A DNA stretch of 64,000 nt. It comes from Methanofollis liminatans DSM 4140 (lineage in GTDB: Archaea; Halobacteriota; Methanomicrobia; Methanomicrobiales; Methanofollaceae). The notes under the pieces were generated by a model. That model did no database searches, had not been told where the DNA came from, and saw nothing but the letters and a program-made list of their open reading frames with translations. Both the position numbers and the translations under genes were made by a program. Of this stretch, positions 1 through 64,000 are shown piece after piece (position 1 is the stretch's first letter; every line of letters starts with the position of its first letter). Location: assembly GCF_000275865.1 (NCBI RefSeq), contig NZ_CM001555.1, forward strand, positions 2,072,967-2,136,966, read 5' to 3'.

Positions 1-1
1 C

Positions 2-1147
2 TTCCTCGTGATCGTGATGGTAGTGATGGGGCTGCTCGGCGGATCGGCGATCACCCAGCTCTCGGTCGTCGCCTATGCCCTGCTCCCGATCGGCTCCCTG
101 ATCATGATCCTTTTCATCGACCTGATCTCGGTGAAGGAAGAGGGCGCCGAGCGCTACACGAAGATGAAGGTGCTCGAAGCCTTCGGAGAGGTCAGGGTGG
201 TCGATGTCGACGGAGAGGAAACCCTGTTCAAGCAGCTCGCCCATTACGACCGCATCCGGGGGATCAGGGCGTTCATCAGAGCACCGTTGCGCGGCTTCGT
301 CGTGGACGCGCGGCGGACCTTCCTCATCACGGTGCCGGCGGCACTCCTCTACCTGCTGGCAATCTTCCTGAACCTCCCTCCCTCTCTCCCCTTCGAGGCT
401 GCCGTCTCTGCCGTCGACGACCATGTCGTCATTGCGGCCCTTCTGGTCATGATCTGCTACGCTGTCTTCTTCGAGGTCTGGCGGCGCGAGATCAAGGGGA
501 TGGAGGGAGCGGTCCCCGAGTTTCTGGCCAGGATGGCCGGCATCAACCAGGTCGGCCTCACCCTTGCACAGGCGATAGAGATCCTGGTGCGGACAAACCT
601 CGGCGTTCTTTCCTACGAGATAAAGCGAATCAGCAAGGACATCGCATGGGGGGCAAATGTCCAGGACGCCCTCGTCCGTTTCGAGCACAGGGTGCGCACC
701 CCGGTGGTCTCCCGCTCGGTCACCCTGATCACGACCGCCACCAGGATGAGCGGCAACATCTCCGAGATCCTGACAATCGCCTCAAAAGATGCCCAGATGT
801 CCCAGGTGCTCAGGCAGGAGAGAAACGCGGCGATGCTCCTCTATCTTGCGGTCATCTACATCGCCTTCTTCGTCTTCATCTTCGTCGTCGTGGTCATCTC
901 GGCCCAGTTCCTCCCGCTGCTCGAGGATGTCGGCGCCCAGGCAAGCCAGATCGGTGGAACCTTCGGCGATATCGGGAGTGGGTCGCTCCTCTCGATCAAG
1001 AGGCTCCTCTATCATATCTGCCTGATACAGGCCTTTTTCTCCGGCCTTGTCGCAGGGAAGATGGGTGAAGGCTCGGTGCGGGCCGGGGTGAAGCACGCCG
1101 CAATCATGCTCTTCATCGGACTGGCGGCGTTCAACCTGCTGGTGTAA
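2..1147 (+). CDS. TadC/FlaJ-like type II secretion system F-domain membrane protein (5' partial)
   Basis: The reading frame is open through the left window edge, so the true start lies outside; about 381 residues are visible. It looks like the membrane platform protein of an archaeal type IV pilus or archaellum-like secretion system. Hydrophobic segments lie at the left edge, around residues 95-120 and 135-150, then a cytoplasmic T2SSF-like region with the phrase 'VPEFLARMAGINQVGLTLAQ', and two or three further membrane segments (residues ~275-300, ~335-375). Full FlaJ/TadC-type archaeal proteins are near 550-600 residues, so roughly a third is missing. A cognate ATPase gene is expected just upstream, but that is inference. 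Confidence 0.75.
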   Translation, partial: FLVIVMVVMGLLGGSAITQLSVVAYALLPIGSLIMILFIDLISVKEEGAERYTKMKVLEAFGEVRVVDVDGEETLFKQLAHYDRIRGIRAFIRAPLRGFVVDARRTFLITVPAALLYLLAIFLNLPPSLPFEAAVSAVDDHVVIAALLVMICYAVFFEVWRREIKGMEGAVPEFLARMAGINQVGLTLAQAIEILVRTNLGVLSYEIKRISKDIAWGANVQDALVRFEHRVRTPVVSRSVTLITTATRMSGNISEILTIASKDAQMSQVLRQERNAAMLLYLAVIYIAFFVFIFVVVVISAQFLPLLEDVGAQASQIGGTFGDIGSGSLLSIKRLLYHICLIQAFFSGLVAGKMGEGSVRAGVKHAAIMLFIGLAAFNLLV

Positions 1148-1155
1148 CCGATTCC

Positions 1156-1184
1156 TCTCTTTTTTCAGGCCGGAATATCCCGGC
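1156..1184 (+). terminator. T-rich tract and small hairpin after the secretion gene
   Basis: A run of six T (1161-1166) follows the stop codon within about 15 nt and is followed by a GCCGG/CCGGC stem. Archaeal termination is mostly directed by oligo-T, so this is a plausible terminator. No strong evidence beyond position. Confidence 0.35.
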
Positions 1185-1196
1185 TCCAGAACCAAA

Positions 1197-1208
1197 TGCT
1201 TATATTCC
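1197..1208 (+). promoter_or_regulatory. TATA box for the small zinc-ribbon gene
   Basis: The sequence ATGCTTATATTC has its centre 27 nt upstream of the ATG at 1230. In archaea transcription starts about 25-27 nt from the TATA centre, so the transcript would be leaderless. Confidence 0.55.
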
Positions 1209-1229
1209 ATCGTTGCCGTAGTTCCTCGT

Positions 1230-1391
1230 ATGTGCTCCACTGGCGGTGGCCCCGATGTTGAGATCAACGAGAAAGTGAAGGAAGGAGAAGGAAAACGCTA
1301 CCGGTGCGGTGAGTGCGGCTATACGTTCTCGTCCCTGAGCCGGCACCCGATCTGCCCCTCCTGTCAATCCGAGGACGTCGAACAGATATGA
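1230..1391 (+). CDS. Small zinc-ribbon protein (53 aa)
   Basis: This short gene encodes a 53-residue protein with two CxxC knuckles, CGEC and CPSC, spaced as in a rubredoxin-like zinc ribbon (YRCGECGYTFSSLS...ICPSCQ). It probably binds one zinc; such proteins act in nucleic-acid or protein contacts, but no specific role can be assigned. The ATG at 1230 is supported by a TATA box 27 nt upstream, giving a leaderless mRNA. Its stop overlaps the next gene's ATG in an ATGA arrangement (1388-1391), so the two are translationally coupled. Confidence 0.7.
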   Translation: MCSTGGGPDVEINEKVKEGEGKRYRCGECGYTFSSLSRHPICPSCQSEDVEQI

Positions 1392-1864
1392 TCCTGGAGC
1401 CCGGTGCCGGCGATCTCTTCCTGATACAGGGTTCCTCCTCTTTTCTTCTCGGCGGTGTCGTGCGCGAACGGTTCGCCCTTCCGGTGAACGCTGTCGATGA
1501 CGTCTACTTCGAGCCGGTCCGTCCGGGCGATCTCGTCTGTGTCTCAGCCCCGGAGGGCGGGTCTCTGCGGGCGGCGACAATGCTCCTTCTTCTCGTCCGG
1601 GACCATCACTTCCCGGTCTTCGCCCTCCCGAAAGGCCATCCGGGATCGACATGGGTGCCGATGGTCATCTCGACCGCCCCGTCGATCACCCTCTCCTGCG
1701 GGATCGTCAGGGGCACGCACCCTGACCAGCACCTCCTCTGTTCTTCAGCTGAACTTGCCGGCATCGTCCTGCGAGGCGGCGTGGACGCTGTCACGGTCGA
1801 GGGCCTTCCTGCGGGGTTCACGATCTCGTATATATGTGTTGACCGGGCGCTCGCCGCAGAATAA
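1388..1864 (+). CDS. Conserved hypothetical protein (158 aa) upstream of the ATP synthase operon
   Basis: The start at 1388 is chosen because its ATG overlaps the stop of the zinc-ribbon gene (ATGA); an in-frame extension upstream would run through that gene. The 158-residue product is soluble, rich in beta-type hydrophobic stretches, with no recognisable catalytic motif (begins MILEPGAGDLFLIQGSSSF). Coupling to a zinc-ribbon protein and position directly before aha genes are the only clues. I do not recognise the family. Confidence 0.65.
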   Translation: MILEPGAGDLFLIQGSSSFLLGGVVRERFALPVNAVDDVYFEPVRPGDLVCVSAPEGGSLRAATMLLLLVRDHHFPVFALPKGHPGSTWVPMVISTAPSITLSCGIVRGTHPDQHLLCSSAELAGIVLRGGVDAVTVEGLPAGFTISYICVDRALAAE

Positions 1865-1868
1865 CAAC

Positions 1869-1878
1869 AAATATAAAG
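1869..1878 (+). promoter_or_regulatory. Promoter of the ATP synthase operon, with strong SD
   Basis: A TATA element AAATATAAAG lies in an AT-rich gap. It predicts a start of transcription near 1900, leaving a leader of about 20 nt that contains the SD GGAGGG (1911-1916) just before the ahaH ATG at 1921. Confidence 0.6.
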
Positions 1879-1920
1879 GTAATTTTCATCAAATATTGTA
1901 AGCCGTGAGAGGAGGGTTGG

Positions 1921-2250
1921 ATGAAGAGTGAGGTTTTAAAAAGCATCAAGCAGGCAGAAGAAGAGTACATGTCAATGGTCAGCACCGCAAAGTCTGAACA
2001 GAAGCAGAAGATTGCGGATGCCAGGGTGGAGGCCGAACACATCGTTGAGAAGGCCACCGCCGATGCAGAGGCCCACAAAAAGCAGCGACTCGCAGACGCC
2101 GCGTCCGAGGCCGCCAAAAAGCGCGCCAATATCCTGAAGGACGGCGAAGTGCGGGCGACAAAACTCAGAGCTGACAGCCTTGCAAATCTTGACAGGGCAG
2201 TCGATCTGCTCGTCTCGCGTTTCAAGGAGCAGCTGCATGTTTCAGCCTGA
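1921..2250 (+). CDS. ahaH: A-type ATP synthase subunit H
   Basis: AhaH is a peripheral-stalk subunit of the archaeal A1Ao ATP synthase, pairing with subunit E as a long coiled coil that links the catalytic head to the membrane arm. The 109-residue protein is almost entirely charged/Ala-rich helix with heptad-like spacing (QAEEEYMSMV, EAEHIVEKATADAEAH, AASEAAKKRAN), as expected. It is the first gene of the operon and overlaps the start of ahaI by 14 nt. The ATG at 1921 follows a good SD. Confidence 0.92.
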   Translation: MKSEVLKSIKQAEEEYMSMVSTAKSEQKQKIADARVEAEHIVEKATADAEAHKKQRLADAASEAAKKRANILKDGEVRATKLRADSLANLDRAVDLLVSRFKEQLHVSA

Positions 2251-4213
2251 ACGGATGAGCCGTATCCTGGTTGCAGGGTCCAAGGACCAGATGGATACGA
2301 TTGTCCGTGAGCTGTATCACCAGAACGCTTTTCACATCGAAGATTTTGTCGAGAAGGAAGACGAGGCCTACGAAGGGTTCAGGATCGGCATGCCTCTTGC
2401 GGGCGCAAGCGAAGCGTCCACAGAGCTGATCAAGATCCGTTCGATGGAGTCGATGTTCGGGATCTCCCCTGACACCGTCACCACCGCAAGGTCGCATTCG
2501 TCCCCTGAACTCCGGGCCGGAATCGACCAGAAGCTCGCCGTACTCGTCAGAGACGTCGAGGAAAGCACTGCACAACGGTCAAAATTAGAGGCGCAGGCGA
2601 AGGCGCTCGAAGCCAGGGCAACCGCTCTCGAACCCTTTGCCGCCGTCCCCCTCGACATGGACCTTTACCACGGCTATGAGGGCATCACCGTTTTTGCAGG
2701 CTATGTCGGGTCCGACGTCGAGATCCCTGCCCCCCATGAGAAGCACTATGTGCCGGGTGGAAAGGGCAGACAGAACTTCCTTGTGGTCTTTGTCCCTGCA
2801 AGCGATGCAGAGGCTGCGAACAGCGCCCTGCTTGAAGCACGGTTCCAGGCGGCCCCCATCCCCGAAGGGAGCGGACCGGTGAACGATCTGATCTATGATA
2901 CCCGGGGCAAAATTGCCCAGATCAACGAGAAGATCGCAAAAATCGAACGGAACCTTGAAGAAAAGAAGTCTGAATACAGCGAACTCCTTGTTGCTTACGA
3001 CGAGTATTTCACGGCCGTTGTGGAGCAGGCCGAGGCCCCGCTCCGGTTTGCAACGACGGAGGACGCTTTTGTGGCAGAAGGCTGGGTCCCGACGGAGCGG
3101 GTCGAGGCGATCATCGCAGCGCTCACCCATGCGACCGCCGGCAAGGTCTATGTCACCAGGCTCGATATCGGCGACGACCCGAAGGAGGTTCCGGTTGAAT
3201 ACAAAAACCCGAACTTCTCGCGCCCGACCGAGCTCTTTATGGACATTTACTCGCGTCCGCGCTACGATGAATTTGACCCGACGCTGCTCGTCTCGATCGT
3301 ATTCCCGATCTTCTTCGGGTTGATTCTGGGCGATGTCGGCTACGGTCTCGTGCTGCTTGTGGCCTCGTTTGCCCTGAGAAAATTCCTCTCGGGCGAGGCG
3401 GGGAACCGGCTCCTCGACGTGCTGCGCAATGCAAGCATCATGAGCATCATCTTCGGCGTATTGTTCAGCGAATTCTTCGGCATGGGACTCCCGTGGGAGT
3501 CGATCATCTACACCAGACACTTAAACATCGGCGGGCATGCCGTCCACCACCCGATGGTGGCCGAACTGCTGATCGTCTCGGTCTGGATCGGCCTGCTGCA
3601 CATCACGCTCGGGCGCCTGATTCACGTCAGAAACATCAGCCGTGCCATGCACAAAAGCCACCACGCCACCAAGGAGATCCTTGCCCAGCTCGGCTGGCTC
3701 TCCACAATGTGGGGCATTGTCATCGTGATCTGGTCGATGTTCGCCATCCCCCTGATGATCGACCTGACCGGATTTGCTCCGGTGGCAATGGGCCTGAACG
3801 CGGCCAGTATTGTCGGCGTCGTCCTCGGGCTGATCGGCATCGTCTTTATCGGCATGGAATCTCCGCTTGAACTGGTCGAGATCCCGACGATTATCAGTCA
3901 CGTACTCTCGTACACCCGTCTTGTCGCCGTCGGCCTTTCGTCAGTCGCCATCGCGATGGTCACAAACTTCATCGCCCTGGACTTGATCATCGGCCCGCAG
4001 TTAGAATCGCTCTCTGCGGTCGGGGTGTTCATCGTCCTGCTGGGCCTTGTCGTCCTGGTGATCGGCCATGTGCTGAACACGGCACTGGGCATCCTGGGCG
4101 GCGGCCTGCACTCAATCAGGTTACACTATGTTGAGTTCTTCACCAAGTTTTACAATGGTGGAGGAAAGAAGTACAATCCATTTGGAATGATCAGGAAATT
4201 TACGGAGGATTAA
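2237..4213 (+). CDS. ahaI: A-type ATP synthase subunit I (membrane a-subunit)
   Basis: AhaI forms the stator ion half-channels next to the c-ring. The start at 2237 is inside ahaH and is preceded by the SD AAGGAG (2224-2229); the next in-frame ATG is 2255. The 658-residue protein has a soluble N-terminal half with coiled coils (residues ~85-130 and ~225-260) and a C-terminal half of about seven or eight membrane helices beginning near residue 350. The essential arginine of a-type subunits is seen in SYTRLVAVGLSSVAIAM. Length and layout fit the family. Confidence 0.94.
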   Translation: MFQPERMSRILVAGSKDQMDTIVRELYHQNAFHIEDFVEKEDEAYEGFRIGMPLAGASEASTELIKIRSMESMFGISPDTVTTARSHSSPELRAGIDQKLAVLVRDVEESTAQRSKLEAQAKALEARATALEPFAAVPLDMDLYHGYEGITVFAGYVGSDVEIPAPHEKHYVPGGKGRQNFLVVFVPASDAEAANSALLEARFQAAPIPEGSGPVNDLIYDTRGKIAQINEKIAKIERNLEEKKSEYSELLVAYDEYFTAVVEQAEAPLRFATTEDAFVAEGWVPTERVEAIIAALTHATAGKVYVTRLDIGDDPKEVPVEYKNPNFSRPTELFMDIYSRPRYDEFDPTLLVSIVFPIFFGLILGDVGYGLVLLVASFALRKFLSGEAGNRLLDVLRNASIMSIIFGVLFSEFFGMGLPWESIIYTRHLNIGGHAVHHPMVAELLIVSVWIGLLHITLGRLIHVRNISRAMHKSHHATKEILAQLGWLSTMWGIVIVIWSMFAIPLMIDLTGFAPVAMGLNAASIVGVVLGLIGIVFIGMESPLELVEIPTIISHVLSYTRLVAVGLSSVAIAMVTNFIALDLIIGPQLESLSAVGVFIVLLGLVVLVIGHVLNTALGILGGGLHSIRLHYVEFFTKFYNGGGKKYNPFGMIRKFTED

Positions 4214-4474
<261 letters not shown>

Positions 4475-4488
4475 GCACGGAGTAGACG

Positions 4489-5067
4489 ATGGGACTGGAA
4501 GCTGTCGTTGGAGATATCAAGGAAAAGGGCAAAAGAGAGGTCGCCGCCGTTCAGGCGGAGACCCGGGCAGAGGTGACGCGCATCCTTACGGAGGCGCAGG
4601 AGCGTGCAGCAGGGATCAAGCAGCAGGCCAGCGAGGAGGTGGAGCGGGACGTCCAGCGGATCATCAACCAGGAGGTCTCGGCCGCCAACCTTTCGGTCAA
4701 ACGCGAGATGCTCAATGCTGAGAAGGACACGCTCGGACGGGTCCACGACACCGTCGTCACCAGGATCGCCGGTATGCCTGCCACCTTCCATGAGATGGCC
4801 CTTCGCGCTCTCCTTCCGGAGGCGGCTGCAGCCGTCGGGGGTGGCGTGGTATATTGCAACGCCCGTGATATCCCCACCGTAAAGAAGATCCTTGCCGAGA
4901 GCAAGGAGCTGGCAGCGTTCTCGATCGGCGAGCCCATATCAGTTGAGGGCGGAGTCGTCATTGAGAGCGCCGATGGCAGGATGAAGATCGATTATAGCTA
5001 CCGTACGTTCCTGGAGACGGTATGGGAGTCAGGGCTTAAGGATGCGTCAGATATCCTGTTTCCCTGA
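4489..5067 (+). CDS. ahaE: A-type ATP synthase subunit E
   Basis: AhaE is the second peripheral-stalk subunit, partner of AhaH. The N-terminal ~105 residues form a long charged helix (EKGKREVAAVQAETRAEVTR...), and the C-terminal ~85 residues form the mixed domain that binds the A/B head. The 192-residue length is typical. A GGAG SD lies just upstream of the ATG at 4489. Confidence 0.92.
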   Translation: MGLEAVVGDIKEKGKREVAAVQAETRAEVTRILTEAQERAAGIKQQASEEVERDVQRIINQEVSAANLSVKREMLNAEKDTLGRVHDTVVTRIAGMPATFHEMALRALLPEAAAAVGGGVVYCNARDIPTVKKILAESKELAAFSIGEPISVEGGVVIESADGRMKIDYSYRTFLETVWESGLKDASDILFP

Positions 5068-5079
5068 GGAGGCCGGCAG

Positions 5080-6135
5080 ATGGCTGACGTAGGGGGCCCT
5101 GCCCCATATATTTACGTCTCAACGCGCATGCGTGTGCGCAAAGCAAAGTTGATCCCGCGGGAGGAGTACCTGCGGATGCTCAACATGAGCCTGCCCGAGA
5201 TCACCCGCCTGATCGGGGAGACCGAGTATAAACGGGAGATCGACGAGCTTTCCTCGTCCTTCTCCGGGATCAACCTCATCGAGGTTGCCCTTTCGTGGAA
5301 CCTCGCAAAGGAATATCAGGAGATCCTGAAGATCACCCCGTCCGGACTGATGCGGTTCGTGCAGATTTACCTGCGCCACTGGGACATCCAGAACGTCCTC
5401 ACCATCCTGCGCGGGAAGGTGCAGGGCATGAAGCCCGGAAAGATCAAGGAGGTGCTCATCCCTGCAGGTGAACTCGACAGAGCCACGCTCGACCATCTCC
5501 TGAACGAGGACTCCCCCGAGCGGATCGTCGATTCGCTCAAAGACCGCCCGTTCGGAGCCGTTCTCGCTGCAGGGATCACCGAGGCGCTGGAGACCGGTTC
5601 GTTCGCAAACCTCGAGAACGAACTCTACAAGAAACTCTATGCCCGGATGATCGCCGAAGCGAAAGAAGGGATCAAGGGAGGCTACGAGTTCCTCGGCTAC
5701 ATCCAGATGGAGATCGACCTGAAGAACCTCATCAACCTCTTCCGGTTCCGTGCGCAGAACGCCGGCGAGGAGGTCAGGGAACTGCTCATTCCAGGCGGAA
5801 AAGCATTCACGGTCGACGAACTCCAGAGGATGAGTGCCATCGAGGACCTCAACGAGTTCATCGATGCTGCCAGGAAAAAGACACGTGACCCCGAGCTGAA
5901 CGCACTCTTCGATGAACTCGGCCAGAAACGCCCGGTTCATGAGGTCGAGGTGCTGGTGACGAAGTACCAGCTGAAGCAGATGGAGAGGCTGTCCAAGCTC
6001 TACGTCTTCTCGGTCTTCCCGATCCTGGCATATCTCGAGATGAAGAAGTACGAGGTGACAAACCTCCGTGCGATCGCGCGCGGTAAGGAGTACGGCCTGC
6101 CAAACGAACGCATTCAGGGATACCTGGTGATGTAA
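5080..6135 (+). CDS. ahaC: A-type ATP synthase subunit C
   Basis: AhaC is the funnel-shaped central-stalk adaptor that links the D/F shaft to the c-ring (homologue of V-ATPase subunit d). The 351-residue, almost entirely helical protein has the family hallmarks Y-STRMRVRKAKL near the N-terminus and repeated acidic helices. The gene is followed with no gap by ahaF (stop 6133-6135, ATG 6136), suggesting coupled translation. Confidence 0.92.
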   Translation: MADVGGPAPYIYVSTRMRVRKAKLIPREEYLRMLNMSLPEITRLIGETEYKREIDELSSSFSGINLIEVALSWNLAKEYQEILKITPSGLMRFVQIYLRHWDIQNVLTILRGKVQGMKPGKIKEVLIPAGELDRATLDHLLNEDSPERIVDSLKDRPFGAVLAAGITEALETGSFANLENELYKKLYARMIAEAKEGIKGGYEFLGYIQMEIDLKNLINLFRFRAQNAGEEVRELLIPGGKAFTVDELQRMSAIEDLNEFIDAARKKTRDPELNALFDELGQKRPVHEVEVLVTKYQLKQMERLSKLYVFSVFPILAYLEMKKYEVTNLRAIARGKEYGLPNERIQGYLVM

Positions 6136-6441
6136 ATGGTCGAGATTGCAGTTGTTGGCCAGGCTGAGTTCGTCATCGGGTTCCGGCTTGCAGGCATTCA
6201 GAAGACGATCGCTGTCGGAGACGACGAGGCACTGAAAAACACCGTTATAAACGTCCTCAAGGACAGTTCGGTCGGGATTCTGGTGCTGAGCAGCAGCGAT
6301 ATGAACAGGCTCCCTCTAAGGCTGCGGAACCAGCTCGAGGAATCCGTAAAACCGACGGTGATCGCAGTCGGCGAAGAAGAAGGAGGACTCTCCATGCGGG
6401 AGAGAATAAAGAGATCGGTCGGTGTTGATCTGTGGAAGTAA
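6136..6441 (+). CDS. ahaF: A-type ATP synthase subunit F
   Basis: AhaF is the small Rossmann-like subunit of the central shaft. The 101-residue product begins [20 protein letters not shown], the characteristic N-terminal strand-helix, and ends in a helix rich in basic residues. It abuts ahaC and overlaps the GTG start of ahaA by 10 nt. Confidence 0.92.
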
Positions 6442-8204
6442 AAGGAGAATCGAAAACAGGCACTTCGACAGGGGTGCTCAAGAGAATTTCAGGCCCGGTG
6501 GTGACGGCCGTCGGTTTCAACGCCCACATGTACGATGTGGTCAAGGTGGGCAACGAGAAACTGATGGGCGAGGTCATCAAGATCACGGGCGAGAACATCA
6601 TCATTCAGGTCTATGAGGCCACCGATGGCATCAGACCGGGCGAACCTGTGGAGAACACGGGCATGTCGCTCGCGGTCGAGCTCGGTCCCGGGCTGCTGAA
6701 GAGCATCTACGATGGGATTCAGCGCCCGCTCGAGGTGCTCATGGAGAAGATGGGCAGTTTCATCGAGCGTGGTGTGACCGCACCCGGCCTCGACCGCGCC
6801 ACGAAGTGGGACTTTGTCCCGGTCGTGAAGGCGGGCGACAAGGTCGTGCCCGGCAGCATCCTCGGAACGGTGCAGGAAACCTCGTCGATCCTCCACAAGA
6901 TCATGGTCCCGCCCAATATGAAGGGCGGCGTGGTCAAGGAGATCAAGGGCGGTTCCTTCACCGTCGAAGAGGTCGTCTGTACCCTCGAAGACGGAACGAC
7001 GCTCACCATGATGCAGAAGTGGCCGGTCCGCGTGCCGCGCCCGGTGACCGAGAAGATGAACCCGGACATTCCGCTGGTCACCGGCCAGCGCATTCTCGAC
7101 GGGCTCTTCCCGATCGCAAAGGGCGGCACCGCGGCAATCCCGGGGCCGTTCGGCTCGGGCAAGACGGTCACCCAGCAGGCGCTTGCGAAGTGGTCTGACG
7201 CACAGATCGTCGTCTATATCGGCTGCGGCGAGCGCGGCAACGAGATGACCGAAGTGCTGACCGAGTTCCCCGAACTCGAGGACCCCAAGACCGGCAGGCC
7301 GCTCATGGAGCGGACGGTGCTCATTGCGAACACCTCGAACATGCCGGTGGCAGCACGTGAAGCCTCAGTTTATACCGGGATCACGATCGCGGAGTACTTC
7401 CGCGACCAGGGCTACGATGTCTCGCTGATGGCCGACTCCACCTCGCGGTGGGCAGAGGCGATGCGTGAGATCTCCTCCCGTCTTGAGGAGATGCCCGGTG
7501 AGGAAGGGTATCCTGCATATCTCTCCGCCCGTCTCTCAGAGTTCTACGAGCGCGCGGGGCGTGTGACCACCCTCAGCAACGAGAAGGGCTCGGTCACCGT
7601 CATCGGCGCCGTTTCTCCGCCGGGCGGCGACTTTTCCGAACCGGTCACCCAGAACACCCTCCGTATCGTGAAGGTCTTCTGGGCACTGGACGCGAAGCTC
7701 TCGCAGCGCCGGCACTTCCCGGCGATCAACTGGTTAAACTCGTACTCCCTGTATCTCAACGTGCTCAACCCCTGGTACGACAAGAACATCTCCCCTGAGT
7801 GGAACCCCCTCCGCAACTGGGCGATGGCAGTCCTCCAGAAGGAGTCCGAGCTTCAGGAGATCGTGCAGCTCGTCGGTTCCGACGCCCTCCCTGAGGAGGA
7901 GCAGATCACCATCGAGGTTGCCAGGATGCTCCGTGAAGTGTTCCTGCAGCAGAACGCCTTCGACCCCGTCGACACCTACTGTTCCCTCGAGAAGCAGTTC
8001 GACATCATGAAGGCGATCCGTCTCTACGCCGACCTGGCCGCCACGGCCCACACCGCCGGCGTGATGCCGGCCCAGATCCTGGCAATCAAGGCGAAGAACG
8101 ACCTGCCGCAGATCAAGTTCACGAAGGACTACAAGCCTGAACTCGAGAAGGTCCTCGCGCAGATGAAGAACGAGTTTGCCGGACTGAAGGCGGGTGCAGC
8201 ATGA
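6432..8204 (+). CDS. ahaA: A-type ATP synthase catalytic subunit A
   Basis: AhaA hydrolyses or makes ATP in the A1 head. The 590-residue protein has the Walker A motif GPFGSGKT at residues 238-245, the A-subunit-specific non-homologous insert (about 120-205), and the Walker B region around [16 protein letters not shown]. The GTG at 6432 inside ahaF is the preferred start because it gives the family N-terminus MEVKGE; the stretch between this and GPVVTAVG is about nine residues longer than in the Methanosarcina proteins I recall. The stop overlaps the ahaB ATG (ATGA). Confidence 0.94.
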
Positions 8205-9595
8205 AGGAATATCGAACGATCAAGCAGATTGCAGGCCCGCTCGTCTTCGTCGAGAAGACCGAGCCGGTCGGCTACAACGAGCTCGTGAACATCGCCCTCG
8301 CCGACGGCTCGATCAAGCGCGGCCAGGTGCTCGACACCTCTGACGACCTCGTTGTCGTCCAGTGTTTCGAGACGACGGCCGGTATCGGCCGTGACTCCGG
8401 GGTAAGATTCCTGGGCGAGACGATCAAGATGCCGCTCTCGAAGGAGATGCTCGGCCGTATCCTCTCGGGCGGCGGTAAGCCGATCGACGGCGGCCCGGAG
8501 ATCGTCCCGGAAAAGCGGCTCGACATCATGGGCGCTGCGATCAACCCGTACGCCCGTGCGTCGCCGGCCGACTTCATCCAGACCGGTATCTCCACGATCG
8601 ACGGGACGAACACCCTTGTGCGCGGTCAGAAGCTCCCGATCTTCTCGGCAGCCGGTCTGCCGCACAACGATGTCGCCCTGCAGATCGCCCGTCAGGCAAA
8701 GGTGCCGGGCTCGACCGAAGCGTTCGCCGTGGTCTTCGCCGCGATGGGTATCACGAAGGAAGAGGCCAACCATTTCATGGCCGACTTCGAACGCACCGGC
8801 GCCCTCGAGAGCGCGGTCGTCTTCCTGAACCTTGCAGACGACCCGGCCGTAGAGCGGATCATCACCCCGCGTCTTGCCCTCACGACCGCCGAGTACCTTG
8901 CGTACGAACTCGGCTACCATGTGCTCGTCATCCTGACGGACATGACCAACTACTGTGAGGCGCTCCGTCAGATCGGTGCTGCCCGTGAAGAAGTGCCGGG
9001 CCGCCGCGGCTACCCGGGTTACATGTACACGGACCTGGCCTCGATCTACGAGCGTGCGGGTATCGTCAAGGGCAAAAAGGGCTCTGTGACCCAGATCCCG
9101 ATCCTGACGATGCCGGGCGACGATATCACGCACCCGATCCCCGACCTGACCGGGTACATCACCGAGGGTCAGATCGTGGTTTCCCGTGAGCTGCACCGGA
9201 AGGGTATCTACCCGCCGATCAACGTCCTGCCATCGCTGTCCCGTCTGATGAACCTCGGTATCGGCAAGGGCCACACCAGAGAAGACCACAAGAAGGTCTC
9301 CGACCAGCTCTACGCGGGCTATGCAGAAGGCAACGACCTGCGCGGCCTCGTGGCGATCGTCGGTAAGGACGCCCTGTCCGAGCGTGACCGCGGTTTCCTG
9401 GAGTTCGCCGACCTCTTCGAGGGCAGGTTTGTCACCCAGGGCATCGACGAGAACCGGACGATCGAGGACACCCTCGACCTGGGCTGGGAACTGCTGGCCT
9501 CGCTGCCGGTGGAGCAGCTCGTGCGTATCGACCGCGACCTGATCCAGAAGTACCACCCGCTCTACCGCAAGGGCGCAAAATCTGCAGGGGTGTAA
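8201..9595 (+). CDS. ahaB: A-type ATP synthase regulatory subunit B
   Basis: AhaB alternates with AhaA in the head and binds nucleotide without a functional P-loop. The 464-residue product carries typical B-subunit segments ([58 protein letters not shown]) and lacks GxxxxGKT, as expected. It overlaps ahaA by 4 nt and is followed by ahaD after 6 nt. Confidence 0.95.
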
Positions 9596-9601
9596 CCGTC
9601 G

Positions 9602-10231
9602 ATGGCGCTTAGAGATGTCAAGCCGACCCGTTCCGAGCTGATCAACATCAAGCGCAAGATCAAGCTCTCCGAGCGGGGCTACAACATCCTCAAGATGAAG
9701 CGCGACGGGCTGATCCTTGAGTTCTTCAAGGTGCTGAAGGAAGCGAAGGACACCCGGGGCGAGATGCTGCGCAAGTTCCAGCACGCCCAGGAGATGATCG
9801 CCCTTGCAAACACGGTCGAGGGGACGATCGGGGTGAAGGCTGCGGCCTTTTCCGTGAAGGAGAAGCCCGAGATCACCCTGAAGTCCAAGAACATCATGGG
9901 CGTCGTCGTGCCCGAGATCGAGGCCTCGAAGGTGAGGAAGAGCCTGGCCGAGCGCGGATACGGTGTGCTCGGCTCCCGTGCGGTCATCGACGAGACGGCC
10001 GAAGCCTACGAGGAGCTGGTCGAGGCGATCATCGAGAGCGCCGAGGTCGAGACGAAGATGAAGCGTCTCCTCGACGAGATTGACCGGACGAAGCGGCGTG
10101 TGAACGCCCTTGAGTTCAAGGTGATCCCCGAACTGAAGGAAGGCGCGGCCTTCATCAAGATGCGCCTCGACGAGATGGAGCGCGACGAGCTCTCCCGTCT
10201 GAAGCGGATCAAGGCGAAGAGTGCGGAGTAG
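9602..10231 (+). CDS. ahaD: A-type ATP synthase subunit D
   Basis: AhaD is the rotating central shaft. The 209-residue protein has the N-terminal and C-terminal long helices of the family (VKPTRSELINIKRKIKLSER; EIDRTKRRVNALEFKVIPEL). It is the last recognisable aha gene; no subunit G-like small gene follows, whereas Methanosarcina operons carry one. The downstream sequence is pyrimidine-rich. Confidence 0.93.
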   Translation: MALRDVKPTRSELINIKRKIKLSERGYNILKMKRDGLILEFFKVLKEAKDTRGEMLRKFQHAQEMIALANTVEGTIGVKAAAFSVKEKPEITLKSKNIMGVVVPEIEASKVRKSLAERGYGVLGSRAVIDETAEAYEELVEAIIESAEVETKMKRLLDEIDRTKRRVNALEFKVIPELKEGAAFIKMRLDEMERDELSRLKRIKAKSAE

Positions 10232-10581
10232 ATCCGCCTTCTTCTCCCGTTTCTTATTCCTCTGTTTTCAAATAAAGGCGATTTCCAGACTCTCAGGGAT
10301 AAAATCAGGATGATGTCCGGGTCGACGCCCCTCCAGGCAGCGTCTTTCCCTATCACGGAGTCATGTCTTCCGGCGTCGGCGCGTCTCGGCAGGGGGAGGG
10401 CGGTGATCCCGGTGACCGTGCAGGAGCCCCCTTCAACAGGCGCCGCTCTATGAAGAGGGTGGCAGGTTCGTCCATGCTCAATGGTTCAGGACGGCGCCGA
10501 CACTCCGCCCTGCGGTGATCCGGTCATTTCCCCACCCCGGATGACAAACAATATCATTTTATGTCTACAACCGTCTAAGGG
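10232..10581. other. Intergenic region after the ATP synthase operon; no gene seen
   Basis: About 350 nt between ahaD and the pgk promoter. It opens with a pyrimidine-rich stretch that may terminate the aha transcript. The middle (about 10330-10510) is GC-rich without a convincing reading frame, SD or structured RNA signature. Nothing further can be supported. Confidence 0.4.
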
Positions 10582-10589
10582 AAATATAC
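10582..10589 (+). promoter_or_regulatory. TATA box of pgk
   Basis: AAATATAC, centred about 27 nt before the ATG at 10613, implies a leaderless or nearly leaderless transcript. There is no SD directly before the ATG, in agreement. Confidence 0.5.
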
Positions 10590-10612
10590 CCTATACGGCG
10601 GCAGGTTGTCCT

Positions 10613-11827
10613 ATGACGATTGGAACACTCACTGATCTCGATATCTCCGGAAAGACCGTTCTTTTGCGCGTCGACTTCAACTCTCCGATCGATCCCGCAT
10701 CAGGCGAGATCCTGGACGACAAACGCTTCCGGGAGCATCTCCCCACGGTCAGGGCGCTGGAGGATGCCCGGTGCGTCATCCTCGCCCACCAGAGCCGGCC
10801 CGGAAAGAAGGACTTCACCACGCTCCAGGCCCATGCCGACAAACTGGAGCACCTCCTCGGCCGTCAGGTCACCTATATCGACGACGTCTTCGGGCGTGCA
10901 GCACGGGACGCCGTCTCATCCATGCGTGCCGGCGAAGTGCTGATGCTTGAGAACGTACGCTTCAATGCCGAAGAAAACCTGACGCTCTCGCCTGATGCGG
11001 CGAAGGGAACACACATCTGCCGGATGCTCTCGTCGATGGCCGATGTCTTCGTCAACGACGCCTTCGGCACCGCTCACCGCTCGCAGCCGACGGTGGTGGG
11101 CCTTCCGATGCTGATGCGCTCGGCCGCAGGTCTGTTGATGGAGCGGGAGGTCGCCACCCTCTCGCGGGTCTTTACCGGCGCACCCCGTCCGGTCACCTTT
11201 ATCCTGGGCGGGACGAAGGTGGACGACTCGGTGGCGGTCGCCGAAAACGTCCTTGAGAAGGGTGTCGCCGACCGGGTGGTCGTCATCGGCGTCGTTGCGA
11301 ACGTCTTCCTCATGGCGGCCGGCCACGAGATCGGAAAGCCCTCGACCGATCTGGTCGCCCAGCTGAAATACATGGGCGAGGTCGAGAAGGCGAAGGCCCT
11401 CCTCTCGCGGTTCGGAGAGAAGATCGTCATGCCCGACCAGGTGGCGGTGCGGGAGGCCGGCGGCCGGGTCGAGTACTCCCTGGACCGGATCCCCGCAGAC
11501 GCCCCGGTGATGGATATCGGGACCGGAGCGCTCGGCGCGGTGAACGAGGTGATCAGGTCCTCAGGCACGGTCGTCCTGAACGGTCCTGCCGGCGTCTTCG
11601 AGGACGCCGCCTTTGCGGTCGGCACCCACGAGATCCTCAGGACCTCCTCGAAGGTGCCGTTCTCGGTGGTCGGGGGCGGGCACACGGCGGCAGTGATCGA
11701 GAAGATGGGGCTTGAGTCGGCGTTCACCCACATCTCCACCGGCGGCGGGGCATGCATCGAGTTTCTGACCGGGAAAAAACTCCCGGCCGTCGCCGCACTC
11801 GAACGCTCAAAAGAGATATTTGGATAG
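10613..11827 (+). CDS. pgk: Phosphoglycerate kinase
   Basis: Pgk interconverts 1,3-bisphosphoglycerate and 3-phosphoglycerate, mainly in gluconeogenesis in a methanogen. The 404-residue protein shows the signature DISGKTVLLRVDFNSPID at the N-terminus, the substrate-binding basic residues (AHQSRPGKKD, ENVRFNAEE), FVNDAFGTAHR, the ATP-binding FILGGTKVDD, and the C-terminal VVGGGHTAA. The start at 10613 is chosen because it gives the conserved N-terminus and matches the TATA spacing; an in-frame extension to 10481 is unlikely. Apparently a single-gene transcript. Confidence 0.95.
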   Translation: MTIGTLTDLDISGKTVLLRVDFNSPIDPASGEILDDKRFREHLPTVRALEDARCVILAHQSRPGKKDFTTLQAHADKLEHLLGRQVTYIDDVFGRAARDAVSSMRAGEVLMLENVRFNAEENLTLSPDAAKGTHICRMLSSMADVFVNDAFGTAHRSQPTVVGLPMLMRSAAGLLMEREVATLSRVFTGAPRPVTFILGGTKVDDSVAVAENVLEKGVADRVVVIGVVANVFLMAAGHEIGKPSTDLVAQLKYMGEVEKAKALLSRFGEKIVMPDQVAVREAGGRVEYSLDRIPADAPVMDIGTGALGAVNEVIRSSGTVVLNGPAGVFEDAAFAVGTHEILRTSSKVPFSVVGGGHTAAVIEKMGLESAFTHISTGGGACIEFLTGKKLPAVAALERSKEIFG

Positions 11828-11858
11828 GCCGGTTTTGATTGCCTGACCCGAAGAAATC

Positions 11859-12059
11859 TCAGTCTTTTTTCTTCATCTCAACAGATTTGAGGCGTTTTAA
11901 GATCTCGACGGCCTCCGCCTCGTGTGTTTTTTCAAGACGCCTGAATATCTCCCTTATATCGTGGTCCGAAGAGTTGAGGACGGTGCAGACCTCCTCAAGG
12001 TCGGGATTTTTACCGAGGTACTCTTTCAGGCGTTCAAACCCCTCAGATTCGATCATCAT
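11859..12059 (-). CDS. Small hypothetical protein (66 aa)
   Basis: A 66-residue, charged, helical product (MMIESEGFERLKEYLGKNPD...), no recognised family. The start at 12059 is preferred because a GGGAGTGAT SD lies upstream; an ATG at 12089 would extend it by ten mostly hydrophobic residues. It follows and slightly overlaps the gene at 12043-12264 on the same strand, so the two look like a mini-operon. Base composition is more AT-rich than the flanks, which suggests recent acquisition. Confidence 0.5.
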   Translation of the reverse strand: MMIESEGFERLKEYLGKNPDLEEVCTVLNSSDHDIREIFRRLEKTHEAEAVEILKRLKSVEMKKKD

Positions 12060-12264
12060 AGCTGTTATGATCACTCCCAGTAAAAACATTTTCTTTTAAT
12101 AGTTCCGAGTATTTCCCCCCTTTATCACTATAATCATCATTTTTTTCAGATTTGTTGTCCCGCTCTTCGATAAACGCCTTCAAAACTTCCATCGAAAATT
12201 TGATATTTTTTCGGTGGAAACGCGGCGCCCGGAGCGATAGTCCGGATGTCCCCTTCTCTGCCAT
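12043..12264 (-). CDS. Small hypothetical protein (73 aa)
   Basis: A 73-residue basic-then-acidic product (MAEKGTSGLSLRAPRFHRKN...). No family recognised. Support for reality: a GGGGGG SD just before the ATG and a TATA-like element at 12311-12322 giving a leader of about 25 nt. It shares an AT-rich patch with the next small gene. Possibly a remnant or a small accessory protein. Confidence 0.5.
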   Translation of the reverse strand: MAEKGTSGLSLRAPRFHRKNIKFSMEVLKAFIEERDNKSEKNDDYSDKGGKYSELLKENVFTGSDHNSYDDRI

Positions 12265-12310
12265 TCGTCCCCCCCAGGACTCTCTGACACGATGATGGAT
12301 GATGCGATCA

Positions 12311-12322
12311 CTATTATATATT
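12311..12322 (-). promoter_or_regulatory. TATA box for the two small AT-rich genes
   Basis: Read on the minus strand this is AATATATAATAG, about 50 nt before the ATG at 12264. It predicts a start of transcription near 12290. Confidence 0.45.
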
Positions 12323-12442
12323 GGTTTCTACTCCCCGGTAAAATGACTTTTTTCCAGGATCAAATAGATATTTTCGACCAATATCGTAAAATAAAAATAT
12401 ACTGCAACAGAGCAGGAACGAAGAGGGTCCGGAAGGGAAGGG

Positions 12443-13642
12443 TCATTCATAACGCAGCGCATCGATCGGGTCGAGATGCGCCGCCTTCCATGCCGGATAG
12501 ATCCCTGAGAGAACGCTGGTCCCGATGCCGAAGGAGATCCCGAGCAGGATCGCCCTGAGCCCCGCAGGATCGATGCCTGCCGGCGTGGTGCCGAAGCCTG
12601 CGAAGATCGTCTCGGCAACCAATCCCGAGATCGCATACCCGACGCCGATGGAGAGGAGGCCGCCGACCAGACTCCCGGCAAGGCCAAGGACCAGCGCCTC
12701 GTACAGGAACATGCTGAGGATCTCGCTGCGCAACGCCCCCAGAGAGCGCATGATCCCGATCTCGCGGGTGCGCTGGGTGACCGAGATGATCATCACGTTC
12801 AGGATCGAAACCCCTGCGACAAGGAGGGCGACAAGGCCGATGCCGAGGAGGAAGACCGATATGGCGTCGTAGGTCTGGTAGTAGAGTTCAAGGATCTCCC
12901 GCGAGTCCAGCACGTCCACCACCTCTTTTTGTCGGTTCATCTGCTCCTTCACCGCCTCCTTCACCGCCGGGATCTCGTCGAGGACGGCGACCTTGATCAC
13001 CACCCGGTCATAGTCCTCCTCTCCCCGGCGATCGGTATACCAGTCCCGCGTGACGACGACGGCGTAATCGGGATTGATATCGATCGCCATCCCCCGGTCC
13101 TCAAGTACGCCGGCCACCCGCACCTCCTCCCCGTCGAGACCGATCCGCCCCCCGGCCCTGATATCGAACTCTTCGGCAAGGAGGGCACCGACCAGGACGC
13201 TGCTCCCGGTGGGAAACGCGCCCTCGGTGACGGTGAGGAGGAGGGGCATATCGCTCCGGCCAAGGACGATCATCGGCACATAACCACCGTCCCTCCCTTT
13301 TTTCATCAGCACTGCCGTTTGAATGAGGGGGATCGCGGGGTTCGCCCCTGCAGCCCGTGCAATTCGATCCGCGTCCCGCTCCGAGATCCCGGCGGCGAGG
13401 GCAGACCTCGGGTCGAAGGGGTCTCCGCTTGCGGCGGCAAGATGCGGACTGACGACGACCGTGTCCGAGACATCGGCGACGAGGCCGGAGAAGAGAATGA
13501 TCAGGTTCGATCCGAGGATGCCGAGCGAGGCGATTGCGAGCACGCCGATGACAATCCCGAGCGCCGCAAGCCCTGACCTGACCGGATGGCGCCGCAGGTT
13601 CCTGAGGGCGAAGACCAGAAACACTCCCCGCAGCGATCGCAT
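12443..13642 (-). CDS. MacB/FtsX-type ABC transporter permease (third of three)
   Basis: 399-residue permease with MacB architecture: one N-terminal membrane helix (RNLRRHPVRSGLAALGIVIG onwards), an extracytoplasmic domain of about 220 residues, then three C-terminal helices with the FtsX motif (IISVTQRTREIGIMRSLGA). The start at 13642 has a GAGGG-type SD and lies 7 nt after the preceding permease. Such complexes move substrates outside the membrane by mechanotransmission, often lipoproteins or peptides; substrate here is unknown. Last gene of a four-gene operon. Confidence 0.88.
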   Translation of the reverse strand: MRSLRGVFLVFALRNLRRHPVRSGLAALGIVIGVLAIASLGILGSNLIILFSGLVADVSDTVVVSPHLAAASGDPFDPRSALAAGISERDADRIARAAGANPAIPLIQTAVLMKKGRDGGYVPMIVLGRSDMPLLLTVTEGAFPTGSSVLVGALLAEEFDIRAGGRIGLDGEEVRVAGVLEDRGMAIDINPDYAVVVTRDWYTDRRGEEDYDRVVIKVAVLDEIPAVKEAVKEQMNRQKEVVDVLDSREILELYYQTYDAISVFLLGIGLVALLVAGVSILNVMIISVTQRTREIGIMRSLGALRSEILSMFLYEALVLGLAGSLVGGLLSIGVGYAISGLVAETIFAGFGTTPAGIDPAGLRAILLGISFGIGTSVLSGIYPAWKAAHLDPIDALRYE

Positions 13643-13649
13643 CCCTCTT

Positions 13650-14849
13650 TCACCCCCGCAACGCGTCGATCGGCGCCATCCGTGACGCCTGCCATGCCGG
13701 ATACAGCCCCGCTGCCACACTTGTCACCATGCCAAAGCCCATCGCAAAGAGGATATAGGCGATAGAGAGCGGGTCGAAGACGGTCGCCCCTTCACCAAAG
13801 GTAGTCCCGGCGGTGAACACCTGCAGGGCGGCGACGCTGATGAGATAGCCCCCGATAAAACTAAAGGCCCCGCCGACCAGGCTCCCGACAATCCCGAGGA
13901 CGAGCGCTTCGTATATGAACATCAACAGGATCTCGCGGCGCAACGCCCCGATGGACCGCATCACCCCGATTTCTCGGATCCGTTCGGTGACCGAGATGAT
14001 CATCACGTTCAGGATGGAGACGCCAGCGATCACCAGGGATATCGCACCGATACCGAGGAGAAACCAGCCCATCGCGTCATAGATCTCGTTCACCTGCCGC
14101 AGTATCTCTCTGGAGTCCACAACATCCACGGTCTTCTCCCGGCGGTTCATCAGGTTCTCGACCGAACCCTTCACGCCCTCGATCGCCGCCTGGTCGGTGA
14201 CCTTGATGACGACGTAGTTGTAGCCGACCTTCTCAGGGAACATCTCAAAAAATCGCTCTTTTGTGACGACGATCGCGTAGTCCGGGTTGATGTCGAAGGC
14301 AAGACCTCGCTCCTGAAGGACGCCGGCGACCGGGACCGTCTCGCCGTCGATCCCGATCCTGCTCCCGGCCCGAAGGTCGTACTCACGGGCGAGATATACC
14401 CCGACCAGACAGGAGCGGGAGCCGGGTCTGAGGTAATTGCCCTCCGAGAGGGAGAGGAGCGGAGGGACGGCATCGTAATCGAGGCCGATCACCAGGGCGT
14501 AGCCCCCTTCCTTCCCTGCCGTCAGTTCGGCCGCCCCTTCAAGCACCGGCACCGTCAGGTAACCCCCGGCCGCCCGCCTGATCCGCTCCACGTCCGCCTC
14601 AGGGATCGTCGCCGCCACCGCCGTCCTGGGATCGCCGACGATCCCGAGATCGCCGAGGGCGGTGTGCGGGGTGATCACCACCGTGTCGCCGACATCGGCG
14701 ATCAGGCCGGCGGCAAGCAGATTGATGGCGTTGCCCATCACGCCGAGGGAGGCGATCGCAAAGACCCCGATCACGATCCCGAGGGTCGCCAGCAGGGAGC
14801 GTGCCGGGTGCCGCCTGATATTCCTGAGGGCGAACGAGAAAAAGATCAT
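13650..14849 (-). CDS. MacB/FtsX-type ABC transporter permease (second of three)
   Basis: 399 residues with the same layout as its neighbours: N-terminal helix ([20 protein letters not shown]), large external domain, and three C-terminal helices with the FtsX motif [19 protein letters not shown]. Its ATG overlaps the stop of the ATPase gene by 4 nt. Close similarity to the other two permeases of the operon indicates tandem duplication. Confidence 0.9.
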
Positions 14850-15523
14850 GCAATCCGACCGTCGACGATGTTGATCGTTCGCCGGGCGTATTCGGCGATT
14901 CTGGGGTCGTGCGTGACCATGATGATCGTCTTGCCCCGCCTGTTCATCGCCGTGAGGAGTTCCATGATCCCGGTCCCGGTCTTTGTGTCGAGGTTTCCCG
15001 TCGGTTCGTCCGCAAGGAGGATCTCGGGGTCGTTGACGAGGGCGCGGGCGATCGCCACCCGCTGCTGCTGTCCGCCCGAGAGTTCGGCCGGGGTGTGGGT
15101 GAGGAGTTCGTCCTCAAGGCCGACAGCGCGGATGACGTCCCGGCACGTCTCGCTGCACCCCCCCTTCCGCTCCTTTAAGAGCCTGGGGAACTCCACGTTC
15201 TCGAGGACGTTGAGGAGGGGGATCAGGTTGAACTGCTGGAAGATGAAGCCGATATGGTCGCGCCGCAGGGCGGTGAGTTCATCGTCAGAGAGTTTTCCGA
15301 TCTCTTTTCCCTTGATGGAGAGCGTTCCCGAGCTCGGGGTGTCGAGGCAGCCCATCAGGTTGAGGAGGGTAGACTTGCCCGAGCCCGACGGCCCCATGAT
15401 CGCAAGAAACTCTCCGGCCGGGACGTCGAGGGAGACGTGGTCGAGGGCGACGACGTCGCCTGCCGGCAGGGGGTAGACCTTGGAGACGTCCACAAATCTG
15501 ATGATCGGTTCCTGTTCAGTCAT
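14846..15523 (-). CDS. ABC transporter ATP-binding protein, LolD/MacB type
   Basis: The 225-residue ATPase serves the three FtsX-type permeases around it. Walker [10 protein letters not shown] (about residues 44-52), Q-loop FQQFNLIP, signature LSGGQQQR, Walker [11 protein letters not shown]-loop NLDTKTG and switch His in MVTHD are all present. It overlaps the upstream permease by 8 nt and the downstream one by 4 nt, so translation is coupled. Confidence 0.94.
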
Positions 15524-16679
15524 GGCGCAGCGCCTCGATCGGGTTCAGATGCGATGCTTTCCAGGCCGGATAAAAGCCCGAAACAATGCTCGTCCCGATG
15601 CCGAACGCCATCCCATAGAGGATGTAGACGAGGCTTGATGGGACGAAAAGGTATGACGTATCTTCCAGCATGATGATCACGGCGATATAGCCGCCGATGA
15701 AACTGAGGACGCCTCCAATGGCGCTCCCGATGAATCCAAGAATGAAGGACTCGTAGATGAACATGCGCAGCACCTCGCCCTGCCTGGCCCCGATCGAACG
15801 GATCACCCCGATCTCGCGGGTCCGCTCGGTCACCGACATCATCATCACATTGAAGATCGAGACGCCAGCGACAACAAGGGAGATCCCGCCAATGGCGACG
15901 GTGAACGTCGAGATCCGGTTGAAGGTCTCTATGAGGGTCTCCAGAATCGCGCGGGTGTCCAGCACGTTCACCACCTGCTCTCTCCGGTTGAGTTGCTCAT
16001 CGATGGCGGCCCTGACCGTGTCGATCTTATTGAGGTCCCTGACCTTGACGATCACCATGCTCCAGTCATCGTCGCCGTAGAGGTCCCGGTAGAAGGCGTC
16101 TGAGACGACGACGGCGAAGTCCGGGTTGATATCGAAACCGACGCCGCGCTCCTCCAGGATCCCGATCGTCCTGAGCCGCACCTCCTCATCGCCGATTGCC
16201 ACCCTGCTGCCCACGATCAGGTCGTATTCGTCGGCAAGACTCGATCCGATCAGCGCTGTTGTCGAGCCTCGCAGGTAGACCCCGTCGCGGATCTCGAGGA
16301 GTTCAGGGATCTCTGACGGCCGCATCCCATAGATCTGGGCGGCGCCGATCTCACCGCCGATGACGATCCGGTCGCCACCTGAATAGAGCGGGATCACCAC
16401 GTTCGAACCGGCGGCCCTCTGGATCTCGATCACCTGCCGATCGGTAATGCCCCTGGACGACACCCCGCCGAACCCGCCCCCGCCCCCACCGGCATGCGGG
16501 GTGATGACGATGGTGTCGCCGACGGTGGTCAGCGAGTCAGAGATCGAGAGGACGAGACTGTTGCCGAGGATGCCCATGGAGGCGATGGCGACGACTCCGA
16601 TGACGATCCCTATGACGGCGAGGAGGGAGCGCAGGAGGTTCAGCCTGATGTTCCTTCGGGCAAACTCAAAAAAGATCAT
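15516..16679 (-). CDS. MacB/FtsX-type ABC transporter permease (first of three)
   Basis: 387-residue permease opening the operon. The ATG at 16679 is chosen because it gives the same N-terminus as the paralogue (MIFFEFARRNIRLNLLRSLL) and lies just after a TATA box. The external domain contains a glycine-rich loop (GGGGGGFGG) absent from the other two copies; C-terminal helices carry SVTERTREIGVIRSIGARQG. It may pair with itself or with one of the downstream paralogues. Confidence 0.9.
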   Translation of the reverse strand: MIFFEFARRNIRLNLLRSLLAVIGIVIGVVAIASMGILGNSLVLSISDSLTTVGDTIVITPHAGGGGGGFGGVSSRGITDRQVIEIQRAAGSNVVIPLYSGGDRIVIGGEIGAAQIYGMRPSEIPELLEIRDGVYLRGSTTALIGSSLADEYDLIVGSRVAIGDEEVRLRTIGILEERGVGFDINPDFAVVVSDAFYRDLYGDDDWSMVIVKVRDLNKIDTVRAAIDEQLNRREQVVNVLDTRAILETLIETFNRISTFTVAIGGISLVVAGVSIFNVMMMSVTERTREIGVIRSIGARQGEVLRMFIYESFILGFIGSAIGGVLSFIGGYIAVIIMLEDTSYLFVPSSLVYILYGMAFGIGTSIVSGFYPAWKASHLNPIEALRHD

Positions 16680-16705
16680 GTCCCATGCTATCCTTGCGGG
16701 AAGGA

Positions 16706-16717
16706 CTATATAATAAA
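16706..16717 (-). promoter_or_regulatory. TATA box of the MacB-like operon
   Basis: Minus-strand TTTATTATATAG, centred about 32 nt before the ATG at 16679, predicts a leader of only a few nucleotides. Confidence 0.5.
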
Positions 16718-16779
16718 ATTGGCCGGAGAAGGGGGAGAAAGGACAGGGAGCGCACCTCCCATCCCGGCAGAATACGGTT

Positions 16780-18111
16780 CTACTCTTTCGGGTGATCCCG
16801 CAGCCACGAGGCGGCATAGCCGATCAGCCCGTGGACCCCGTCGGGAATGGGATGGACGTCCAGGAGGCCGTCGAGGTCGTGGACCGTCCGGCGGTGGCGG
16901 ATGGCGTCGGCCATATAGGTGGCGATGATCCCGGCGCCCGGCGATGCGGCCCAGACGCCGCGGACCTCACCGCTCTCCCGGTCCACACGGATCTTTCCGA
17001 TCCCGGTGTCGCCTGACGGGACCGACCAGAACGAGCCCGGACCTGCAGGAGCGGGCACGGAGAACTCAACACCGTCATCGTCCCCTGCAGTGCAGAAAGC
17101 GAGTTCGTTTGCGAGGCTGATGCTCTGCGGGACGGCCGCAGGATCGAAACGGCGGTCGATGCCCAGGATGTTCTCGGCGGCGACGACCCCCTGCAGGCGG
17201 GCGACCGGGGTGAGGAAGGGGCCGCCGGTCACGTCGCCGGCGGCATACACACCCTTCACCGAGGTCTCCATCCGGTCGTTCACCCGCACCTCCCCCTTCA
17301 GACCTTTCTCGACCCCTTCGATCATGGCGGCGTTGGGAACAAGCCCGGCCGCAAGCAGGACGGCGTCAGCCCTGCAGGTCTCGGACTCGTTCCCGCCGTA
17401 AGAGACGCTTTCAACCCGTTCATTGCCGTTTACGCCGTTGAGTGCGGCACACTCCTTGATATCGACGTCTTTGAGCTCTTTCAGGGCCAGACGGCGGAGA
17501 CGGGGATCGAGCCCTTTCAGAAAGGCACTGCGTGCGAGCACGGTCACCCGGCTGCCAAGCATCGAGAAAATATAGGCGAACTCGGCCGCCTGGACACCGC
17601 CGCCGACGATAACGAGATCTCCGGGCAACGTCTCCATGCGCGGGAGCGTGTGGGCCGTATAGACGCCGGGGAGAGAGATCCCTTCCACCACCGGCACTGC
17701 CGGCACCGAACCGGTCGCGATCACGACGGCCTCTGCCTCGACCTCTTCACCGTCGATGAAGACCTTGCGGCCGTCGAGCCGCGCCGTGCTCCCGTAGAGG
17801 ATCTCGACGCCGGCGTTTTTCGTCTCCTGATCAAGCACGGCCCTGATCTTCTCCTGGACGCGGTCCATGCCCCCCAGGAGGGCCGGGAAATGGATCTCAG
17901 GAGCACCGTCCAGGATACCGGCGGCGGCGAACTCCCGGTTCCGCTGCATGTGCCGGGCGGCATCGTTGAGGGCGCAGACCGCCATGCACCCGTAGTTCAG
18001 GCACTGGCCGCCGATCGCCCCTTTTTCGACGAGCAGGACCTCACGTCCGGCATTGCCGAGCCGGACAGCCGCGAACCTTCCTGCGGGGCCTCCGCCGATG
18101 ACGAGGATCAT
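16780..18111 (-). CDS. FAD-dependent pyridine nucleotide-disulfide oxidoreductase (Lpd-like)
   Basis: 443 residues with the two dinucleotide folds of the dihydrolipoamide dehydrogenase family: FAD motif VIGGGPAGRFAA at the N-terminus and NAD(P) motif DLVIVGGGVQAAEFA near the middle. The redox disulfide is C37/C42 (GGQCLNYGC), followed by an extra Cys, C46, where typical Lpd has a Lys in the phrase after the motif. No 2-oxoacid dehydrogenase genes are nearby, so lipoamide is not an obvious substrate. It follows the unknown gene at 18119-19057 after 7 nt and likely shares its transcript. Confidence 0.85.
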   Translation of the reverse strand: MILVIGGGPAGRFAAVRLGNAGREVLLVEKGAIGGQCLNYGCMAVCALNDAARHMQRNREFAAAGILDGAPEIHFPALLGGMDRVQEKIRAVLDQETKNAGVEILYGSTARLDGRKVFIDGEEVEAEAVVIATGSVPAVPVVEGISLPGVYTAHTLPRMETLPGDLVIVGGGVQAAEFAYIFSMLGSRVTVLARSAFLKGLDPRLRRLALKELKDVDIKECAALNGVNGNERVESVSYGGNESETCRADAVLLAAGLVPNAAMIEGVEKGLKGEVRVNDRMETSVKGVYAAGDVTGGPFLTPVARLQGVVAAENILGIDRRFDPAAVPQSISLANELAFCTAGDDDGVEFSVPAPAGPGSFWSVPSGDTGIGKIRVDRESGEVRGVWAASPGAGIIATYMADAIRHRRTVHDLDGLLDVHPIPDGVHGLIGYAASWLRDHPKE

Positions 18112-18118
18112 GGACGAT

Positions 18119-19057
18119 CTAGAAGACCTCGACGCCTTCGTCCATCGGCATGGTGAGAATCTCTCCAGTATAGGCGTTCACCTCGACGATCTTGTCCCGC
18201 GCCTCGATTTCCCAGACCGGGACATAGACCAGCGTCACCTCAGTCGTGATATTCTTTCTATCCGGCTTGAGCGTCTCCTCCTGGTAATAGATCGTGTCGC
18301 CCTCTTCGCGCTTGATACGCACGCGCTGGGTGAGGTTCTCGACCATTGCGGCGACCACCTGCACCTCTGCGTCCTCCTTTCTGATCTTCGGCGTGAGCAC
18401 CTCGCAGTTCTCGGGCATGCCGGTGTCGACGGCTTCGGAGACCTTCATGTCCATCGTGGAGCCGTTGATGGCGTTCAGCCCCCCCCACTGGTCGGCTTCG
18501 AAGGAAACCCGGTGGTTCACCACCGTCTGGGATCCGGTGCTGGTGCAGTGGTAACACCAGTACGGAACGAACCTGCACCGCACCGACCCTCGCTTCCCTG
18601 AGATGATCATGGCATTCTTCTCGCTGATCTGAACAGGAAGATGGAGGATGGCGATCCCTTTTCCCCCTCCAGACCGGGGAGCCGCCCGGGCCGGTTGCGC
18701 CACCAGTCCGCTTTCGAGTGCGATCCTGCGCCCAAAGATACCGGCAACCGCCGCTTCACCGGCATATCTGGCGATCTCCTCCTCGCCCCAGACGGTGCAG
18801 TTCGGTGCCCTCGCACGGGTGAAGGTCACCAGCACCTTTCTGCACTCCTGGACGCCATCCTCTCGTTTAAGGCGGAATTTTCTCGTGTCGAAGCGATCAA
18901 TCTCATCAGGATTGTCCGATATGAGCACCACAATCCCGTCATCGTCGCCGACACCCGAGAGATCAAATGGCTCGTCGGCGCATTCGACCTCGTATCCCGC
19001 GGCTTCCAGGATCATCTTCACAAGATCCTGCGCCCGCTCCCTCAGAACGCCTTCCAT
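18119..19057 (-). CDS. Conserved hypothetical archaeal protein (312 aa), possible nuclease-like N-terminus and PepSY-like C-terminus
   Basis: No firm family. The N-terminal ~110 residues (helix, GYEVECADEPFDLSG, strand with VVLISD, KVLVTFTRA) resemble the outline of a restriction-endonuclease-like fold. The middle has a short Cys cluster (CRFVPYWCYHC). The C-terminal end (VTLVYVPVWEIEARDKIVEV...NAYTGEI) resembles PepSY-type repeats. Co-transcribed with the flavoprotein disulfide reductase. A TATA-like sequence sits immediately before the ATG (19060-19070), so translation may begin at a later Met (residue 15). Confidence 0.6.
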   Translation of the reverse strand: MEGVLRERAQDLVKMILEAAGYEVECADEPFDLSGVGDDDGIVVLISDNPDEIDRFDTRKFRLKREDGVQECRKVLVTFTRARAPNCTVWGEEEIARYAGEAAVAGIFGRRIALESGLVAQPARAAPRSGGGKGIAILHLPVQISEKNAMIISGKRGSVRCRFVPYWCYHCTSTGSQTVVNHRVSFEADQWGGLNAINGSTMDMKVSEAVDTGMPENCEVLTPKIRKEDAEVQVVAAMVENLTQRVRIKREEGDTIYYQEETLKPDRKNITTEVTLVYVPVWEIEARDKIVEVNAYTGEILTMPMDEGVEVF

Positions 19058-19207
19058 CTCTTTTTATATCGGCGTGAGGTATAGAACAATTTTGCTATCT
19101 GCACCAGCAGACTGGCCCGGGGCAGCAGAGAGCGGTACGGGTGAGATGAGGAAAAACCGTGCGTAGCCTTCTGGCTGACGTCTGCACACCGCGCCGACCT
19201 GCATGGA

Positions 19208-19987
19208 ATGATTTTTCTCTTTCTGTGGCAAGAGTATGGTGTGAATAACCCCCTGAAATTTCTCAACCACCTGATCGAAGAGGAGGCGATGCAGGTGACC
19301 TATGACCCTGCGGAGAACGAGGGAAAGGTCATTTACAATCTCTCTCTTGTGGATGCAGACGATCTGGATGCTGTGATTGCAATCATGAAAGAGACCTACA
19401 GGGCAGGCATCAGCCCGAGCGGTCTGGTCCAGATCTTTCAAACCGGAGAAAAGGCCGGAGGTTACGCCGTTCCGAAAGGAAAGGCAGGGATCTGCACCAT
19501 ATGCTCGATCACCCTTGACGGCGTGATGATCAGGCGAGGCGCCCCCCTCCATCCGATTGGCGGGGGCGTTGTGCAGATCGAGAATGGAACTCCACGGCGC
19601 TTCACCGATATGGTGCTCTATGATGCTACGACCATCGACCCTCTCGAACTGCTTGTGTCCCAGGAGATCACCAACGTCTCAGGGGTCATTGCGACAGGGC
19701 GGGGAAACGTCCTCGCCAACCTTCGGGAGTGCCACATGGAGGCCGAGTCCACCGTTGCGGCCGTCATTGAAGACCTGGAGCGGAGCATGATCGCCGGCGT
19801 GCTTGAGATCGGACCGCCGAACGCCCCCATCCTCGGCTTCACCTGTTCACCCCAGTATTTCGGCATCGCAATACTCGGCGGGACCAACGTAATGGCAGCG
19901 GTAAAAGAAGGCGGATACCATGTCGAGATCAACTCGCTCAAGGGCCTGATCGACGTTTCCAGCCTCGAACCGATCCATCACTTCTGA
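19208..19987 (+). CDS. NrpR-domain (DUF128) protein without DNA-binding domain, NrpRII-like
   Basis: The 259-residue protein consists of one NrpR regulatory domain: GKAGICTICSITLDGVMI, IGGGVVQIENGTPRRFTDM and the C-terminal GGTNVMAAVKEGG match the effector-binding domain of the global nitrogen repressor. No winged helix precedes it. In Methanosarcina, HTH-less NrpRII bridges NrpRI and the basal factors (family knowledge); the same role is inferred here. The start is uncertain: Met28 (19289) is possible. Its 3' end overlaps the convergent TrmB gene by 10 nt. Confidence 0.78.
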   Translation: MIFLFLWQEYGVNNPLKFLNHLIEEEAMQVTYDPAENEGKVIYNLSLVDADDLDAVIAIMKETYRAGISPSGLVQIFQTGEKAGGYAVPKGKAGICTICSITLDGVMIRRGAPLHPIGGGVVQIENGTPRRFTDMVLYDATTIDPLELLVSQEITNVSGVIATGRGNVLANLRECHMEAESTVAAVIEDLERSMIAGVLEIGPPNAPILGFTCSPQYFGIAILGGTNVMAAVKEGGYHVEINSLKGLIDVSSLEPIHHF

Positions 19988-20754
19988 TCCGGGATCCCGC
20001 CATAGCCCCGGATCAGGGACCAGTACCGGGAAAAAAAACGGTAAAACCCTTCAGACTCCGAGTACAGGGCGATTGGCATCTCCCCCTCCGAGCCCATCAC
20101 CACCATTACCTTTGAACCGTCAACAAAGAATATTCCTGCCCTCTCATTGCTCCCCATCTCCTTATGCCAGATCGGCGGGACGATGGCGCTGATCAGAATG
20201 CCAGGGAGCAGCGACTCCTCACAGCGATCGGTGATCACCTCCACCCTGACCCTGCCCGCCGCCATGGAGAGGGGTTCGCCGAGATCCTCGATGAGATTCC
20301 AGTTCCCCAGCACATCGACCCGATCAGTTGCCTGAGCCATGAGATCCCGGATCCTGCTGATAATGTTTGCATCGCCGGTGATGGTCCAGACCAGTTCCTG
20401 GCCGCCCCCATCGGGTGTTTTTCTCCGGTCGTAGAGTTCCTGGAGCGTTTCTTTTGCATACGACGCTTTTTCGCCTATCCCCCGCATGAGGGAGTCAACC
20501 GCCTCCGTTGGAGGGAGGGCCGAGAAGCGTTTCGGGGCGGTATGGGAAACCGTCACCAGATTTCTCTGGATGAGCCGGTCGAGGACAGGGTATGCCGATG
20601 CGCGTGGCACGCCTGAGAGTTCATGGATCTCGGTCGCCGTTGCTCTGGTGACCTGGAGGAGGGCGACATAGACGAGCGCCTCATATTTTGTAAGTCCAAG
20701 CGTTTTAAGGGCATCTGTAATCGTGCCCGAGGATTCCGGAGAGGGGTGCATCAC
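19978..20754 (-). CDS. TrmB-family transcriptional regulator
   Basis: 258 residues: N-terminal winged helix of the TrmB family (residues ~12-85; LGLTKYEALVYVALLQ, VPRASAYPVLDRLI), a coiled linker (~88-110), and a C-terminal phospholipase-D-like/effector domain with the phrase ILISAIVPPIWHKEMG. TrmB proteins sense sugars or other small molecules. It is divergent from an S-layer-like protein and phosphoglucose isomerase genes, with a perfect inverted repeat between them, so it probably controls that pair and itself. Confidence 0.88.
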   Translation of the reverse strand: MMHPSPESSGTITDALKTLGLTKYEALVYVALLQVTRATATEIHELSGVPRASAYPVLDRLIQRNLVTVSHTAPKRFSALPPTEAVDSLMRGIGEKASYAKETLQELYDRRKTPDGGGQELVWTITGDANIISRIRDLMAQATDRVDVLGNWNLIEDLGEPLSMAAGRVRVEVITDRCEESLLPGILISAIVPPIWHKEMGSNERAGIFFVDGSKVMVVMGSEGEMPIALYSESEGFYRFFSRYWSLIRGYGGIPDQK

Positions 20755-20782
20755 ATAACTATTAATAGGATCTGCAGATAAA

Positions 20783-20804
20783 TGTTGTTACAACAATAAC
20801 AACA
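20783..20804. promoter_or_regulatory. Perfect inverted repeat, probable TrmB operator
   Basis: TGTTGTTA-CAACAA-TAACAACA: 8-bp arms, 6-nt spacer, in the 62-nt gap between the divergent TrmB gene and the S-layer-like gene. A nested palindrome TGTTGT-T-ACAACA also exists. It lies in the promoter/leader zone of both genes. Confidence 0.6.
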
Positions 20805-20816
20805 CGGTGAACCTAC

Positions 20817-22103
20817 ATGGATATCAGGAAATTACTCTTTCTCAGTCTTTTTATGGCTGTGCTCACCGTCCCTGCTCTGGCCGGGGTGGAGTCTCTCTAC
20901 GGCAGTCCGGATCTGTCTGCAGCCGTTTCAGGCACCAATGAGTTCGCTCCCGGCGACGAGGTCACGCTCCAGGTGATCGTCTCGAACACCGGCCTGAACA
21001 CGGTCATCCAGGTGACATCGTCCACAATATCCCCGCCAGACGCCCCGAACCTGGCTAAACTCGTGCAGGCAGGGCTTTCTGCGGGAAGCGCCCCCTTCAC
21101 GATCAAATCCGAGCCCCAGCAGATCGGCGATATCGCCGGCGGGACGAGCAAGACCGTGAATTTTGTTGTGAAGATCGACAGGAATGCGCCGGCAGGCTCC
21201 TATGACCTCCCGCTCGGCCTCACCTACACCTATGCGGACTGGACCGACTCCGAGAGCGGCACCCTCATCAGGACCGGTTATCTCAAAAAGACCGAAACGA
21301 TCAACATCCCGGTAAAGGTGACCTCCGATGTGAACCTCGAGGTCGTATCCGCCTCTACTGAGTACCTCAACGTCGGCACCGAGGGCTACCTTCACCTCAC
21401 GCTCAGCAACACCGGCCATGAACAGGCGACGAAGGCCGTCGCGACGCTGGTGCGGGACAGTTCCAGCCCCCTGATCCCGACCGACGGGAGTGTCTATATC
21501 GGCGACTTCAACCCCGGCGATGTCGCCACGGTCACCTTCAAGGTCTCGGCCTCGAGCAATGCCGGGGCCCAGACCTATCCTATCGGCGCCTATGTAGAGT
21601 ATAAAAAGAGCAACGGTGAGACCTCAAAATCAGATACTGAGACCGTAGGGGTACCAGTCGGCGGCAAGATCGAGTTCGCCGTCGTCTCGGAGGCACCGGT
21701 CGTCCGTCCGGGTGAGAAAGCCACCCTGGAGGTCACCTACAAGAACACCGGCGCCGCAATGGCGTATAATGCCCAGTCCAGGATCAGCTCAGTCGATCCC
21801 TTCACCTCCAGCGACGACACGGCGTACCTCGGCGACCTCGCCCCTGGCGAGACGGCGGTCGCCCGCTACTCTGTGACTGTCGACGCAGGAGCGACGATCA
21901 AGCAGTACGGCCTCGACACCGAGATCAGGTACCGCGACGCCCTTGACAACAGCCAGATCTCCGACACGATGAAACTGCCCGTCTCGGTGGAAAAAACCGG
22001 TTCGGCCACAGATATCTTCTCGAACCCGATCGTAATCGTCCTCATCGCCGCCATCCTGATCGGGGCAGGGTATTATATCTTCAAAAAGCGCAAAGCCGAG
22101 TAA
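20817..22103 (+). CDS. COG1361-type S-layer-like surface protein, membrane anchored
   Basis: 428 residues with a cleavable signal peptide (MDIRKLLFLSLFMAVLTVPALA), an extracellular part made of at least three immunoglobulin/CARDB-like repeats (phrases FAPGDEVTLQVIVSNTG, LNVGTEGYLHLTLSNTG, VRPGEKATLEVTYKNTG), and a C-terminal membrane anchor followed by KKRKAE. Such proteins decorate the cell surface or act as accessory proteins of exporters. Its stop overlaps the ATG of the phosphoglucose isomerase gene by one nt (TAATG). Confidence 0.85.
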   Translation: MDIRKLLFLSLFMAVLTVPALAGVESLYGSPDLSAAVSGTNEFAPGDEVTLQVIVSNTGLNTVIQVTSSTISPPDAPNLAKLVQAGLSAGSAPFTIKSEPQQIGDIAGGTSKTVNFVVKIDRNAPAGSYDLPLGLTYTYADWTDSESGTLIRTGYLKKTETINIPVKVTSDVNLEVVSASTEYLNVGTEGYLHLTLSNTGHEQATKAVATLVRDSSSPLIPTDGSVYIGDFNPGDVATVTFKVSASSNAGAQTYPIGAYVEYKKSNGETSKSDTETVGVPVGGKIEFAVVSEAPVVRPGEKATLEVTYKNTGAAMAYNAQSRISSVDPFTSSDDTAYLGDLAPGETAVARYSVTVDAGATIKQYGLDTEIRYRDALDNSQISDTMKLPVSVEKTGSATDIFSNPIVIVLIAAILIGAGYYIFKKRKAE

Positions 22104-22849
22104 TGTTTCACTGGAACGGACCACTGCCAGAGCCTCACATCCGCACTCTTGCCGATATGAAGGGTGTTCTGGCGGCACCCGACATAGGGGCCGACGATCC
22201 CGACCGCCCCCTCTATTTTATGTATAGGGATCTCGCCCTGAATGAAGAAGACCGTTTGTGGCTTTCTGCCCGGTCCCTGCGATATGATATGACCGTGATC
22301 CCGCCGGGCGTCATCGGCCCCGAGTTTGTCAAGACAAAAGGTCACTATCACCCGGAAAACCCCGCCGGCGTCAGATATCCCGAAGTCTATGAGGTCATAG
22401 AAGGAGAGGCGCATTTTCTGCTCCAGAGGCCCGACGCCTCTGATGTCGTGCTGGTGAAGGCCGGGGCCGGAGATGTCGTGGTGATCCCGCCGGGGTTCGG
22501 CCATGTGACGATCAACCCGGGAAATGTCGACCTGGTGATGGCAAATCTGGTCTCGACCGCCTTTTCAAGTGACTACGCCCCCTATGCGGCGATGGGCGGG
22601 GCCGCATGCTATGAGATGGCTGACGGCACGTTTGTCAAAAATCCGCGGTATCCAGGCACCGCCACGGTACGGATGGCGGCGCCCCTGCCGGTGCCGGCCT
22701 TCTGCACGGCGCCGGGCACGCCGATCTACGGCCTTGTCGGAAGAGAGCGATGTCTCAGCTTCCTGAACCGACCTGAGGAGTATATCGAGGCGTTTAATGC
22801 GTGCCTCAGAGATGTGGGGGAGAACTGCGTTTGTGCTCCGAGGCCCTGA
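22103..22849 (+). CDS. Cupin-type glucose-6-phosphate isomerase (archaeal cPGI)
   Basis: cPGI interconverts glucose-6-phosphate and fructose-6-phosphate with a metal-bound cupin. Predicted metal ligands are H81, H83, E94 and H134, by alignment with the Pyrococcus enzyme (KGHYHP...YPEVYEV, GFGHVTI); a four-residue insertion separates the second His from Glu. The 248-residue protein is longer at the C-terminus than the ~190-residue Pyrococcus enzyme. It is coupled to the surface-protein gene and its 3' end overlaps the convergent NAD synthetase gene by 44 nt. Confidence 0.88.
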   Translation: MFHWNGPLPEPHIRTLADMKGVLAAPDIGADDPDRPLYFMYRDLALNEEDRLWLSARSLRYDMTVIPPGVIGPEFVKTKGHYHPENPAGVRYPEVYEVIEGEAHFLLQRPDASDVVLVKAGAGDVVVIPPGFGHVTINPGNVDLVMANLVSTAFSSDYAPYAAMGGAACYEMADGTFVKNPRYPGTATVRMAAPLPVPAFCTAPGTPIYGLVGRERCLSFLNRPEEYIEAFNACLRDVGENCVCAPRP

Positions 22850-23540
22850 CCCTTCGGAGCACCCGCTCTTCTACCTCGTTCCCTGCCTTCCAGCCTGAAC
22901 GCTCCAGCGACTGCAGAGCAGCGTCTATCTCCGGGTAGGTGAGACCCAGCTCGCCCTCGTCGGTTTGCCCTGCCCAGAGCCCGGCCGAAGGCGGTTTTTC
23001 GAGGATACGTTGCACGATGCCCATCGCCCGCCCCACCGCAAAGATCTCGGTCTTGTAGAGGTGAAGGATCGGCTGGATATCTGCGGCGCTGTCGCCGTGT
23101 TTTGTGCAGTAGCCGAGCATGTACTCGGTCCGGTTCGACGTGCCGCAGACGAGCCGCCCTTCCCGGTTCGCGATCGCATACAGGATCGCCATACGCGTCC
23201 TGGCCATCAGGTTGCCGGCGAGGTACGGCGTATCGGTGAGCCCGGGATAGCCGCGGTAGGCCTGGAGCACCGGCTCGATCGAGAGTTCCCGGCACTCGAT
23301 CCCGATCGATCGGCAGAGTGCCTGTGCGTCTTCGATATCCTCCGATACGGTCACCGCACTCGGGAGGCAGACGCCGACGACCCGTTCGGGTCCGACGGCC
23401 CGCGCCGCAAAGGCGGCGGCGACGGCGGAGTCGATCCCGCCGCTGACCCCGACGACGATGCCGCTCGCCCCTGCACTCCAGACTGCATGGCGGATCATCT
23501 GATCCACCGCCTCCATCTCACATCCGATTGCTCTCTCCAT
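22806..23540 (-). CDS. nadE: NH3-dependent NAD+ synthetase
   Basis: NadE amidates nicotinic acid adenine dinucleotide to NAD+ using ATP. The PP-loop SGGIDS is at residues 33-38, followed by ATP/NaAD-binding segments (NLMARTRMAILYAIANREG, CGTSNRTEYMLGYCTKHGDS). No glutaminase domain, so free ammonia is used. The start at 23540 is chosen for the AAGGAG SD about 11 nt upstream; an ATG at 23576 is also in frame. 244 residues. Confidence 0.92.
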   Translation of the reverse strand: MERAIGCEMEAVDQMIRHAVWSAGASGIVVGVSGGIDSAVAAAFAARAVGPERVVGVCLPSAVTVSEDIEDAQALCRSIGIECRELSIEPVLQAYRGYPGLTDTPYLAGNLMARTRMAILYAIANREGRLVCGTSNRTEYMLGYCTKHGDSAADIQPILHLYKTEIFAVGRAMGIVQRILEKPPSAGLWAGQTDEGELGLTYPEIDAALQSLERSGWKAGNEVEERVLRRVRASEHKRSSPPHL

Positions 23541-23650
23541 TGCAACGGGCTCCTTCGCCCTCCACCTCTGGCGCATAGGGGTTAAGATTTTTTCCTATGT
23601 ATGTGCTCTGGATCCCCGGCACCTCCGTTTTGAGGGCGGAAAAGACCTGC

Positions 23651-24541
23651 TTATTCTCCCCGCGCCTCCCTGACCAGACTGCAGGAGCGGCAGGTGTCGC
23701 CACAGGGCTCCCCGCACTCAGGGCAGACTCTCAGCCGCGAAGGGGTGTCCCCGCAGATGGCGGGCAGGTGCTCGCCGAGATTTTTGAGGGCATATTTTGT
23801 GGCCGGGTGGCGATAGGCGTAGTCGTTGAGCAGGGTCCGCACGTCGGCCCTGAGGGCGTTATGGGCGTACGGGCACCCCTTCTCAGTAAACCCGCCGAAG
23901 CGGAGGATGGCATAGAGCGCCACCTCCCGCTCGGGGACGGCGGCGAAGGGTTTGATCCGCGGCACGACGCCCGGCACCGGCGCCGACGTCCTGACCATCC
24001 GTTCGGCATCCCCCCGCAGGGCATTCATCAGCACCGACTGGGCCTCGTCGTCGAGGTTCATACCCATGGCGAGTCTGGTGGCGCCAAGGCTCCGCGCCGC
24101 CGTGTTGAGACAGTGACGGCGGATAACCCCGCAGTAGGTGCAGGAAAGGGCGTCGCCCAGCCTCTGCACGATCTGATCGGTGGTGGTGCCGACGATCTCC
24201 TCGAAGGAGACGCAGTGCCAGGTTACGCCGCACTCCTCCGCGATCCGGCGCGCCGCAGCGGTATCCCGATATCCCGCGATCCCTTCGTCCACGGTGAGGG
24301 CGATGATCGAGAGGTCACGGCGCTTGCCAAAGGTCTTTGTGAGAAAATAGAGAAGCGCACTCGAATCCTTCCCTCCGGAGAGGGCAACGGCGATCACGTC
24401 GCCCGAAGCGATCATCCGCCTCTGTCTGATCTCCCGTTTCGCTTTCGCCTCAAGGTCGGCGATGAAATGCTCGCGGCAGAGATGGAGCCCGGAATAACGC
24501 TGCCAGATGATCGCCTCACGTCTGCATTTCGAACACTGCAT
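23651..24541 (-). CDS. tRNA 2-thiolation enzyme, TtuA/NcsA-type ATP pyrophosphatase
   Basis: The 296-residue protein has an N-terminal zinc finger (C3, C6, C22, H25), the adenylating PP-loop SGGKDS at residues 55-60, a central CTYCGVIRRHCLN motif whose cysteines hold a [4Fe-4S] cluster in this family, and a C-terminal zinc ribbon (CPECGEPCGDTCRSC). It should thiolate tRNA uridines (position 34 or 54 cannot be decided from sequence). Start at 24541 follows a TATA-like element (24575-24585) with a leader of about 12 nt. Confidence 0.88.
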   Translation of the reverse strand: MQCSKCRREAIIWQRYSGLHLCREHFIADLEAKAKREIRQRRMIASGDVIAVALSGGKDSSALLYFLTKTFGKRRDLSIIALTVDEGIAGYRDTAAARRIAEECGVTWHCVSFEEIVGTTTDQIVQRLGDALSCTYCGVIRRHCLNTAARSLGATRLAMGMNLDDEAQSVLMNALRGDAERMVRTSAPVPGVVPRIKPFAAVPEREVALYAILRFGGFTEKGCPYAHNALRADVRTLLNDYAYRHPATKYALKNLGEHLPAICGDTPSRLRVCPECGEPCGDTCRSCSLVREARGE

Positions 24542-24574
24542 CGCATCAACCCGGTCATACATTTATCCGTTTGC

Positions 24575-24585
24575 CTGATATAATC
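24575..24585. promoter_or_regulatory. Shared AT-rich promoter region between divergent genes
   Basis: CTGATATAATC lies between the thiolase-like gene (minus) and RIO2 (plus). On the minus strand it is a good TATA box for a start near 24553. For the plus gene the better TATA is TTTATCCG at 24562-24569. Confidence 0.4.
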
Positions 24586-24595
24586 TGTAGTATTT

Positions 24596-25453
24596 ATGCC
24601 ACTTTCACCGGACTATATCAGGTTACTCCACAAATATGACCTCCGCATCCTTCAGGCCCTTGAACGGATGATGCAGCGTTACGAATGGGTGCCGCTCGAC
24701 GTCCTGAAAGGGGCGACGAGGCTCTCAGACTCAGAACTCGAGTACCGGTTGCAGCGGTTGATCGAGTGGGACATGGTCAGATACGATGCCGTGCCGTACC
24801 AGGGCTATGCCCTGATCTTTCCGGGCTACGATGCGATCGCCCTCCATACGCTCAGCCAGCGGGGGACGGTCTCGGCCCTTGGTTCACTTATCGGGGTCGG
24901 AAAAGAGTCCGAGGTCTATGCCGGCCTCGGCCTGGGGCCCGTGGTGCTGAAGTTCCACCATATCGGCCAGCAATCGTTTCAGGCGGCCAGAAAAGACCGC
25001 GGCTATATGCCCGAGGCCGGGCACTGCCCCTGGATCTTCGCCTCGGCCCGCTCTGCCGAGCAGGAGTATCTGGCCCTGCAGCGCCTCTCTCCCGATGTCT
25101 CGGTTCCGGTGCCGATCGATCGGTCCCGCCATGTGCTCGTGATGTCCGAGGTGCCGGGCGCAAACCTGAACCGCTGTGTGCTCGAGGACCCGGCCGGGGT
25201 GCTCGACGAGGTCCTCCAGAACGTGCGGCTGGCGTACCGGAAAGACATCATCCACGGCGATCTCTCTGAGTTCAATATCATGGTTGGGGAGGAGGGCGTC
25301 TGGATCATCGACTGGCCGCAGTGGATCTGGACCTCGCACCCGAACGCCGATGCGATCCTCCAGCGCGATATCGAGAATGTGCTCAGGTATTTTAAGAGGA
25401 AATACCGGATAGACTATCCCACCGTGGAGGCGGTGGGTGTGGTGGTCGGTTGA
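24596..25453 (+). CDS. rio2: RIO2-family atypical serine kinase/ATPase
   Basis: Rio2 takes part in late maturation of the small ribosomal subunit. The 285-residue protein has an N-terminal winged helix (residues 1-90), glycine-rich loop GVGKESEVYAG (100-110), K119 in VVLKF, catalytic loop IIHGDLSEFN (218-227) and metal-binding IDWPQW (238-243), all typical for Rio2 rather than Rio1. Its stop codon overlaps the TTG start of the DUF460 gene (TTGA), showing translational coupling. Confidence 0.95.
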   Translation: MPLSPDYIRLLHKYDLRILQALERMMQRYEWVPLDVLKGATRLSDSELEYRLQRLIEWDMVRYDAVPYQGYALIFPGYDAIALHTLSQRGTVSALGSLIGVGKESEVYAGLGLGPVVLKFHHIGQQSFQAARKDRGYMPEAGHCPWIFASARSAEQEYLALQRLSPDVSVPVPIDRSRHVLVMSEVPGANLNRCVLEDPAGVLDEVLQNVRLAYRKDIIHGDLSEFNIMVGEEGVWIIDWPQWIWTSHPNADAILQRDIENVLRYFKRKYRIDYPTVEAVGVVVG

Positions 25454-27414
25454 AGGTCTTCGGGATCGATATCATCAGGGGGTCGGTTCGGTCGCGGACC
25501 CGCCGCCCTGTCTATGCACTGGTCGTCATCGAGGACGGTCAGGTCGTCTCCACCGCGCAGATGACGGCGTTTGCACTCTCCAGACGGATCGCCGCAGAGG
25601 AGCCCGATATTCTTGCCACCGACTCGGTGCAGGAACTTGCTCCTGACCAGCACGACCTGGTTTCGTTCATGCAGACCCTGCCGACCGGGACCATGCTCGT
25701 CCAGGCGACCGGCGGCGAGCGCAAAGAGACCCTCCAGAAGGTGGCCGCGCGCTACAACATCCAGGTTGAGCGGACCGACCCCTTTGCCGAGGCCGGGGCG
25801 GCAGCACGGATCGCCTACCTGGGGGGCGGGGCGGCGGTGATCGCCTTCGAGAAGACGACCGAGATCACGGTTTCACGCCACCGTTCGCCTGGCAAAGGGG
25901 GGTGGAGCCAGAACCGCTATATCAGGAAGATGCACGGGGCGGTGCGGGAGCGGGCCCGCGACGTGGAGGGGCACCTGGTGGCGGCCGGTCTCCGCTACGA
26001 AAAGACCGAACGCCTTGCCTTCGGCGGGTTTTCCCGCGTCCACTTCACGGTCTATGCCTCCCGCGATGCGATCCCGGTGCGCGCCTCGACCGCGGCAGAC
26101 GTGCAGGTGCGCATCGAGGGGCGGAGACTCGACCGGATCAGGTACGAGCCCCTGACGAAAAGGCCCAGGTACCTGATCGTGGGCATCGATCCCGGAACCA
26201 CGACCGGGATCGGGGCGGTGGACCTGGACGGCGAGGTGGTAGAACTCTTTTCTTCCAGACAGATGGGGACGGCCGAGGTGATCGAGCATATCACCGGCAT
26301 CGGAAAACCCCTGATCATCGCATCCGACGTGCAGCCGATGCCTGACGCGGTGGAGAAGGTGCGGCGGGCCTTCAATGCGATCGCCTATGTGCCCCCACAG
26401 GACCGGTCGGTGGAGGGGAAACTGGAACTGACGGCTGGGACCGGGTATGCCAACCCCCATGAACGAGACGCCGTTTCCGCCGCCCTCGACGCCTACCGCT
26501 CCCTGAAAAACAAGTTCCAGAACATTGCAAAACGGGTGCCGCCGGGCATCGACCTCGATGAGGTGCGGGCCGGGGTGCTGCGGGGACGGTCGATCGAGGC
26601 GGTGCTGGCCGACCTCTCGGGCAGGCAGAAGCCCGCGCCCGCACCGCCGGAGTCGCCGCAGCCCCAGCCGACGCCGCCTGCACAGGCCGACGATCGCCTT
26701 GTCCAGCTCGAACGGCAGGTCCGCCGCCTGCAGGCGTTCGTGCAGGAACTTGAAGAGGGGATTGCCGGGAAGGACCGCGAGATCGCGAGCCTGAAACGGC
26801 AGATCAGGTACGAACGTTCCGAACGGGGGAAGACGCTCCAGCGGGACACCGATATTGCCACGCGGGAGGCGATCATCGCGAACCTCAGGACGCTCCTGCG
26901 GAAGGAAGAAAAACGGAATAAGAGCCTCAGGAAACGGATCGAACGGATGCGGCGGGTCGAGGAATTACAGATCGGCGAGGGGCAGGTCGCTGTGAAGGCG
27001 ATTGCGTCCCTCACCCACGACGCCGTCCGCAGCCTGGCCGCCGACCTCGGTCTTGTCGAGGGCGATGTGATCGCGGTTGCGACGACCGGCGGCTGGGGGC
27101 GGAGCGTGGTGCGGGAGATCGCCGATGCGAAGGCGGCGGCGGTGGTCGTTCCGGGCAAGAGCCTGGAGGGGCTGGACCCGCACCTGATCGCTGCGGCGCT
27201 TGCCGCCTCCCTGCCCCTGGTGGCGGCGGGGGCGATCGGGCTACGCCTCTCGGGAAAGATCGGGACCGCCGACGAGGAAGGGTTCGCCGCAGCCCTCGCC
27301 GCATGGGGGGAGCGGGTGGAGGAGCATGAACGGGAGAAGAGGGCGGCGATGTTAAACCAGGTCTTCAAGGAGTACAGGAGCGAGCGGGAGAAGGAGGTGC
27401 GGCGGCATGGATGA
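25450..27414 (+). CDS. DUF460 protein, RNase H-like fold with coiled coil
   Basis: 654 residues starting at a TTG that overlaps the rio2 stop. The N-terminal half has two RNase H/RuvC-like segments (MKVFGIDIIRGS and YLIVGIDPGTTTGIGAVDLD), a Pro-rich hinge near residue 400, a strong coiled coil (about 415-510), and a C-terminal domain of about 120 residues. DUF460 is an archaeal family of unknown function predicted to be a nuclease related to RuvC (family knowledge). Linkage to RIO2 suggests a role in RNA or ribosome processing, which is inference. Confidence 0.85.
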   Translation: MKVFGIDIIRGSVRSRTRRPVYALVVIEDGQVVSTAQMTAFALSRRIAAEEPDILATDSVQELAPDQHDLVSFMQTLPTGTMLVQATGGERKETLQKVAARYNIQVERTDPFAEAGAAARIAYLGGGAAVIAFEKTTEITVSRHRSPGKGGWSQNRYIRKMHGAVRERARDVEGHLVAAGLRYEKTERLAFGGFSRVHFTVYASRDAIPVRASTAADVQVRIEGRRLDRIRYEPLTKRPRYLIVGIDPGTTTGIGAVDLDGEVVELFSSRQMGTAEVIEHITGIGKPLIIASDVQPMPDAVEKVRRAFNAIAYVPPQDRSVEGKLELTAGTGYANPHERDAVSAALDAYRSLKNKFQNIAKRVPPGIDLDEVRAGVLRGRSIEAVLADLSGRQKPAPAPPESPQPQPTPPAQADDRLVQLERQVRRLQAFVQELEEGIAGKDREIASLKRQIRYERSERGKTLQRDTDIATREAIIANLRTLLRKEEKRNKSLRKRIERMRRVEELQIGEGQVAVKAIASLTHDAVRSLAADLGLVEGDVIAVATTGGWGRSVVREIADAKAAAVVVPGKSLEGLDPHLIAAALAASLPLVAAGAIGLRLSGKIGTADEEGFAAALAAWGERVEEHEREKRAAMLNQVFKEYRSEREKEVRRHG

Positions 27415-28267
27415 ACGTTCGCTGATCCGCTCGCTCGTTCCCGTCCTTGGGGCGGCGGCGACGGCCGACGACTGTGCGACAATCCAGCACGGCGGCGAGT
27501 GGCTCGTCCTCTCCACCGATATGCTCCACGAGACGACCGATTTCCCGGCCGGGATGACTGACCGGGAAATCGGCTGGATGGCGGCGGCGGTGACGATCTC
27601 GGATATTGCGGCGATGGGGGCGCGGCCCGTCGCCCTGCTCCTTGCGACCGGCCTCGACCGCCCAGAACGCCTGGCCGGGATCACGGCGGGGGCGCTCGAA
27701 TGCTGCCGGGCCTATGGCTGCGACCTTGCCGGGGGGGACACCGACGCCCACACCGAACTGACGATCGTCTCCACCGGCCTCGGGACCGCTCTGCGGCCGG
27801 TCAGGCGGAGCGGCGCGGGGATCGGGGACCTGATCTGCGTCACTGGCTACCTGGGCGGGGCGCAGGCGGCCCTTTCCGGCTATGACCAGTTCTGGGAGCG
27901 CTTGATCGCGCCCGAACCACGCGTCGCCGCGGGCCTCGCCCTCAATGCCGGTGGGGCGACGGCGATGATGGACGTCTCGGACGGGCTTGCGATGTCCCTC
28001 CACGACATGCTCGGCGTGAACGACTGCGGTTTTACGGTGGAGACGGTCCGTCTCCCCATACCGGACGGTGTCCCTGCGGAGGAGGGTCGGGATTTCGCCC
28101 TTTTCGGCGGCGGGGACTTCGAGCTCCTCTTCACGGTCCCGCCCGAACGGTTCCCGGTGGCGGGAGTGGAGGCGACGGCGATCGGGCGGGTCGTGGCGGA
28201 GCATGGTGTCTGGGCCGACGGCGCCTCCCTTCCGGCGCGGGGATATGTGCACACATGGACAAAATAA
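27407..28267 (+). CDS. thiL: Thiamine-monophosphate kinase
   Basis: ThiL phosphorylates thiamine monophosphate to the active diphosphate. The 286-residue protein has the PurM-like signatures: VLSTDMLHETTDF near the N-terminus, the Mg-binding LAGGDTDAH, MMDVSDGL, and FALFGGGDFELLFTV. It overlaps DUF460 by 8 nt, forming the last gene of the RIO2-DUF460-ThiL operon. Confidence 0.93.
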   Translation: MDERSLIRSLVPVLGAAATADDCATIQHGGEWLVLSTDMLHETTDFPAGMTDREIGWMAAAVTISDIAAMGARPVALLLATGLDRPERLAGITAGALECCRAYGCDLAGGDTDAHTELTIVSTGLGTALRPVRRSGAGIGDLICVTGYLGGAQAALSGYDQFWERLIAPEPRVAAGLALNAGGATAMMDVSDGLAMSLHDMLGVNDCGFTVETVRLPIPDGVPAEEGRDFALFGGGDFELLFTVPPERFPVAGVEATAIGRVVAEHGVWADGASLPARGYVHTWTK

Positions 28268-28309
28268 AGTCGCAATCAAAATGCAATCTTAATACCTCAT
28301 CCTCTCATA

Positions 28310-30433
28310 ATGCCGTTTATGGAGATTTGCTATTCTAATGATGCCCCTCTCGAAGATCCCGCAGATGATGCTCTTGATATTGCTCCATTTGCGAAAAATC
28401 TTGCAGATGCTATCCCGGCAATGTTCAATCCTCAGGGTTTTGTGGTTGCAATATATGGGGAGTGGGGATCTGGAAAAACAACCCTCCTTAATTTTATAAA
28501 ATATTACATTGGACAAATACCTGAATCAAATAAACCATTGATTATTGATTTCCACCCCTGGTGGTTCTCTGGGAGGGAAGATCTCATTCGGAGTTTTTTT
28601 AATCAATTTGCCGGGAGTGTAAGCAGGTGGTTTGGAAAGTCTGCAGAATGTGCAAAATTATTAGCGCAATTTGCTGATGCTCTTTCTCCAGTTAAGATCC
28701 CTATTGTTCAGACGGTGAATTATATTGCAGATAAGGCAGATCCTACGAAACGCGATGTTCCTGCTTTGAAAGAAGAGATCAAGAGATCTCTGAAGCAGAA
28801 GAATCGGCGGATCCTGATCGTCATCGATGACATCGATCGGTTGAGCTCGGAGGAGATACGGTTATTATTCATGGTGATTAAAGATATTGCCGATTTTCCA
28901 AATGTTGTTTATCTACTCGCGCTTGATAAACATATCGTAAGTGGAGCATTAGATCAGATCCATGGTTTTGATGGGACGAAATATCTTGAAAAAATCGTTC
29001 AAACAGGTTATGATCTTCCTCATCCTGATAAAAAATTACTGAGAATGATTCTTTCCAAAAAAATAGATAGTATTCTTGAAGGTACTCCTAAATATTTATG
29101 GGATAAGACCCGCTGGCAAAATATTTACTTTGATGGTATCGATCATTTTGTAAAATCTCCGCGAAATGTGCAACGCTTCTCTAATGCATTATTATTAACG
29201 TATCCTGTGGTGAAAGGAGAGGTGAACCCGGTTGATTTTATTGCAGTTGAATATCTGAGACTGTTCTGTCCCTCTATGTATCATTTTATTCAGGGATCTG
29301 GAGAAATCTTCGTTGGATCTGTTGATATTCGCTTAGATCCTGATCCTGATAAAAGAATAAAATTAAGGCTGGATACCCAACTTGAACAAATTCCTGAGCA
29401 AGATCGAGAATCTGTCAAAAAATTGCTCTTCAGAATATTTCCCAAAACCAATTATTATTTTGGAGGCGCGTCATATGGGAGTGATTGGCTCCCTGGTTGG
29501 AGAAATAGTCTTCGAGTGTGTACCTCTGAACATTTTGACACATATTTCAGATTATCTTTGTCCCAGGGTCAGATGTCCCAAACAGAGATTCAATCGATCC
29601 TTGAATGTATAGATAAACCTGAGGTTTTTGAACAGACATTGATAAATCTGAATCGTCAAAAACAAAGAAACGGCCTTTCGAACCTATCATATTTTTTGGA
29701 ATGCCTCTTAGATCATGCCGCTCTCGATATCCTAGAGGGTGCAGCAATCCCTTCTATAATCTCCACATTTTTTAAGGTCGGTGATGATCTCCTCTGCCTG
29801 GAAGATGATGAGCAGCGTTTCTCAATTTACGGTAACGATGATCGGATCCTTAGGATTGTATGGAGACTTTTTGATCGTTTGGACGAGGCAAAACACTTTT
29901 CCTTGTTAGAAGATGCAATCCGTAGAGGAGATTCTATCTCTTTAATTGTGAAACTGATCACGATTTATGGCAGACAGCACGGAAAATATGGCACAAATGA
30001 GGAAACTGATGGAGAACGGATCATAAGCCTTGAACATCTGAGAGTACTTGAGGAGCTTACATTGGAAAAAATCCGACAGGCTTCTCAAGAGGGTTCTCTT
30101 ATTGATACCCCACTTCTGTGGCGTGTTTTATTTTTCTGGAAAGAGAATAGACATGATGGAGAAGTCAGGTCATGGGTAGAGGAAACAACCCGTAATGATG
30201 ATAAGTTACTGCTTTTTCTGGATCAGTTTATATCGGCAACATTCACTCAGTCCGCTGATGATGTAATCTCGGAACAACATTGGATTCTTGCTTCAAAGAG
30301 CATCAGTGCGTTCATTAATCTGGATGAGTTAAAGGGTCGTGTTCAAAATCTTATTGAATCCAAAATTGATCTAACGGAACGTCAGAGGGAGGCATTGACT
30401 AATTTCGTCAGTGGAGTTGAAGAGCCTCTCTGA
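28310..30433 (+). CDS. KAP-family P-loop NTPase (AT-rich, probably acquired)
   Basis: 707 residues. The N-terminal ~330 residues are a KAP NTPase: Walker A GEWGSGKT (50-57), the KAP-type segment IIDFHPWWFSG (78-88), Walker B LIVIDDIDRL (169-178) and a sensor strand YLLALD (201-206). The C-terminal ~370 residues are helical, probably repeat-like, without recognised domain. No clear membrane segments. KAP proteins include phage-exclusion factor PifA, so a defence role is possible but not shown. The gene is visibly richer in AT and in AAA/TTT/ATA codons than all neighbours, and stands alone. TATA spacing (28288-28296) would favour the second ATG at 28319. Confidence 0.85.
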   Translation: MPFMEICYSNDAPLEDPADDALDIAPFAKNLADAIPAMFNPQGFVVAIYGEWGSGKTTLLNFIKYYIGQIPESNKPLIIDFHPWWFSGREDLIRSFFNQFAGSVSRWFGKSAECAKLLAQFADALSPVKIPIVQTVNYIADKADPTKRDVPALKEEIKRSLKQKNRRILIVIDDIDRLSSEEIRLLFMVIKDIADFPNVVYLLALDKHIVSGALDQIHGFDGTKYLEKIVQTGYDLPHPDKKLLRMILSKKIDSILEGTPKYLWDKTRWQNIYFDGIDHFVKSPRNVQRFSNALLLTYPVVKGEVNPVDFIAVEYLRLFCPSMYHFIQGSGEIFVGSVDIRLDPDPDKRIKLRLDTQLEQIPEQDRESVKKLLFRIFPKTNYYFGGASYGSDWLPGWRNSLRVCTSEHFDTYFRLSLSQGQMSQTEIQSILECIDKPEVFEQTLINLNRQKQRNGLSNLSYFLECLLDHAALDILEGAAIPSIISTFFKVGDDLLCLEDDEQRFSIYGNDDRILRIVWRLFDRLDEAKHFSLLEDAIRRGDSISLIVKLITIYGRQHGKYGTNEETDGERIISLEHLRVLEELTLEKIRQASQEGSLIDTPLLWRVLFFWKENRHDGEVRSWVEETTRNDDKLLLFLDQFISATFTQSADDVISEQHWILASKSISAFINLDELKGRVQNLIESKIDLTERQREALTNFVSGVEEPL

Positions 30434-30725
30434 GGGTGTTGTAATCAGTGAGATTTTGGTGACAATGACCGGTGCTCTGATATGGGCCATAATTCTGACT
30501 CTGGCATGCAACAGGAAGATCTTTCATGGCATGTCTCTGTCGGGATGGGGTTGTACCCCCTCCCATGCCCACACCCGCCTGCGATTGGGGCCGATAGGGA
30601 TCATGCAGATCCGCAGGTTAAGGCATGGCTGTTCCATGATTTGTTTTGAGGGGCGTGTTTAACCATATCTACGAGCATTGAGGGTGCGCAGTTATTTCTC
30701 ACCTTCCCTCCTAGGTAGATTCGTG
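30434..30725. other. Intergenic tail after the KAP gene, possible gene remnant
   Basis: About 290 nt with composition between that of the AT-rich KAP gene and the GC-rich chromosome. One frame reads an uninterrupted stretch ending ...ADRDHADPQVKAWLFHDLF at about 30650, which looks like the end of a protein but has no supported start. It could be a degraded gene or a dispersed repeat; nothing more can be said. Confidence 0.3.
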
Positions 30726-30926
30726 ATGTACCATCTCTTCAGAAGAGATATCCTCGTCCTCTTCGTCGCAGTCATGGCCGGCATCGCTGCCGGAAACTAT
30801 GTCAGGGCCCTCTACGGGAGCAGCGTCCTTGCCGTCCTCGCCTCGGCGGCGGCGATCGTCGCCGTCGGGGCCGCGGCTGAGTACCTGCTCCGGCGGTTCT
30901 GCAGCCCCATGAGAGAGGGGGAATGA
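30726..30926 (+). CDS. Small membrane protein (66 aa)
   Basis: A 66-residue product with two membrane helices (about 8-26 and 31-52; ILVLFVAVMAGIAAGNYV and SVLAVLASAAAIVAVGAAAE) and a positively charged exit (LLRRF). The start at 30726 removes an implausible upstream extension. No family assigned; codon use is that of the GC-rich chromosome. Confidence 0.6.
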   Translation: MYHLFRRDILVLFVAVMAGIAAGNYVRALYGSSVLAVLASAAAIVAVGAAAEYLLRRFCSPMREGE

Positions 30927-30989
30927 CCGGCGCTCCTTCCGGGTTAAGAAAAAAAGGTTGGATCGGGCCCAGATCATGAACCCGCCGTT

Positions 30990-31676
30990 TCACTTCCCCG
31001 ACGTGTTCTGGGGGAGGAACGGGATCAGGGAGGAGGCGAGTTTTGCGATGTCCATCGACTGGAGGACCACCTTGCCCGGCCCGGTGAGAGTGGTCAGGAA
31101 GAGCCCTTCGCCGCCAAAAAAGACCGTCTTCACGCCCCCGGCCATCTGGATGGAGTAATCCACCGTGGCGTCGAAGCCGACGACGAGCCCGGTCTCCACC
31201 TTCACGACCTCCCCCGCGGCCAGGTCCATCTCGATGGTGTCACCGCAGCAGTGGAGGAAGGCGGTCCCCGAACCCGAAAGGCGCTGGAGGATGAAACCCT
31301 CGCCGCCGAAAAAGCCCGATCGGATCTTTTTGGTGAAGGCGATGTCGAGGTGCACGCCCTGTTCAGAGCAGAGATATGCGTCTTTCTGGGCGAGGAACTC
31401 CCTGCCGGTGACGTCGACCGGGAAGATCCGGCCCGGAACGTTCCCGGCGAAGGAGACGAAACCGCTCTCCCCCTGCGGCGTGAACTCGGTCAGGAACAGG
31501 CTCTCGTTCGTGAGCGCCCGTTTCAGACCGCCAAGCAGCCCGCCCTTCAGGTGGGAGTCCATCTGCATGTTCCCGCTCATGTTCACCATGGCGCCGGCCT
31601 CGGCATTGACCCGCTCCCCCTGCGCGAGGGTGAGTTTCACCATCTGCAGGTTGTCACCGATGATCTCGTATTTCAT
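30990..31676 (-). CDS. AIM24/TIGR00266-family protein
   Basis: A 228-residue all-beta protein: starts MKYEIIGDNLQMVKLTLAQG and contains repeated Gly-rich strand motifs (AGAMVNMSGNMQMD, SGRAFLHCCGD-like, FFGGEGLFLTTLTGPG). This double-stranded beta-helix family is widespread in archaea and bacteria; the name comes from a mitochondrial protein. Molecular role unknown. Start 31676 gives the family N-terminus. Confidence 0.85.
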   Translation of the reverse strand: MKYEIIGDNLQMVKLTLAQGERVNAEAGAMVNMSGNMQMDSHLKGGLLGGLKRALTNESLFLTEFTPQGESGFVSFAGNVPGRIFPVDVTGREFLAQKDAYLCSEQGVHLDIAFTKKIRSGFFGGEGFILQRLSGSGTAFLHCCGDTIEMDLAAGEVVKVETGLVVGFDATVDYSIQMAGGVKTVFFGGEGLFLTTLTGPGKVVLQSMDIAKLASSLIPFLPQNTSGK

Positions 31677-31850
31677 GGTCAGTTCCCGGGGAATATTCGA
31701 TGCCAGGAGGATATCACCCTTCCCCTTTTGATCGGGCGAGAGGAGGCCAGGGAAAAAAGCCAGATAAACCAGATTATTGCACTTTTTGAATCCAGCATGC
31801 ATGTAAAAAATACAAATCAGATATATTTGTAAACTAATAGATACGATTTA

Positions 31851-31865
31851 TTGATATATCATATC
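31851..31865 (+). promoter_or_regulatory. TATA region for the surface protease gene
   Basis: TTGATATATCATATC predicts transcription from about 31885, and the leader contains AGGTG (31897-31901) seven nt before the ATG at 31908. Confidence 0.5.
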
Positions 31866-31907
31866 TCAATCATAATTTTCTGAACGCACTCCCATCAGGT
31901 GTTCTCC

Positions 31908-34900
31908 ATGAAAAAAAAGACACGATATTATTCTCTGATGCTCTGCGCCCTGATCGCCCTGCTTGCCGTCCCGGGCATATCAGGAGCGACGATCGAGGCC
32001 GCACCGCTCAACCCTGCCTTCCTGGAATACCTCGAAGGGCAGGAGGCGGCGGCAGAAGGCGCCATGCAGACCTGCAGTATTGCCTCGTCCCCTGATGAAT
32101 TCAGATATCCCCTGACCGGTCTCTGCCCGGCCCCTGCAACACCGATCTGGTCAGGGCAATCTGTCGATCCGGTCGGCTCGAGCGCCCTCCCTGCATCCTT
32201 CGACTTAAGGGACGAGGGGAGGGTCACGCCGGTGCAGGACCAGGGGAAGAGCGGGACCTGCTGGGCGTTCGCCACCTATGCCTCCCTTGAGTCGAACCTG
32301 CTCACCAGGACCGGCACGGCATGGGACTTCTCCGAGAGCAACATGAAGAACCTCTGCTCGAACCTCTACGGAGGTTTCGATTGTGGTCCAGGCGACGGCG
32401 GTCAGGCCTTCATGTCCACCGCCTACCTCACACGCTGGTCCGGACCGGTGAACGAGACCGACGACCCCTATCTCCTGCCCGTGCCATCGAACGACTCGCC
32501 GACCGATCTTTCGCCGGTGGTCCACGTCCAGAATATCACGTTCCTCCCGCCGCGGGATGGACCGCTCGACAACGGCCTGATGAAGGAAATGATCCGCGAG
32601 GAGGGGGCCCTCTGGGTGGGGTTCATTGTCAACTGGTCCTGTTTTGCCGACAACTACCTGACCTACTACCGCCCGGATGACGGCACCTATGAGAATGAAG
32701 GCGGTCATGCCGTGGCCCTCGTCGGCTGGGACGACAACTACCCGGCGGAGAACTTCAGTGTCACGCCGCCCGGCGACGGCGCCTTCATCGCCAAAAACTC
32801 CTGGGGTGAGGGGGTCGGCGACGGCGGCTACTTCTACATCTCATATTACCAGCCAGAACCTGGCAGGTTCTGGGACAGGAACTCCACCTTTGTCGGGGAC
32901 CAGCGCGACTACTGTTCGGTTCTCTTCACCGGGGAGGCCGCAAATTCCCTGGGACACGCCTACCAGTACGACCCCCTCGGCTGGACGAACAGCCTCGGCG
33001 CAACCGGCTCCACCACCATCTATGGTGCGAATGTCTTCACGGCCGGAGACTACGAGGACCTGCGGGCAGCAGGTTTCTACACCCGTGAACCCGGCACCGA
33101 CTACACCGTTTCCGTCTTGCGCTCCATCAACACCCCGACAGGCGCCACCCCCGTCCCCGTGGCGCAGGTCACCGGCACCGCCGCCCTCCCGGGCTACCAC
33201 ACCGTCCCGCTCCCCGACCCGGTCTTCCTCTCACCGGGCCAGACCTTCTCGGTGGTGCTGGAGGTCGACGCCCCGACCGACACCCACCCCCTTGTCGTGG
33301 AGATGCCGATCGCGGGGTATTCCTCCAATGCCACCGCAGCGCCCGGAGAGAGTTATGTGAGTCTCGATGGCGAGCAATGGGCCGACCTGACCGCGATCTT
33401 CCCTGACACCAACGTCTGCATCAAGGCATTCACCACCGACGCCATCGTGGTGCCGCGGGACTACCCCACCATCCAGGCGGCGATCGACGCCGCCGATGAC
33501 GGCGACACGATCGTCGTGGAGAACGGCACCTATGATGAGCACCTGAACGTCACAAAATCGGTCACGATCGTCGGCATTGGCATGCCGGTCGTGAATGCTG
33601 CCGGGAGCGGGTCGGCGATCACGGTCACCGCCGACGGGGTGCACCTTTCCGGCATCGCTGCAACGGGCGCGAGTCCGGTCTTTGAACCGACCGCCTACAA
33701 TGCAGGCATCCGGGTCTTTGGGGACGACGCCCTCGTCGAGAACTGCTCATCATACCAGAACGGTGCATGCGGCGTCTTTGTATCGGATGCCGCGGGTGCG
33801 GTCATCCGGGGCAACGAGATCTCTGAGAACCCCTACGGCATGATCCTGTGGAACTGTTCCAGGGCCATCATTGCCGCCAACAGAGTCCATGACAACGACC
33901 GGCTTGGCATCGAGATCGATGAGACCGACGGCGCCATGCTGGAGGGCAACACCGTCCAGGAGAGCGACGGGCAGGGGATCGGTCTCTATTATACCGCCAA
34001 TACTACGATGCAGGGCAACGTAATGGAAGGGAACGCCTGGAACTTCGTGTATTATGGCGACGACCCGGCGCCCGGGAACAGTGTCGATACCTCCAACACC
34101 GTTGACGGACGCCCGATCGTCTACCTTGAGGGGGTCTCAGGGATGACGATCGATCCCTCCAGCAATGCGGGTGCGGTCTGCTGCGTCGGTTGTGACTCGA
34201 TGAGCATTGAGGGTCTCGCCCTTCAGGAGACCGGTTGCGGCATCAGCCTCCTCTCGACGCGGGAGAGCAGCATCGAGGGGTGCGCCATATCCAACGCCTA
34301 TGACGGGATCCATCTCTCCAATGTCAGCGGGATCGCCATCGAGGACTGTTCAATCACCGCATCGAGGGTGAACGAGTGGTTGATCAATATCGACAGGGCA
34401 GAGAACTGCAGCCTCGTCGGCACCACGCTGACCGGCCTCGGCGAGTCCGGCATGGGGATGTACAACGTCTCAGGGGCTGAGATCACCGGGAACACCATCA
34501 ATTTCACCTCGACCGGCGGCCCTCTGAGGAGTGTGGATATCAGTTCGCTCACCAACAGCACGGTCAGAGAAAACCTGCTGGATCTCTCCGGGATAGATCT
34601 CTCTGTGGACGGCCTCAGAGGCAATCTGGTCTACCGCAATAACATCGTCCTTCCGGCACCGGTTCCAGCAGTTCTGTCCTCTGCTCTGTCCCTGCAGGAA
34701 AGATCCCCTGGTTATGCCCGCATCAAGCCAGTCTCCGACCTCCTTGACCGAGATGCCCAGGGTTCAAGCGTTTCTTGTGCGTCCGCAGCAGCCGTCCAGG
34801 CCGGGAACACCTGGCATTCGCCAGATCCGATTGCCTACTGGTACCGCGGGATCGGGCAGACGAACTTCACCGGAAACCACTGGAGCGCGTATGGCGGCAC

Positions 34901-35681
34901 CGATGCAAACGGCGATGGTATCGGTGATACGCCGTTTGTAATCGCGGCGGATGAGACCGACCCCTACCCGCTGACGGAGCAGTTCGAAGCATATTCGACC
35001 GCACGCCCCTCAGATGGCAGTGAATCCTCCTCAGACGGCGCATCCGGTGCCTCAGGCAACCTGAATCCAGGGGAAACCGCATCGTTGCACTTTTCAGGCT
35101 CGGCGGTGACCGAAATCAGCATCGCGGCAGGGCAGCGGATCGACGGGATCATGGTGACCATTGCCCCGGCGTCCTCCGGGCCTGCCGGTCTGGACGCACC
35201 TGTCTACCAGTATCTCGTCGCAAACCTCACCTACACCACCGACGATGCAATTGCAGGGGCAGTCTTCACCTTCGAGGTATCGACAGCCTGGCTGGAGGAG
35301 CAGGGGCTCTCACCCGGCGATATCAGCCTCTGGCGCTACCACGACGGGGCATGGGCAGCGCTCCCGACTGAGGTGCTCAGGGAGGAGGACGGCCGGGTGT
35401 ACTTCCGTGCGACCTCGCCCGGGTTCTCGTACTTCGCGGTGGCCGGTGGCCGGACCATGACGGTGGAGCCGGTCGGGACGGTTCCGTCAGAGGAGCCCGG
35501 CGATGCAGGAACGGTCAGGAATGTAACGGCAACAGGGAGCGCGATCTCAGGCACACCGGTTTCGACGACCACTGAACCAGGAACACCGACCGAAACGACG
35601 CCGCAAAAGAGCCCGGTCTGGTGGGGAGCGGCGCTTGCGGCGGTCGGAGGGATGGCGCTCGGCCTGAAGGGGAGGCGGTGA
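31908..35681 (+). CDS. Exported papain-like cysteine protease with beta-helix repeats and PGF-pre-PGF domain
   Basis: 1257 residues. Signal peptide 1-27; a C1A protease domain (~92-325) with oxyanion Q112, catalytic C118 (SGTCWAFA), H267 (GGHAVALVGW) and N297 (AKNSWG); a lectin-like region (~330-510); NosD/CASH-type right-handed beta-helix repeats (~515-960, starting RDYPTIQAAIDAADDGDTIV); a PGF-pre-PGF domain (~1040-1180); a Thr/Pro-rich linker and a C-terminal membrane helix with RR tail. The tail resembles archaeosortase sorting signals but has SPVWW where PGF is usual. Likely a surface-anchored protease or adhesin. Start at ATG 31908, after SD AGGTG. Confidence 0.9.
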   Translation: MKKKTRYYSLMLCALIALLAVPGISGATIEAAPLNPAFLEYLEGQEAAAEGAMQTCSIASSPDEFRYPLTGLCPAPATPIWSGQSVDPVGSSALPASFDLRDEGRVTPVQDQGKSGTCWAFATYASLESNLLTRTGTAWDFSESNMKNLCSNLYGGFDCGPGDGGQAFMSTAYLTRWSGPVNETDDPYLLPVPSNDSPTDLSPVVHVQNITFLPPRDGPLDNGLMKEMIREEGALWVGFIVNWSCFADNYLTYYRPDDGTYENEGGHAVALVGWDDNYPAENFSVTPPGDGAFIAKNSWGEGVGDGGYFYISYYQPEPGRFWDRNSTFVGDQRDYCSVLFTGEAANSLGHAYQYDPLGWTNSLGATGSTTIYGANVFTAGDYEDLRAAGFYTREPGTDYTVSVLRSINTPTGATPVPVAQVTGTAALPGYHTVPLPDPVFLSPGQTFSVVLEVDAPTDTHPLVVEMPIAGYSSNATAAPGESYVSLDGEQWADLTAIFPDTNVCIKAFTTDAIVVPRDYPTIQAAIDAADDGDTIVVENGTYDEHLNVTKSVTIVGIGMPVVNAAGSGSAITVTADGVHLSGIAATGASPVFEPTAYNAGIRVFGDDALVENCSSYQNGACGVFVSDAAGAVIRGNEISENPYGMILWNCSRAIIAANRVHDNDRLGIEIDETDGAMLEGNTVQESDGQGIGLYYTANTTMQGNVMEGNAWNFVYYGDDPAPGNSVDTSNTVDGRPIVYLEGVSGMTIDPSSNAGAVCCVGCDSMSIEGLALQETGCGISLLSTRESSIEGCAISNAYDGIHLSNVSGIAIEDCSITASRVNEWLINIDRAENCSLVGTTLTGLGESGMGMYNVSGAEITGNTINFTSTGGPLRSVDISSLTNSTVRENLLDLSGIDLSVDGLRGNLVYRNNIVLPAPVPAVLSSALSLQERSPGYARIKPVSDLLDRDAQGSSVSCASAAAVQAGNTWHSPDPIAYWYRGIGQTNFTGNHWSAYGGTDANGDGIGDTPFVIAADETDPYPLTEQFEAYSTARPSDGSESSSDGASGASGNLNPGETASLHFSGSAVTEISIAAGQRIDGIMVTIAPASSGPAGLDAPVYQYLVANLTYTTDDAIAGAVFTFEVSTAWLEEQGLSPGDISLWRYHDGAWAALPTEVLREEDGRVYFRATSPGFSYFAVAGGRTMTVEPVGTVPSEEPGDAGTVRNVTATGSAISGTPVSTTTEPGTPTETTPQKSPVWWGAALAAVGGMALGLKGRR

Positions 35682-35730
35682 GCCCCTTCATCTCATTTTT
35701 AAGGCTTCACGCTCTCGATTTTTATACTGC

Positions 35731-35738
35731 AAAAAGCG
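35731..35738 (-). terminator. Oligo-T terminator of the tRNA-Ala gene
   Basis: On the minus strand a run CGCTTTTTGC follows the 3' end of the tRNA at once, as usual for archaeal tRNA terminators. Confidence 0.5.
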
Positions 35739-35740
35739 AG

Positions 35741-35812
35741 TGGACCCGGCGGGAATTGAACCCGCGGCCTCATCGTTGCGAACGATGCGATCTTCCCCTG
35801 ATCTACGAGCCC
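35741..35812 (-). tRNA. tRNA-Ala (anticodon CGC)
   Basis: The minus strand folds into a 72-nt cloverleaf: acceptor GGGCTCG/CGGGTCC (two G-U pairs), D stem GATC/GATC, anticodon stem CATCG/CGATG with loop TTCGCAA, T stem GCGGG/CCCGC with loop TTCAATT, discriminator A. The anticodon CGC reads GCG alanine codons. No intron; CCA is not encoded. Confidence 0.95.
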
Positions 35813-35860
35813 GCGACCGGCACAATGCCTGATCCTGCCTGATAATGTTGCCCCCGTTCC

Positions 35861-35870
35861 TTTATATCCC
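35861..35870 (-). promoter_or_regulatory. TATA box of the tRNA-Ala gene
   Basis: Minus-strand GGGATATAAA about 53 nt before the tRNA 5' end predicts a start near 35839 and a short 5' leader to be removed by RNase P. Confidence 0.55.
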
Positions 35871-35949
35871 TTCCTGATGGTGACATCCGGGCGGTGCAGG
35901 TTGATGGGGAGCGCGGCGTACACGCGCGCACGGGCGATAAAAAAAGAGA

Positions 35950-36960
35950 TCAGAGAATGATCTCGATATCGAGTTTCTCTGCGAGTTCCTTGTACCGGTT
36001 CCTGATGGTGACCTCGGTCACCCCGGCGACCTCTGCGACCTCGCGCTGGGTCCGTCGTTCTCCCGAGAGGATCGAGGAGATGTAGATAGCGGCGGCCGCA
36101 ACGCCGGTCGGCCCCCTGCCGCTCGTCAGCTCGCGCTCGCCGGCCTGGCGCAGGATCTCCACGGCACGGCTCTGCACCTCCCCCTTTAAGGTGAGGCCCG
36201 AGCAGAACCGCGGAACGTAGTCGATCGGCGAGGTCGGCAGGAGTTTCAAGCCCAGTTCACGCGAGATAAACCGGTAGGTGCGCCCGATCTCTTTCCTGGA
36301 TACCCTGGACACCTCGGCGATCTCGTCGAGGGTTCGGGGCACCGAGCACTGCCGGCATGCGGCATAGAGGGCGGCGGCGGCGACCCCTTCAATGGACCTG
36401 CCCCGAATCAGGTTCTTGTCCACGGCGTCGCGGTAGATCACCGCAGCAGTCTCCCGCACGTTCCTTGGAAGACCGAGGGCCGAGGCCATCCGGTCCAGTT
36501 CGGAGAGGGCGAAGGCGAGGTTCCGCTCGGTGGCGTTCGAGACCCGGATCCGCCTCTGCCACTTGCGCAGACGATAGAGTTGCGCCCGGTTCTTCGACGA
36601 GATGGCGCGGCCGTAGCTGTCGCGATTGCGCCAGTCGATCATCGTCGAGAGACCTTTGTCATGGATCGTAAAGGTCATCGGAGCCCCGACACGGGAGCGC
36701 TTCACCCGCTGGTCGTGGTCGAAGGCACGCCACTCAGGGCCACGGTCGATGAACTCCTCGTCAATGACCAATCCGCAGCTCTTGCACACGAGTTCGGCCC
36801 GTTCATAATCATGGACGAGCTGGCGGCTGCCGCACTCAGGGCATACATTTTCCGTCGCCTCCTCGCGCTTCTTTACCTGCTCCGTGACCGCGGTACGCGA
36901 CCTTTTTTTGAGGGCCTCGCGCTCGCTCTGAAGCATTTTCAGTTTTTCGATTTCTGCCAT
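35950..36960 (-). CDS. tfb: Transcription initiation factor TFB
   Basis: TFB recruits RNA polymerase to TBP-bound promoters. 336 residues: an N-terminal charged extension of ~38 residues, zinc ribbon C40/C43/C59/C62, B-reader/linker region (~65-115, including [11 protein letters not shown]), and two cyclin folds (~135-225, ~230-325) with [17 protein letters not shown] and [16 protein letters not shown]. The C-terminal helix-turn-helix binds the BRE. Its ATG lies within the gar1 gene (22-nt overlap) after the SD-like AAAGGTGA. Confidence 0.96.
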
Positions 36961-37193
36961 TTCCCGTCACCTTTTGTATAGAGTTTCTCTCCCAGGCGCC
37001 CGCTGCAGCCCCCTCTGCAGGAGACTGCAGCATATGGCGAGGATACATTCCCGAAGATATCCACAACCTTTCCAACTGGCTTGAGGCGCCTATCGAGCAC
37101 GTCACCATAGAGGCGGGGCAACTGCGCAGCGTCGCATCTGAGGATCAGCGTATGAGAACCGCAAATTTTAATAATGGGCCCCACCAGTTTCAA
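36939..37193 (-). CDS. gar1: H/ACA ribonucleoprotein subunit Gar1
   Basis: Gar1 binds Cbf5 in H/ACA RNPs that make pseudouridine in rRNA. The 84-residue beta-barrel protein starts at a TTG ([20 protein letters not shown]) and has the core phrase [22 protein letters not shown] split here over two strands. It overlaps tfb by 22 nt, a gene pairing common in euryarchaea, so both are made from one mRNA. Confidence 0.9.
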
Positions 37194-37230
37194 TAGAATA
37201 CCCCATAAGAACTCCCCCTCAGGTGGAGTG

Positions 37231-37242
37231 ATATTTATAAAT
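37231..37242 (-). promoter_or_regulatory. TATA box of the gar1-tfb operon
   Basis: Minus-strand ATTTATAAATAT, centred about 43 nt before the TTG start at 37193; predicted transcription start near 37210. Confidence 0.5.
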
Positions 37243-37287
37243 GGGAGTTATCAATATTTAAAGATATCGACAAAATATAAATACGGA

Positions 37288-37944
37288 TCATCTCCCGAGT
37301 AAATCCGAAACAATTTTTAGGGATAGTGATCTCGTAACTTCTTCCTCTGTTAGCCCTGCCCCGCGTGCTACTGCCACTTTTGCCTCTCGGCCGAGAAGGT
37401 CGGAGGGCGCATGGGCATCCGAGTCCACCACGATCATGCAGCCCGCCTCCCGCGCCGCCACCGCCACATAACCGTTCGTCCGGTTATGCCCGTTTCGCGA
37501 GGTGATCTCAAGAGCGACCCGGTTCTTCGCGGCGAGACGTGCATCCTCAGGGGTGATGAATCCCGGATGAGCAAGGATGTCCACATCGGCACAGGAGCAG
37601 GCGGCATGATTTGTACCCGGGGCGACCGGTTCCACCGGCGACTCGCCATGCACGACGACAATGTCTGCTCCCTCATCGCGTGCATAGGCTGCGAGTTCGG
37701 CGATCTCCTCCGGGGGGACGTGGGTGATCTCCACCCCGCTGAGGAGACGGACGCCATAGCGCGCGGCGCTCTTCCTCAGGCATGCGGTGGCGGCGATCAC
37801 CTGCGCGATATTCGTGCAGTCGACGTGATCGGCGATGGCGACGATCTCGTAGCCGAGCACGCTGAGGCGGCGGACCAGCTCGATGGGGAGGAGTTCGCCG
37901 TCGCTCATCGTGGTATGGGTGTGCAGGTCGTAGAGCCCGCTCAT
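37288..37944 (-). CDS. PHP-domain phosphoesterase-like protein
   Basis: 218 residues with PHP-family metal-binding motifs: DLHTHTTMSDG at the N-terminus, AIADHVD, GVEITH, DILAHPGF and VVDSDAHAPSD. Family members hydrolyse phosphoesters with two or three metals; archaeal copies are often annotated histidinol-phosphatase-like, without proof. It overlaps srp19 by 4 nt and is downstream of it, so expression is coupled. Confidence 0.88.
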   Translation of the reverse strand: MSGLYDLHTHTTMSDGELLPIELVRRLSVLGYEIVAIADHVDCTNIAQVIAATACLRKSAARYGVRLLSGVEITHVPPEEIAELAAYARDEGADIVVVHGESPVEPVAPGTNHAACSCADVDILAHPGFITPEDARLAAKNRVALEITSRNGHNRTNGYVAVAAREAGCMIVVDSDAHAPSDLLGREAKVAVARGAGLTEEEVTRSLSLKIVSDLLGR

Positions 37945-38213
37945 CGCTTCACCTCAATGGCCTGCGCCACCTTCCTTATGACCTCGCCCTTCGGTTCAGT
38001 GCAGGTCACCGCCACCCGCCCCTCACGTTTGTGCCAGTGTGCCGGGTGGTGTTTCTCCTCGACCCGGTAGGGATAGCCGCATTTTTTCAGTGCTGCTTCG
38101 AGTTCCATGAGAGTGAGGCTCTTTACGGCTCGGCCCCGGGGGACGCGCCGCCCCTCAGCCCGCTTCAGCCCGGCCTGAAAATAGCAGGGATAGAGGATGC
38201 ACAGACGTTCCAT
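37941..38213 (-). CDS. srp19: Signal recognition particle 19 kDa protein
   Basis: SRP19 binds 7S RNA helices 6 and 8 and promotes SRP54 loading. The 90-residue protein has the family features: N-terminal CILYPCYFQAGLKRAEGRRVP and HHPAHWHKREGRVAV. The ATG at 38213 lies 27 nt from a palindromic TATA box, so the mRNA is probably leaderless. Confidence 0.92.
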   Translation of the reverse strand: MERLCILYPCYFQAGLKRAEGRRVPRGRAVKSLTLMELEAALKKCGYPYRVEEKHHPAHWHKREGRVAVTCTEPKGEVIRKVAQAIEVKR

Positions 38214-38236
38214 TGTTCATTAGGTAGATGGTGAAT

Positions 38237-38244
38237 CTATATAG
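38237..38244. promoter_or_regulatory. Self-complementary TATA box shared by srp19 and hypB
   Basis: CTATATAG is identical on both strands and its centre lies 27-28 nt from the first base of both divergent start codons (38213 minus, 38268 plus). A purine-rich BRE-like stretch (GGTGAAT) precedes it on the plus side. Confidence 0.6.
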
Positions 38245-38267
38245 CCATCTCCCTCATACCCATCTGT

Positions 38268-38915
38268 ATGCACCACATCGACGTCAGGATCGAGAAGGAT
38301 GTGTACGCGGCGAACGACCGTCTCGCCGCTGCCAACGCTGCCCACTTGAAGGAACACGGGGTCAGGGCGTTCGACCTCCTCGGTGCGATCGGATCGGGGA
38401 AGACGGCCCTGATCGAGCGGCTTGTGCCCCTCCTCGCCGCCCGCGGCCTTGCAGCCGGGGCAATCGCCGGCGATGTCTATGGCGACGACGATTTCAAGCG
38501 GATCGTGGCCCTGGGCATCCCGGCCGTCAACGCCAATACCGGGACCGAGTGCCACCTCGACGCCCACCTCGTCGAGCACGCAATCGACCACCTGCCTCTC
38601 GACAAAATCGACGTGCTCTTCATTGAGAATGTCGGCAACATGGTCTGCCCGACCGACTTTGCCCTCGGGGCCGAGAAACGGATCGTCATCGTCTCCTCGA
38701 CCGAGGGCGACGATGTGGTGAACAAGCACCCGATGATGTTCCGCGGCGGTTCGATCGGCGTCATCAACAAGACCGACCTCGCCCCGCTGGTTGGCTGCAA
38801 TATGGACCGAATGGAGGCGGACATGCGGCGGTACAACCCGGAGATGAAGGTATTCAGGACAAATATGAAGACCGGCGAAGGCGTTGCCGCTCTTCTCGAC
38901 GCCATTATCGAGTGA
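38268..38915 (+). CDS. hypB: Hydrogenase nickel-incorporation GTPase HypB
   Basis: HypB is a SIMIBI-class GTPase that, with HypA, delivers Ni to [NiFe] hydrogenases, needed for hydrogenotrophic methanogenesis. 215 residues: P-loop LLGAIGSGKTALI (~38-50), metal/dimer region AGDVYGDDDFKRI, the Ni/Zn-site HxD segment CHLDAHLVEHA, FIENVGNMVCP (switch), and NKTDL (G4). No N-terminal CxxCGC or His-rich tail. No other hyp genes nearby. Confidence 0.94.
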   Translation: MHHIDVRIEKDVYAANDRLAAANAAHLKEHGVRAFDLLGAIGSGKTALIERLVPLLAARGLAAGAIAGDVYGDDDFKRIVALGIPAVNANTGTECHLDAHLVEHAIDHLPLDKIDVLFIENVGNMVCPTDFALGAEKRIVIVSSTEGDDVVNKHPMMFRGGSIGVINKTDLAPLVGCNMDRMEADMRRYNPEMKVFRTNMKTGEGVAALLDAIIE

Positions 38916-38938
38916 TCGGATTTAAATCCGATGAGCCA

Positions 38939-38950
38939 GAATATATATAG
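38939..38950 (+). promoter_or_regulatory. TATA box of the S8e gene
   Basis: GAATATATATAG predicts a start near 38971 and a leader of about 30 nt that contains the SD GAGGTGAT (38991-38998). Confidence 0.6.
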
Positions 38951-39001
38951 CACTCTGATAGGGATTATCGGTCTCACAGAACGAACACCTGAGGTGATAC
39001 T

Positions 39002-39379
39002 ATACAGTGGCAAGGTAGATCAGTCCGGCGCCTGACCGGCGGAAGGAACCACCTGGCGAGCGGCAAGAAGCGCTTTGAGCGCGGTCGCGCACCGGCGGAA
39101 ACACATGTAGGCGAGAACAGGAACCGGCTTATGCGGGTTCACGGCGGAGACGTGAAGGTACGGGCGCTGCGTGCGAATGTCGCCGCAGTCTCGAGCCCCT
39201 CGACCGGCGAAACAAAGAAGGTCGCCATCCAGACCGTAGAGGCAAACCCGGCAAACATCAACTATGTGCGCCGGAACCTCCTCACCCGCGGTGCGATCAT
39301 CAGGACCGAGATCGGGCGCGCACGGATCACAAGTCGCCCCGGACAGGACGGCGTCGTCAACGCGGTCCTGATCGAATAA
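39002..39379 (+). CDS. rps8e: 30S ribosomal protein S8e, apparent ATA start codon
   Basis: The 125-residue product is a complete S8e: MQWQGRSVRRLTGGR-like N-terminus, basic middle (LASGKKRFERGRAPAETHVG) and conserved C-terminal LTRGAIIRTEIGRARITSRP. The codon in the start position, directly before CAG TGG, is ATA at 39002; the only upstream in-frame codons back to a TGA at 38990 are GGT, GAT and ACT. An excellent SD, GAGGTGAT, ends 3 nt before the ATA. The next in-frame ATG (39131) would delete 43 conserved residues. Either AUA initiation or a base error/variant must be assumed. Confidence 0.88.
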   Translation: MQWQGRSVRRLTGGRNHLASGKKRFERGRAPAETHVGENRNRLMRVHGGDVKVRALRANVAAVSSPSTGETKKVAIQTVEANPANINYVRRNLLTRGAIIRTEIGRARITSRPGQDGVVNAVLIE

Positions 39380-39401
39380 CCCTTTTTTTGTTTCGCTACT
39401 T

Positions 39402-39740
39402 TTATGGCCGGATATAGGCGTAGCCCTCGGCCTGCCGCCGCACAATCTCCCCGACACCAGAGGGCACCACCCGGATCGCCCGCGGAAAATCATCCCGTGT
39501 AAATCCAAGCGCCCGCATACTGTTGGCGCATACCGCAAACTGGACACCCTGCTCCACATATTCACGAAAAAGGCCGGCGTACTGTCCGGTGAGAAGAAAA
39601 GCCTTCACCCCTTCGCTGTTCGCCACCACTTCGACGACAACGGATCCGCCGAGGTCATCGAGAAGGTTCCTGACATTCGCAAAGACAAGGGGAACCTTTG
39701 CCAGCTCGTCGAGATGGAAGATCGTCCGGTAACCGTTCAT
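39402..39740 (-). CDS. DsrE-family protein
   Basis: 112 residues of the DsrE/DsrF-like fold (FHLDELAKVPLVFANVRNLLDDL, VVEVVANSEGVKAFLL, VQFAVCANSMRALG). The cysteine in FAVCANS is at the position of the sulfur-carrying Cys in active family members. Such proteins handle persulfides or act as unknown small oxidoreductase partners. Divergent from the next gene; no sulfur-relay genes adjacent. Confidence 0.82.
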   Translation of the reverse strand: MNGYRTIFHLDELAKVPLVFANVRNLLDDLGGSVVVEVVANSEGVKAFLLTGQYAGLFREYVEQGVQFAVCANSMRALGFTRDDFPRAIRVVPSGVGEIVRRQAEGYAYIRP

Positions 39741-39908
39741 GCGTCAGTTCACTCCCGTGGCCGCCGTGCCGGCGGCAGGTCAACGTCCACCCCTACCATG
39801 CCGCCCCATATCCACCTTTCGCTTCGTCGGGGTTGCGATGCCTTCCTGGTGGCTGACTCCTGTGCGGACGATCAGCAGAGATTATCTGATCCTGTTGCCC
39901 ATACGTGT

Positions 39909-40334
39909 ATGATGCGCAGAGTATACTACCGGTTTCCCAGCCGTTTCGATCTGAACTTCACCATCGGCGAGCCGTTCGCACGGGCGATCGGGCGGATCGC
40001 CGCCCTTCACCGCACCCATACCAACCAGAGACGCGGCGCCGACCTTTACAAGCACGATATTCTTCTCGAGATCGCCGACGATCGGACACGCTTTCTCCCG
40101 GTGGACCTCCTGCCGCGCCTTGCCGACGAGGTGACCGAGTCCGCGGATTTCAGGATCTCGATCCACGAGACGCTTCTGCGGGCCGAAGGACGTCGCCCGG
40201 TCTCAGAGATCGTCTTTCTGGTCAGGATCGTCGATCGGGGGGCGCAGTCAGAGGTCTTTGTCGTCAAGGAAGGAACAGCCGGTTCGATGGACGCACTCGG
40301 CCTGAAAGATCTCCTGAAGGGTGCCTGCGAGTGA
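39909..40334 (+). CDS. Conserved hypothetical protein (141 aa)
   Basis: The start is placed at the ATG-ATG at 39909/39912; a longer frame to 39714 would run into the divergent DsrE gene and has a low-complexity Arg/Ser N-terminus. The product (MMRRVYYRFPSRFDLNFTIG...) is a basic alpha/beta protein without recognised motif. It overlaps the next gene by 4 nt (GTGA), so the two act as a pair. Confidence 0.6.
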   Translation: MMRRVYYRFPSRFDLNFTIGEPFARAIGRIAALHRTHTNQRRGADLYKHDILLEIADDRTRFLPVDLLPRLADEVTESADFRISIHETLLRAEGRRPVSEIVFLVRIVDRGAQSEVFVVKEGTAGSMDALGLKDLLKGACE

Positions 40335-40792
40335 GCCTGAAGGTCACGGTCGCCGCCCCTTTCAAGCAGATGCACCGGGGCGATCTCGACAAAAACCAGT
40401 TCGTTTTTTTCCTTGCTCTGGACAGGAAATGGATGAATGTCGATCAGGCACATACGGTCTTGCGTCTTGCCGCGTCTGCAGGGCTTGTCAGGATTGAAGG
40501 GGGGAAAATATCGCCGCTCTTCGATGTCTCCTCGGTTTCGATCCCCCTCGGCTTCAGGCCGGGAGAGGAGATTTTCGCCGCCCCAGATCCCTGTAGCGAC
40601 CTCGTGGCGCGGATCGCCAGGGAGACCGGGCAGAAGGAGCAGGAGGTGGTTGCCGCGATGAACCGGACGATCGAGGAGTTTGATGGGAACCTGAGAGTGG
40701 AAGCTGCTGCTGTGCTGCTGGCGCGGACATACGGGGTCGGGTGGTCCGACCTCCTGCCTGCACTCCGCGAGAATCTTCTCAGGGAAAAATAG
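40331..40792 (+). CDS. DUF2240-like archaeal protein (153 aa)
   Basis: A GTG at 40331 overlapping the previous stop starts a 153-residue protein (SLKVTVAAPFKQMHRGDLDK, FVFFLALDRKWMNVDQAHTV). The pattern of N-terminal APFK, a predicted winged-helix (NVDQAHTVLRLAASAGLVRI) and C-terminal helices matches my recollection of DUF2240. Function unknown; a nucleic-acid-binding role is possible. Confidence 0.6.
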   Translation: MSLKVTVAAPFKQMHRGDLDKNQFVFFLALDRKWMNVDQAHTVLRLAASAGLVRIEGGKISPLFDVSSVSIPLGFRPGEEIFAAPDPCSDLVARIARETGQKEQEVVAAMNRTIEEFDGNLRVEAAAVLLARTYGVGWSDLLPALRENLLREK

Positions 40793-40800
40793 GATATTTT

Positions 40801-41199
40801 TTAATTTTCTGCTGCTTCGGCCTTGCCGAGGAGTTCGTCCATGGACTTTTCGCCATAGGCTGCGACGACCGCGTTGATCTGGACGAAGTCCTGCGTGATC
40901 TCGTTACCGCGAATAGTCTTTCTCCTCCGCTCACCCTCATGCTCAGGGTGGAAGCCGAACCCCTTCGAGAGAAGGATCTTCCTGCGGCCTGCACCCGGCA
41001 GGTCTTTGCGTGCAGCGATCCCGGTCCGGTCGGATCCCCCGGTAATCTGAAGGCTGTATCCGGCAAGGCCGAGAGCCGCGCCCTCGACCTTGTCCCCGAT
41101 CTTCTTTCCGACGAATGCTGATGCTGCCGCCCCGCTCGCCTCAATATTGTAGGCGCGGCCAGCTTTTCTGTCAGATACGACAACTTTGAAATCGACCAT
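40801..41199 (-). CDS. rps6e: 30S ribosomal protein S6e
   Basis: 132 residues with S6e hallmarks: MVDFKVVVSDRKAGRAYNIE, GKKIGDKVEG, GGSDRTGIAARKDLPGAGRRKILL and RRRKTIRGNEITQD. The ATG at 41199 has the SD AAGGAG and a TATA-like ATTTTATAG about 50 nt upstream. It lies downstream of aIF5B on the same strand but seems to have its own promoter. Confidence 0.94.
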   Translation of the reverse strand: MVDFKVVVSDRKAGRAYNIEASGAAASAFVGKKIGDKVEGAALGLAGYSLQITGGSDRTGIAARKDLPGAGRRKILLSKGFGFHPEHEGERRRKTIRGNEITQDFVQINAVVAAYGEKSMDELLGKAEAAEN

Positions 41200-41269
41200 T
41201 ATCTCTGGCTCCTTCTCGACCTGATGCTATCAGACGTGTCTATAAAATTGGGTACTCGTATATTAAATA

Positions 41270-43078
41270 CTACTTGCCCCAGAAGGGCTCGTCCTTCCTC
41301 CGCATCGCGGTGTACTCCTCGAGCACCTCGCGCATGCCCGGCTTCAGACTCCCGAGCATCTCCTTTTCCAGCACTTTTACGTGATGTTCCGGGATATCCG
41401 CAAAGAGTTCGTCATTCTCACTGATCTGCCGCCCGATCGTCGGGCCCTCGATGGAAACTGCAACTTCCGCTCCAGCCTCCGCTTCAGAGACGTTTTCTCC
41501 CCGGACCTGAATATTCTTCAGCTGCCCGATCCGTTTGCCGTCGCGGCGCACCAGATAAACGCCGTTCCTCAACTTGCCGCCGAGCACCCTGACACCGACG
41601 ACCGCCGGGTTGCTCTGGCGAAAGACACAGCCCTCGAGGATGGATATTTTCGCCGGCAGCACGATGTGTTCGAAGCGCTGGGCCTCGATCCGGCGCTGCT
41701 GCTCCTTAACCCATTCGGTGTAGTCTTCGATGAGCCGATAAATGATGTCACCCGAGAAGAGCGTGACCTTGTTCGAGGGGTCTTTGAGGATCTCGACGGC
41801 GTCAGGAAGGATCGGCGTATTGAATGCGAGAAGAACAGCGTGGAATGGATCCTTCACGGTCCCGACCTCAATCAGGTCGTGGCGCGAGACCGGACCAACC
41901 TCGGCTTTCCTGATCCCGATCCCATGATCTTCGAGCTCCTTTGCAAGGGCTTCAAGGGCGCCGATGGTGTCGGCTTTGATGAAGATCCCCTCATCGACAA
42001 GATTGACGTGGATCTCCTCGACCTCGCGGCGCACCTCCTCGTTGATGGCGTCGCGCCCTGCCGGGTCAGGAATCACCCTGAGGGGAGAACCTGCGATCAC
42101 GCCCTCGAGGTGGGGAGCAGAGACTTTGATCCCGGCAGCGGCCGTGACGGACTTCACCCGTTCGAACTTCTCCTCAACAAGGATCTCAGACATCGGTCTC
42201 GGTTTGAGGAGCGAGCGCACCTTCGGGTTGATCACTCCTTCGGCAGTGGCGACGGCGATCTCGTCGCCGACCCCGATCACGCCGTCGTACAGGATCACGT
42301 CGAGGGTCATGCCAAGCCCGCGCTCCTCCTTCACCTCGAGCACCGTACCAATACCGGGACCGTCGACCGATACTGCAAGGGCATCGGTCATATAGCGCTG
42401 GGCGAGACCGATGAGCATCATCAGGAGGTCGGGCACCCCTTCGCCGGTGATCCCCGAGACCGGGACGATGGCGATATTCCGGGCGAAGTCGCTCACCCGA
42501 TCGAAGCGTTCGCAGTTGAACCCCATCTCTGAGAGTTTGCCGATCAACTCGTAGGTCCTGGTCTCGAAGACCTGCTTCACCCGATCGCCCTGGGTCGCAA
42601 ATGTGGTCTTGAAGGGTGCGTTCTGGTTTACCCGCCAGCCGTGGATACGGTCGATCTTGGTGGCGGCGACAACGAAGGGCGTACGGTAGGTGCGGAGAAT
42701 CTCAAGCGCCTCGATGGTCTGGGGCTGGAAGCCCTCGTTGATGTCGACGACCAGGATTGCCATGTCTGCAAGGGCGCCGCCGCGTGCCCTGAGCGTCGTG
42801 AAAGCCTGGTGGCCCGGGGTGTCGATGAAGAGAAGGCCGGGAACATTGATCTGGAGGTTCTTGAGGGCTCCGCTCATCCGCGCAATGGCATCGAGCGGGA
42901 CGAGCGTCGCCCCGATGTGCTGGGTGATCGCCCCGGCTTCGCCGGCAACGACCGAGGAACCCCTGATCCAGTCGAGAAGGGAGGTCTTCCCGTGGTCGAC
43001 ATGGCCGAGCACACAGACGATCGGCGTCCTGATCTTCGAACCTTCACTCTCTTTCTCTGCCTTTTTCTTCTTTGCCAT
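41270..43078 (-). CDS. infB: Translation initiation factor aIF5B
   Basis: aIF5B is the GTPase that joins ribosomal subunits at initiation. 602 residues: a short Lys-rich N-terminus, G1 GHVDHGKT (25-32), G3 DTPGH, ATKID in the G4 position, then domains II-IV and a C-terminal helix region (ISILEGCVFRQSNPAVVGVR, GPTIGRQI). Start 43078 (GGGAG SD) gives the typical archaeal length; the upstream in-frame extension to 43261 is Arg/Pro-rich and unlikely. Confidence 0.95.
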   Translation of the reverse strand: MAKKKKAEKESEGSKIRTPIVCVLGHVDHGKTSLLDWIRGSSVVAGEAGAITQHIGATLVPLDAIARMSGALKNLQINVPGLLFIDTPGHQAFTTLRARGGALADMAILVVDINEGFQPQTIEALEILRTYRTPFVVAATKIDRIHGWRVNQNAPFKTTFATQGDRVKQVFETRTYELIGKLSEMGFNCERFDRVSDFARNIAIVPVSGITGEGVPDLLMMLIGLAQRYMTDALAVSVDGPGIGTVLEVKEERGLGMTLDVILYDGVIGVGDEIAVATAEGVINPKVRSLLKPRPMSEILVEEKFERVKSVTAAAGIKVSAPHLEGVIAGSPLRVIPDPAGRDAINEEVRREVEEIHVNLVDEGIFIKADTIGALEALAKELEDHGIGIRKAEVGPVSRHDLIEVGTVKDPFHAVLLAFNTPILPDAVEILKDPSNKVTLFSGDIIYRLIEDYTEWVKEQQRRIEAQRFEHIVLPAKISILEGCVFRQSNPAVVGVRVLGGKLRNGVYLVRRDGKRIGQLKNIQVRGENVSEAEAGAEVAVSIEGPTIGRQISENDELFADIPEHHVKVLEKEMLGSLKPGMREVLEEYTAMRRKDEPFWGK

Positions 43079-43282
43079 CTCCCGCGCCCCCTTATCTCCG
43101 GGCCCCGATTCCGGGAAATCCCGTGTATGTGCTGATCTATTAGGGTATGCACCCCTATTAATGCTCTCCCGTGCCCGCGCGGGGCTGCCGGATGGGGCAT
43201 CAGGGGCCTGATTTCGCCTGCGTGCCCCCGGTTCATCCGATAGGTTAATCTGTGGAGTCATACAACATTTTAAGAGTATTTT

Positions 43283-43355
43283 GCCGGGGTGGGGTAGTTG
43301 GTCATCCTAGGGGACTGTGGATCCCCCGACCCGGGTTCGAGTCTCGGCCCCGGCC
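43283..43355 (+). tRNA. tRNA-His (anticodon GTG)
   Basis: 73-nt cloverleaf: acceptor GCCGGGG/CCCCGGC, anticodon stem GGGGA/TCCCC with loop CTGTGGA, T stem CCGGG/CTCGG with loop TTCGAGT, discriminator C73 as required for His. The base before G1 is T, so the extra G-1 is not encoded and must be added after transcription. A T-rich stretch (about 43359-43366) follows as a terminator. Confidence 0.95.
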
Positions 43356-43440
43356 CTCTTTCTTTTTGAAAATTCTGTTGAATCCGATCGCTCTGTTCTT
43401 TGCCCCGGTATCATCAGATTGTCTGGTCTGGCGTGCGTAT

Positions 43441-44631
43441 TCAGCGCCTCCCCGCTTCCATCATCTGTTTCGCCTGGAAGAAAACGGGCAGGGCCAGGAT
43501 CTGCGCCCCTGCAGCGAAGCCGATAACGAGCGGAATTGAGACCCCATAGGCCCATCCGAGAACGACGCTGCCCAGAAACCACCCCGCCCCATAAATCGTG
43601 TTGAAGATCCCATAGGCCAGAGCGCGCTTTGAGATATGGGTGTAATCGGCGATTGCCGCACGCATTACGGTTTCCTGGATGCCCATTGAGGCCCCCCAGA
43701 GGGCGGCACCGGCGAGCGCCCATAAAGGAGAGAGACTGAAGGCGAGAAAGGGGACGGTGATGCCGATCAACGGGACGGCAGCGAGCACAGAGAGACCGAC
43801 ACGGTCGTAGACCCGCCCTGCGGCGAGGGCGACCACGGCGTCGACACCCATCGCAACGGCATAATACAGGGGGATCTGCGCTCCCGGGACGATGCCGGTC
43901 GTCGCAAAGTGGTAGGCGACGAGCGGGAAGGCGACAAAGCCGGCCATGGTGAGGGCGGTGAAGATCCCGTAAGGGACGAGGGCCCGGGTGGGCGGGGCCT
44001 GCGGCGCCGGTCTGGTTGCAGTCTCGATCGCCGCCGGTGCCGGCGCCCTGCTCCTGGTGAGGGTAAGGGCGAGCATCATCATGGCGAAGGGGATGAGCAG
44101 GAGGGCAAATCCGACCCTGTAATCGCCACGCAAAAAAAATGCGGTTGAGAGGATGACAGGACCGATGACCGCACCGATCTGGTCGAGGGCCTCGTGGATG
44201 CCAAACCCCCAGCCCCGCCCGATGCCTGCCGTCACGTTCGAGAGGATCGCATCCTTTGCCGGTGCCCGGATCCCCTTCCCGATTCGTTCAAGGATGAACA
44301 GGAGGGCGGCCACCTCCCATGAACCGGCAAGGGCAAGGAGGGGCACGGCGATCAGCATGCCGTAGCCAAGGAAGGTGAACGTCCAGTAGCGGCGTGTGGC
44401 GTCGGCAAGGCGGCCTGAGACAAGGCGGAGAGCGTAGCCGAGAAACTCCCCCAGCCCTGCCACGATCCCAACAACAAGCGCCGATCCCCCGAGGGCAAAC
44501 AGGTACGGGCCGGTAACGCTCCGCGCCCCCTCATAGATGATATCACCGAAGAGGCTTACAAGGCCAAAGAGCAGGATGATCAGATATGCCGCCCTCCGAT
44601 CGAAGGGCGCGGGCGGCGTGGCCTGTGTCAT
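43441..44631 (-). CDS. MFS transporter
   Basis: 396 residues, about 12 membrane helices, with the MFS loop motif GRLADATRRYW between helices 2 and 3 and a symmetrical GRVYDRVG between helices 8 and 9. Many Ala/Pro residues in the central loop (~190-215). Substrate unknown; drug/proton antiport is the usual role of similar archaeal proteins. TATA-like GTATTTATTATG lies about 35 nt before the ATG. Stands alone. Confidence 0.88.
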   Translation of the reverse strand: MTQATPPAPFDRRAAYLIILLFGLVSLFGDIIYEGARSVTGPYLFALGGSALVVGIVAGLGEFLGYALRLVSGRLADATRRYWTFTFLGYGMLIAVPLLALAGSWEVAALLFILERIGKGIRAPAKDAILSNVTAGIGRGWGFGIHEALDQIGAVIGPVILSTAFFLRGDYRVGFALLLIPFAMMMLALTLTRSRAPAPAAIETATRPAPQAPPTRALVPYGIFTALTMAGFVAFPLVAYHFATTGIVPGAQIPLYYAVAMGVDAVVALAAGRVYDRVGLSVLAAVPLIGITVPFLAFSLSPLWALAGAALWGASMGIQETVMRAAIADYTHISKRALAYGIFNTIYGAGWFLGSVVLGWAYGVSIPLVIGFAAGAQILALPVFFQAKQMMEAGRR

Positions 44632-44720
44632 GGTCAGCAGAGGGGCATTCTGCCGGTCTTACATAATAAATACGTCTGCTGATCGGCGACCGCAGCCCCT
44701 GCCACCAATAAAAAAAGGAG

Positions 44721-47030
44721 TTATGCCGCCGGGATCTCAGCGGCGTTCACTGCGTGCGGATGGGAGAAGCGGTACATTACGGCGAGCACGGCCGGCATCA
44801 CCAGGATCGCACCCACAAGCGAGAACCCGACGGTGATCACCGTCACGATCCCGAAGTTCGAGATGATGTTGAAGGCAGAGAGGGTCAGCGCCGAGAACCC
44901 GAAGACCGTCGTCATGCCGGATACGGTGATCGCCATCCCGATCTTCTGGACGGCCGTCTGGATCGCCTCATAAATATTAAGACCGCGCGCAAGCTCCTCC
45001 TCGCACCGCTCCATGATCAGGATCGTGTACTCCGAGGCGACGCCGATGGTCATCGACCCCAGGGTGGCGGTCATGGGAGTGTAATCCAGACCGAGCAGAT
45101 ACATGATCGCCCCGTTCCACCCGACGATCATGACGATCGGGATTAAGGGGGTGACGGCGTTGAATTTCCGGTAGACGAGCAGGAGAAAACCGAGGATCAG
45201 GACGAAGCCGGCAATGACCATCGTCGTCTTCGAGTTGGTGATGTCGTCCATGAGGGCGGCGAACATCTCGGTGCTCCCGGTCACCCGTACCGTCGTCCCT
45301 GGCGGGGCCGGATACCAGGCCGCCTCTTTTACCAGGTTCTCGATCATGGAGCGTGCGGTGTCCATCTCCATGTCCACGGTAGAGAAGAGGATCGCTGCCT
45401 CCATATTCCCGTTGAGGTAGCGCCCTTTCGAATCCTCCGGGATCGTTGATAGGACATCCCTCACGCCTGCTTCGGTATCGGGGATCACGCCGTTGTTGTA
45501 CTGTTTGATCAGGGTTACGATGCTGCTCGCCCCGGTGATCTTGTCGTTTCGTTCCAGTTCGTAGGTGGCGAATCCGTCGATCCACTTCAGGGTGTCGGCG
45601 CTGAGGACATCGTCTCCGGTCACCATGACCGGGATCGAGGTGGTGGAGCCCATCGTCCGCGTCACCTTCTCCATGTCGAGAAGGGCCGGCATGTCTGAAG
45701 GGACGAAGGTGTCCTGGTCGGCGTTGACCGGGACGCGGGTGTCCATCTGGAACCCGACCAGGGCGACAAGGCCGAAGATCAGCAGCACCGGGACCGGATT
45801 CTTCGCGATCTTGAGGGCAACGCTGCCCAGGGCGCGGTTGTAATGTTCGGTCAGGGAGCCGCGGGAACCTTTTTTGTGGAAAGGTTCCGTCTCACACCCC
45901 TTCCAGTCGAGTTCGCAGGCCGCCACGTCGTCGAGTACTCCGGTCTTCTCCTTCACGCGATATTTTGTGATGATCCCGAAGAGCGGGACGATGATCAGGG
46001 CCGAGAGATAACAGCAGACCACCCCGATGACACAGGTGACTCCGAAGTCGGCGATCATCGGGATGGGAGCGAGAAACATGGCGATAAACCCGAGCGAGGT
46101 CGCAAGCATGGCGATCAGCACAGAAGGCCCGGAATTGGCGACGGTCGCCTTCACCGCCTGGGGGATGGTGCCGTGCTGCATCTCCTCGTCAAAGCGGGTA
46201 TGGAACTGGATCGCATAGTCGATCCCGATCCCGATGAGCACCGGGAACGCCCCGATGACGGTCATGGAGATCGGAATCCCGAAGAGCCCCATCAGCCCGA
46301 AGGTCAGGATCACCCCGACGGCAACGATTGCGACCGGGAGGAGGCGGTACCTGACATGGGAGAAGAGGGTGGAGACGGCAAGGAGCATCAGGAGCATCGC
46401 CGCCATGATGAGGATGCCCATCGAAGACCCCATCTCCTGCCCCATCTCCTGTGAGAATGCCGGCGTGCCCGAAACGGTGACGGTGAGGCCGGGTGGGGGG
46501 CTGGAGATGCTGATGATCGTCCTGATGTTGTCCAGCACCTGCTGCTGGACGGTGCTCTGGATGCCCGGCTCCAGGGTGACGCCCGTGATGGTCATCATCG
46601 AGGACGGCAGATACCGCTCAAGCGTCGCCGCAGGGATCGCGCTCTTGATCGCACTCACCTCGGCGACGGAGGACGGCAGGACGCCGCCGTTGATCTGCTT
46701 CATCATATCGGTGATGCCCGAGGCCGAGTCGATATACCGCTCCCGCCTGATCGTCTCTTCAAGCCGGTCGATATATTTCAGGACAGCGGGATCGGTGACG
46801 TCGTCGCACTCGAAGATGAGCATGATGGCGTCTGAGCCATAGGTGTCTTTGTAGTGGGAGAGCAATGCGCCTCTCGGCGTGTCCTTATCGATATAGGTGT
46901 CGTCCCCTGTCTCCATCGTCACCATCGAGAGGCCAAAGAGGGCGATGAGAAATACAGCCATGGCCACGCCGAACACGACGGCGGTATGTGCGTTGATGGC
47001 GTCTGCAAGGCGTTCGTAGGGTGTTTTCAT
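44721..47030 (-). CDS. RND/MMPL-type exporter (HAE3-like)
   Basis: 769 residues with the internal duplication of RND proteins: each half has one membrane helix, a ~190-residue external domain, then five helices. The helix-4-type motif appears as IGIGIDYAIQFHTRFDEEM in half one and TIGVASEYTILIMERCEEEL in half two. Such archaeal proteins are thought to export lipids or hydrophobic compounds. The start at 47030 has the SD AGGAGAT. It follows the 47074-47505 gene by 43 nt. Confidence 0.92.
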   Translation of the reverse strand: MKTPYERLADAINAHTAVVFGVAMAVFLIALFGLSMVTMETGDDTYIDKDTPRGALLSHYKDTYGSDAIMLIFECDDVTDPAVLKYIDRLEETIRRERYIDSASGITDMMKQINGGVLPSSVAEVSAIKSAIPAATLERYLPSSMMTITGVTLEPGIQSTVQQQVLDNIRTIISISSPPPGLTVTVSGTPAFSQEMGQEMGSSMGILIMAAMLLMLLAVSTLFSHVRYRLLPVAIVAVGVILTFGLMGLFGIPISMTVIGAFPVLIGIGIDYAIQFHTRFDEEMQHGTIPQAVKATVANSGPSVLIAMLATSLGFIAMFLAPIPMIADFGVTCVIGVVCCYLSALIIVPLFGIITKYRVKEKTGVLDDVAACELDWKGCETEPFHKKGSRGSLTEHYNRALGSVALKIAKNPVPVLLIFGLVALVGFQMDTRVPVNADQDTFVPSDMPALLDMEKVTRTMGSTTSIPVMVTGDDVLSADTLKWIDGFATYELERNDKITGASSIVTLIKQYNNGVIPDTEAGVRDVLSTIPEDSKGRYLNGNMEAAILFSTVDMEMDTARSMIENLVKEAAWYPAPPGTTVRVTGSTEMFAALMDDITNSKTTMVIAGFVLILGFLLLVYRKFNAVTPLIPIVMIVGWNGAIMYLLGLDYTPMTATLGSMTIGVASEYTILIMERCEEELARGLNIYEAIQTAVQKIGMAITVSGMTTVFGFSALTLSAFNIISNFGIVTVITVGFSLVGAILVMPAVLAVMYRFSHPHAVNAAEIPAA

Positions 47031-47073
47031 GGAAATCTCCTGATGATATGAAGTATTTTTGTGATCCCCGGGA

Positions 47074-47505
47074 TCACGGGGATCTCTGATCGGGCAGATA
47101 ATCAGCGATGATCGCCCTGGCGATCGCCCGCGCCACGTCTTCCAGTCTCCTGCCGGCGACAGGAACGCCATAGGCGATCGCTGTCCTGATCATCTCTTCC
47201 TGATCAGTAATGACACATTCCTCTCGCGACGTGCAGGGATCCTGCATTCTGGCAAGCATCTCATACGCAAGAGTTCTGAAGGCATCGTCCCCCGCATCCT
47301 CGGCCATGCCAAGATGATGGAGCAGTTCAACGCCCAGAGCCAGATATCCTGGCGGCCAGAATCCAGATTCGTCCCAGATGGCACAGGTCTCAAGAGGTAC
47401 AGCCGATAGCGGGTACATTGCCGCATCCGGCCGGCAGACCCCTGTCCCGACGGATCGCTCTTTGCAGGGGGTTATTCCTTCTGTCTCTGTTCCCGAATCG
47501 GTCAT
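47074..47505 (-). CDS. Hypothetical protein (143 aa) upstream of the RND exporter
   Basis: Soluble, 143 residues, beginning MTDSGTETEGITPCKERSVG and containing five cysteines and a C-terminal helix-rich half (EDVARAIARAIIADYLPDQ). Family not recognised. A minus-strand TATA (CATATATGAG, ~47539-47549) predicts a leader of about 13 nt, and the short gap to the RND gene suggests one operon; it may be a regulator or accessory of the exporter. Confidence 0.6.
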   Translation of the reverse strand: MTDSGTETEGITPCKERSVGTGVCRPDAAMYPLSAVPLETCAIWDESGFWPPGYLALGVELLHHLGMAEDAGDDAFRTLAYEMLARMQDPCTSREECVITDQEEMIRTAIAYGVPVAGRRLEDVARAIARAIIADYLPDQRSP

Positions 47506-47538
47506 TCGCCTCAGCCTGTGAGGATCAGATCTGAGGGT

Positions 47539-47549
47539 CTCTCATATAT
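47539..47549 (-). promoter_or_regulatory. TATA box for the hypothetical-RND operon
   Basis: Minus-strand CATATATGAG about 38 nt before the ATG at 47505. Confidence 0.45.
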
Positions 47550-47843
47550 GGTTGGTGCAACTCGCAGGAGGATTAATCGCCGGTTTCAGTGGATCGGGTC
47601 GCGGATCCCGGAGACGACGGATCGGTTATGCTCAAGGATATCCCTGACCCGCCCGATTCTGTACGGAGAAGAGGTAGTGCCCTGCGGCAGTGAGGGCGAC
47701 AGCGTCATGACAGAAAGGGTTCCCTTGCATCTCCTTGCGTGATCAGGTGATTGGATGGATGATGGTTGACGCCGTTCTCCAGCGCGGTATCCCGGAACCC
47801 TCTGTGTCTATCTCATCTCAGCGCCGCCCCCCCATAAATGTGA
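47550..47843. other. Intergenic region between RND operon and TrmB gene; no gene supported
   Basis: About 300 nt without a convincing coding frame: possible frames lack SD and show no protein-like composition. It may hold upstream regulatory sequence or a decayed gene. Confidence 0.4.
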
Positions 47844-47863
47844 TGCAACCATATAGGGTTGCA
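47844..47863. promoter_or_regulatory. Inverted repeat enclosing the TATA box of the TrmB gene, likely autoregulatory operator
   Basis: TGCAACC-ATATAG-GGTTGCA: perfect 7-bp arms with a 6-nt spacer which is itself the TATA element. Centre is 49 nt before the ATG at 47903, so transcription would begin near 47880. A protein bound here would directly block TBP. Confidence 0.6.
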
Positions 47864-47902
47864 GTCGGCAGAATTATCGGCGCCATCTTCCCATGATGAT
47901 CG

Positions 47903-48649
47903 ATGACAGAAGATCTCATCCCCCTGCTCAAGAACCTCGGGCTCAATGAGTACGAGGCGAAGGTGTATTCCACGCTCGTAGGCCTGAGAAGGGCCACCGC
48001 ACGGGACATTCACGAGCTCAGCCGGGTGCCGCGGGGGAGAATCTACGAGATCCTGAACGACCTGGCGCGAAGGGGTTTTATCGGGGTAGAGGAAGGATCC
48101 CCGACCTGCTATTATCTGCTCGACCCCGACGAGGTGATCGACCACATGAAGGAGGAATATCTCTGCACGCTGGAGAAGACGCGGCGGGCAATCAGGGAGG
48201 TTTCGTTCACCCTGCCCAGACCCCCACCGTCGTTTTATATGCTGCGGAGCGAGTGGGCGATCGATAACCATGTCAGGGCCCTCCTGAAGAAGGCGAAGAA
48301 ACAGATCCTCCTGATATGCCATGACGATCTCTTCCTGAAACGGTATTTAAAAGATCTGAAGGGAGTCGGGAGGAGGGTGGACCTGTGCATCATCGTCCGC
48401 AACAGGGGCGATTTTGCCGGGCTGGATCTCCCTTTCGTCGAGGCTAACGGTATCGTTGCCGAACTGCTGGACGACACCGTGACCAGCGCTTCTCACAGCC
48501 ACCACTTTGACGGTACGGTCATGTTCGTGGACTATGGCGATTTCTTTTTCGTCGCTCTCGGCGGTCAGGAAACCTTCGCGATGACCGGGTCTGCCTCTCC
48601 ACTGATGCGCTACCTGCAGTATTCACTGGTGGATAACCTGCGCCGGTGA
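47903..48649 (+). CDS. TrmB-family transcriptional regulator
   Basis: 248 residues: winged helix (LGLNEYEAKVYSTLVGLRRA, VPRGRIYEILNDLARRGFI) followed by a coiled linker and a C-terminal PLD-like effector domain with a His cluster (SASHSHHFDG), which could bind metal or ligand. Likely represses itself through the inverted repeat over its TATA box. The sirohaem-protein gene follows within 72 nt and may be a target. Confidence 0.88.
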   Translation: MTEDLIPLLKNLGLNEYEAKVYSTLVGLRRATARDIHELSRVPRGRIYEILNDLARRGFIGVEEGSPTCYYLLDPDEVIDHMKEEYLCTLEKTRRAIREVSFTLPRPPPSFYMLRSEWAIDNHVRALLKKAKKQILLICHDDLFLKRYLKDLKGVGRRVDLCIIVRNRGDFAGLDLPFVEANGIVAELLDDTVTSASHSHHFDGTVMFVDYGDFFFVALGGQETFAMTGSASPLMRYLQYSLVDNLRR

Positions 48650-48720
48650 GGAGGACGGCATACCTTTATCTCCGGCACCTCCCAATGGCAGAACCGTTAC
48701 GTAAGGGGGGGAACAGCACT

Positions 48721-49377
48721 ATGGAAGACGGACCAAGAGGCGCGATTCTCCAGCGCGACCGGGAGACCTATGCGATTGTGCCGAGGACGCCGGCAGGCAT
48801 CGTCGCACCTGAGGACCTGGAGAACATCGCCAGGGTGGCGCGAAGATATGCGATCCCGGTGATCAAGATCACCTCAGGGCAGCGGATGGCCCTTGTCGGG
48901 ATCAAGGCAGAGGATGTCGAGAAGATCTGGAACGAGATCGGGATGACGGTCGGGGAGGCGACCGCACCGTGCGTCCATTATGTGCAGGCGTGCCCGGGCA
49001 CGGCGGTCTGCAAGTACGGCGTGCAGGATTCGCTCGGTCTCGGGCTCGAGCTTGAGAAGGTGTATCAGGACCTGAACCTCCCGGCGAAACTGAAGATGGG
49101 GATCTCGGGCTGCCCGCGGTGCTGCGGCGAGAGTTATGTGCGGGACATCGGGGTGCTCGGGACGGCGAAGGGCTGGACCGTGACCTTCGGCGGGAACTCG
49201 GGAGGGCGGCCCCGCATCGGCGACGTGATCGCAAAAGACCTCGCAAAAGAAGACGTGATCGCTCTTGTCAAACTTCTTCTCGATTATTATATTGAGAACG
49301 GAAAGCCGGGGGAGCGGACGGCGAGGCTTGTCGATCGGGTCGGGATCGACGCGGTAAAGGCTGCTGTCCAGAGTTAG
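48721..49377 (+). CDS. Small sirohaem/[4Fe-4S] nitrite-sulfite reductase-like protein (Dsr-LP type)
   Basis: 218 residues with the sirohaem-Fe4S cysteine pairs C91-x5-C97 (ACPGTAVC) and C131-x3-C135 (GCPRCC) and the surrounding fold (ITSGQRMALVGI, GISGCPRCC). No extra ferredoxin domain. Small proteins of this group are common in methanogens; their substrate is unsettled (sulfite, nitrite or a haem-biosynthetic role). The start at 48721 is preferred for a GGGGGG SD; ATG 48685 or GTG 48646 would extend it. It follows the TrmB gene. Confidence 0.85.
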   Translation: MEDGPRGAILQRDRETYAIVPRTPAGIVAPEDLENIARVARRYAIPVIKITSGQRMALVGIKAEDVEKIWNEIGMTVGEATAPCVHYVQACPGTAVCKYGVQDSLGLGLELEKVYQDLNLPAKLKMGISGCPRCCGESYVRDIGVLGTAKGWTVTFGGNSGGRPRIGDVIAKDLAKEDVIALVKLLLDYYIENGKPGERTARLVDRVGIDAVKAAVQS

Positions 49378-49430
49378 TCGGTGAGAGGTGGCGGGCGGTT
49401 CCGGCCCTCGCCTCTCTCGTGAGGCGGAGC

Positions 49431-49442
49431 CTTATCTATATG
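49431..49442 (+). promoter_or_regulatory. TATA box of the FHA-regulator/kinase operon
   Basis: CTTATCTATATG, centred about 27 nt before the ATG at 49463, which therefore starts a leaderless mRNA. Confidence 0.5.
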
Positions 49443-49462
49443 CCGCGTCTAATAGTTCCCTG

Positions 49463-50269
49463 ATGAGGGACGGTGACGACGACAGCACCCTCGCCCCGGG
49501 ACAGGACCTGGACTTTGTCGATGAACTCTCTGAGTATCTCGACGTTCTCAGCAGTCCGACCCGCCTGCGCATCCTGAAGATCATCGAGCGCCGACCCAGG
49601 GACGCGAAGGAGATCTCCCGCGCCGTAGGTACGAGTTACGAGAACACGAAAAAACACCTCAACAGACTTCTTCTTGCCGGTCTTATCAGGAAAGAGGCAG
49701 GCAGTTCGGCCGAGACGGTGACCGGCGTTCACCCGGTCTGGAAATACTCCCTTGTTCAGGGAGGCCTTGAGATGGTGATCCAGAACCTCGGGATCTTCGG
49801 GAACCTCGGGATCGCCGCGGACGGGTCAGGCGTTTCCCTCAGGCTGCGCGAGATGAAAGACCGTCTTTCCTCAGCTTTTTTCGGAGGGACGCCCATCATC
49901 CTCGTGGTAGGCGGCGAGGAGGACGGCCGCACCGTTCCCCTCAGGTATGAGCAGTATGCCGTCGGCAGGGCCGATGCCGCCGGAAGCCCTGCCGACGGCG
50001 AAACGATCGCGCTCGCCCCGTCATATGCAGCGGTGAGCCGCGTCTCACGCCCCCACTGCCTGCTGAAGCGCCTCGGCGGCACCTGGCATGTGAAGGACGC
50101 CGGGAGCACCGGCGGCACGATGGTGAACACTGTGCCGCTGAGAAAGAACGAGATGCGCCCTCTCCTGGACGGCGACCTGATCGACCTTGCCCGCGGGCCG
50201 CAGGGGGCGCGCCTCCTCTTCTCTGTGCCGCCGCCCGCGTCCGGGGAGGATGGATTGGATGAGACGTAG
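49463..50269 (+). CDS. Winged-helix regulator fused to an FHA phosphothreonine-binding domain
   Basis: 268 residues. An ArsR-like winged helix (residues ~28-82: LSSPTRLRILKIIERRPRDA, SYENTKKHLNRLLLAGLI) is followed by a linker helix and an FHA domain (~145-255). FHA signatures: YAVGRAD (165-171), VSRVSRPHC (191-199) and GSTGGTMVN (214-222), where the usual N-G-T is G-G-T. FHA domains bind phosphothreonine, so DNA binding is probably switched by a kinase. The next gene, overlapping by 11 nt, is a Ser/Thr kinase. Confidence 0.88.
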   Translation: MRDGDDDSTLAPGQDLDFVDELSEYLDVLSSPTRLRILKIIERRPRDAKEISRAVGTSYENTKKHLNRLLLAGLIRKEAGSSAETVTGVHPVWKYSLVQGGLEMVIQNLGIFGNLGIAADGSGVSLRLREMKDRLSSAFFGGTPIILVVGGEEDGRTVPLRYEQYAVGRADAAGSPADGETIALAPSYAAVSRVSRPHCLLKRLGGTWHVKDAGSTGGTMVNTVPLRKNEMRPLLDGDLIDLARGPQGARLLFSVPPPASGEDGLDET

Positions 50270-51536
50270 CGCGCTCTTCGGGTCGTTCGCCGCGGTCATC
50301 CTCGTGATCGCCCTCATAGCCGTGCCGGCGGCAGCGGCGCAGGGTCAGGAGATGAAGGACGCTCATGTCATGGCGAATAAGAGCGCTCCTGCATATGGGA
50401 ACGACCGGGCGGCATGGCAGGTTCCGATCACGCTCCCGGCGACGGTAGCCGTCGATGATCCCCCTGTGACAACGACAATCGCCGCTGCATCGGAGATCAC
50501 GGCGATCCCGGAGGCGGCGAGCACACCGTCGGTCACGGAGCAGGCCCGCTTCATGGGACCGAATGGCACCGGGATGCAGGGCGGCAGCGGCGACCGGACC
50601 GATCCGATCGTGCTCGCCTTGATCATCGTCGCCGTGATCGTCGCTGCCCTGTACGGTTATTTCCACCTCTCCGCCAGAGGCACGTCCATCGACCCGGACC
50701 ATACCGTCATCTTCGGAGGGAAAGACCCGCATTCCGACGACGGCGGATTCCCTCCGGCCCTTTCAGCACGCTATACCGGCATCGTCCCCGTCGGGAGCGG
50801 CGGGACCGCCCGTGTGTTTCTGGCGACGAGGGTAAGAGACGGGCAGACCGTCGCCGTCAAGGTGCCGCTCAGGACGGACGAGGCGACCGGCCGATCGTTT
50901 CTGAAAGAGATCGGCATCTGGCGGGGGCTCGTCCACCAGAACATCGTCAGGGTATGCGCGGTGAACATCCTTCCTTCTCCGTACGTGGAGATGGAGTACT
51001 TCGACCGTTCGCTCAAAGACCTCGAAAAACCGCTCTCGCCGGCAAGGGCACGCAGTATCGTCGCCGGGATCGCCGAAGGGCTCGCTTACGCCCATGAAAA
51101 AGGTGTGATCCACCGCGATCTCAAGCCGGGAAACATCCTGCTCGCCCCGGACGGCACCCCGAAGATCGCCGACTGGGGACTCGGCCGGGTGCTTGCGGAC
51201 GGCGACGAGACGACCGCTCCCGGGTTCTCTCTCCACTATGCCGCCCCCGAACAGCTTGCTCCGGCCCGCTACGGCCCTGCCGGTGCAGGGACCGATCTCT
51301 TCCAGCTCGGCGTGGTGCTGTACGAACTCCTGACCGGGGCGTTCCCGTATAATGGGGTCGGTCCAGGGGAGTATGCGGCGGCCGTCCTCAGCGACGATCC
51401 GGTCCCGCCCTCGGCCGTCGAACCTGCCCTTGCACCCTTTGATCAGATCGTCCTCCGCTGCCTGAAGAAGGATCCTGCAACGCGCTATGCTTCGGCAGAG
51501 GCGTTTCTCGCCGATCTCCGGGCGATCGAATGCTGA
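50259..51536 (+). CDS. Transmembrane Ser/Thr protein kinase with external N-terminal domain
   Basis: 425 residues. Signal peptide (1-27), a Thr/Ala/Pro-rich external segment of ~85 residues, membrane helix ~116-134, then a cytoplasmic Hanks-type kinase (~170-425): G-loop GSGGTARVF (179-187), K201, E217, HRDLKPGN (285-292), DWG in place of DFG (305-307), APEQ (329-332). Order is the reverse of bacterial PknB (kinase N-terminal). A juxtamembrane DHTVIFGG (T149) is a possible FHA-binding phosphosite (inference). Start 50259 follows GGGAGG; ATG 50250 is possible. Confidence 0.9.
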   Translation: MRRSALFGSFAAVILVIALIAVPAAAAQGQEMKDAHVMANKSAPAYGNDRAAWQVPITLPATVAVDDPPVTTTIAAASEITAIPEAASTPSVTEQARFMGPNGTGMQGGSGDRTDPIVLALIIVAVIVAALYGYFHLSARGTSIDPDHTVIFGGKDPHSDDGGFPPALSARYTGIVPVGSGGTARVFLATRVRDGQTVAVKVPLRTDEATGRSFLKEIGIWRGLVHQNIVRVCAVNILPSPYVEMEYFDRSLKDLEKPLSPARARSIVAGIAEGLAYAHEKGVIHRDLKPGNILLAPDGTPKIADWGLGRVLADGDETTAPGFSLHYAAPEQLAPARYGPAGAGTDLFQLGVVLYELLTGAFPYNGVGPGEYAAAVLSDDPVPPSAVEPALAPFDQIVLRCLKKDPATRYASAEAFLADLRAIEC

Positions 51537-51651
51537 ACCTCCGGGTTATCCTCTGGAACCGGGATCATGACCGTTTCTTATCTTTCCCGGTGCGGACGTT
51601 CTGATCAGACCGCCCGGCAGGATGCCGGGGCGGCAGTGAGGAGAGAACCAG

Positions 51652-51912
51652 ATGAAAAGGAATTATGTCTCTATCGGGGCCGCCTGTCTTCTCTGCCTGG
51701 CCCTTGTGGCGGTGGTCCCGGCCGCCGCTCTTGGAGGATGGGAGAATGCAGGCGGGCAGCAGGCGACCTCTCAGTCAGGGTGCACCGAAAACCCGCAGGG
51801 AGAACTCTGCCGCGGGCCGGCGGCCTGGGCCTGCCAGCACGGCGCCGCCGCAGGGGCCTGCGCATGCAACCGGACCTGCGATCAGGTCCGTAACCGAACC
51901 TGCCAGGCATAA
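51652..51912 (+). CDS. Secreted cysteine-rich small protein (86 aa)
   Basis: Signal peptide (MKRNYVSIGAACLLCLALVA, cleavage near residue 26) and a ~60-residue mature part with seven cysteines (44, 53, 61, 70, 72, 76, 84) and two N-glycosylation sequons NRT (73, 81). SD GAGGAGAG lies before the ATG. No family recognised. It follows the transmembrane kinase by 115 nt on the same strand; whether it belongs to the same transcript is not clear. Confidence 0.7.
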   Translation: MKRNYVSIGAACLLCLALVAVVPAAALGGWENAGGQQATSQSGCTENPQGELCRGPAAWACQHGAAAGACACNRTCDQVRNRTCQA

Positions 51913-51995
51913 CCTGCCCACAGGCCCGGAACACCATTTTTCATCTCAGGCGCGTCCGCGGAAAGTTCAATATCTCCGACCTGCCATTCTCCACC

Positions 51996-53441
51996 ATGAC
52001 CGAACCCAGACCATTCCTGGTCGGCGGGGAGTGGCGGCGGAGCGACACGGTAGAAGAGGTTCGTTTTCCCTATGACCACTCGCCTGTCGACACCTTCTGC
52101 CTCGCCAGAGCAACCGACCTCGAGGACGCTGTCCGCTCTGCGCAGGAGGGCTTCGGACGGACACGGCGGCTTCCTGCCCACGAACGCATCCGGATCCTCA
52201 AAAGATTCGCCTGGTTGATCGAGGAGCGAAAAGAAGACCTTTCACGGCTCATCACCCTTGAGGCCGGAAAGACGGCGGCCCTCGCCCACGCCGAGGTGGA
52301 CCGGGCGAAAGAGACGATTCTCCTTTCAGCAGAAGAGGCAGGGCGGATCTACGGCGAGATCCTCCCCCTCGACCTGACTCCCGCGGCCGGGGGCCGGACC
52401 GGCTACCTCCGCCGGTTCCCGATCGGCACGGTGCTGGCGATCACCCCGTTCAACTTTCCTTTCAACCTTGCCTGCCACAAAATCGGCCCGGCCGTGGCGG
52501 CGGGAAACGCCGTCATTCTAAAGCCGGCCACAAAGACCCCACTCTCCAGCCTCCTCCTCGGATCGCTTCTGATTGAGGCCGGGTATCCTGCAGAGGCGGT
52601 ATCGGTCCTCCCCTGCACCCCGGACCTTGCCGAATGGCTGGTGCGGGACGAGCGGATCGCCTACCTCTCGTTCACCGGGAGCCCTGGCGTCGGCTGGCGG
52701 CTCAAAGAGATCGCCGGGCGAAAACGGGTCGGGCTGGAGCTCGGCGGCAATGCGGCGGCGATCGTCCATGCCGATGCCGACCTTCCCTATGCAGCCGAGC
52801 GCATCGTCCAGGGCGGGTTCTCCAACGCCGGGCAGGTCTGCATCTCGGTCCAGCGGGTCTTCCTCCACCGGGATATCTATGACGACTGCCTTGCGATGAT
52901 CCTCGAGCGCACCGGCGCCCTTGCGACGGGCGACCCCCGCGATTCCCGGATCGATATCGGGCCGATGATCTCCGAGGCTGCGGCGGCAGAAGCAGAGGAA
53001 AAGGTACGGGAGGCGGTCTTCGAGGGGGCGAGCGTTCTTGCCGGCGGAAAGCGTGAAGGGACGCTCTTTTTCCCGACGGTGCTTGCCGACACCGTCCCGA
53101 CGATGCGGGTGAACGCCACCGAGGTCTTCGCCCCGGTGATCACGGTGACACCGTACGACACCTTCGAAAAGGCGCTTGCTCTTGCAAACGACTCAGTCTT
53201 CGGTCTTCAGATCGGCATCTTCACCGAAGGCCTCGACCGGGCCTTCACCGCCTTTGAGGAATGCGAGGCCGGAGCGCTGATGGTGAACGACGTCCCGACG
53301 TTCAGGGCTGACGCCATGCCCTACGGCGGGATCAGGGCCTCAGGCCTCGGCAGGGAGGGGCCGCGGTATGCGATCGAGGAGATGACGGCGATGCGGCTGA
53401 TGGTCCTGAACCGCCGGCGGCCAGATCCTTCAGGGCGCTGA
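51996..53441 (+). CDS. NAD(P)-dependent aldehyde dehydrogenase, CofA-like
   Basis: 481 residues of the ALDH superfamily: FNFPFNLACHKIGPAVAAGN for coenzyme, general base E248 (LELGGN) and nucleophile C282 (AGQVCIS). Methanogen members of this type include lactaldehyde dehydrogenase CofA proposed for coenzyme F420 side-chain synthesis; glyceraldehyde-3-phosphate or other aldehydes are alternatives. TATA-like TTCAATATCTCC (51965-51976) gives a leaderless start. The 3' end overlaps the convergent histidine kinase gene by 12 nt. Confidence 0.88.
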   Translation: MTEPRPFLVGGEWRRSDTVEEVRFPYDHSPVDTFCLARATDLEDAVRSAQEGFGRTRRLPAHERIRILKRFAWLIEERKEDLSRLITLEAGKTAALAHAEVDRAKETILLSAEEAGRIYGEILPLDLTPAAGGRTGYLRRFPIGTVLAITPFNFPFNLACHKIGPAVAAGNAVILKPATKTPLSSLLLGSLLIEAGYPAEAVSVLPCTPDLAEWLVRDERIAYLSFTGSPGVGWRLKEIAGRKRVGLELGGNAAAIVHADADLPYAAERIVQGGFSNAGQVCISVQRVFLHRDIYDDCLAMILERTGALATGDPRDSRIDIGPMISEAAAAEAEEKVREAVFEGASVLAGGKREGTLFFPTVLADTVPTMRVNATEVFAPVITVTPYDTFEKALALANDSVFGLQIGIFTEGLDRAFTAFEECEAGALMVNDVPTFRADAMPYGGIRASGLGREGPRYAIEEMTAMRLMVLNRRRPDPSGR

Positions 53442-55670
53442 ACGGCCATGGACAGACCGGGCGCGATCCTCTGCCGCGCGTCTGGCGTCGGCAGAGCACC
53501 GGTACCTGCCCCGGGGAATATGGATCTCGAAGCGTGCGCCTTTCCCGAACTCTCCGGTTTCCCTGATGCCAAGGCCGGTGATCGCCAGGATCTCTTTTGA
53601 GAGGAACATCCCGAGGCCGCTGTTTTTCCCGAACCCCCGCGTGAAGATCCGCTCCTTGTCCTCAGGCCTCACCCCGACGCCGTTGTCCTCCCAGAGGATC
53701 ATCGCCCCGTCGTCGCTCTGACGCCATTCGACCCTGATCTCAGTCGCTCTCTCACCGTGACGCTCGGTATTGTCGAACAAGTTATAGAAGACCTTCTCGA
53801 AGAGGGGATCGGCGTAGACCTCAAGGCCGCCGAGCCCGGAGGTGATCCTGACACCGCACAGGCCAAGGTGGCCGATCGCCCGCTGCACATCGCACCACTG
53901 CGGCTCGCGCACCCCGAGATCCTGGTAGTCGCGGGTGAACTCGATCAACTCTTTGATATTCAGGGCAGAGCGCTTCACCCGGTGGAGGTAGGTGAGCACC
54001 GGCAGTCCTTCGGCCTCTTCCCCGGCAATATCGAGGTAGCCGAGGAGCACGGTGAGCTGGTTCAGGATGTCGTGGCGGGTGACCGAACTCATGATCTGGA
54101 GTTTTTCATTGATCAGGTTGAGCGACTCGGAAAAGTGCTTGAGTTCTGCGGCATGGTATTCAAGCTCCTTTTCCAGGACCGTACGTTCGGTGATGTCGGT
54201 GAGCACCAGGAGGACCGCATCTTCGTTCTGGTAGGTGAGGGGCGCTGCCCTGAGTATGACCGGCATTTCAGGGCCCTGACCGGCGATCATGATCTCAACC
54301 GGGGCGGCCTTTCTTCCTCCAATGGCGTCCCGGACATGCTCTCTAAAAGTCGCACGGGACTCAGGGGTCACAATCGAGGAGATCGCCTCCCCGACAAGGC
54401 CCCCCGTTTCGCAGCCGAGCGCACCTTCGGCCGCCGGGTTCGCAAAAACGATCCTGCCATCCCTCGTATGGACAAGGATGTACTCGGGCATGCCGGCGAT
54501 AAGCTCCCGGTTCAGTCTCTCCTGCTCCCGTGCCCCGGCACTGGCGCGTTTCAGGTCGGTGACGTCCCGCAGCGAGAGGGCAATGGCTTTCTCCCCATGA
54601 AACTCGATGATCCTGCCGTGGGACTCGACTGTCCGTATCTCGCCGGCGGCTGTCAGTACGGCGTATTCTGCCGGAAAACGATCGATGCCCTTGCGAACGG
54701 TCTGCATGTCCCTGAGGACGTCATCGACCGAGTCCTGATGGACGAAGTCCAGCACGTTCCTGCCGATGGCATCGGAGCGCCCCCTGAACCCGATCATTTC
54801 ACAGGCAACACTGTTCAGGTACAGCACCGTCCCCTCCATGTCGATGATGACGACGCTGTCCCTGAGGGCGTCGAGCAGCGTGGAGAAAGAGCGTTCCTGT
54901 TCCCTGAGGATTTGCTCGGTCCGGTGCCTCTCGGTGATGTCGACGGCGGTCACGATGATGGTGGGGCTGCCGGCAATCAGGGTAATATCTGCGCAGATGT
55001 CGAGGATACGCTCGTTGCCGTCTTTCCTCAGGACGCGCATGAGAGAGCGCTCAGGCTGGATCTCACCCAGGAGTCTTTTCCCGGCGCGGGCCCGCACGGC
55101 GGCCCGCTCTTCAGGGTGGACAAAACCCCACACATCCATGGAGGTCAACTCCTCCAGTGAATATCCGGATATCTCTTCGGCAGCCGGATTTGCGTAGATG
55201 ATCCGTTCTCCCCTGTGCATCCAGATGCCGACCGCAGTCTTATCGGTGATCGCCCTGAAGATACCCTCGCGCTCTTCAAGGGCGGAGGTGAAGCGGTGCC
55301 GCTCGACCGCCACTTCGATCTTGTGGGCGAGATCGGCAAATTGTGCCCTGGGGTCACCGCCTTTCTGGACATAGAAGTCGGCACCGCCGTTCATCGCCGC
55401 GGCGGCCACCTCTTCCCGGCCCTTCCCGGTAAACAGGATGAACGGCGTGGTATTGCCCTGCCCCCTGAGCCTGCCGAGGAACTCGACGCCGTTCTGACCT
55501 TCCATCTCGTAGTCCGAAACGATGGCGTCGAAGGAACGATCCCTGAATAGATCGAGCGCTTCGGCTGCGGATGAGGCCGTCGTAACGGCAAACTCTCCAT
55601 AGCGTTCGAGATATAGTTTGATGAGATCGAGCATTGCAGGCTCGTCATCGACACAGAGCAGGGAGATCAT
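53430..55670 (-). CDS. Receiver-PAS-PAS-PAS histidine kinase
   Basis: 746 residues. N-terminal response-regulator receiver (acidic D8/D9, phosphoacceptor D53 in IVSDYEM, T81, K103), then three PAS domains (~130-250, ~255-375, ~385-500), a dimerisation/phosphoacceptor segment SSVTRHDILNQL and a HATPase domain with DNTERHGE, ILWEDNGVGV and GFGKNSGLGMFL. No membrane segment: a cytoplasmic sensor, widely seen in Methanomicrobiales. Start at 55670 gives the normal receiver N-terminus; TATA-like CATAAAAAAAG is ~33 nt upstream. Confidence 0.92.
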   Translation of the reverse strand: MISLLCVDDEPAMLDLIKLYLERYGEFAVTTASSAAEALDLFRDRSFDAIVSDYEMEGQNGVEFLGRLRGQGNTTPFILFTGKGREEVAAAAMNGGADFYVQKGGDPRAQFADLAHKIEVAVERHRFTSALEEREGIFRAITDKTAVGIWMHRGERIIYANPAAEEISGYSLEELTSMDVWGFVHPEERAAVRARAGKRLLGEIQPERSLMRVLRKDGNERILDICADITLIAGSPTIIVTAVDITERHRTEQILREQERSFSTLLDALRDSVVIIDMEGTVLYLNSVACEMIGFRGRSDAIGRNVLDFVHQDSVDDVLRDMQTVRKGIDRFPAEYAVLTAAGEIRTVESHGRIIEFHGEKAIALSLRDVTDLKRASAGAREQERLNRELIAGMPEYILVHTRDGRIVFANPAAEGALGCETGGLVGEAISSIVTPESRATFREHVRDAIGGRKAAPVEIMIAGQGPEMPVILRAAPLTYQNEDAVLLVLTDITERTVLEKELEYHAAELKHFSESLNLINEKLQIMSSVTRHDILNQLTVLLGYLDIAGEEAEGLPVLTYLHRVKRSALNIKELIEFTRDYQDLGVREPQWCDVQRAIGHLGLCGVRITSGLGGLEVYADPLFEKVFYNLFDNTERHGERATEIRVEWRQSDDGAMILWEDNGVGVRPEDKERIFTRGFGKNSGLGMFLSKEILAITGLGIRETGEFGKGARFEIHIPRGRYRCSADARRAAEDRARSVHGRSAP

Positions 55671-55892
55671 GCTGGCCAGGGGGAGACGTGTGTGCTTACT
55701 TTTTTTATGATCTGAGCGTGGATTAACATTCCCATTTCTTTTCGCAATTGTAAAAAAACAGATAATTTTACCCAGATACCTCTGCAGAGGCGGCACATCC
55801 CCCCATATCTCCAGAAACGCTCTCGCCGGTCAATCCCTCCCGTCGCATGAGGATCCGTCATCGCAGGGTATTTTCTCTGCGGGCGTCGGAAG

Positions 55893-56270
55893 ATGGATCG
55901 TATGGTCTGTCCGTTCTGCAATCCCCATCCCGACTGCATCGTCACAAAAAACGCTCTGGCCTACGCACGCTTTGACGCCTTCCCGGTCACGCAGGGACAT
56001 ATCCTGATCATCCCGTTCCGCCACCTCTCCTCATTTTTCGACGCCACCGATGAGGAGAGGACAGCGCTCTTCGATCTCGTCGCCCGCTGCCGGGAAATCG
56101 TGGCTGAGCGATACCGCCCGGACGGCTGGAACATCGGGGTGAACGTCGGCCCGGCGGCAGGACAGACGGTGCCCCATCTCCACGTCCACCTCATCCCGCG
56201 CTACGGAGGTGACGTCCCGGATCCCCGGGGCGGGGTACGGGGCGTGATCCCCGAAAAACAGAAATATTGA
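55893..56270 (+). CDS. HIT-family nucleotide hydrolase/transferase
   Basis: 125 residues: zinc-finger-like CPFC near the N-terminus, GHILIIPFRH, and the histidine triad HLHVHLIPR. HIT enzymes act on nucleoside phosphoramidates or dinucleotides. Start could also be the Met at 55902. Single gene. Confidence 0.92.
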   Translation: MDRMVCPFCNPHPDCIVTKNALAYARFDAFPVTQGHILIIPFRHLSSFFDATDEERTALFDLVARCREIVAERYRPDGWNIGVNVGPAAGQTVPHLHVHLIPRYGGDVPDPRGGVRGVIPEKQKY

Positions 56271-56307
56271 GAGACTTCCGGGATCTCACCGGAGACACAG
56301 GGCCAGA

Positions 56308-56544
56308 TCAGTCTTTCCCTGCGATATGCCTGCAGAACCCCTCTTTCACCGGCCCCTCTGCGGTGAGGGCGCACGGGAAGTCGGAGCAGGCGAAACAGTA
56401 TCTCATCCCTTTCCGGTGGGCGCAGGTCGCAATCAAGCAGAAAGGGTTTTCCTTCGGGATGCATCCCACCCCGGGGCGGGGGCAGGTGCCGTCTGTCATC
56501 TTCGGGCAGACCTCGCAGGCGATGCCGCAGACACCGATCTTCAT
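56308..56544 (-). CDS. DUF3795 cysteine-rich protein (78 aa)
   Basis: 78 residues with 11 cysteines (6, 10, 13, 21, 28, 36, 41, 50, 53, 58, 71), typical of DUF3795 zinc- or cluster-binding proteins. Function unknown. Its ATG overlaps the stop of the HxlR gene by 4 nt, so it is co-expressed with that regulator and might sense metal or redox state (inference). Confidence 0.82.
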   Translation of the reverse strand: MKIGVCGIACEVCPKMTDGTCPRPGVGCIPKENPFCLIATCAHRKGMRYCFACSDFPCALTAEGPVKEGFCRHIAGKD

Positions 56545-56945
56545 GAAGTATCGTCTGCAGGATCCTCGATAAACCCGGCGATTTCTTTCTGTGCTTTTCC
56601 GCCGCAACAGACCGGGAACGGGATCTCCGCATCGAGCATGTATTCTATGCCCCAGGCGTTCAGGGCGTCGAGGACCGGGGTGAGGGCCTCACCAAGGGGT
56701 GTGAGGGCGTACTCCACCCTGGGCGGGATCTCAGCGTGGGCGGTCCGGCCGACGATCCCGTCTTCCGCCAGTTCTCGCAGGGTTTTTGTGAGCATGCGGG
56801 GCGTCACGATCGGCAGGCGCTCCTGCAGTTCTGAAAACCGGAGAGGGGCGTCTCGAAGTTTCCAGAGAATCAGTGTCTTCCATTTACCACCGATGACGGC
56901 GACGGCCGCCTCGACCGGACAGTGGTAGGTTCCGTTTCGGGGCAT
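56541..56945 (-). CDS. HxlR-family transcriptional regulator
   Basis: 134 residues: N-terminal CPVEAAVAVIGGKWKTLILW and winged helix (FSELQERLPIVTPRMLTKTLR, PPRVEYALTPLG) as in HxlR/HypR regulators of aldehyde and disulfide stress. It has three cysteines (C9 near the N-terminus; the pair CC at ~113-114), the first conserved in redox-sensing members. Divergent from the tautomerase/nitroreductase genes that it probably controls. Confidence 0.9.
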   Translation of the reverse strand: MPRNGTYHCPVEAAVAVIGGKWKTLILWKLRDAPLRFSELQERLPIVTPRMLTKTLRELAEDGIVGRTAHAEIPPRVEYALTPLGEALTPVLDALNAWGIEYMLDAEIPFPVCCGGKAQKEIAGFIEDPADDTS

Positions 56946-56987
56946 GGTATCCTAAATGGTACTCTCTATGTTTTTTGTATCTATGTG

Positions 56988-56999
56988 CTATTAATATAG
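56988..56999 (+). promoter_or_regulatory. Promoter of the redox island
   Basis: CTATTAATATAG with dyad character (CTAT/ATAG) gives a predicted start near 57018; the SD AAGGAG (57021-57026) follows. A second TATAGT (57013-57018) repeats the right end of the box. The AT-rich gap 56946-57032 between HxlR and this operon is the probable regulator-binding region. Confidence 0.5.
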
Positions 57000-57032
57000 T
57001 TGCTTCTTATTGTATAGTAAAAGGAGATCATC

Positions 57033-57119
57033 ATGCAGACACCACGTGAACTCATCGTCTACGCCCGCCCTGAACCGCGGCCGTTCGACCACTATTGCAG
57101 GGTGCCGGAGGCGATCTGA
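57033..57119 (+). CDS. Small ORF (28 aa) heading the redox operon
   Basis: ATG at 57033 has the best SD of the operon (AAGGAG, 6 nt spacing) and encodes MQTPRELIVYARPEPRPFDH and eight more residues ending in TGA; the next gene's ATG follows immediately (57120). It may be a translated leader coupling ribosomes to the tautomerase gene, or the stub of a truncated gene. Confidence 0.45.
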   Translation: MQTPRELIVYARPEPRPFDHYCRVPEAI

Positions 57120-57308
57120 ATGCCGGTCATCACCATGGACTCCGCCGCCCTTGCGCCCGGCGTGAAGAAGGCCCTGATCGGATCCCTCACCCGTGCTGCC
57201 GCGGAGGCGACCGGACTGCCTGAAGCGTCTTTCATCGTGCTCCTCAGGGAGTTGCCTGCCGACGCGATCGGTATCGGCGGCGTCCCTCTTTCGGAGAGGA
57301 GGGGATGA
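57120..57308 (+). CDS. 4-oxalocrotonate tautomerase-family protein
   Basis: 62 residues, the standard length of the 4-OT family, with Pro2 exposed as catalytic base after Met removal (MPVITMDSAALAPGVKKALI). Basic residues equivalent to Arg11/Arg39 are not obvious, so the substrate is unknown. It overlaps the nitroreductase gene by 4 nt. Confidence 0.8.
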   Translation: MPVITMDSAALAPGVKKALIGSLTRAAAEATGLPEASFIVLLRELPADAIGIGGVPLSERRG

Positions 57309-57820
57309 GTACGGACACCATCGAGGCGATCATGACCCGGCGGAGCGTCCGGGCCTACACGGCCGAACCGATCGGCGACGAGGAGATCGAGAGCCTTCTC
57401 AGGGCGGCGATGCAGGCCCCGTCGGCCGTGAACGAGCAGCCCTGGGAATTCGTCGTGATCAGGGACCGCGCCCTGCTCGACCAGGTCCCGGCCTTCTCGC
57501 CCTATGCGTCGATGGCGAAGAAGGCGCCCCTCGGCATCCTGGTCTGCGCCGACACCCGTCGCCTGGCGATCGAGGGGTTCTGGCCGCAGGACTGTGCGGC
57601 GGCGACCGAGAACCTGCTGCTTGCGGCGCACGTCCTCGGCCTCGGCGCCGTCTGGACCGGGGCGTACCCGATGAAAGATCGGGTGGATGGCTTCGCCCGC
57701 CTCTGCCGCCTCCCCGAGGGGGTCGTGCCTTTCTGCTTCGTCGTCGTGGGTCGGCCCGCACACAGGACAGCCCCGGCAAACCGCTTCCTGCCTGCACGGG
57801 TGCATGAAAATCTCTGGTGA
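57305..57820 (+). CDS. Nitroreductase-family FMN protein
   Basis: 171 residues: MTRRSVRAYTAEPIGDEEIE, APSAVNEQPWEFVVIRD and GLGAVWTGAYP, the FMN-binding signatures. Family members reduce nitro compounds, quinones or flavins with NAD(P)H. ATGA overlap with the tautomerase gene; 12 nt before the flavoredoxin gene. Confidence 0.9.
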   Translation: MSTDTIEAIMTRRSVRAYTAEPIGDEEIESLLRAAMQAPSAVNEQPWEFVVIRDRALLDQVPAFSPYASMAKKAPLGILVCADTRRLAIEGFWPQDCAAATENLLLAAHVLGLGAVWTGAYPMKDRVDGFARLCRLPEGVVPFCFVVVGRPAHRTAPANRFLPARVHENLW

Positions 57821-57832
57821 GGTGAAAACCGA

Positions 57833-58399
57833 ATGGAAAAGATCGGGATCGGGCCGAATGTCTTTCTTCCCATGCCCGTGGTCCTCGTCGGGACGGTGGT
57901 TGGGGGCCGGCCGAACTTCATGGCCGCCGGCTGGGCGTCGCGGGTGAATGCAAACCCGCCGATGCTCGCCGTCGGCATCAACCGGAACCATGCCACTCAC
58001 GCGGGCATCCGTGAGACCGGCACCTTCAGCGTGAACATACCTCATACCGGGATGATGGAGAAGACCGACTACTGCGGCCTGGTCTCCGGGGAAAACACGG
58101 ACAAGTCCGGGTTATTCGACCTCTTCTCCGGCGCTCTCCCCGGCGCCCCGATGATCCGGGCCTGCCCTCTTGCGATGGAATGCCGTCTTGTGCAGACCGT
58201 CGACCTTCCCACAAACACCCTCTTCATCGGCGAGATCTTAGGTGCCTATGCCGACGAGGACTGCCTGGTTGACGGGAGGCCGGACATGGAGCGGATCGAC
58301 CCCCTGATCCTCACCATGCCGGACAACCGCTACTGGAGTCTGGGCGAGTATGCCGGGGAGGCGTGGAGTGCCGGAAAGCGCCTGAAGAAAGGGGCCTGA
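57833..58399 (+). CDS. Flavin reductase-like/flavoredoxin protein
   Basis: 188 residues of the FMN-binding split-barrel flavoredoxin family (PMPVVLVGTVVGGRPNFMAA, RVNANPPMLAVGINRNHATH, TGTFSVNIP). It likely carries electrons between NAD(P)H, ferredoxin or F420 systems and the neighbouring nitroreductases (inference). Directly followed by the first ferredoxin-nitroreductase fusion. Confidence 0.9.
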   Translation: MEKIGIGPNVFLPMPVVLVGTVVGGRPNFMAAGWASRVNANPPMLAVGINRNHATHAGIRETGTFSVNIPHTGMMEKTDYCGLVSGENTDKSGLFDLFSGALPGAPMIRACPLAMECRLVQTVDLPTNTLFIGEILGAYADEDCLVDGRPDMERIDPLILTMPDNRYWSLGEYAGEAWSAGKRLKKGA

Positions 58400-58401
58400 C
58401 C

Positions 58402-59190
58402 GTGCCGCCCATCTTCGATGCCTCTCTCTGCACCGGCTGCGGGCTGTGCAGCCGCATCTGTGTCTTCGGCTGCATCTCGCCCTCAGACGACGGCCTGCCC
58501 TCTGTCCCCGACGGGGCGGCGTGCACCGGGTGCGGTCACTGCGTTGCGGTCTGCCCGGCGGGCGCCGTCTCTCTTCCCGAAGCTGGCACATCCCCCGTCG
58601 CCCCTTCGGCCGGGACCGGGACCGCAGAAGCGCTCGGCGGCTATATGCGGAGCCGCCGCTCGATCCGCCACTACCTGGAGCGGCCCGTGGACCGCCGCCT
58701 CTTCGAGGAGGTCTTCGAGATCGTGCGGTTCGCCCCCACCGCGGTAAACCGCCAGCCGGTTGCATGGACGATCGTCCACGACACCGGAAAGGTGCGGGCG
58801 CTCACCGCCCTCGCTGCCGACTGGCTGCGGGAGACCGCCGGCGAAGACCCCCTGTACCGCACCTTCCTGGATGCGTGGGAGAGGGGGTCCGACCTCATCT
58901 GCCACGGCGCCCCGCACCTGGTCGTCGCCCACGCGCCGGCCGACGACCCCCTCGCGCCGCGGGACGCTGCGATCGCGTGTGCACATCTCGACCTCGCCCT
59001 CCCGGCCTTCGGGCTCGGCGGGTGCTGGGCCGGGCTCTTCACTGCGGCAGCCGCGTCTCATCCGCCTCTCGCAGAGGCTCTTCGCCTCCCCGATGGGCAC
59101 CGGCCCCTCGGGACGCTGCTCGTCGGCTACGCGCGGTACCGCTATGCCTCGGTCCCGCCGCGGAAACGGCCGGCGACGAGGTGGCTATGA
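58402..59190 (+). CDS. Nitroreductase with N-terminal 2x[4Fe-4S] ferredoxin domain (copy 1)
   Basis: GTG start at 58402, two nt after the flavoredoxin stop. 262 residues: cluster 1 C10/C13/C16/C20, cluster 2 C41/C44/C47/C51, a Pro/Ala linker, then a nitroreductase domain (YMRSRRSIRHYLERPVDRRL, FAPTAVNRQPVAWTIVHD). The first cluster is followed by VFGC rather than the usual CP. The fusion lets ferredoxin electrons reach FMN directly. Paralogue at 59275. Confidence 0.9.
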   Translation: MPPIFDASLCTGCGLCSRICVFGCISPSDDGLPSVPDGAACTGCGHCVAVCPAGAVSLPEAGTSPVAPSAGTGTAEALGGYMRSRRSIRHYLERPVDRRLFEEVFEIVRFAPTAVNRQPVAWTIVHDTGKVRALTALAADWLRETAGEDPLYRTFLDAWERGSDLICHGAPHLVVAHAPADDPLAPRDAAIACAHLDLALPAFGLGGCWAGLFTAAAASHPPLAEALRLPDGHRPLGTLLVGYARYRYASVPPRKRPATRWL

Positions 59191-59274
59191 ACGCCGCATC
59201 GACGGATGCCGGCAAAACATGCCTGCCCGGCAAAAGGGCTTATCCATGATAACCAGACTGGAGATAGAAATCAC

Positions 59275-60153
59275 ATGACCACGCTGCTTGTTGACAGGGA
59301 TCTCTGCACCCGGTGCGGGATCTGCTCGGAATCCTGCCCGATGGGGATCATCGCCCCCGCCGGCGAAACCACCCTCCCGCTCGTCCCCGAAGAAATATCC
59401 GGCCTTTGCATACGTTGCGGGCACTGCGAGGCCTACTGCCCCTCCGGTGCGCTCGTCCTGAACGTCCGGCCCGGAGAACGGGTGCTCCTGCCCGAAGGGG
59501 CCGGAGAGATCGCCCCGGAGGACATGACGTTCTATCTGAAAAAAAGCCGGTCGGTCAGGCGTTTCACCGGCGAACCCGTACCGCGGGAGACGATCGCCGC
59601 GCTCCTCGACATCGCCGGTTATGCGCCATCGGGCGGGAACGGTCACCCGGTGCAATGGATCGTCGTCCATGACAGGGAGAGGGTCGGGAGAGTCGCCGCC
59701 CTCACGGTGGAATGGATGAAGTCGCTTGTCGGCTCCAATCACCCGATGAGCGGCTATGTTCCGAAACTGATCGAGACCTATCAGAACGGCTACGACGCCA
59801 TCTGCTGTAGTGCCCCGCACCTGCTCTTCGCGCACATCCCGAAAGACAACCCGGTCGCTCAGGTGGATGCGATCATCGCACTCACGCATTTCGATCTGGC
59901 CGCGCCGGCATTCGGGGTGGGCACGTGCTGGGCGGGCTTCGTGGCGATGGCGGCGTCCGTCTACGAACCCCTGCAGAGGGAGATCGGCATTCCTGCCGGA
60001 AGGAAGAGCGCCTATGCGATGATGTTCGGCCACCCGCAAAACAGGGTCTACGGCATCCCCCGGAGAAACATGCCGGAGGTGATATGGATCGAGGGGCGGC
60101 CGGATCGCAAAAAAATGATAGGGATGGACGTGCAGGAAACAGGACGAACATAA
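59275..60153 (+). CDS. Nitroreductase with N-terminal 2x[4Fe-4S] ferredoxin domain (copy 2)
   Basis: 292 residues: C11/C14/C17/C21 and C45/C48/C51/C55 clusters, then nitroreductase domain (LKKSRSVRRFTGEPVPRETI, GYAPSGGNGHPVQWIVVHD, GVGTCWAGF). Closely similar in order to copy 1 but diverged enough to suggest separate substrates. Start at 59275 avoids a weak upstream extension; GGAG lies ~12 nt before. Confidence 0.9.
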   Translation: MTTLLVDRDLCTRCGICSESCPMGIIAPAGETTLPLVPEEISGLCIRCGHCEAYCPSGALVLNVRPGERVLLPEGAGEIAPEDMTFYLKKSRSVRRFTGEPVPRETIAALLDIAGYAPSGGNGHPVQWIVVHDRERVGRVAALTVEWMKSLVGSNHPMSGYVPKLIETYQNGYDAICCSAPHLLFAHIPKDNPVAQVDAIIALTHFDLAAPAFGVGTCWAGFVAMAASVYEPLQREIGIPAGRKSAYAMMFGHPQNRVYGIPRRNMPEVIWIEGRPDRKKMIGMDVQETGRT

Positions 60154-60172
60154 TCAGAAAGGATGGTAAAAA

Positions 60173-60751
60173 ATGACAAAGGTCGTCGCATTCAACGGAA
60201 GCCCGAGAAAGGACGGGAACACCGCCCGCCTCCTTGCGGAAGTGCTCGCCGAACTTGAGAAGGATGGCATTGAGACCGAACTCGTCCAGATCGGCGGGAA
60301 AAAGGTCCACGGCTGCACCGCCTGCGGCAAATGTTTCGAGAGCCGGGATGGAAAATGCGTCATCGACAACGACTTCGTCAACGACTGCATTGAAAAGATG
60401 GCCGCGGCCGATGGGATCGTCATCGGTTCGCCGACCTACTTCGCCGACGTCAGCACTGAGACGAAAGCCCTCATCGACCGGGCCGGTTTTGTCGCCATCG
60501 CCAACGGAGGAATGTTCGCCCGCAAGGCCGGTGCGGCCGTCGTCGCCGTCCGCCGCGCCGGCGCCGTCCACGCCTTCGACACGATCAACCACCTCTTCGG
60601 GATCTCGCAGATGTTCACGGTCGGGTCCTCGTACTGGAACCTTGGTCTGGGCCTTGACGCCGGTGACGTCGAGAAGGACGAGGAGGGACTTTTGACGATG
60701 CGGAACCTGGGGGCGAACATGGCCTGGCTCCTGAAGCGGATCGGCACATAG
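60173..60751 (+). CDS. Iron-sulfur flavoprotein (NADPH-dependent FMN reductase fold)
   Basis: 192 residues: FMN loop FNGSPRKDGNTARLL, and the compact cysteine motif C48-x2-C51-x2-C54-x7-C62 that holds [4Fe-4S] in methanogen iron-sulfur flavoproteins; SPTYFADVSTETKALIDRAG follows. Such proteins take ferredoxin electrons and can reduce O2, H2O2 or other acceptors. Last gene of the redox island, convergent with the MerR gene. Confidence 0.9.
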   Translation: MTKVVAFNGSPRKDGNTARLLAEVLAELEKDGIETELVQIGGKKVHGCTACGKCFESRDGKCVIDNDFVNDCIEKMAAADGIVIGSPTYFADVSTETKALIDRAGFVAIANGGMFARKAGAAVVAVRRAGAVHAFDTINHLFGISQMFTVGSSYWNLGLGLDAGDVEKDEEGLLTMRNLGANMAWLLKRIGT

Positions 60752-60783
60752 CCGCCAGGGAAAAAGAGGCTGGGGCCGGGCGT

Positions 60784-61623
60784 TCAGCCCTCAACCGGGT
60801 ACTGGATCTCGGTCATCAGGTCTTCTGCCGCAACCTGCGCCGGGTCGTTGAGGTAGACCTCGCGCTCGGGGCCGGTCTGGCTGAGGCCGTGGGCATCGAG
60901 GTACTCCCTCACCTGCCGGTGGGCGAGGGGGAGGTTCTCGTACGGTCCACGGTAGAGCACCGAGAGGGCCCGGCATCCGGGGAGGACGCGCACCCCGACG
61001 GCCGGATCCCTGACCGTCACCGCCCCGGTGACCGGCAGGGCGACCTCGACATCGCAGTCGCTCCCGTCTTCGTCGCCGGCATAACAGATCGAGATGACGG
61101 TCCCGGAGACCTTCACCCCGGCGTTCCTGTTCTCCGGGGATGCGATCTCCCGGCAGAGCACCTCGATCAACGAACCGGTGACCTCCGCATATGCGCCCTT
61201 CGTCCGTGCCGAGATCACGCGCAGGGGTGCGATCTCCTTGATGGTCCATTCTGTAAGTGACATTCGAAACATCTCCTTTAACGGGTCTGCCGACGACAGC
61301 ACCCGCTCCACCCTGCGCAGGCGACCGATCTCCTCCTGCACGGCGCGGCGCCGCCCCCCCATGAGCCCGGCAAGGACACATGTCTCCCCGCGTTCTGCGG
61401 CGTCGAGGACCGCCGCCACCTCGTCCAGGGAGAACCCGAGGCCAGAAAGGGCTCGTATCCTTACGGCCCGGTCGATCTGTGCGATCGCGTAGTAGCGGTA
61501 TCCTGAGCAGAGATCCTTTGTCGCCGGCACAAGGAGGCCCTTCTGGTCATAGCAGTGCAGCGCTTTCTTCGACAGCCGGGTCAGGTGCGAGAATGTCCCG
61601 ATCGGGATCTGATCGACTGGCAT
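60784..61623 (-). CDS. MerR-family regulator with GyrI-like ligand-binding domain
   Basis: 279 residues: MerR winged helix (PIGTFSHLTRLSKKALHCYD, SGYRYYAIAQIDRAVRIRAL), dimer helix (~85-115), and a C-terminal GyrI-like/BmrR-type domain that binds hydrophobic cations or drugs. The start at 61623 fits a minus-strand TATA (ACTATTATCT, ~61649-61658) about 30 nt upstream. Convergent with the redox island, so it could be a second sensor for the same chemicals. Confidence 0.88.
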   Translation of the reverse strand: MPVDQIPIGTFSHLTRLSKKALHCYDQKGLLVPATKDLCSGYRYYAIAQIDRAVRIRALSGLGFSLDEVAAVLDAAERGETCVLAGLMGGRRRAVQEEIGRLRRVERVLSSADPLKEMFRMSLTEWTIKEIAPLRVISARTKGAYAEVTGSLIEVLCREIASPENRNAGVKVSGTVISICYAGDEDGSDCDVEVALPVTGAVTVRDPAVGVRVLPGCRALSVLYRGPYENLPLAHRQVREYLDAHGLSQTGPEREVYLNDPAQVAAEDLMTEIQYPVEG

Positions 61624-61785
61624 GGTATGATCAATCGATGGAGGGCCGAGATAATAGTGCCTGGTTCTCTCCCCCGGGGACGAGTTCGAGAGCCGGATCC
61701 TGGACGATTCGCCTCGGCACCTTCCGGTGCAGACCGGGCCAGCCATATCCGCAACCCTGATGCCGGTCTCCACCAAACCATCAGT

Positions 61786-62604
61786 ATGGTTCCCGCCTTC
61801 ACCCCACACTTCACCACAGAACGGCTTGCATTCCACCCTGCAGACCCGTTCCAGGGCCCTTCACCTCTCCTCGTGCTGGTCGGCGAGGGGGACGTCCTCT
61901 GCGGAGCCGACGGTTCGCCGCTCCTCTCGTCCTTCCCGGAGGACCCGGCACCGGCAGGGTCGCTCTTCATCGGCAGCCTCGACGGCCGCCCGGTCTTCGC
62001 CGCCGGGGTGGACACCGTCCCGGTGGGCCTCAGGCCCGTCCCGCTCCGCGACCTCTTCGGAATGATCGGGGACGAGGAACTCGGGATTGCCGGGCGGGCC
62101 GTCCAGTACGTGGACTTCGACCGCACCCACCGCTACTGCGGGCGGTGCGGGGCGGCGACCCTGATGAAGGAGGACGAGATCGCCCGGCTCTGCCCTTCCT
62201 GCAGCCTTGTCGTCTACCCCCGCCTCTCCCCGGCCGTGATCGTCCGGGTCACAGACGGCGACGCCATCCTCCTCGCCCGCTCCCCGCACTTTCCGGCCGG
62301 ACGGTATTCGGTGATCGCCGGTTTCGTCGAACCTGGAGAAAACGTCGAGCACGCCGCAGAGAGGGAGGTGATGGAAGAGACCGGGGTCGCCATCAGAAAC
62401 CCCCGCTATTTCGGGAGCCAGCCCTGGCCCTTCCCCCACTCCCTGATGATCGGGTTTACCGCCGACTACGCCGGAGGCGATCTCTGCCCGGACGGGCTGG
62501 AGGTCGAGGACGCCAGATGGTTCACCGCCGACGCCCTCCCCGACCTCCCCGGACCGGCATCGATCGCGCGGGCTTTGATCGAGGACTGGCTCGCAGGGCA
62601 GTGA
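61786..62604 (+). CDS. nudC: NAD(H) pyrophosphatase, NudC-type Nudix hydrolase
   Basis: 272 residues: zinc ribbon CGRCG...CPSC (four Cys), Nudix box GFVEPGENVEHAAEREVMEE with TGV following, and the NADH-specific SQPWPFPHS. It cleaves NADH to NMNH and AMP, or removes NAD caps from RNA. Start at 61786 (ATG GTT CCC) gives a normal length; the upstream extension overlaps the MerR gene. Confidence 0.92.
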   Translation: MVPAFTPHFTTERLAFHPADPFQGPSPLLVLVGEGDVLCGADGSPLLSSFPEDPAPAGSLFIGSLDGRPVFAAGVDTVPVGLRPVPLRDLFGMIGDEELGIAGRAVQYVDFDRTHRYCGRCGAATLMKEDEIARLCPSCSLVVYPRLSPAVIVRVTDGDAILLARSPHFPAGRYSVIAGFVEPGENVEHAAEREVMEETGVAIRNPRYFGSQPWPFPHSLMIGFTADYAGGDLCPDGLEVEDARWFTADALPDLPGPASIARALIEDWLAGQ

Positions 62605-62630
62605 AAATAGTATAACCGATGAGACCAATG

Positions 62631-62645
62631 TGATCGTAGAGATCA
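62631..62645. promoter_or_regulatory. Short inverted repeat before the ribonucleotide reductase gene
   Basis: TGATC-GTAGA-GATCA lies about 30 nt before the start codon, downstream of a TATA-like AATAGTATAAC (62606-62616). Possible operator; arms are short. Confidence 0.3.
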
Positions 62646-62675
62646 CCCCTCACTCATATTTTATGGTGCACCAGA

Positions 62676-64000
62676 ATGAGCGATTCAGTAGTAGATAGCA
62701 TCCTTGCGGCCCGGTACCTCCGCAAGGGCGAGAGAACCTTTGACGACATCTGCCGGCGCGTTGCTGCGGCGCTCGCGCAGAACGAGAGCGAACGCGAGGA
62801 TTACTATGAGGCAATGCACTCCCTCCGCTTCCTCCCCAACTCCCCCACCCTGATGAATGCCGGGACCGATATCGGCCAGCTCTCGGCCTGCTTCACCCTG
62901 TATGTCGGCGACTCGATCCCCGACATCTTCCATGCCCTCGAATGGGGCGCCCTGATCCACAAGAGCGGCGGCGGCACCGGCTACAACTTCTCCCATATCC
63001 GCCCGGAGGGTGCACCTGTCCAGTCCACCGACGGCGTCGCATCCGGCCCGATCTCGTTCATGAAGGTCTTCAACGCCGCCACCGACGTGATCAAGCAGGG
63101 CGGACGGCGGCGCGGGGCGAACATGGGGATCCTGAACGTCTGGCACCCTGACGTCCTGCGGTTCATCCACGCGAAGAACGTCGAGGGCGAACTCTCGAAC
63201 TTCAACATCTCGGTGATGGTCAACGACCGCTTCATGGAGTTCGTGGAGGCCGGGCAGTTCCAGAAAGTCTGGGTCACCCACCCCCATACGGGCGAGGAGA
63301 TCACGGTCGGCGCCATCTGGAACGGCATCGTCGACGGCATCTGGAAGAACGGCGAGCCCGGAGTCCTCTTCTACGACGAGATCAACCGGAAGAACCCGAC
63401 CCCGAACCTGGGGGAGATCGATACGACGAATCCGTGCGTCACCGCGGACACATGGGTGATGACCGGCGCAGGCCCCCGCCAGGTCGCCGACCTCGTTGGA
63501 ACGGCATTCGATGCGGCGGCGAACGGCATGACCTTCAGGTCAGGTCCGGGGGGATTCTTCTCCACAGGGAGAAAGGAGGTGGTGAAGATGACCACGAAAG
63601 AGGGCCACTGCCTGAGGTTAACCAGGAGCCACCCGGTCTGCCGCGTAAAATCCATGACCCGCTATCGCACGGAGACCGAATGGACGTGTGCGGGCGACCT
63701 CTCTTCAGGCGACCAGATCCTTCTTCACGATCACCGCAGCCTTCCGGCCTGGCACGGCCCCCTCGGCAGGGAAGAAGGATATCTCCTCGGCCTTCTTGTC
63801 GGTGACGGCACGCTGAAATCAGATGCCGCCGTTCTCTCGGTCTGGGAGAGCGACCGCGGTGCGGCGTCGGTGATGGGGCACGCGGAGGCGTGCGCGTATA
63901 CGCTCGCCCACCGCTCTGATTTTTCAGGCTGGTCTGCCGTCAAAGGGCGGGGCGAACACAGGTTGAAGCTTGCTGCCGTCCGCGATCTTGCGGTCTTGCA
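62676..64000 (+). CDS. nrdJ: Adenosylcobalamin-dependent ribonucleotide reductase, intein-containing (3' partial)
   Basis: The reading frame runs through the right window edge. The N-extein (residues 1-253) has class II RNR features: RFLPNSPTLMNAGTDIGQLS, ACFTL (first substrate-site Cys), KSGGGTGYNFS, and GEIDTTNP directly before the radical-site Cys. There the host protein is interrupted by an intein starting at C254. Class II enzymes need B12, which methanogens make. Start at ATG 62676; no strong SD. Confidence 0.92.
   Translation, partial: MSDSVVDSILAARYLRKGERTFDDICRRVAAALAQNESEREDYYEAMHSLRFLPNSPTLMNAGTDIGQLSACFTLYVGDSIPDIFHALEWGALIHKSGGGTGYNFSHIRPEGAPVQSTDGVASGPISFMKVFNAATDVIKQGGRRRGANMGILNVWHPDVLRFIHAKNVEGELSNFNISVMVNDRFMEFVEAGQFQKVWVTHPHTGEEITVGAIWNGIVDGIWKNGEPGVLFYDEINRKNPTPNLGEIDTTNPCVTADTWVMTGAGPRQVADLVGTAFDAAANGMTFRSGPGGFFSTGRKEVVKMTTKEGHCLRLTRSHPVCRVKSMTRYRTETEWTCAGDLSSGDQILLHDHRSLPAWHGPLGREEGYLLGLLVGDGTLKSDAAVLSVWESDRGAASVMGHAEACAYTLAHRSDFSGWSAVKGRGEHRLKLAAVRDLAVL
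63435..64000 (+). mobile_element. Intein with LAGLIDADG homing endonuclease inside nrdJ (3' partial)
   Basis: Begins with Cys (CVTADTWVMTGAG, block A) exactly where class II RNRs have TNPC-GEQ. Block B is at LRLTRSHPVCRV with the Thr and His of the splicing site. A first LAGLIDADG motif is read as GYLLGLLVGDGTL (~63779-63817). At least 188 residues are visible; the C-terminal splice block HN-C is beyond the window. Confidence 0.88.

Follow-up and report, generated by a model that had tools for sequence, protein, structure and literature searches.

How translation begins is not obvious for the rps8e gene of Methanofollis liminatans DSM 4140, in which an ATA triplet stands where the first codon of ribosomal protein S8e is expected. 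We examined this gene within a 64,000-nucleotide stretch of contig NZ_CM001555.1 (the window, to which the coordinates below refer unless labelled otherwise) and compared it with its homologs in Methanofollis, in other Methanomicrobiales and elsewhere in the phylum. The features concerned are as follows.

38268..38915, plus strand: upstream gene for a HypB/CobW-type GTPase (ORF list; Pfam PF02492), the 5' boundary, outside the feature
38940..38950, plus strand: TATA-box-like element AATATATATAG, a probable promoter judged from sequence, present throughout Methanofollis apart from one variant
38990..38992, plus strand: in-frame stop TGA, which limits the start to GGT GAT ACT ATA
38991..38998, plus strand: extended Shine-Dalgarno (SD) sequence GAGGTGAT, duplex of -12.9 kcal/mol with the archaeal 16S 3' end
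39002..39004, plus strand: ATA codon corresponding to Met1 of S8e, the inferred start codon (comparison, alignment)
39002..39379, plus strand: rps8e coding sequence from start codon to stop TAA inclusive, 125 residues with Met1 (TIGR00307, PF01201)

The reading frame encodes a full-length eS8 protein, which scored 145.5 bits against TIGR00307 (curated cutoff 78.25), covered profile positions 4-126 of 127 and also matched PF01201. ATA is followed by CAG TGG CAA GGT AGA TCA, and the frame ends with TAA at 39377-39379. The first residue after ATA aligned with the second residue of an eS8 chain of known structure (9o17_AK, 125 aa), which places ATA exactly at Met1. The upstream TGA lies 12 nt away in the same frame, with the codons GGT GAT ACT in between, and no in-frame ATG, GTG, TTG or CTG was present between this stop (38990-38992) and ATA (39002-39004); the earliest in-frame ATG of rps8e is at 39131 (codon 44), deep within the conserved protein. 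GAGGTGATNNNATA occurred once in the window versus 0.03 occurrences expected. The original prediction had described an ATA at 39002 with a strong SD, preceded by an in-frame TGA at a distance of 12 nt and lacking any NTG alternative, and each of these elements was found again when the sequence was re-read.

As a simple alternative, the same prediction had offered a G-to-A error in sequencing or assembly, for which nothing speaks beyond the oddity of the codon. The check that it proposed, a comparison of the locus in closely related genomes, excluded such an error: ATA, and never ATG, was found at the S8e Met1 codon in all 12 Methanofollis genomes, which are independent of one another and include complete and draft assemblies; the effective sample is smaller than 12, because three of the twelve S8e proteins are identical. 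In these genomes the upstream TGA, the SD, positions -13 to -3 (CTGAGGTGATA) and ATA did not vary, in contrast to positions -2 and -1. An error is thus practically inconceivable, and the comparison indicates that the ATA in rps8e is inherited. Among S8e codons whose amino acid is conserved in the 12 Methanofollis genomes, the third position was invariant in 23 of 78 (3 of the 12 with a majority A; approximately 25-30%), so that invariance of the A in ATA is weak to modest evidence of selection.

Outside the genus, ATG stood at the homologous codon in the S8e genes read from the rest of the Methanomicrobiales (Methanoculleus, Methanoregula, Methanospirillum, Methanocorpusculum, Methanocalculus, Methanomicrobium and others), and ATG relatives share the spacing and the architecture of Methanofollis rps8e. 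Two lineages are exceptions, and their non-ATG genes have the same anatomy as that of Methanofollis. The first is family f3, in which ATA was found in G028, G033 and G062 (genus g14) and in G038 (g17), ATC in G013 (g3), ATT in G043 (g3), and ATG in G018, G023 and G058, that is, three G, four A, one C and one T as third bases. The second is G138 (genus g33, Methanoculleus family f4), which has ATA. When 232 genomes of the order were scanned for GGTG-N4-7-ATH ahead of the conserved S8e N-terminus, a search that would miss ATH starts lacking GGTG, these lineages were the only ones with matches at S8e. In Methanofollis, g14 and g33, the sequence ahead of ATA contained no in-frame NTG as far back as the upstream stop or the limit of the stretch read; the start in g3 and g17 is ambiguous because of an in-frame GTG at -9. 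On the S8e protein tree, in which many forks are unresolved, at least four changes between ATG and ATH were needed. As evidence of selection, this recurrence of ATH in other lineages matters more than the invariance of a single A.

In the rest of the phylum, the family representatives that were read had ATG, save G328 (family f28; L285, offset 1501), in which the S8e Met1 position is ATT, preceded by ATC and located behind GGAG. An odd repeated 20-nt stretch lies upstream of this gene, and its ATT is a candidate start at most. Other ATH matches in the phylum, including ATAAAGTGGCAAGG in family f16, were rejected, as those read out belonged to unrelated genes.

The weak codon was accompanied by a strong SD. 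Mean duplex energy, calculated with GAUCACCUCCU (the archaeal 16S 3' end, entered by hand rather than taken from this genome), was -12.7 kcal/mol for non-ATG rps8e genes versus -8.2 kcal/mol for relatives in the order that have ATG. The difference had a Mann-Whitney p of about 1e-10, uncorrected for kinship. ATG-start rps8e genes of Methanoculleus already had an SD of -11.9, and strengthening in that group was therefore modest. The codon thus lacks an in-frame NTG alternative, is kept across species and has a compensating extended SD at proper spacing. AUN starts are known from bacteria, and rps8e carries the comparative hallmarks of such a near-cognate start. We conclude from these comparisons that translation of rps8e in Methanofollis very probably does begin at AUA, in agreement with the original prediction, whose reading is strongly supported by the sister genomes and by the relatives with ATA, ATC or ATT at this position.

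Whether the codon has a regulatory meaning is a separate matter. The identity of the third base might matter little in these archaea where the SD is very strong, and ATG could have drifted to ATA, ATC or ATT in several lineages under relaxed constraint. All four third bases are indeed found in family f3, non-ATG genes have strong SDs and the 25-30% third-position invariance in S8e looks neutral; however, bacterial AUA/AUU sites with extended SDs lose approximately 90% of AUG activity, which would be costly for an essential ribosomal protein, reversion was seen in none of the 12 Methanofollis genomes, and most Methanoculleus relatives keep ATG despite similarly strong SDs (-11.9). Drift of this kind is the strongest competitor of a regulatory reading and a substantial possibility, which we nevertheless tend to doubt.

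Another explanation places initiation elsewhere. Ribosomes might begin at the out-of-frame GTG that forms part of the SD, 8 nt before ATA, and then shift frame, or they might begin at a codon within the gene. The GTG of the SD is present at -8 in all Methanofollis as part of GGTG, but its use would require a -1 shift in the space of about two codons, and the frame that follows it is not conserved. The in-frame GTG at -9 in the f3 genera g3 and g17, and a leader ORF at leuA of the same order that seemingly requires a +1 shift, count in its favor; against it, the conserved S8e residues start right after ATA and ATG-start relatives have the identical architecture. We consider initiation away from ATA very unlikely.

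The leuA gene (2-isopropylmalate synthase; L329 and L161, G000:C1 around 725345-725800, minus strand; relatives L330-L357) lies outside the window, and neither in Methanofollis nor in many relatives did it have a usable in-frame start. Each of the 29 Methanomicrobiales loci read had, shortly behind a TATA-like box, an ATG ORF of approximately 10-25 codons that lies upstream and overlaps leuA; its frame is such that ribosomes shifting by +1 would pass into that of leuA. The ORF ends in a conserved motif (NCLLCR-stop, YCLLHR-stop, RFLCP...), often with CTT CTT or TTT CTT. Judged by these features, the ORF resembles a site of programmed +1 frameshifting or a leader peptide for leucine; a literature search found no precedent for it. 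The ATC of leuA was rejected as a second near-cognate start, since the conserved out-of-frame leader ORF fits better. A divergent leuA neighbor of the same enzyme family (L337, L344, L355, L356 and L357; mostly family f2) overlaps a mini-ORF that ends in a similar way (MSDYFLCR-stop, MSECFIWQ-stop), but its main frame has GTG.

A changed translation apparatus, with an altered initiator tRNA or general use of AUA starts, might also account for an effect on rps8e across the whole genus. However, the initiator tRNA is a normal CAU species with unchanged anticodon loop and stem in eight Methanofollis genomes, GAGGTG-N4-6-ATA was not enriched in the genome (47 occurrences versus 46 in the reversed control), none of the 30 such sites opened (ORF and near-start context) was recognized as a further AUA-start gene, and the genes neighboring rps8e have ATG ORFs (ORF list). 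The unchanged tRNA and the lack of AUA/SD enrichment therefore point to a gene-specific property rather than a code change, and an altered apparatus is highly improbable. In a 364-kb sample, a codon-usage scan for start-less genes was noisy, missed rps8e itself and had little power, as did SD/codon counts, whose reversed controls were palindromic or biased.

Unusual frames were also observed at other loci. On the minus strand of L159 (offset 7918; G000:C1:480001-500000), a 659-codon open frame begins ATC CTG right after AAGGAGGGATAA, has no ATG, GTG or TTG within 30 codons and probably starts with CTG or ATC. On the minus strand of L157 (offset 6500; G000:C1:240001-260000), a membrane-protein frame extends approximately 83 codons without NTG after the upstream stop and is possibly a pseudogene or a gene with an unusual start.

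With AUA taken as the start codon, we considered how it might be used. The TATA-like box at 38940-38950 suggests that rps8e is probably transcribed on its own, with a leader of approximately 30 nt. This leader had no stable fold (z-scores about +0.4 to +1.4) and no Rfam match, and thus showed no sign of a conserved structured leader RNA of the type used in ribosomal protein autoregulation. In the mechanism that we propose, the Met-initiator tRNA (CAU) would pair with the first two bases of AUA and presumably tolerate the third-position mismatch, and the 8-nt SD at standard spacing (GGTG, 5 nt, start) would keep AUA in the P site. Judging from measured bacterial AUA/AUU sites, initiation would be well below that at AUG and would respond both to stringency, exerted in archaea by proofreading of the aIF1 type, and to the availability of free 30S and initiator complexes. 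S8e synthesis would thereby be attenuated and tuned at initiation, with a putative benefit for S8e dosage. We find this full explanation moderately likely: an AUA start that the ordinary initiator tRNA can use thanks to the extended SD, with S8e synthesis tuned at initiation. That the AUA start was selected for regulation is put forward tentatively, as a possibility toward which we are slightly skeptical.

Bacterial infC, which encodes IF3, has an AUU or AUA start and is autoregulated via initiation stringency. IF3 itself senses start codons, whereas S8e is a structural 30S protein for which we know of no role in start-codon discrimination or selection, and rps8e uses archaeal machinery (aIF1/aIF2). 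On the other hand, rps8e is also an essential translation gene with an AUN start, and the AUA of Staphylococcus aureus infC likewise has an extended SD (PMC13009471). In S. aureus, ccpN and citZ also start with AUA and cvfC1 with AUU, and three tested AUA/AUU sites, with extended SDs, gave approximately 10% of AUG activity in poor medium (PMC13009471). These three genes resemble rps8e in their near-cognate starts, which in cvfC1 and ccpN are conserved together with the extended SD, but they are bacterial and do not encode ribosomal proteins, and their low initiation was measured by reporters whereas the case of rps8e is comparative. Escherichia coli pcnB, with the rare start AUU (PMC9410913), is a non-essential bacterial gene. 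We found no report of an archaeal AUA start, including one on a ribosomal protein gene, in the open-access literature, which does not prove that none exists.

The infC-like control suggested by the original prediction is therefore best described as plausible, in view of the weak codon, the extended SD and the recurrence. A true archaeal counterpart of infC control, in which AUG changed to AUH independently in several Methanomicrobiales, the SD was strengthened and one 30S protein came to gauge initiation stringency or capacity, is a rather unlikely scenario.

If the proposed start is correct, an essential ribosomal protein of archaea would have an AUA start that evolution has preserved throughout the genus Methanofollis. 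Gene finders limited to ATG, GTG and TTG would lose rps8e or shorten its product to 82 aa. The gene would also offer a natural test of archaeal start-codon discrimination, with regard to both aIF1 and SD strength, for which ATG, ATA, ATC and ATT variants are ready among its relatives.
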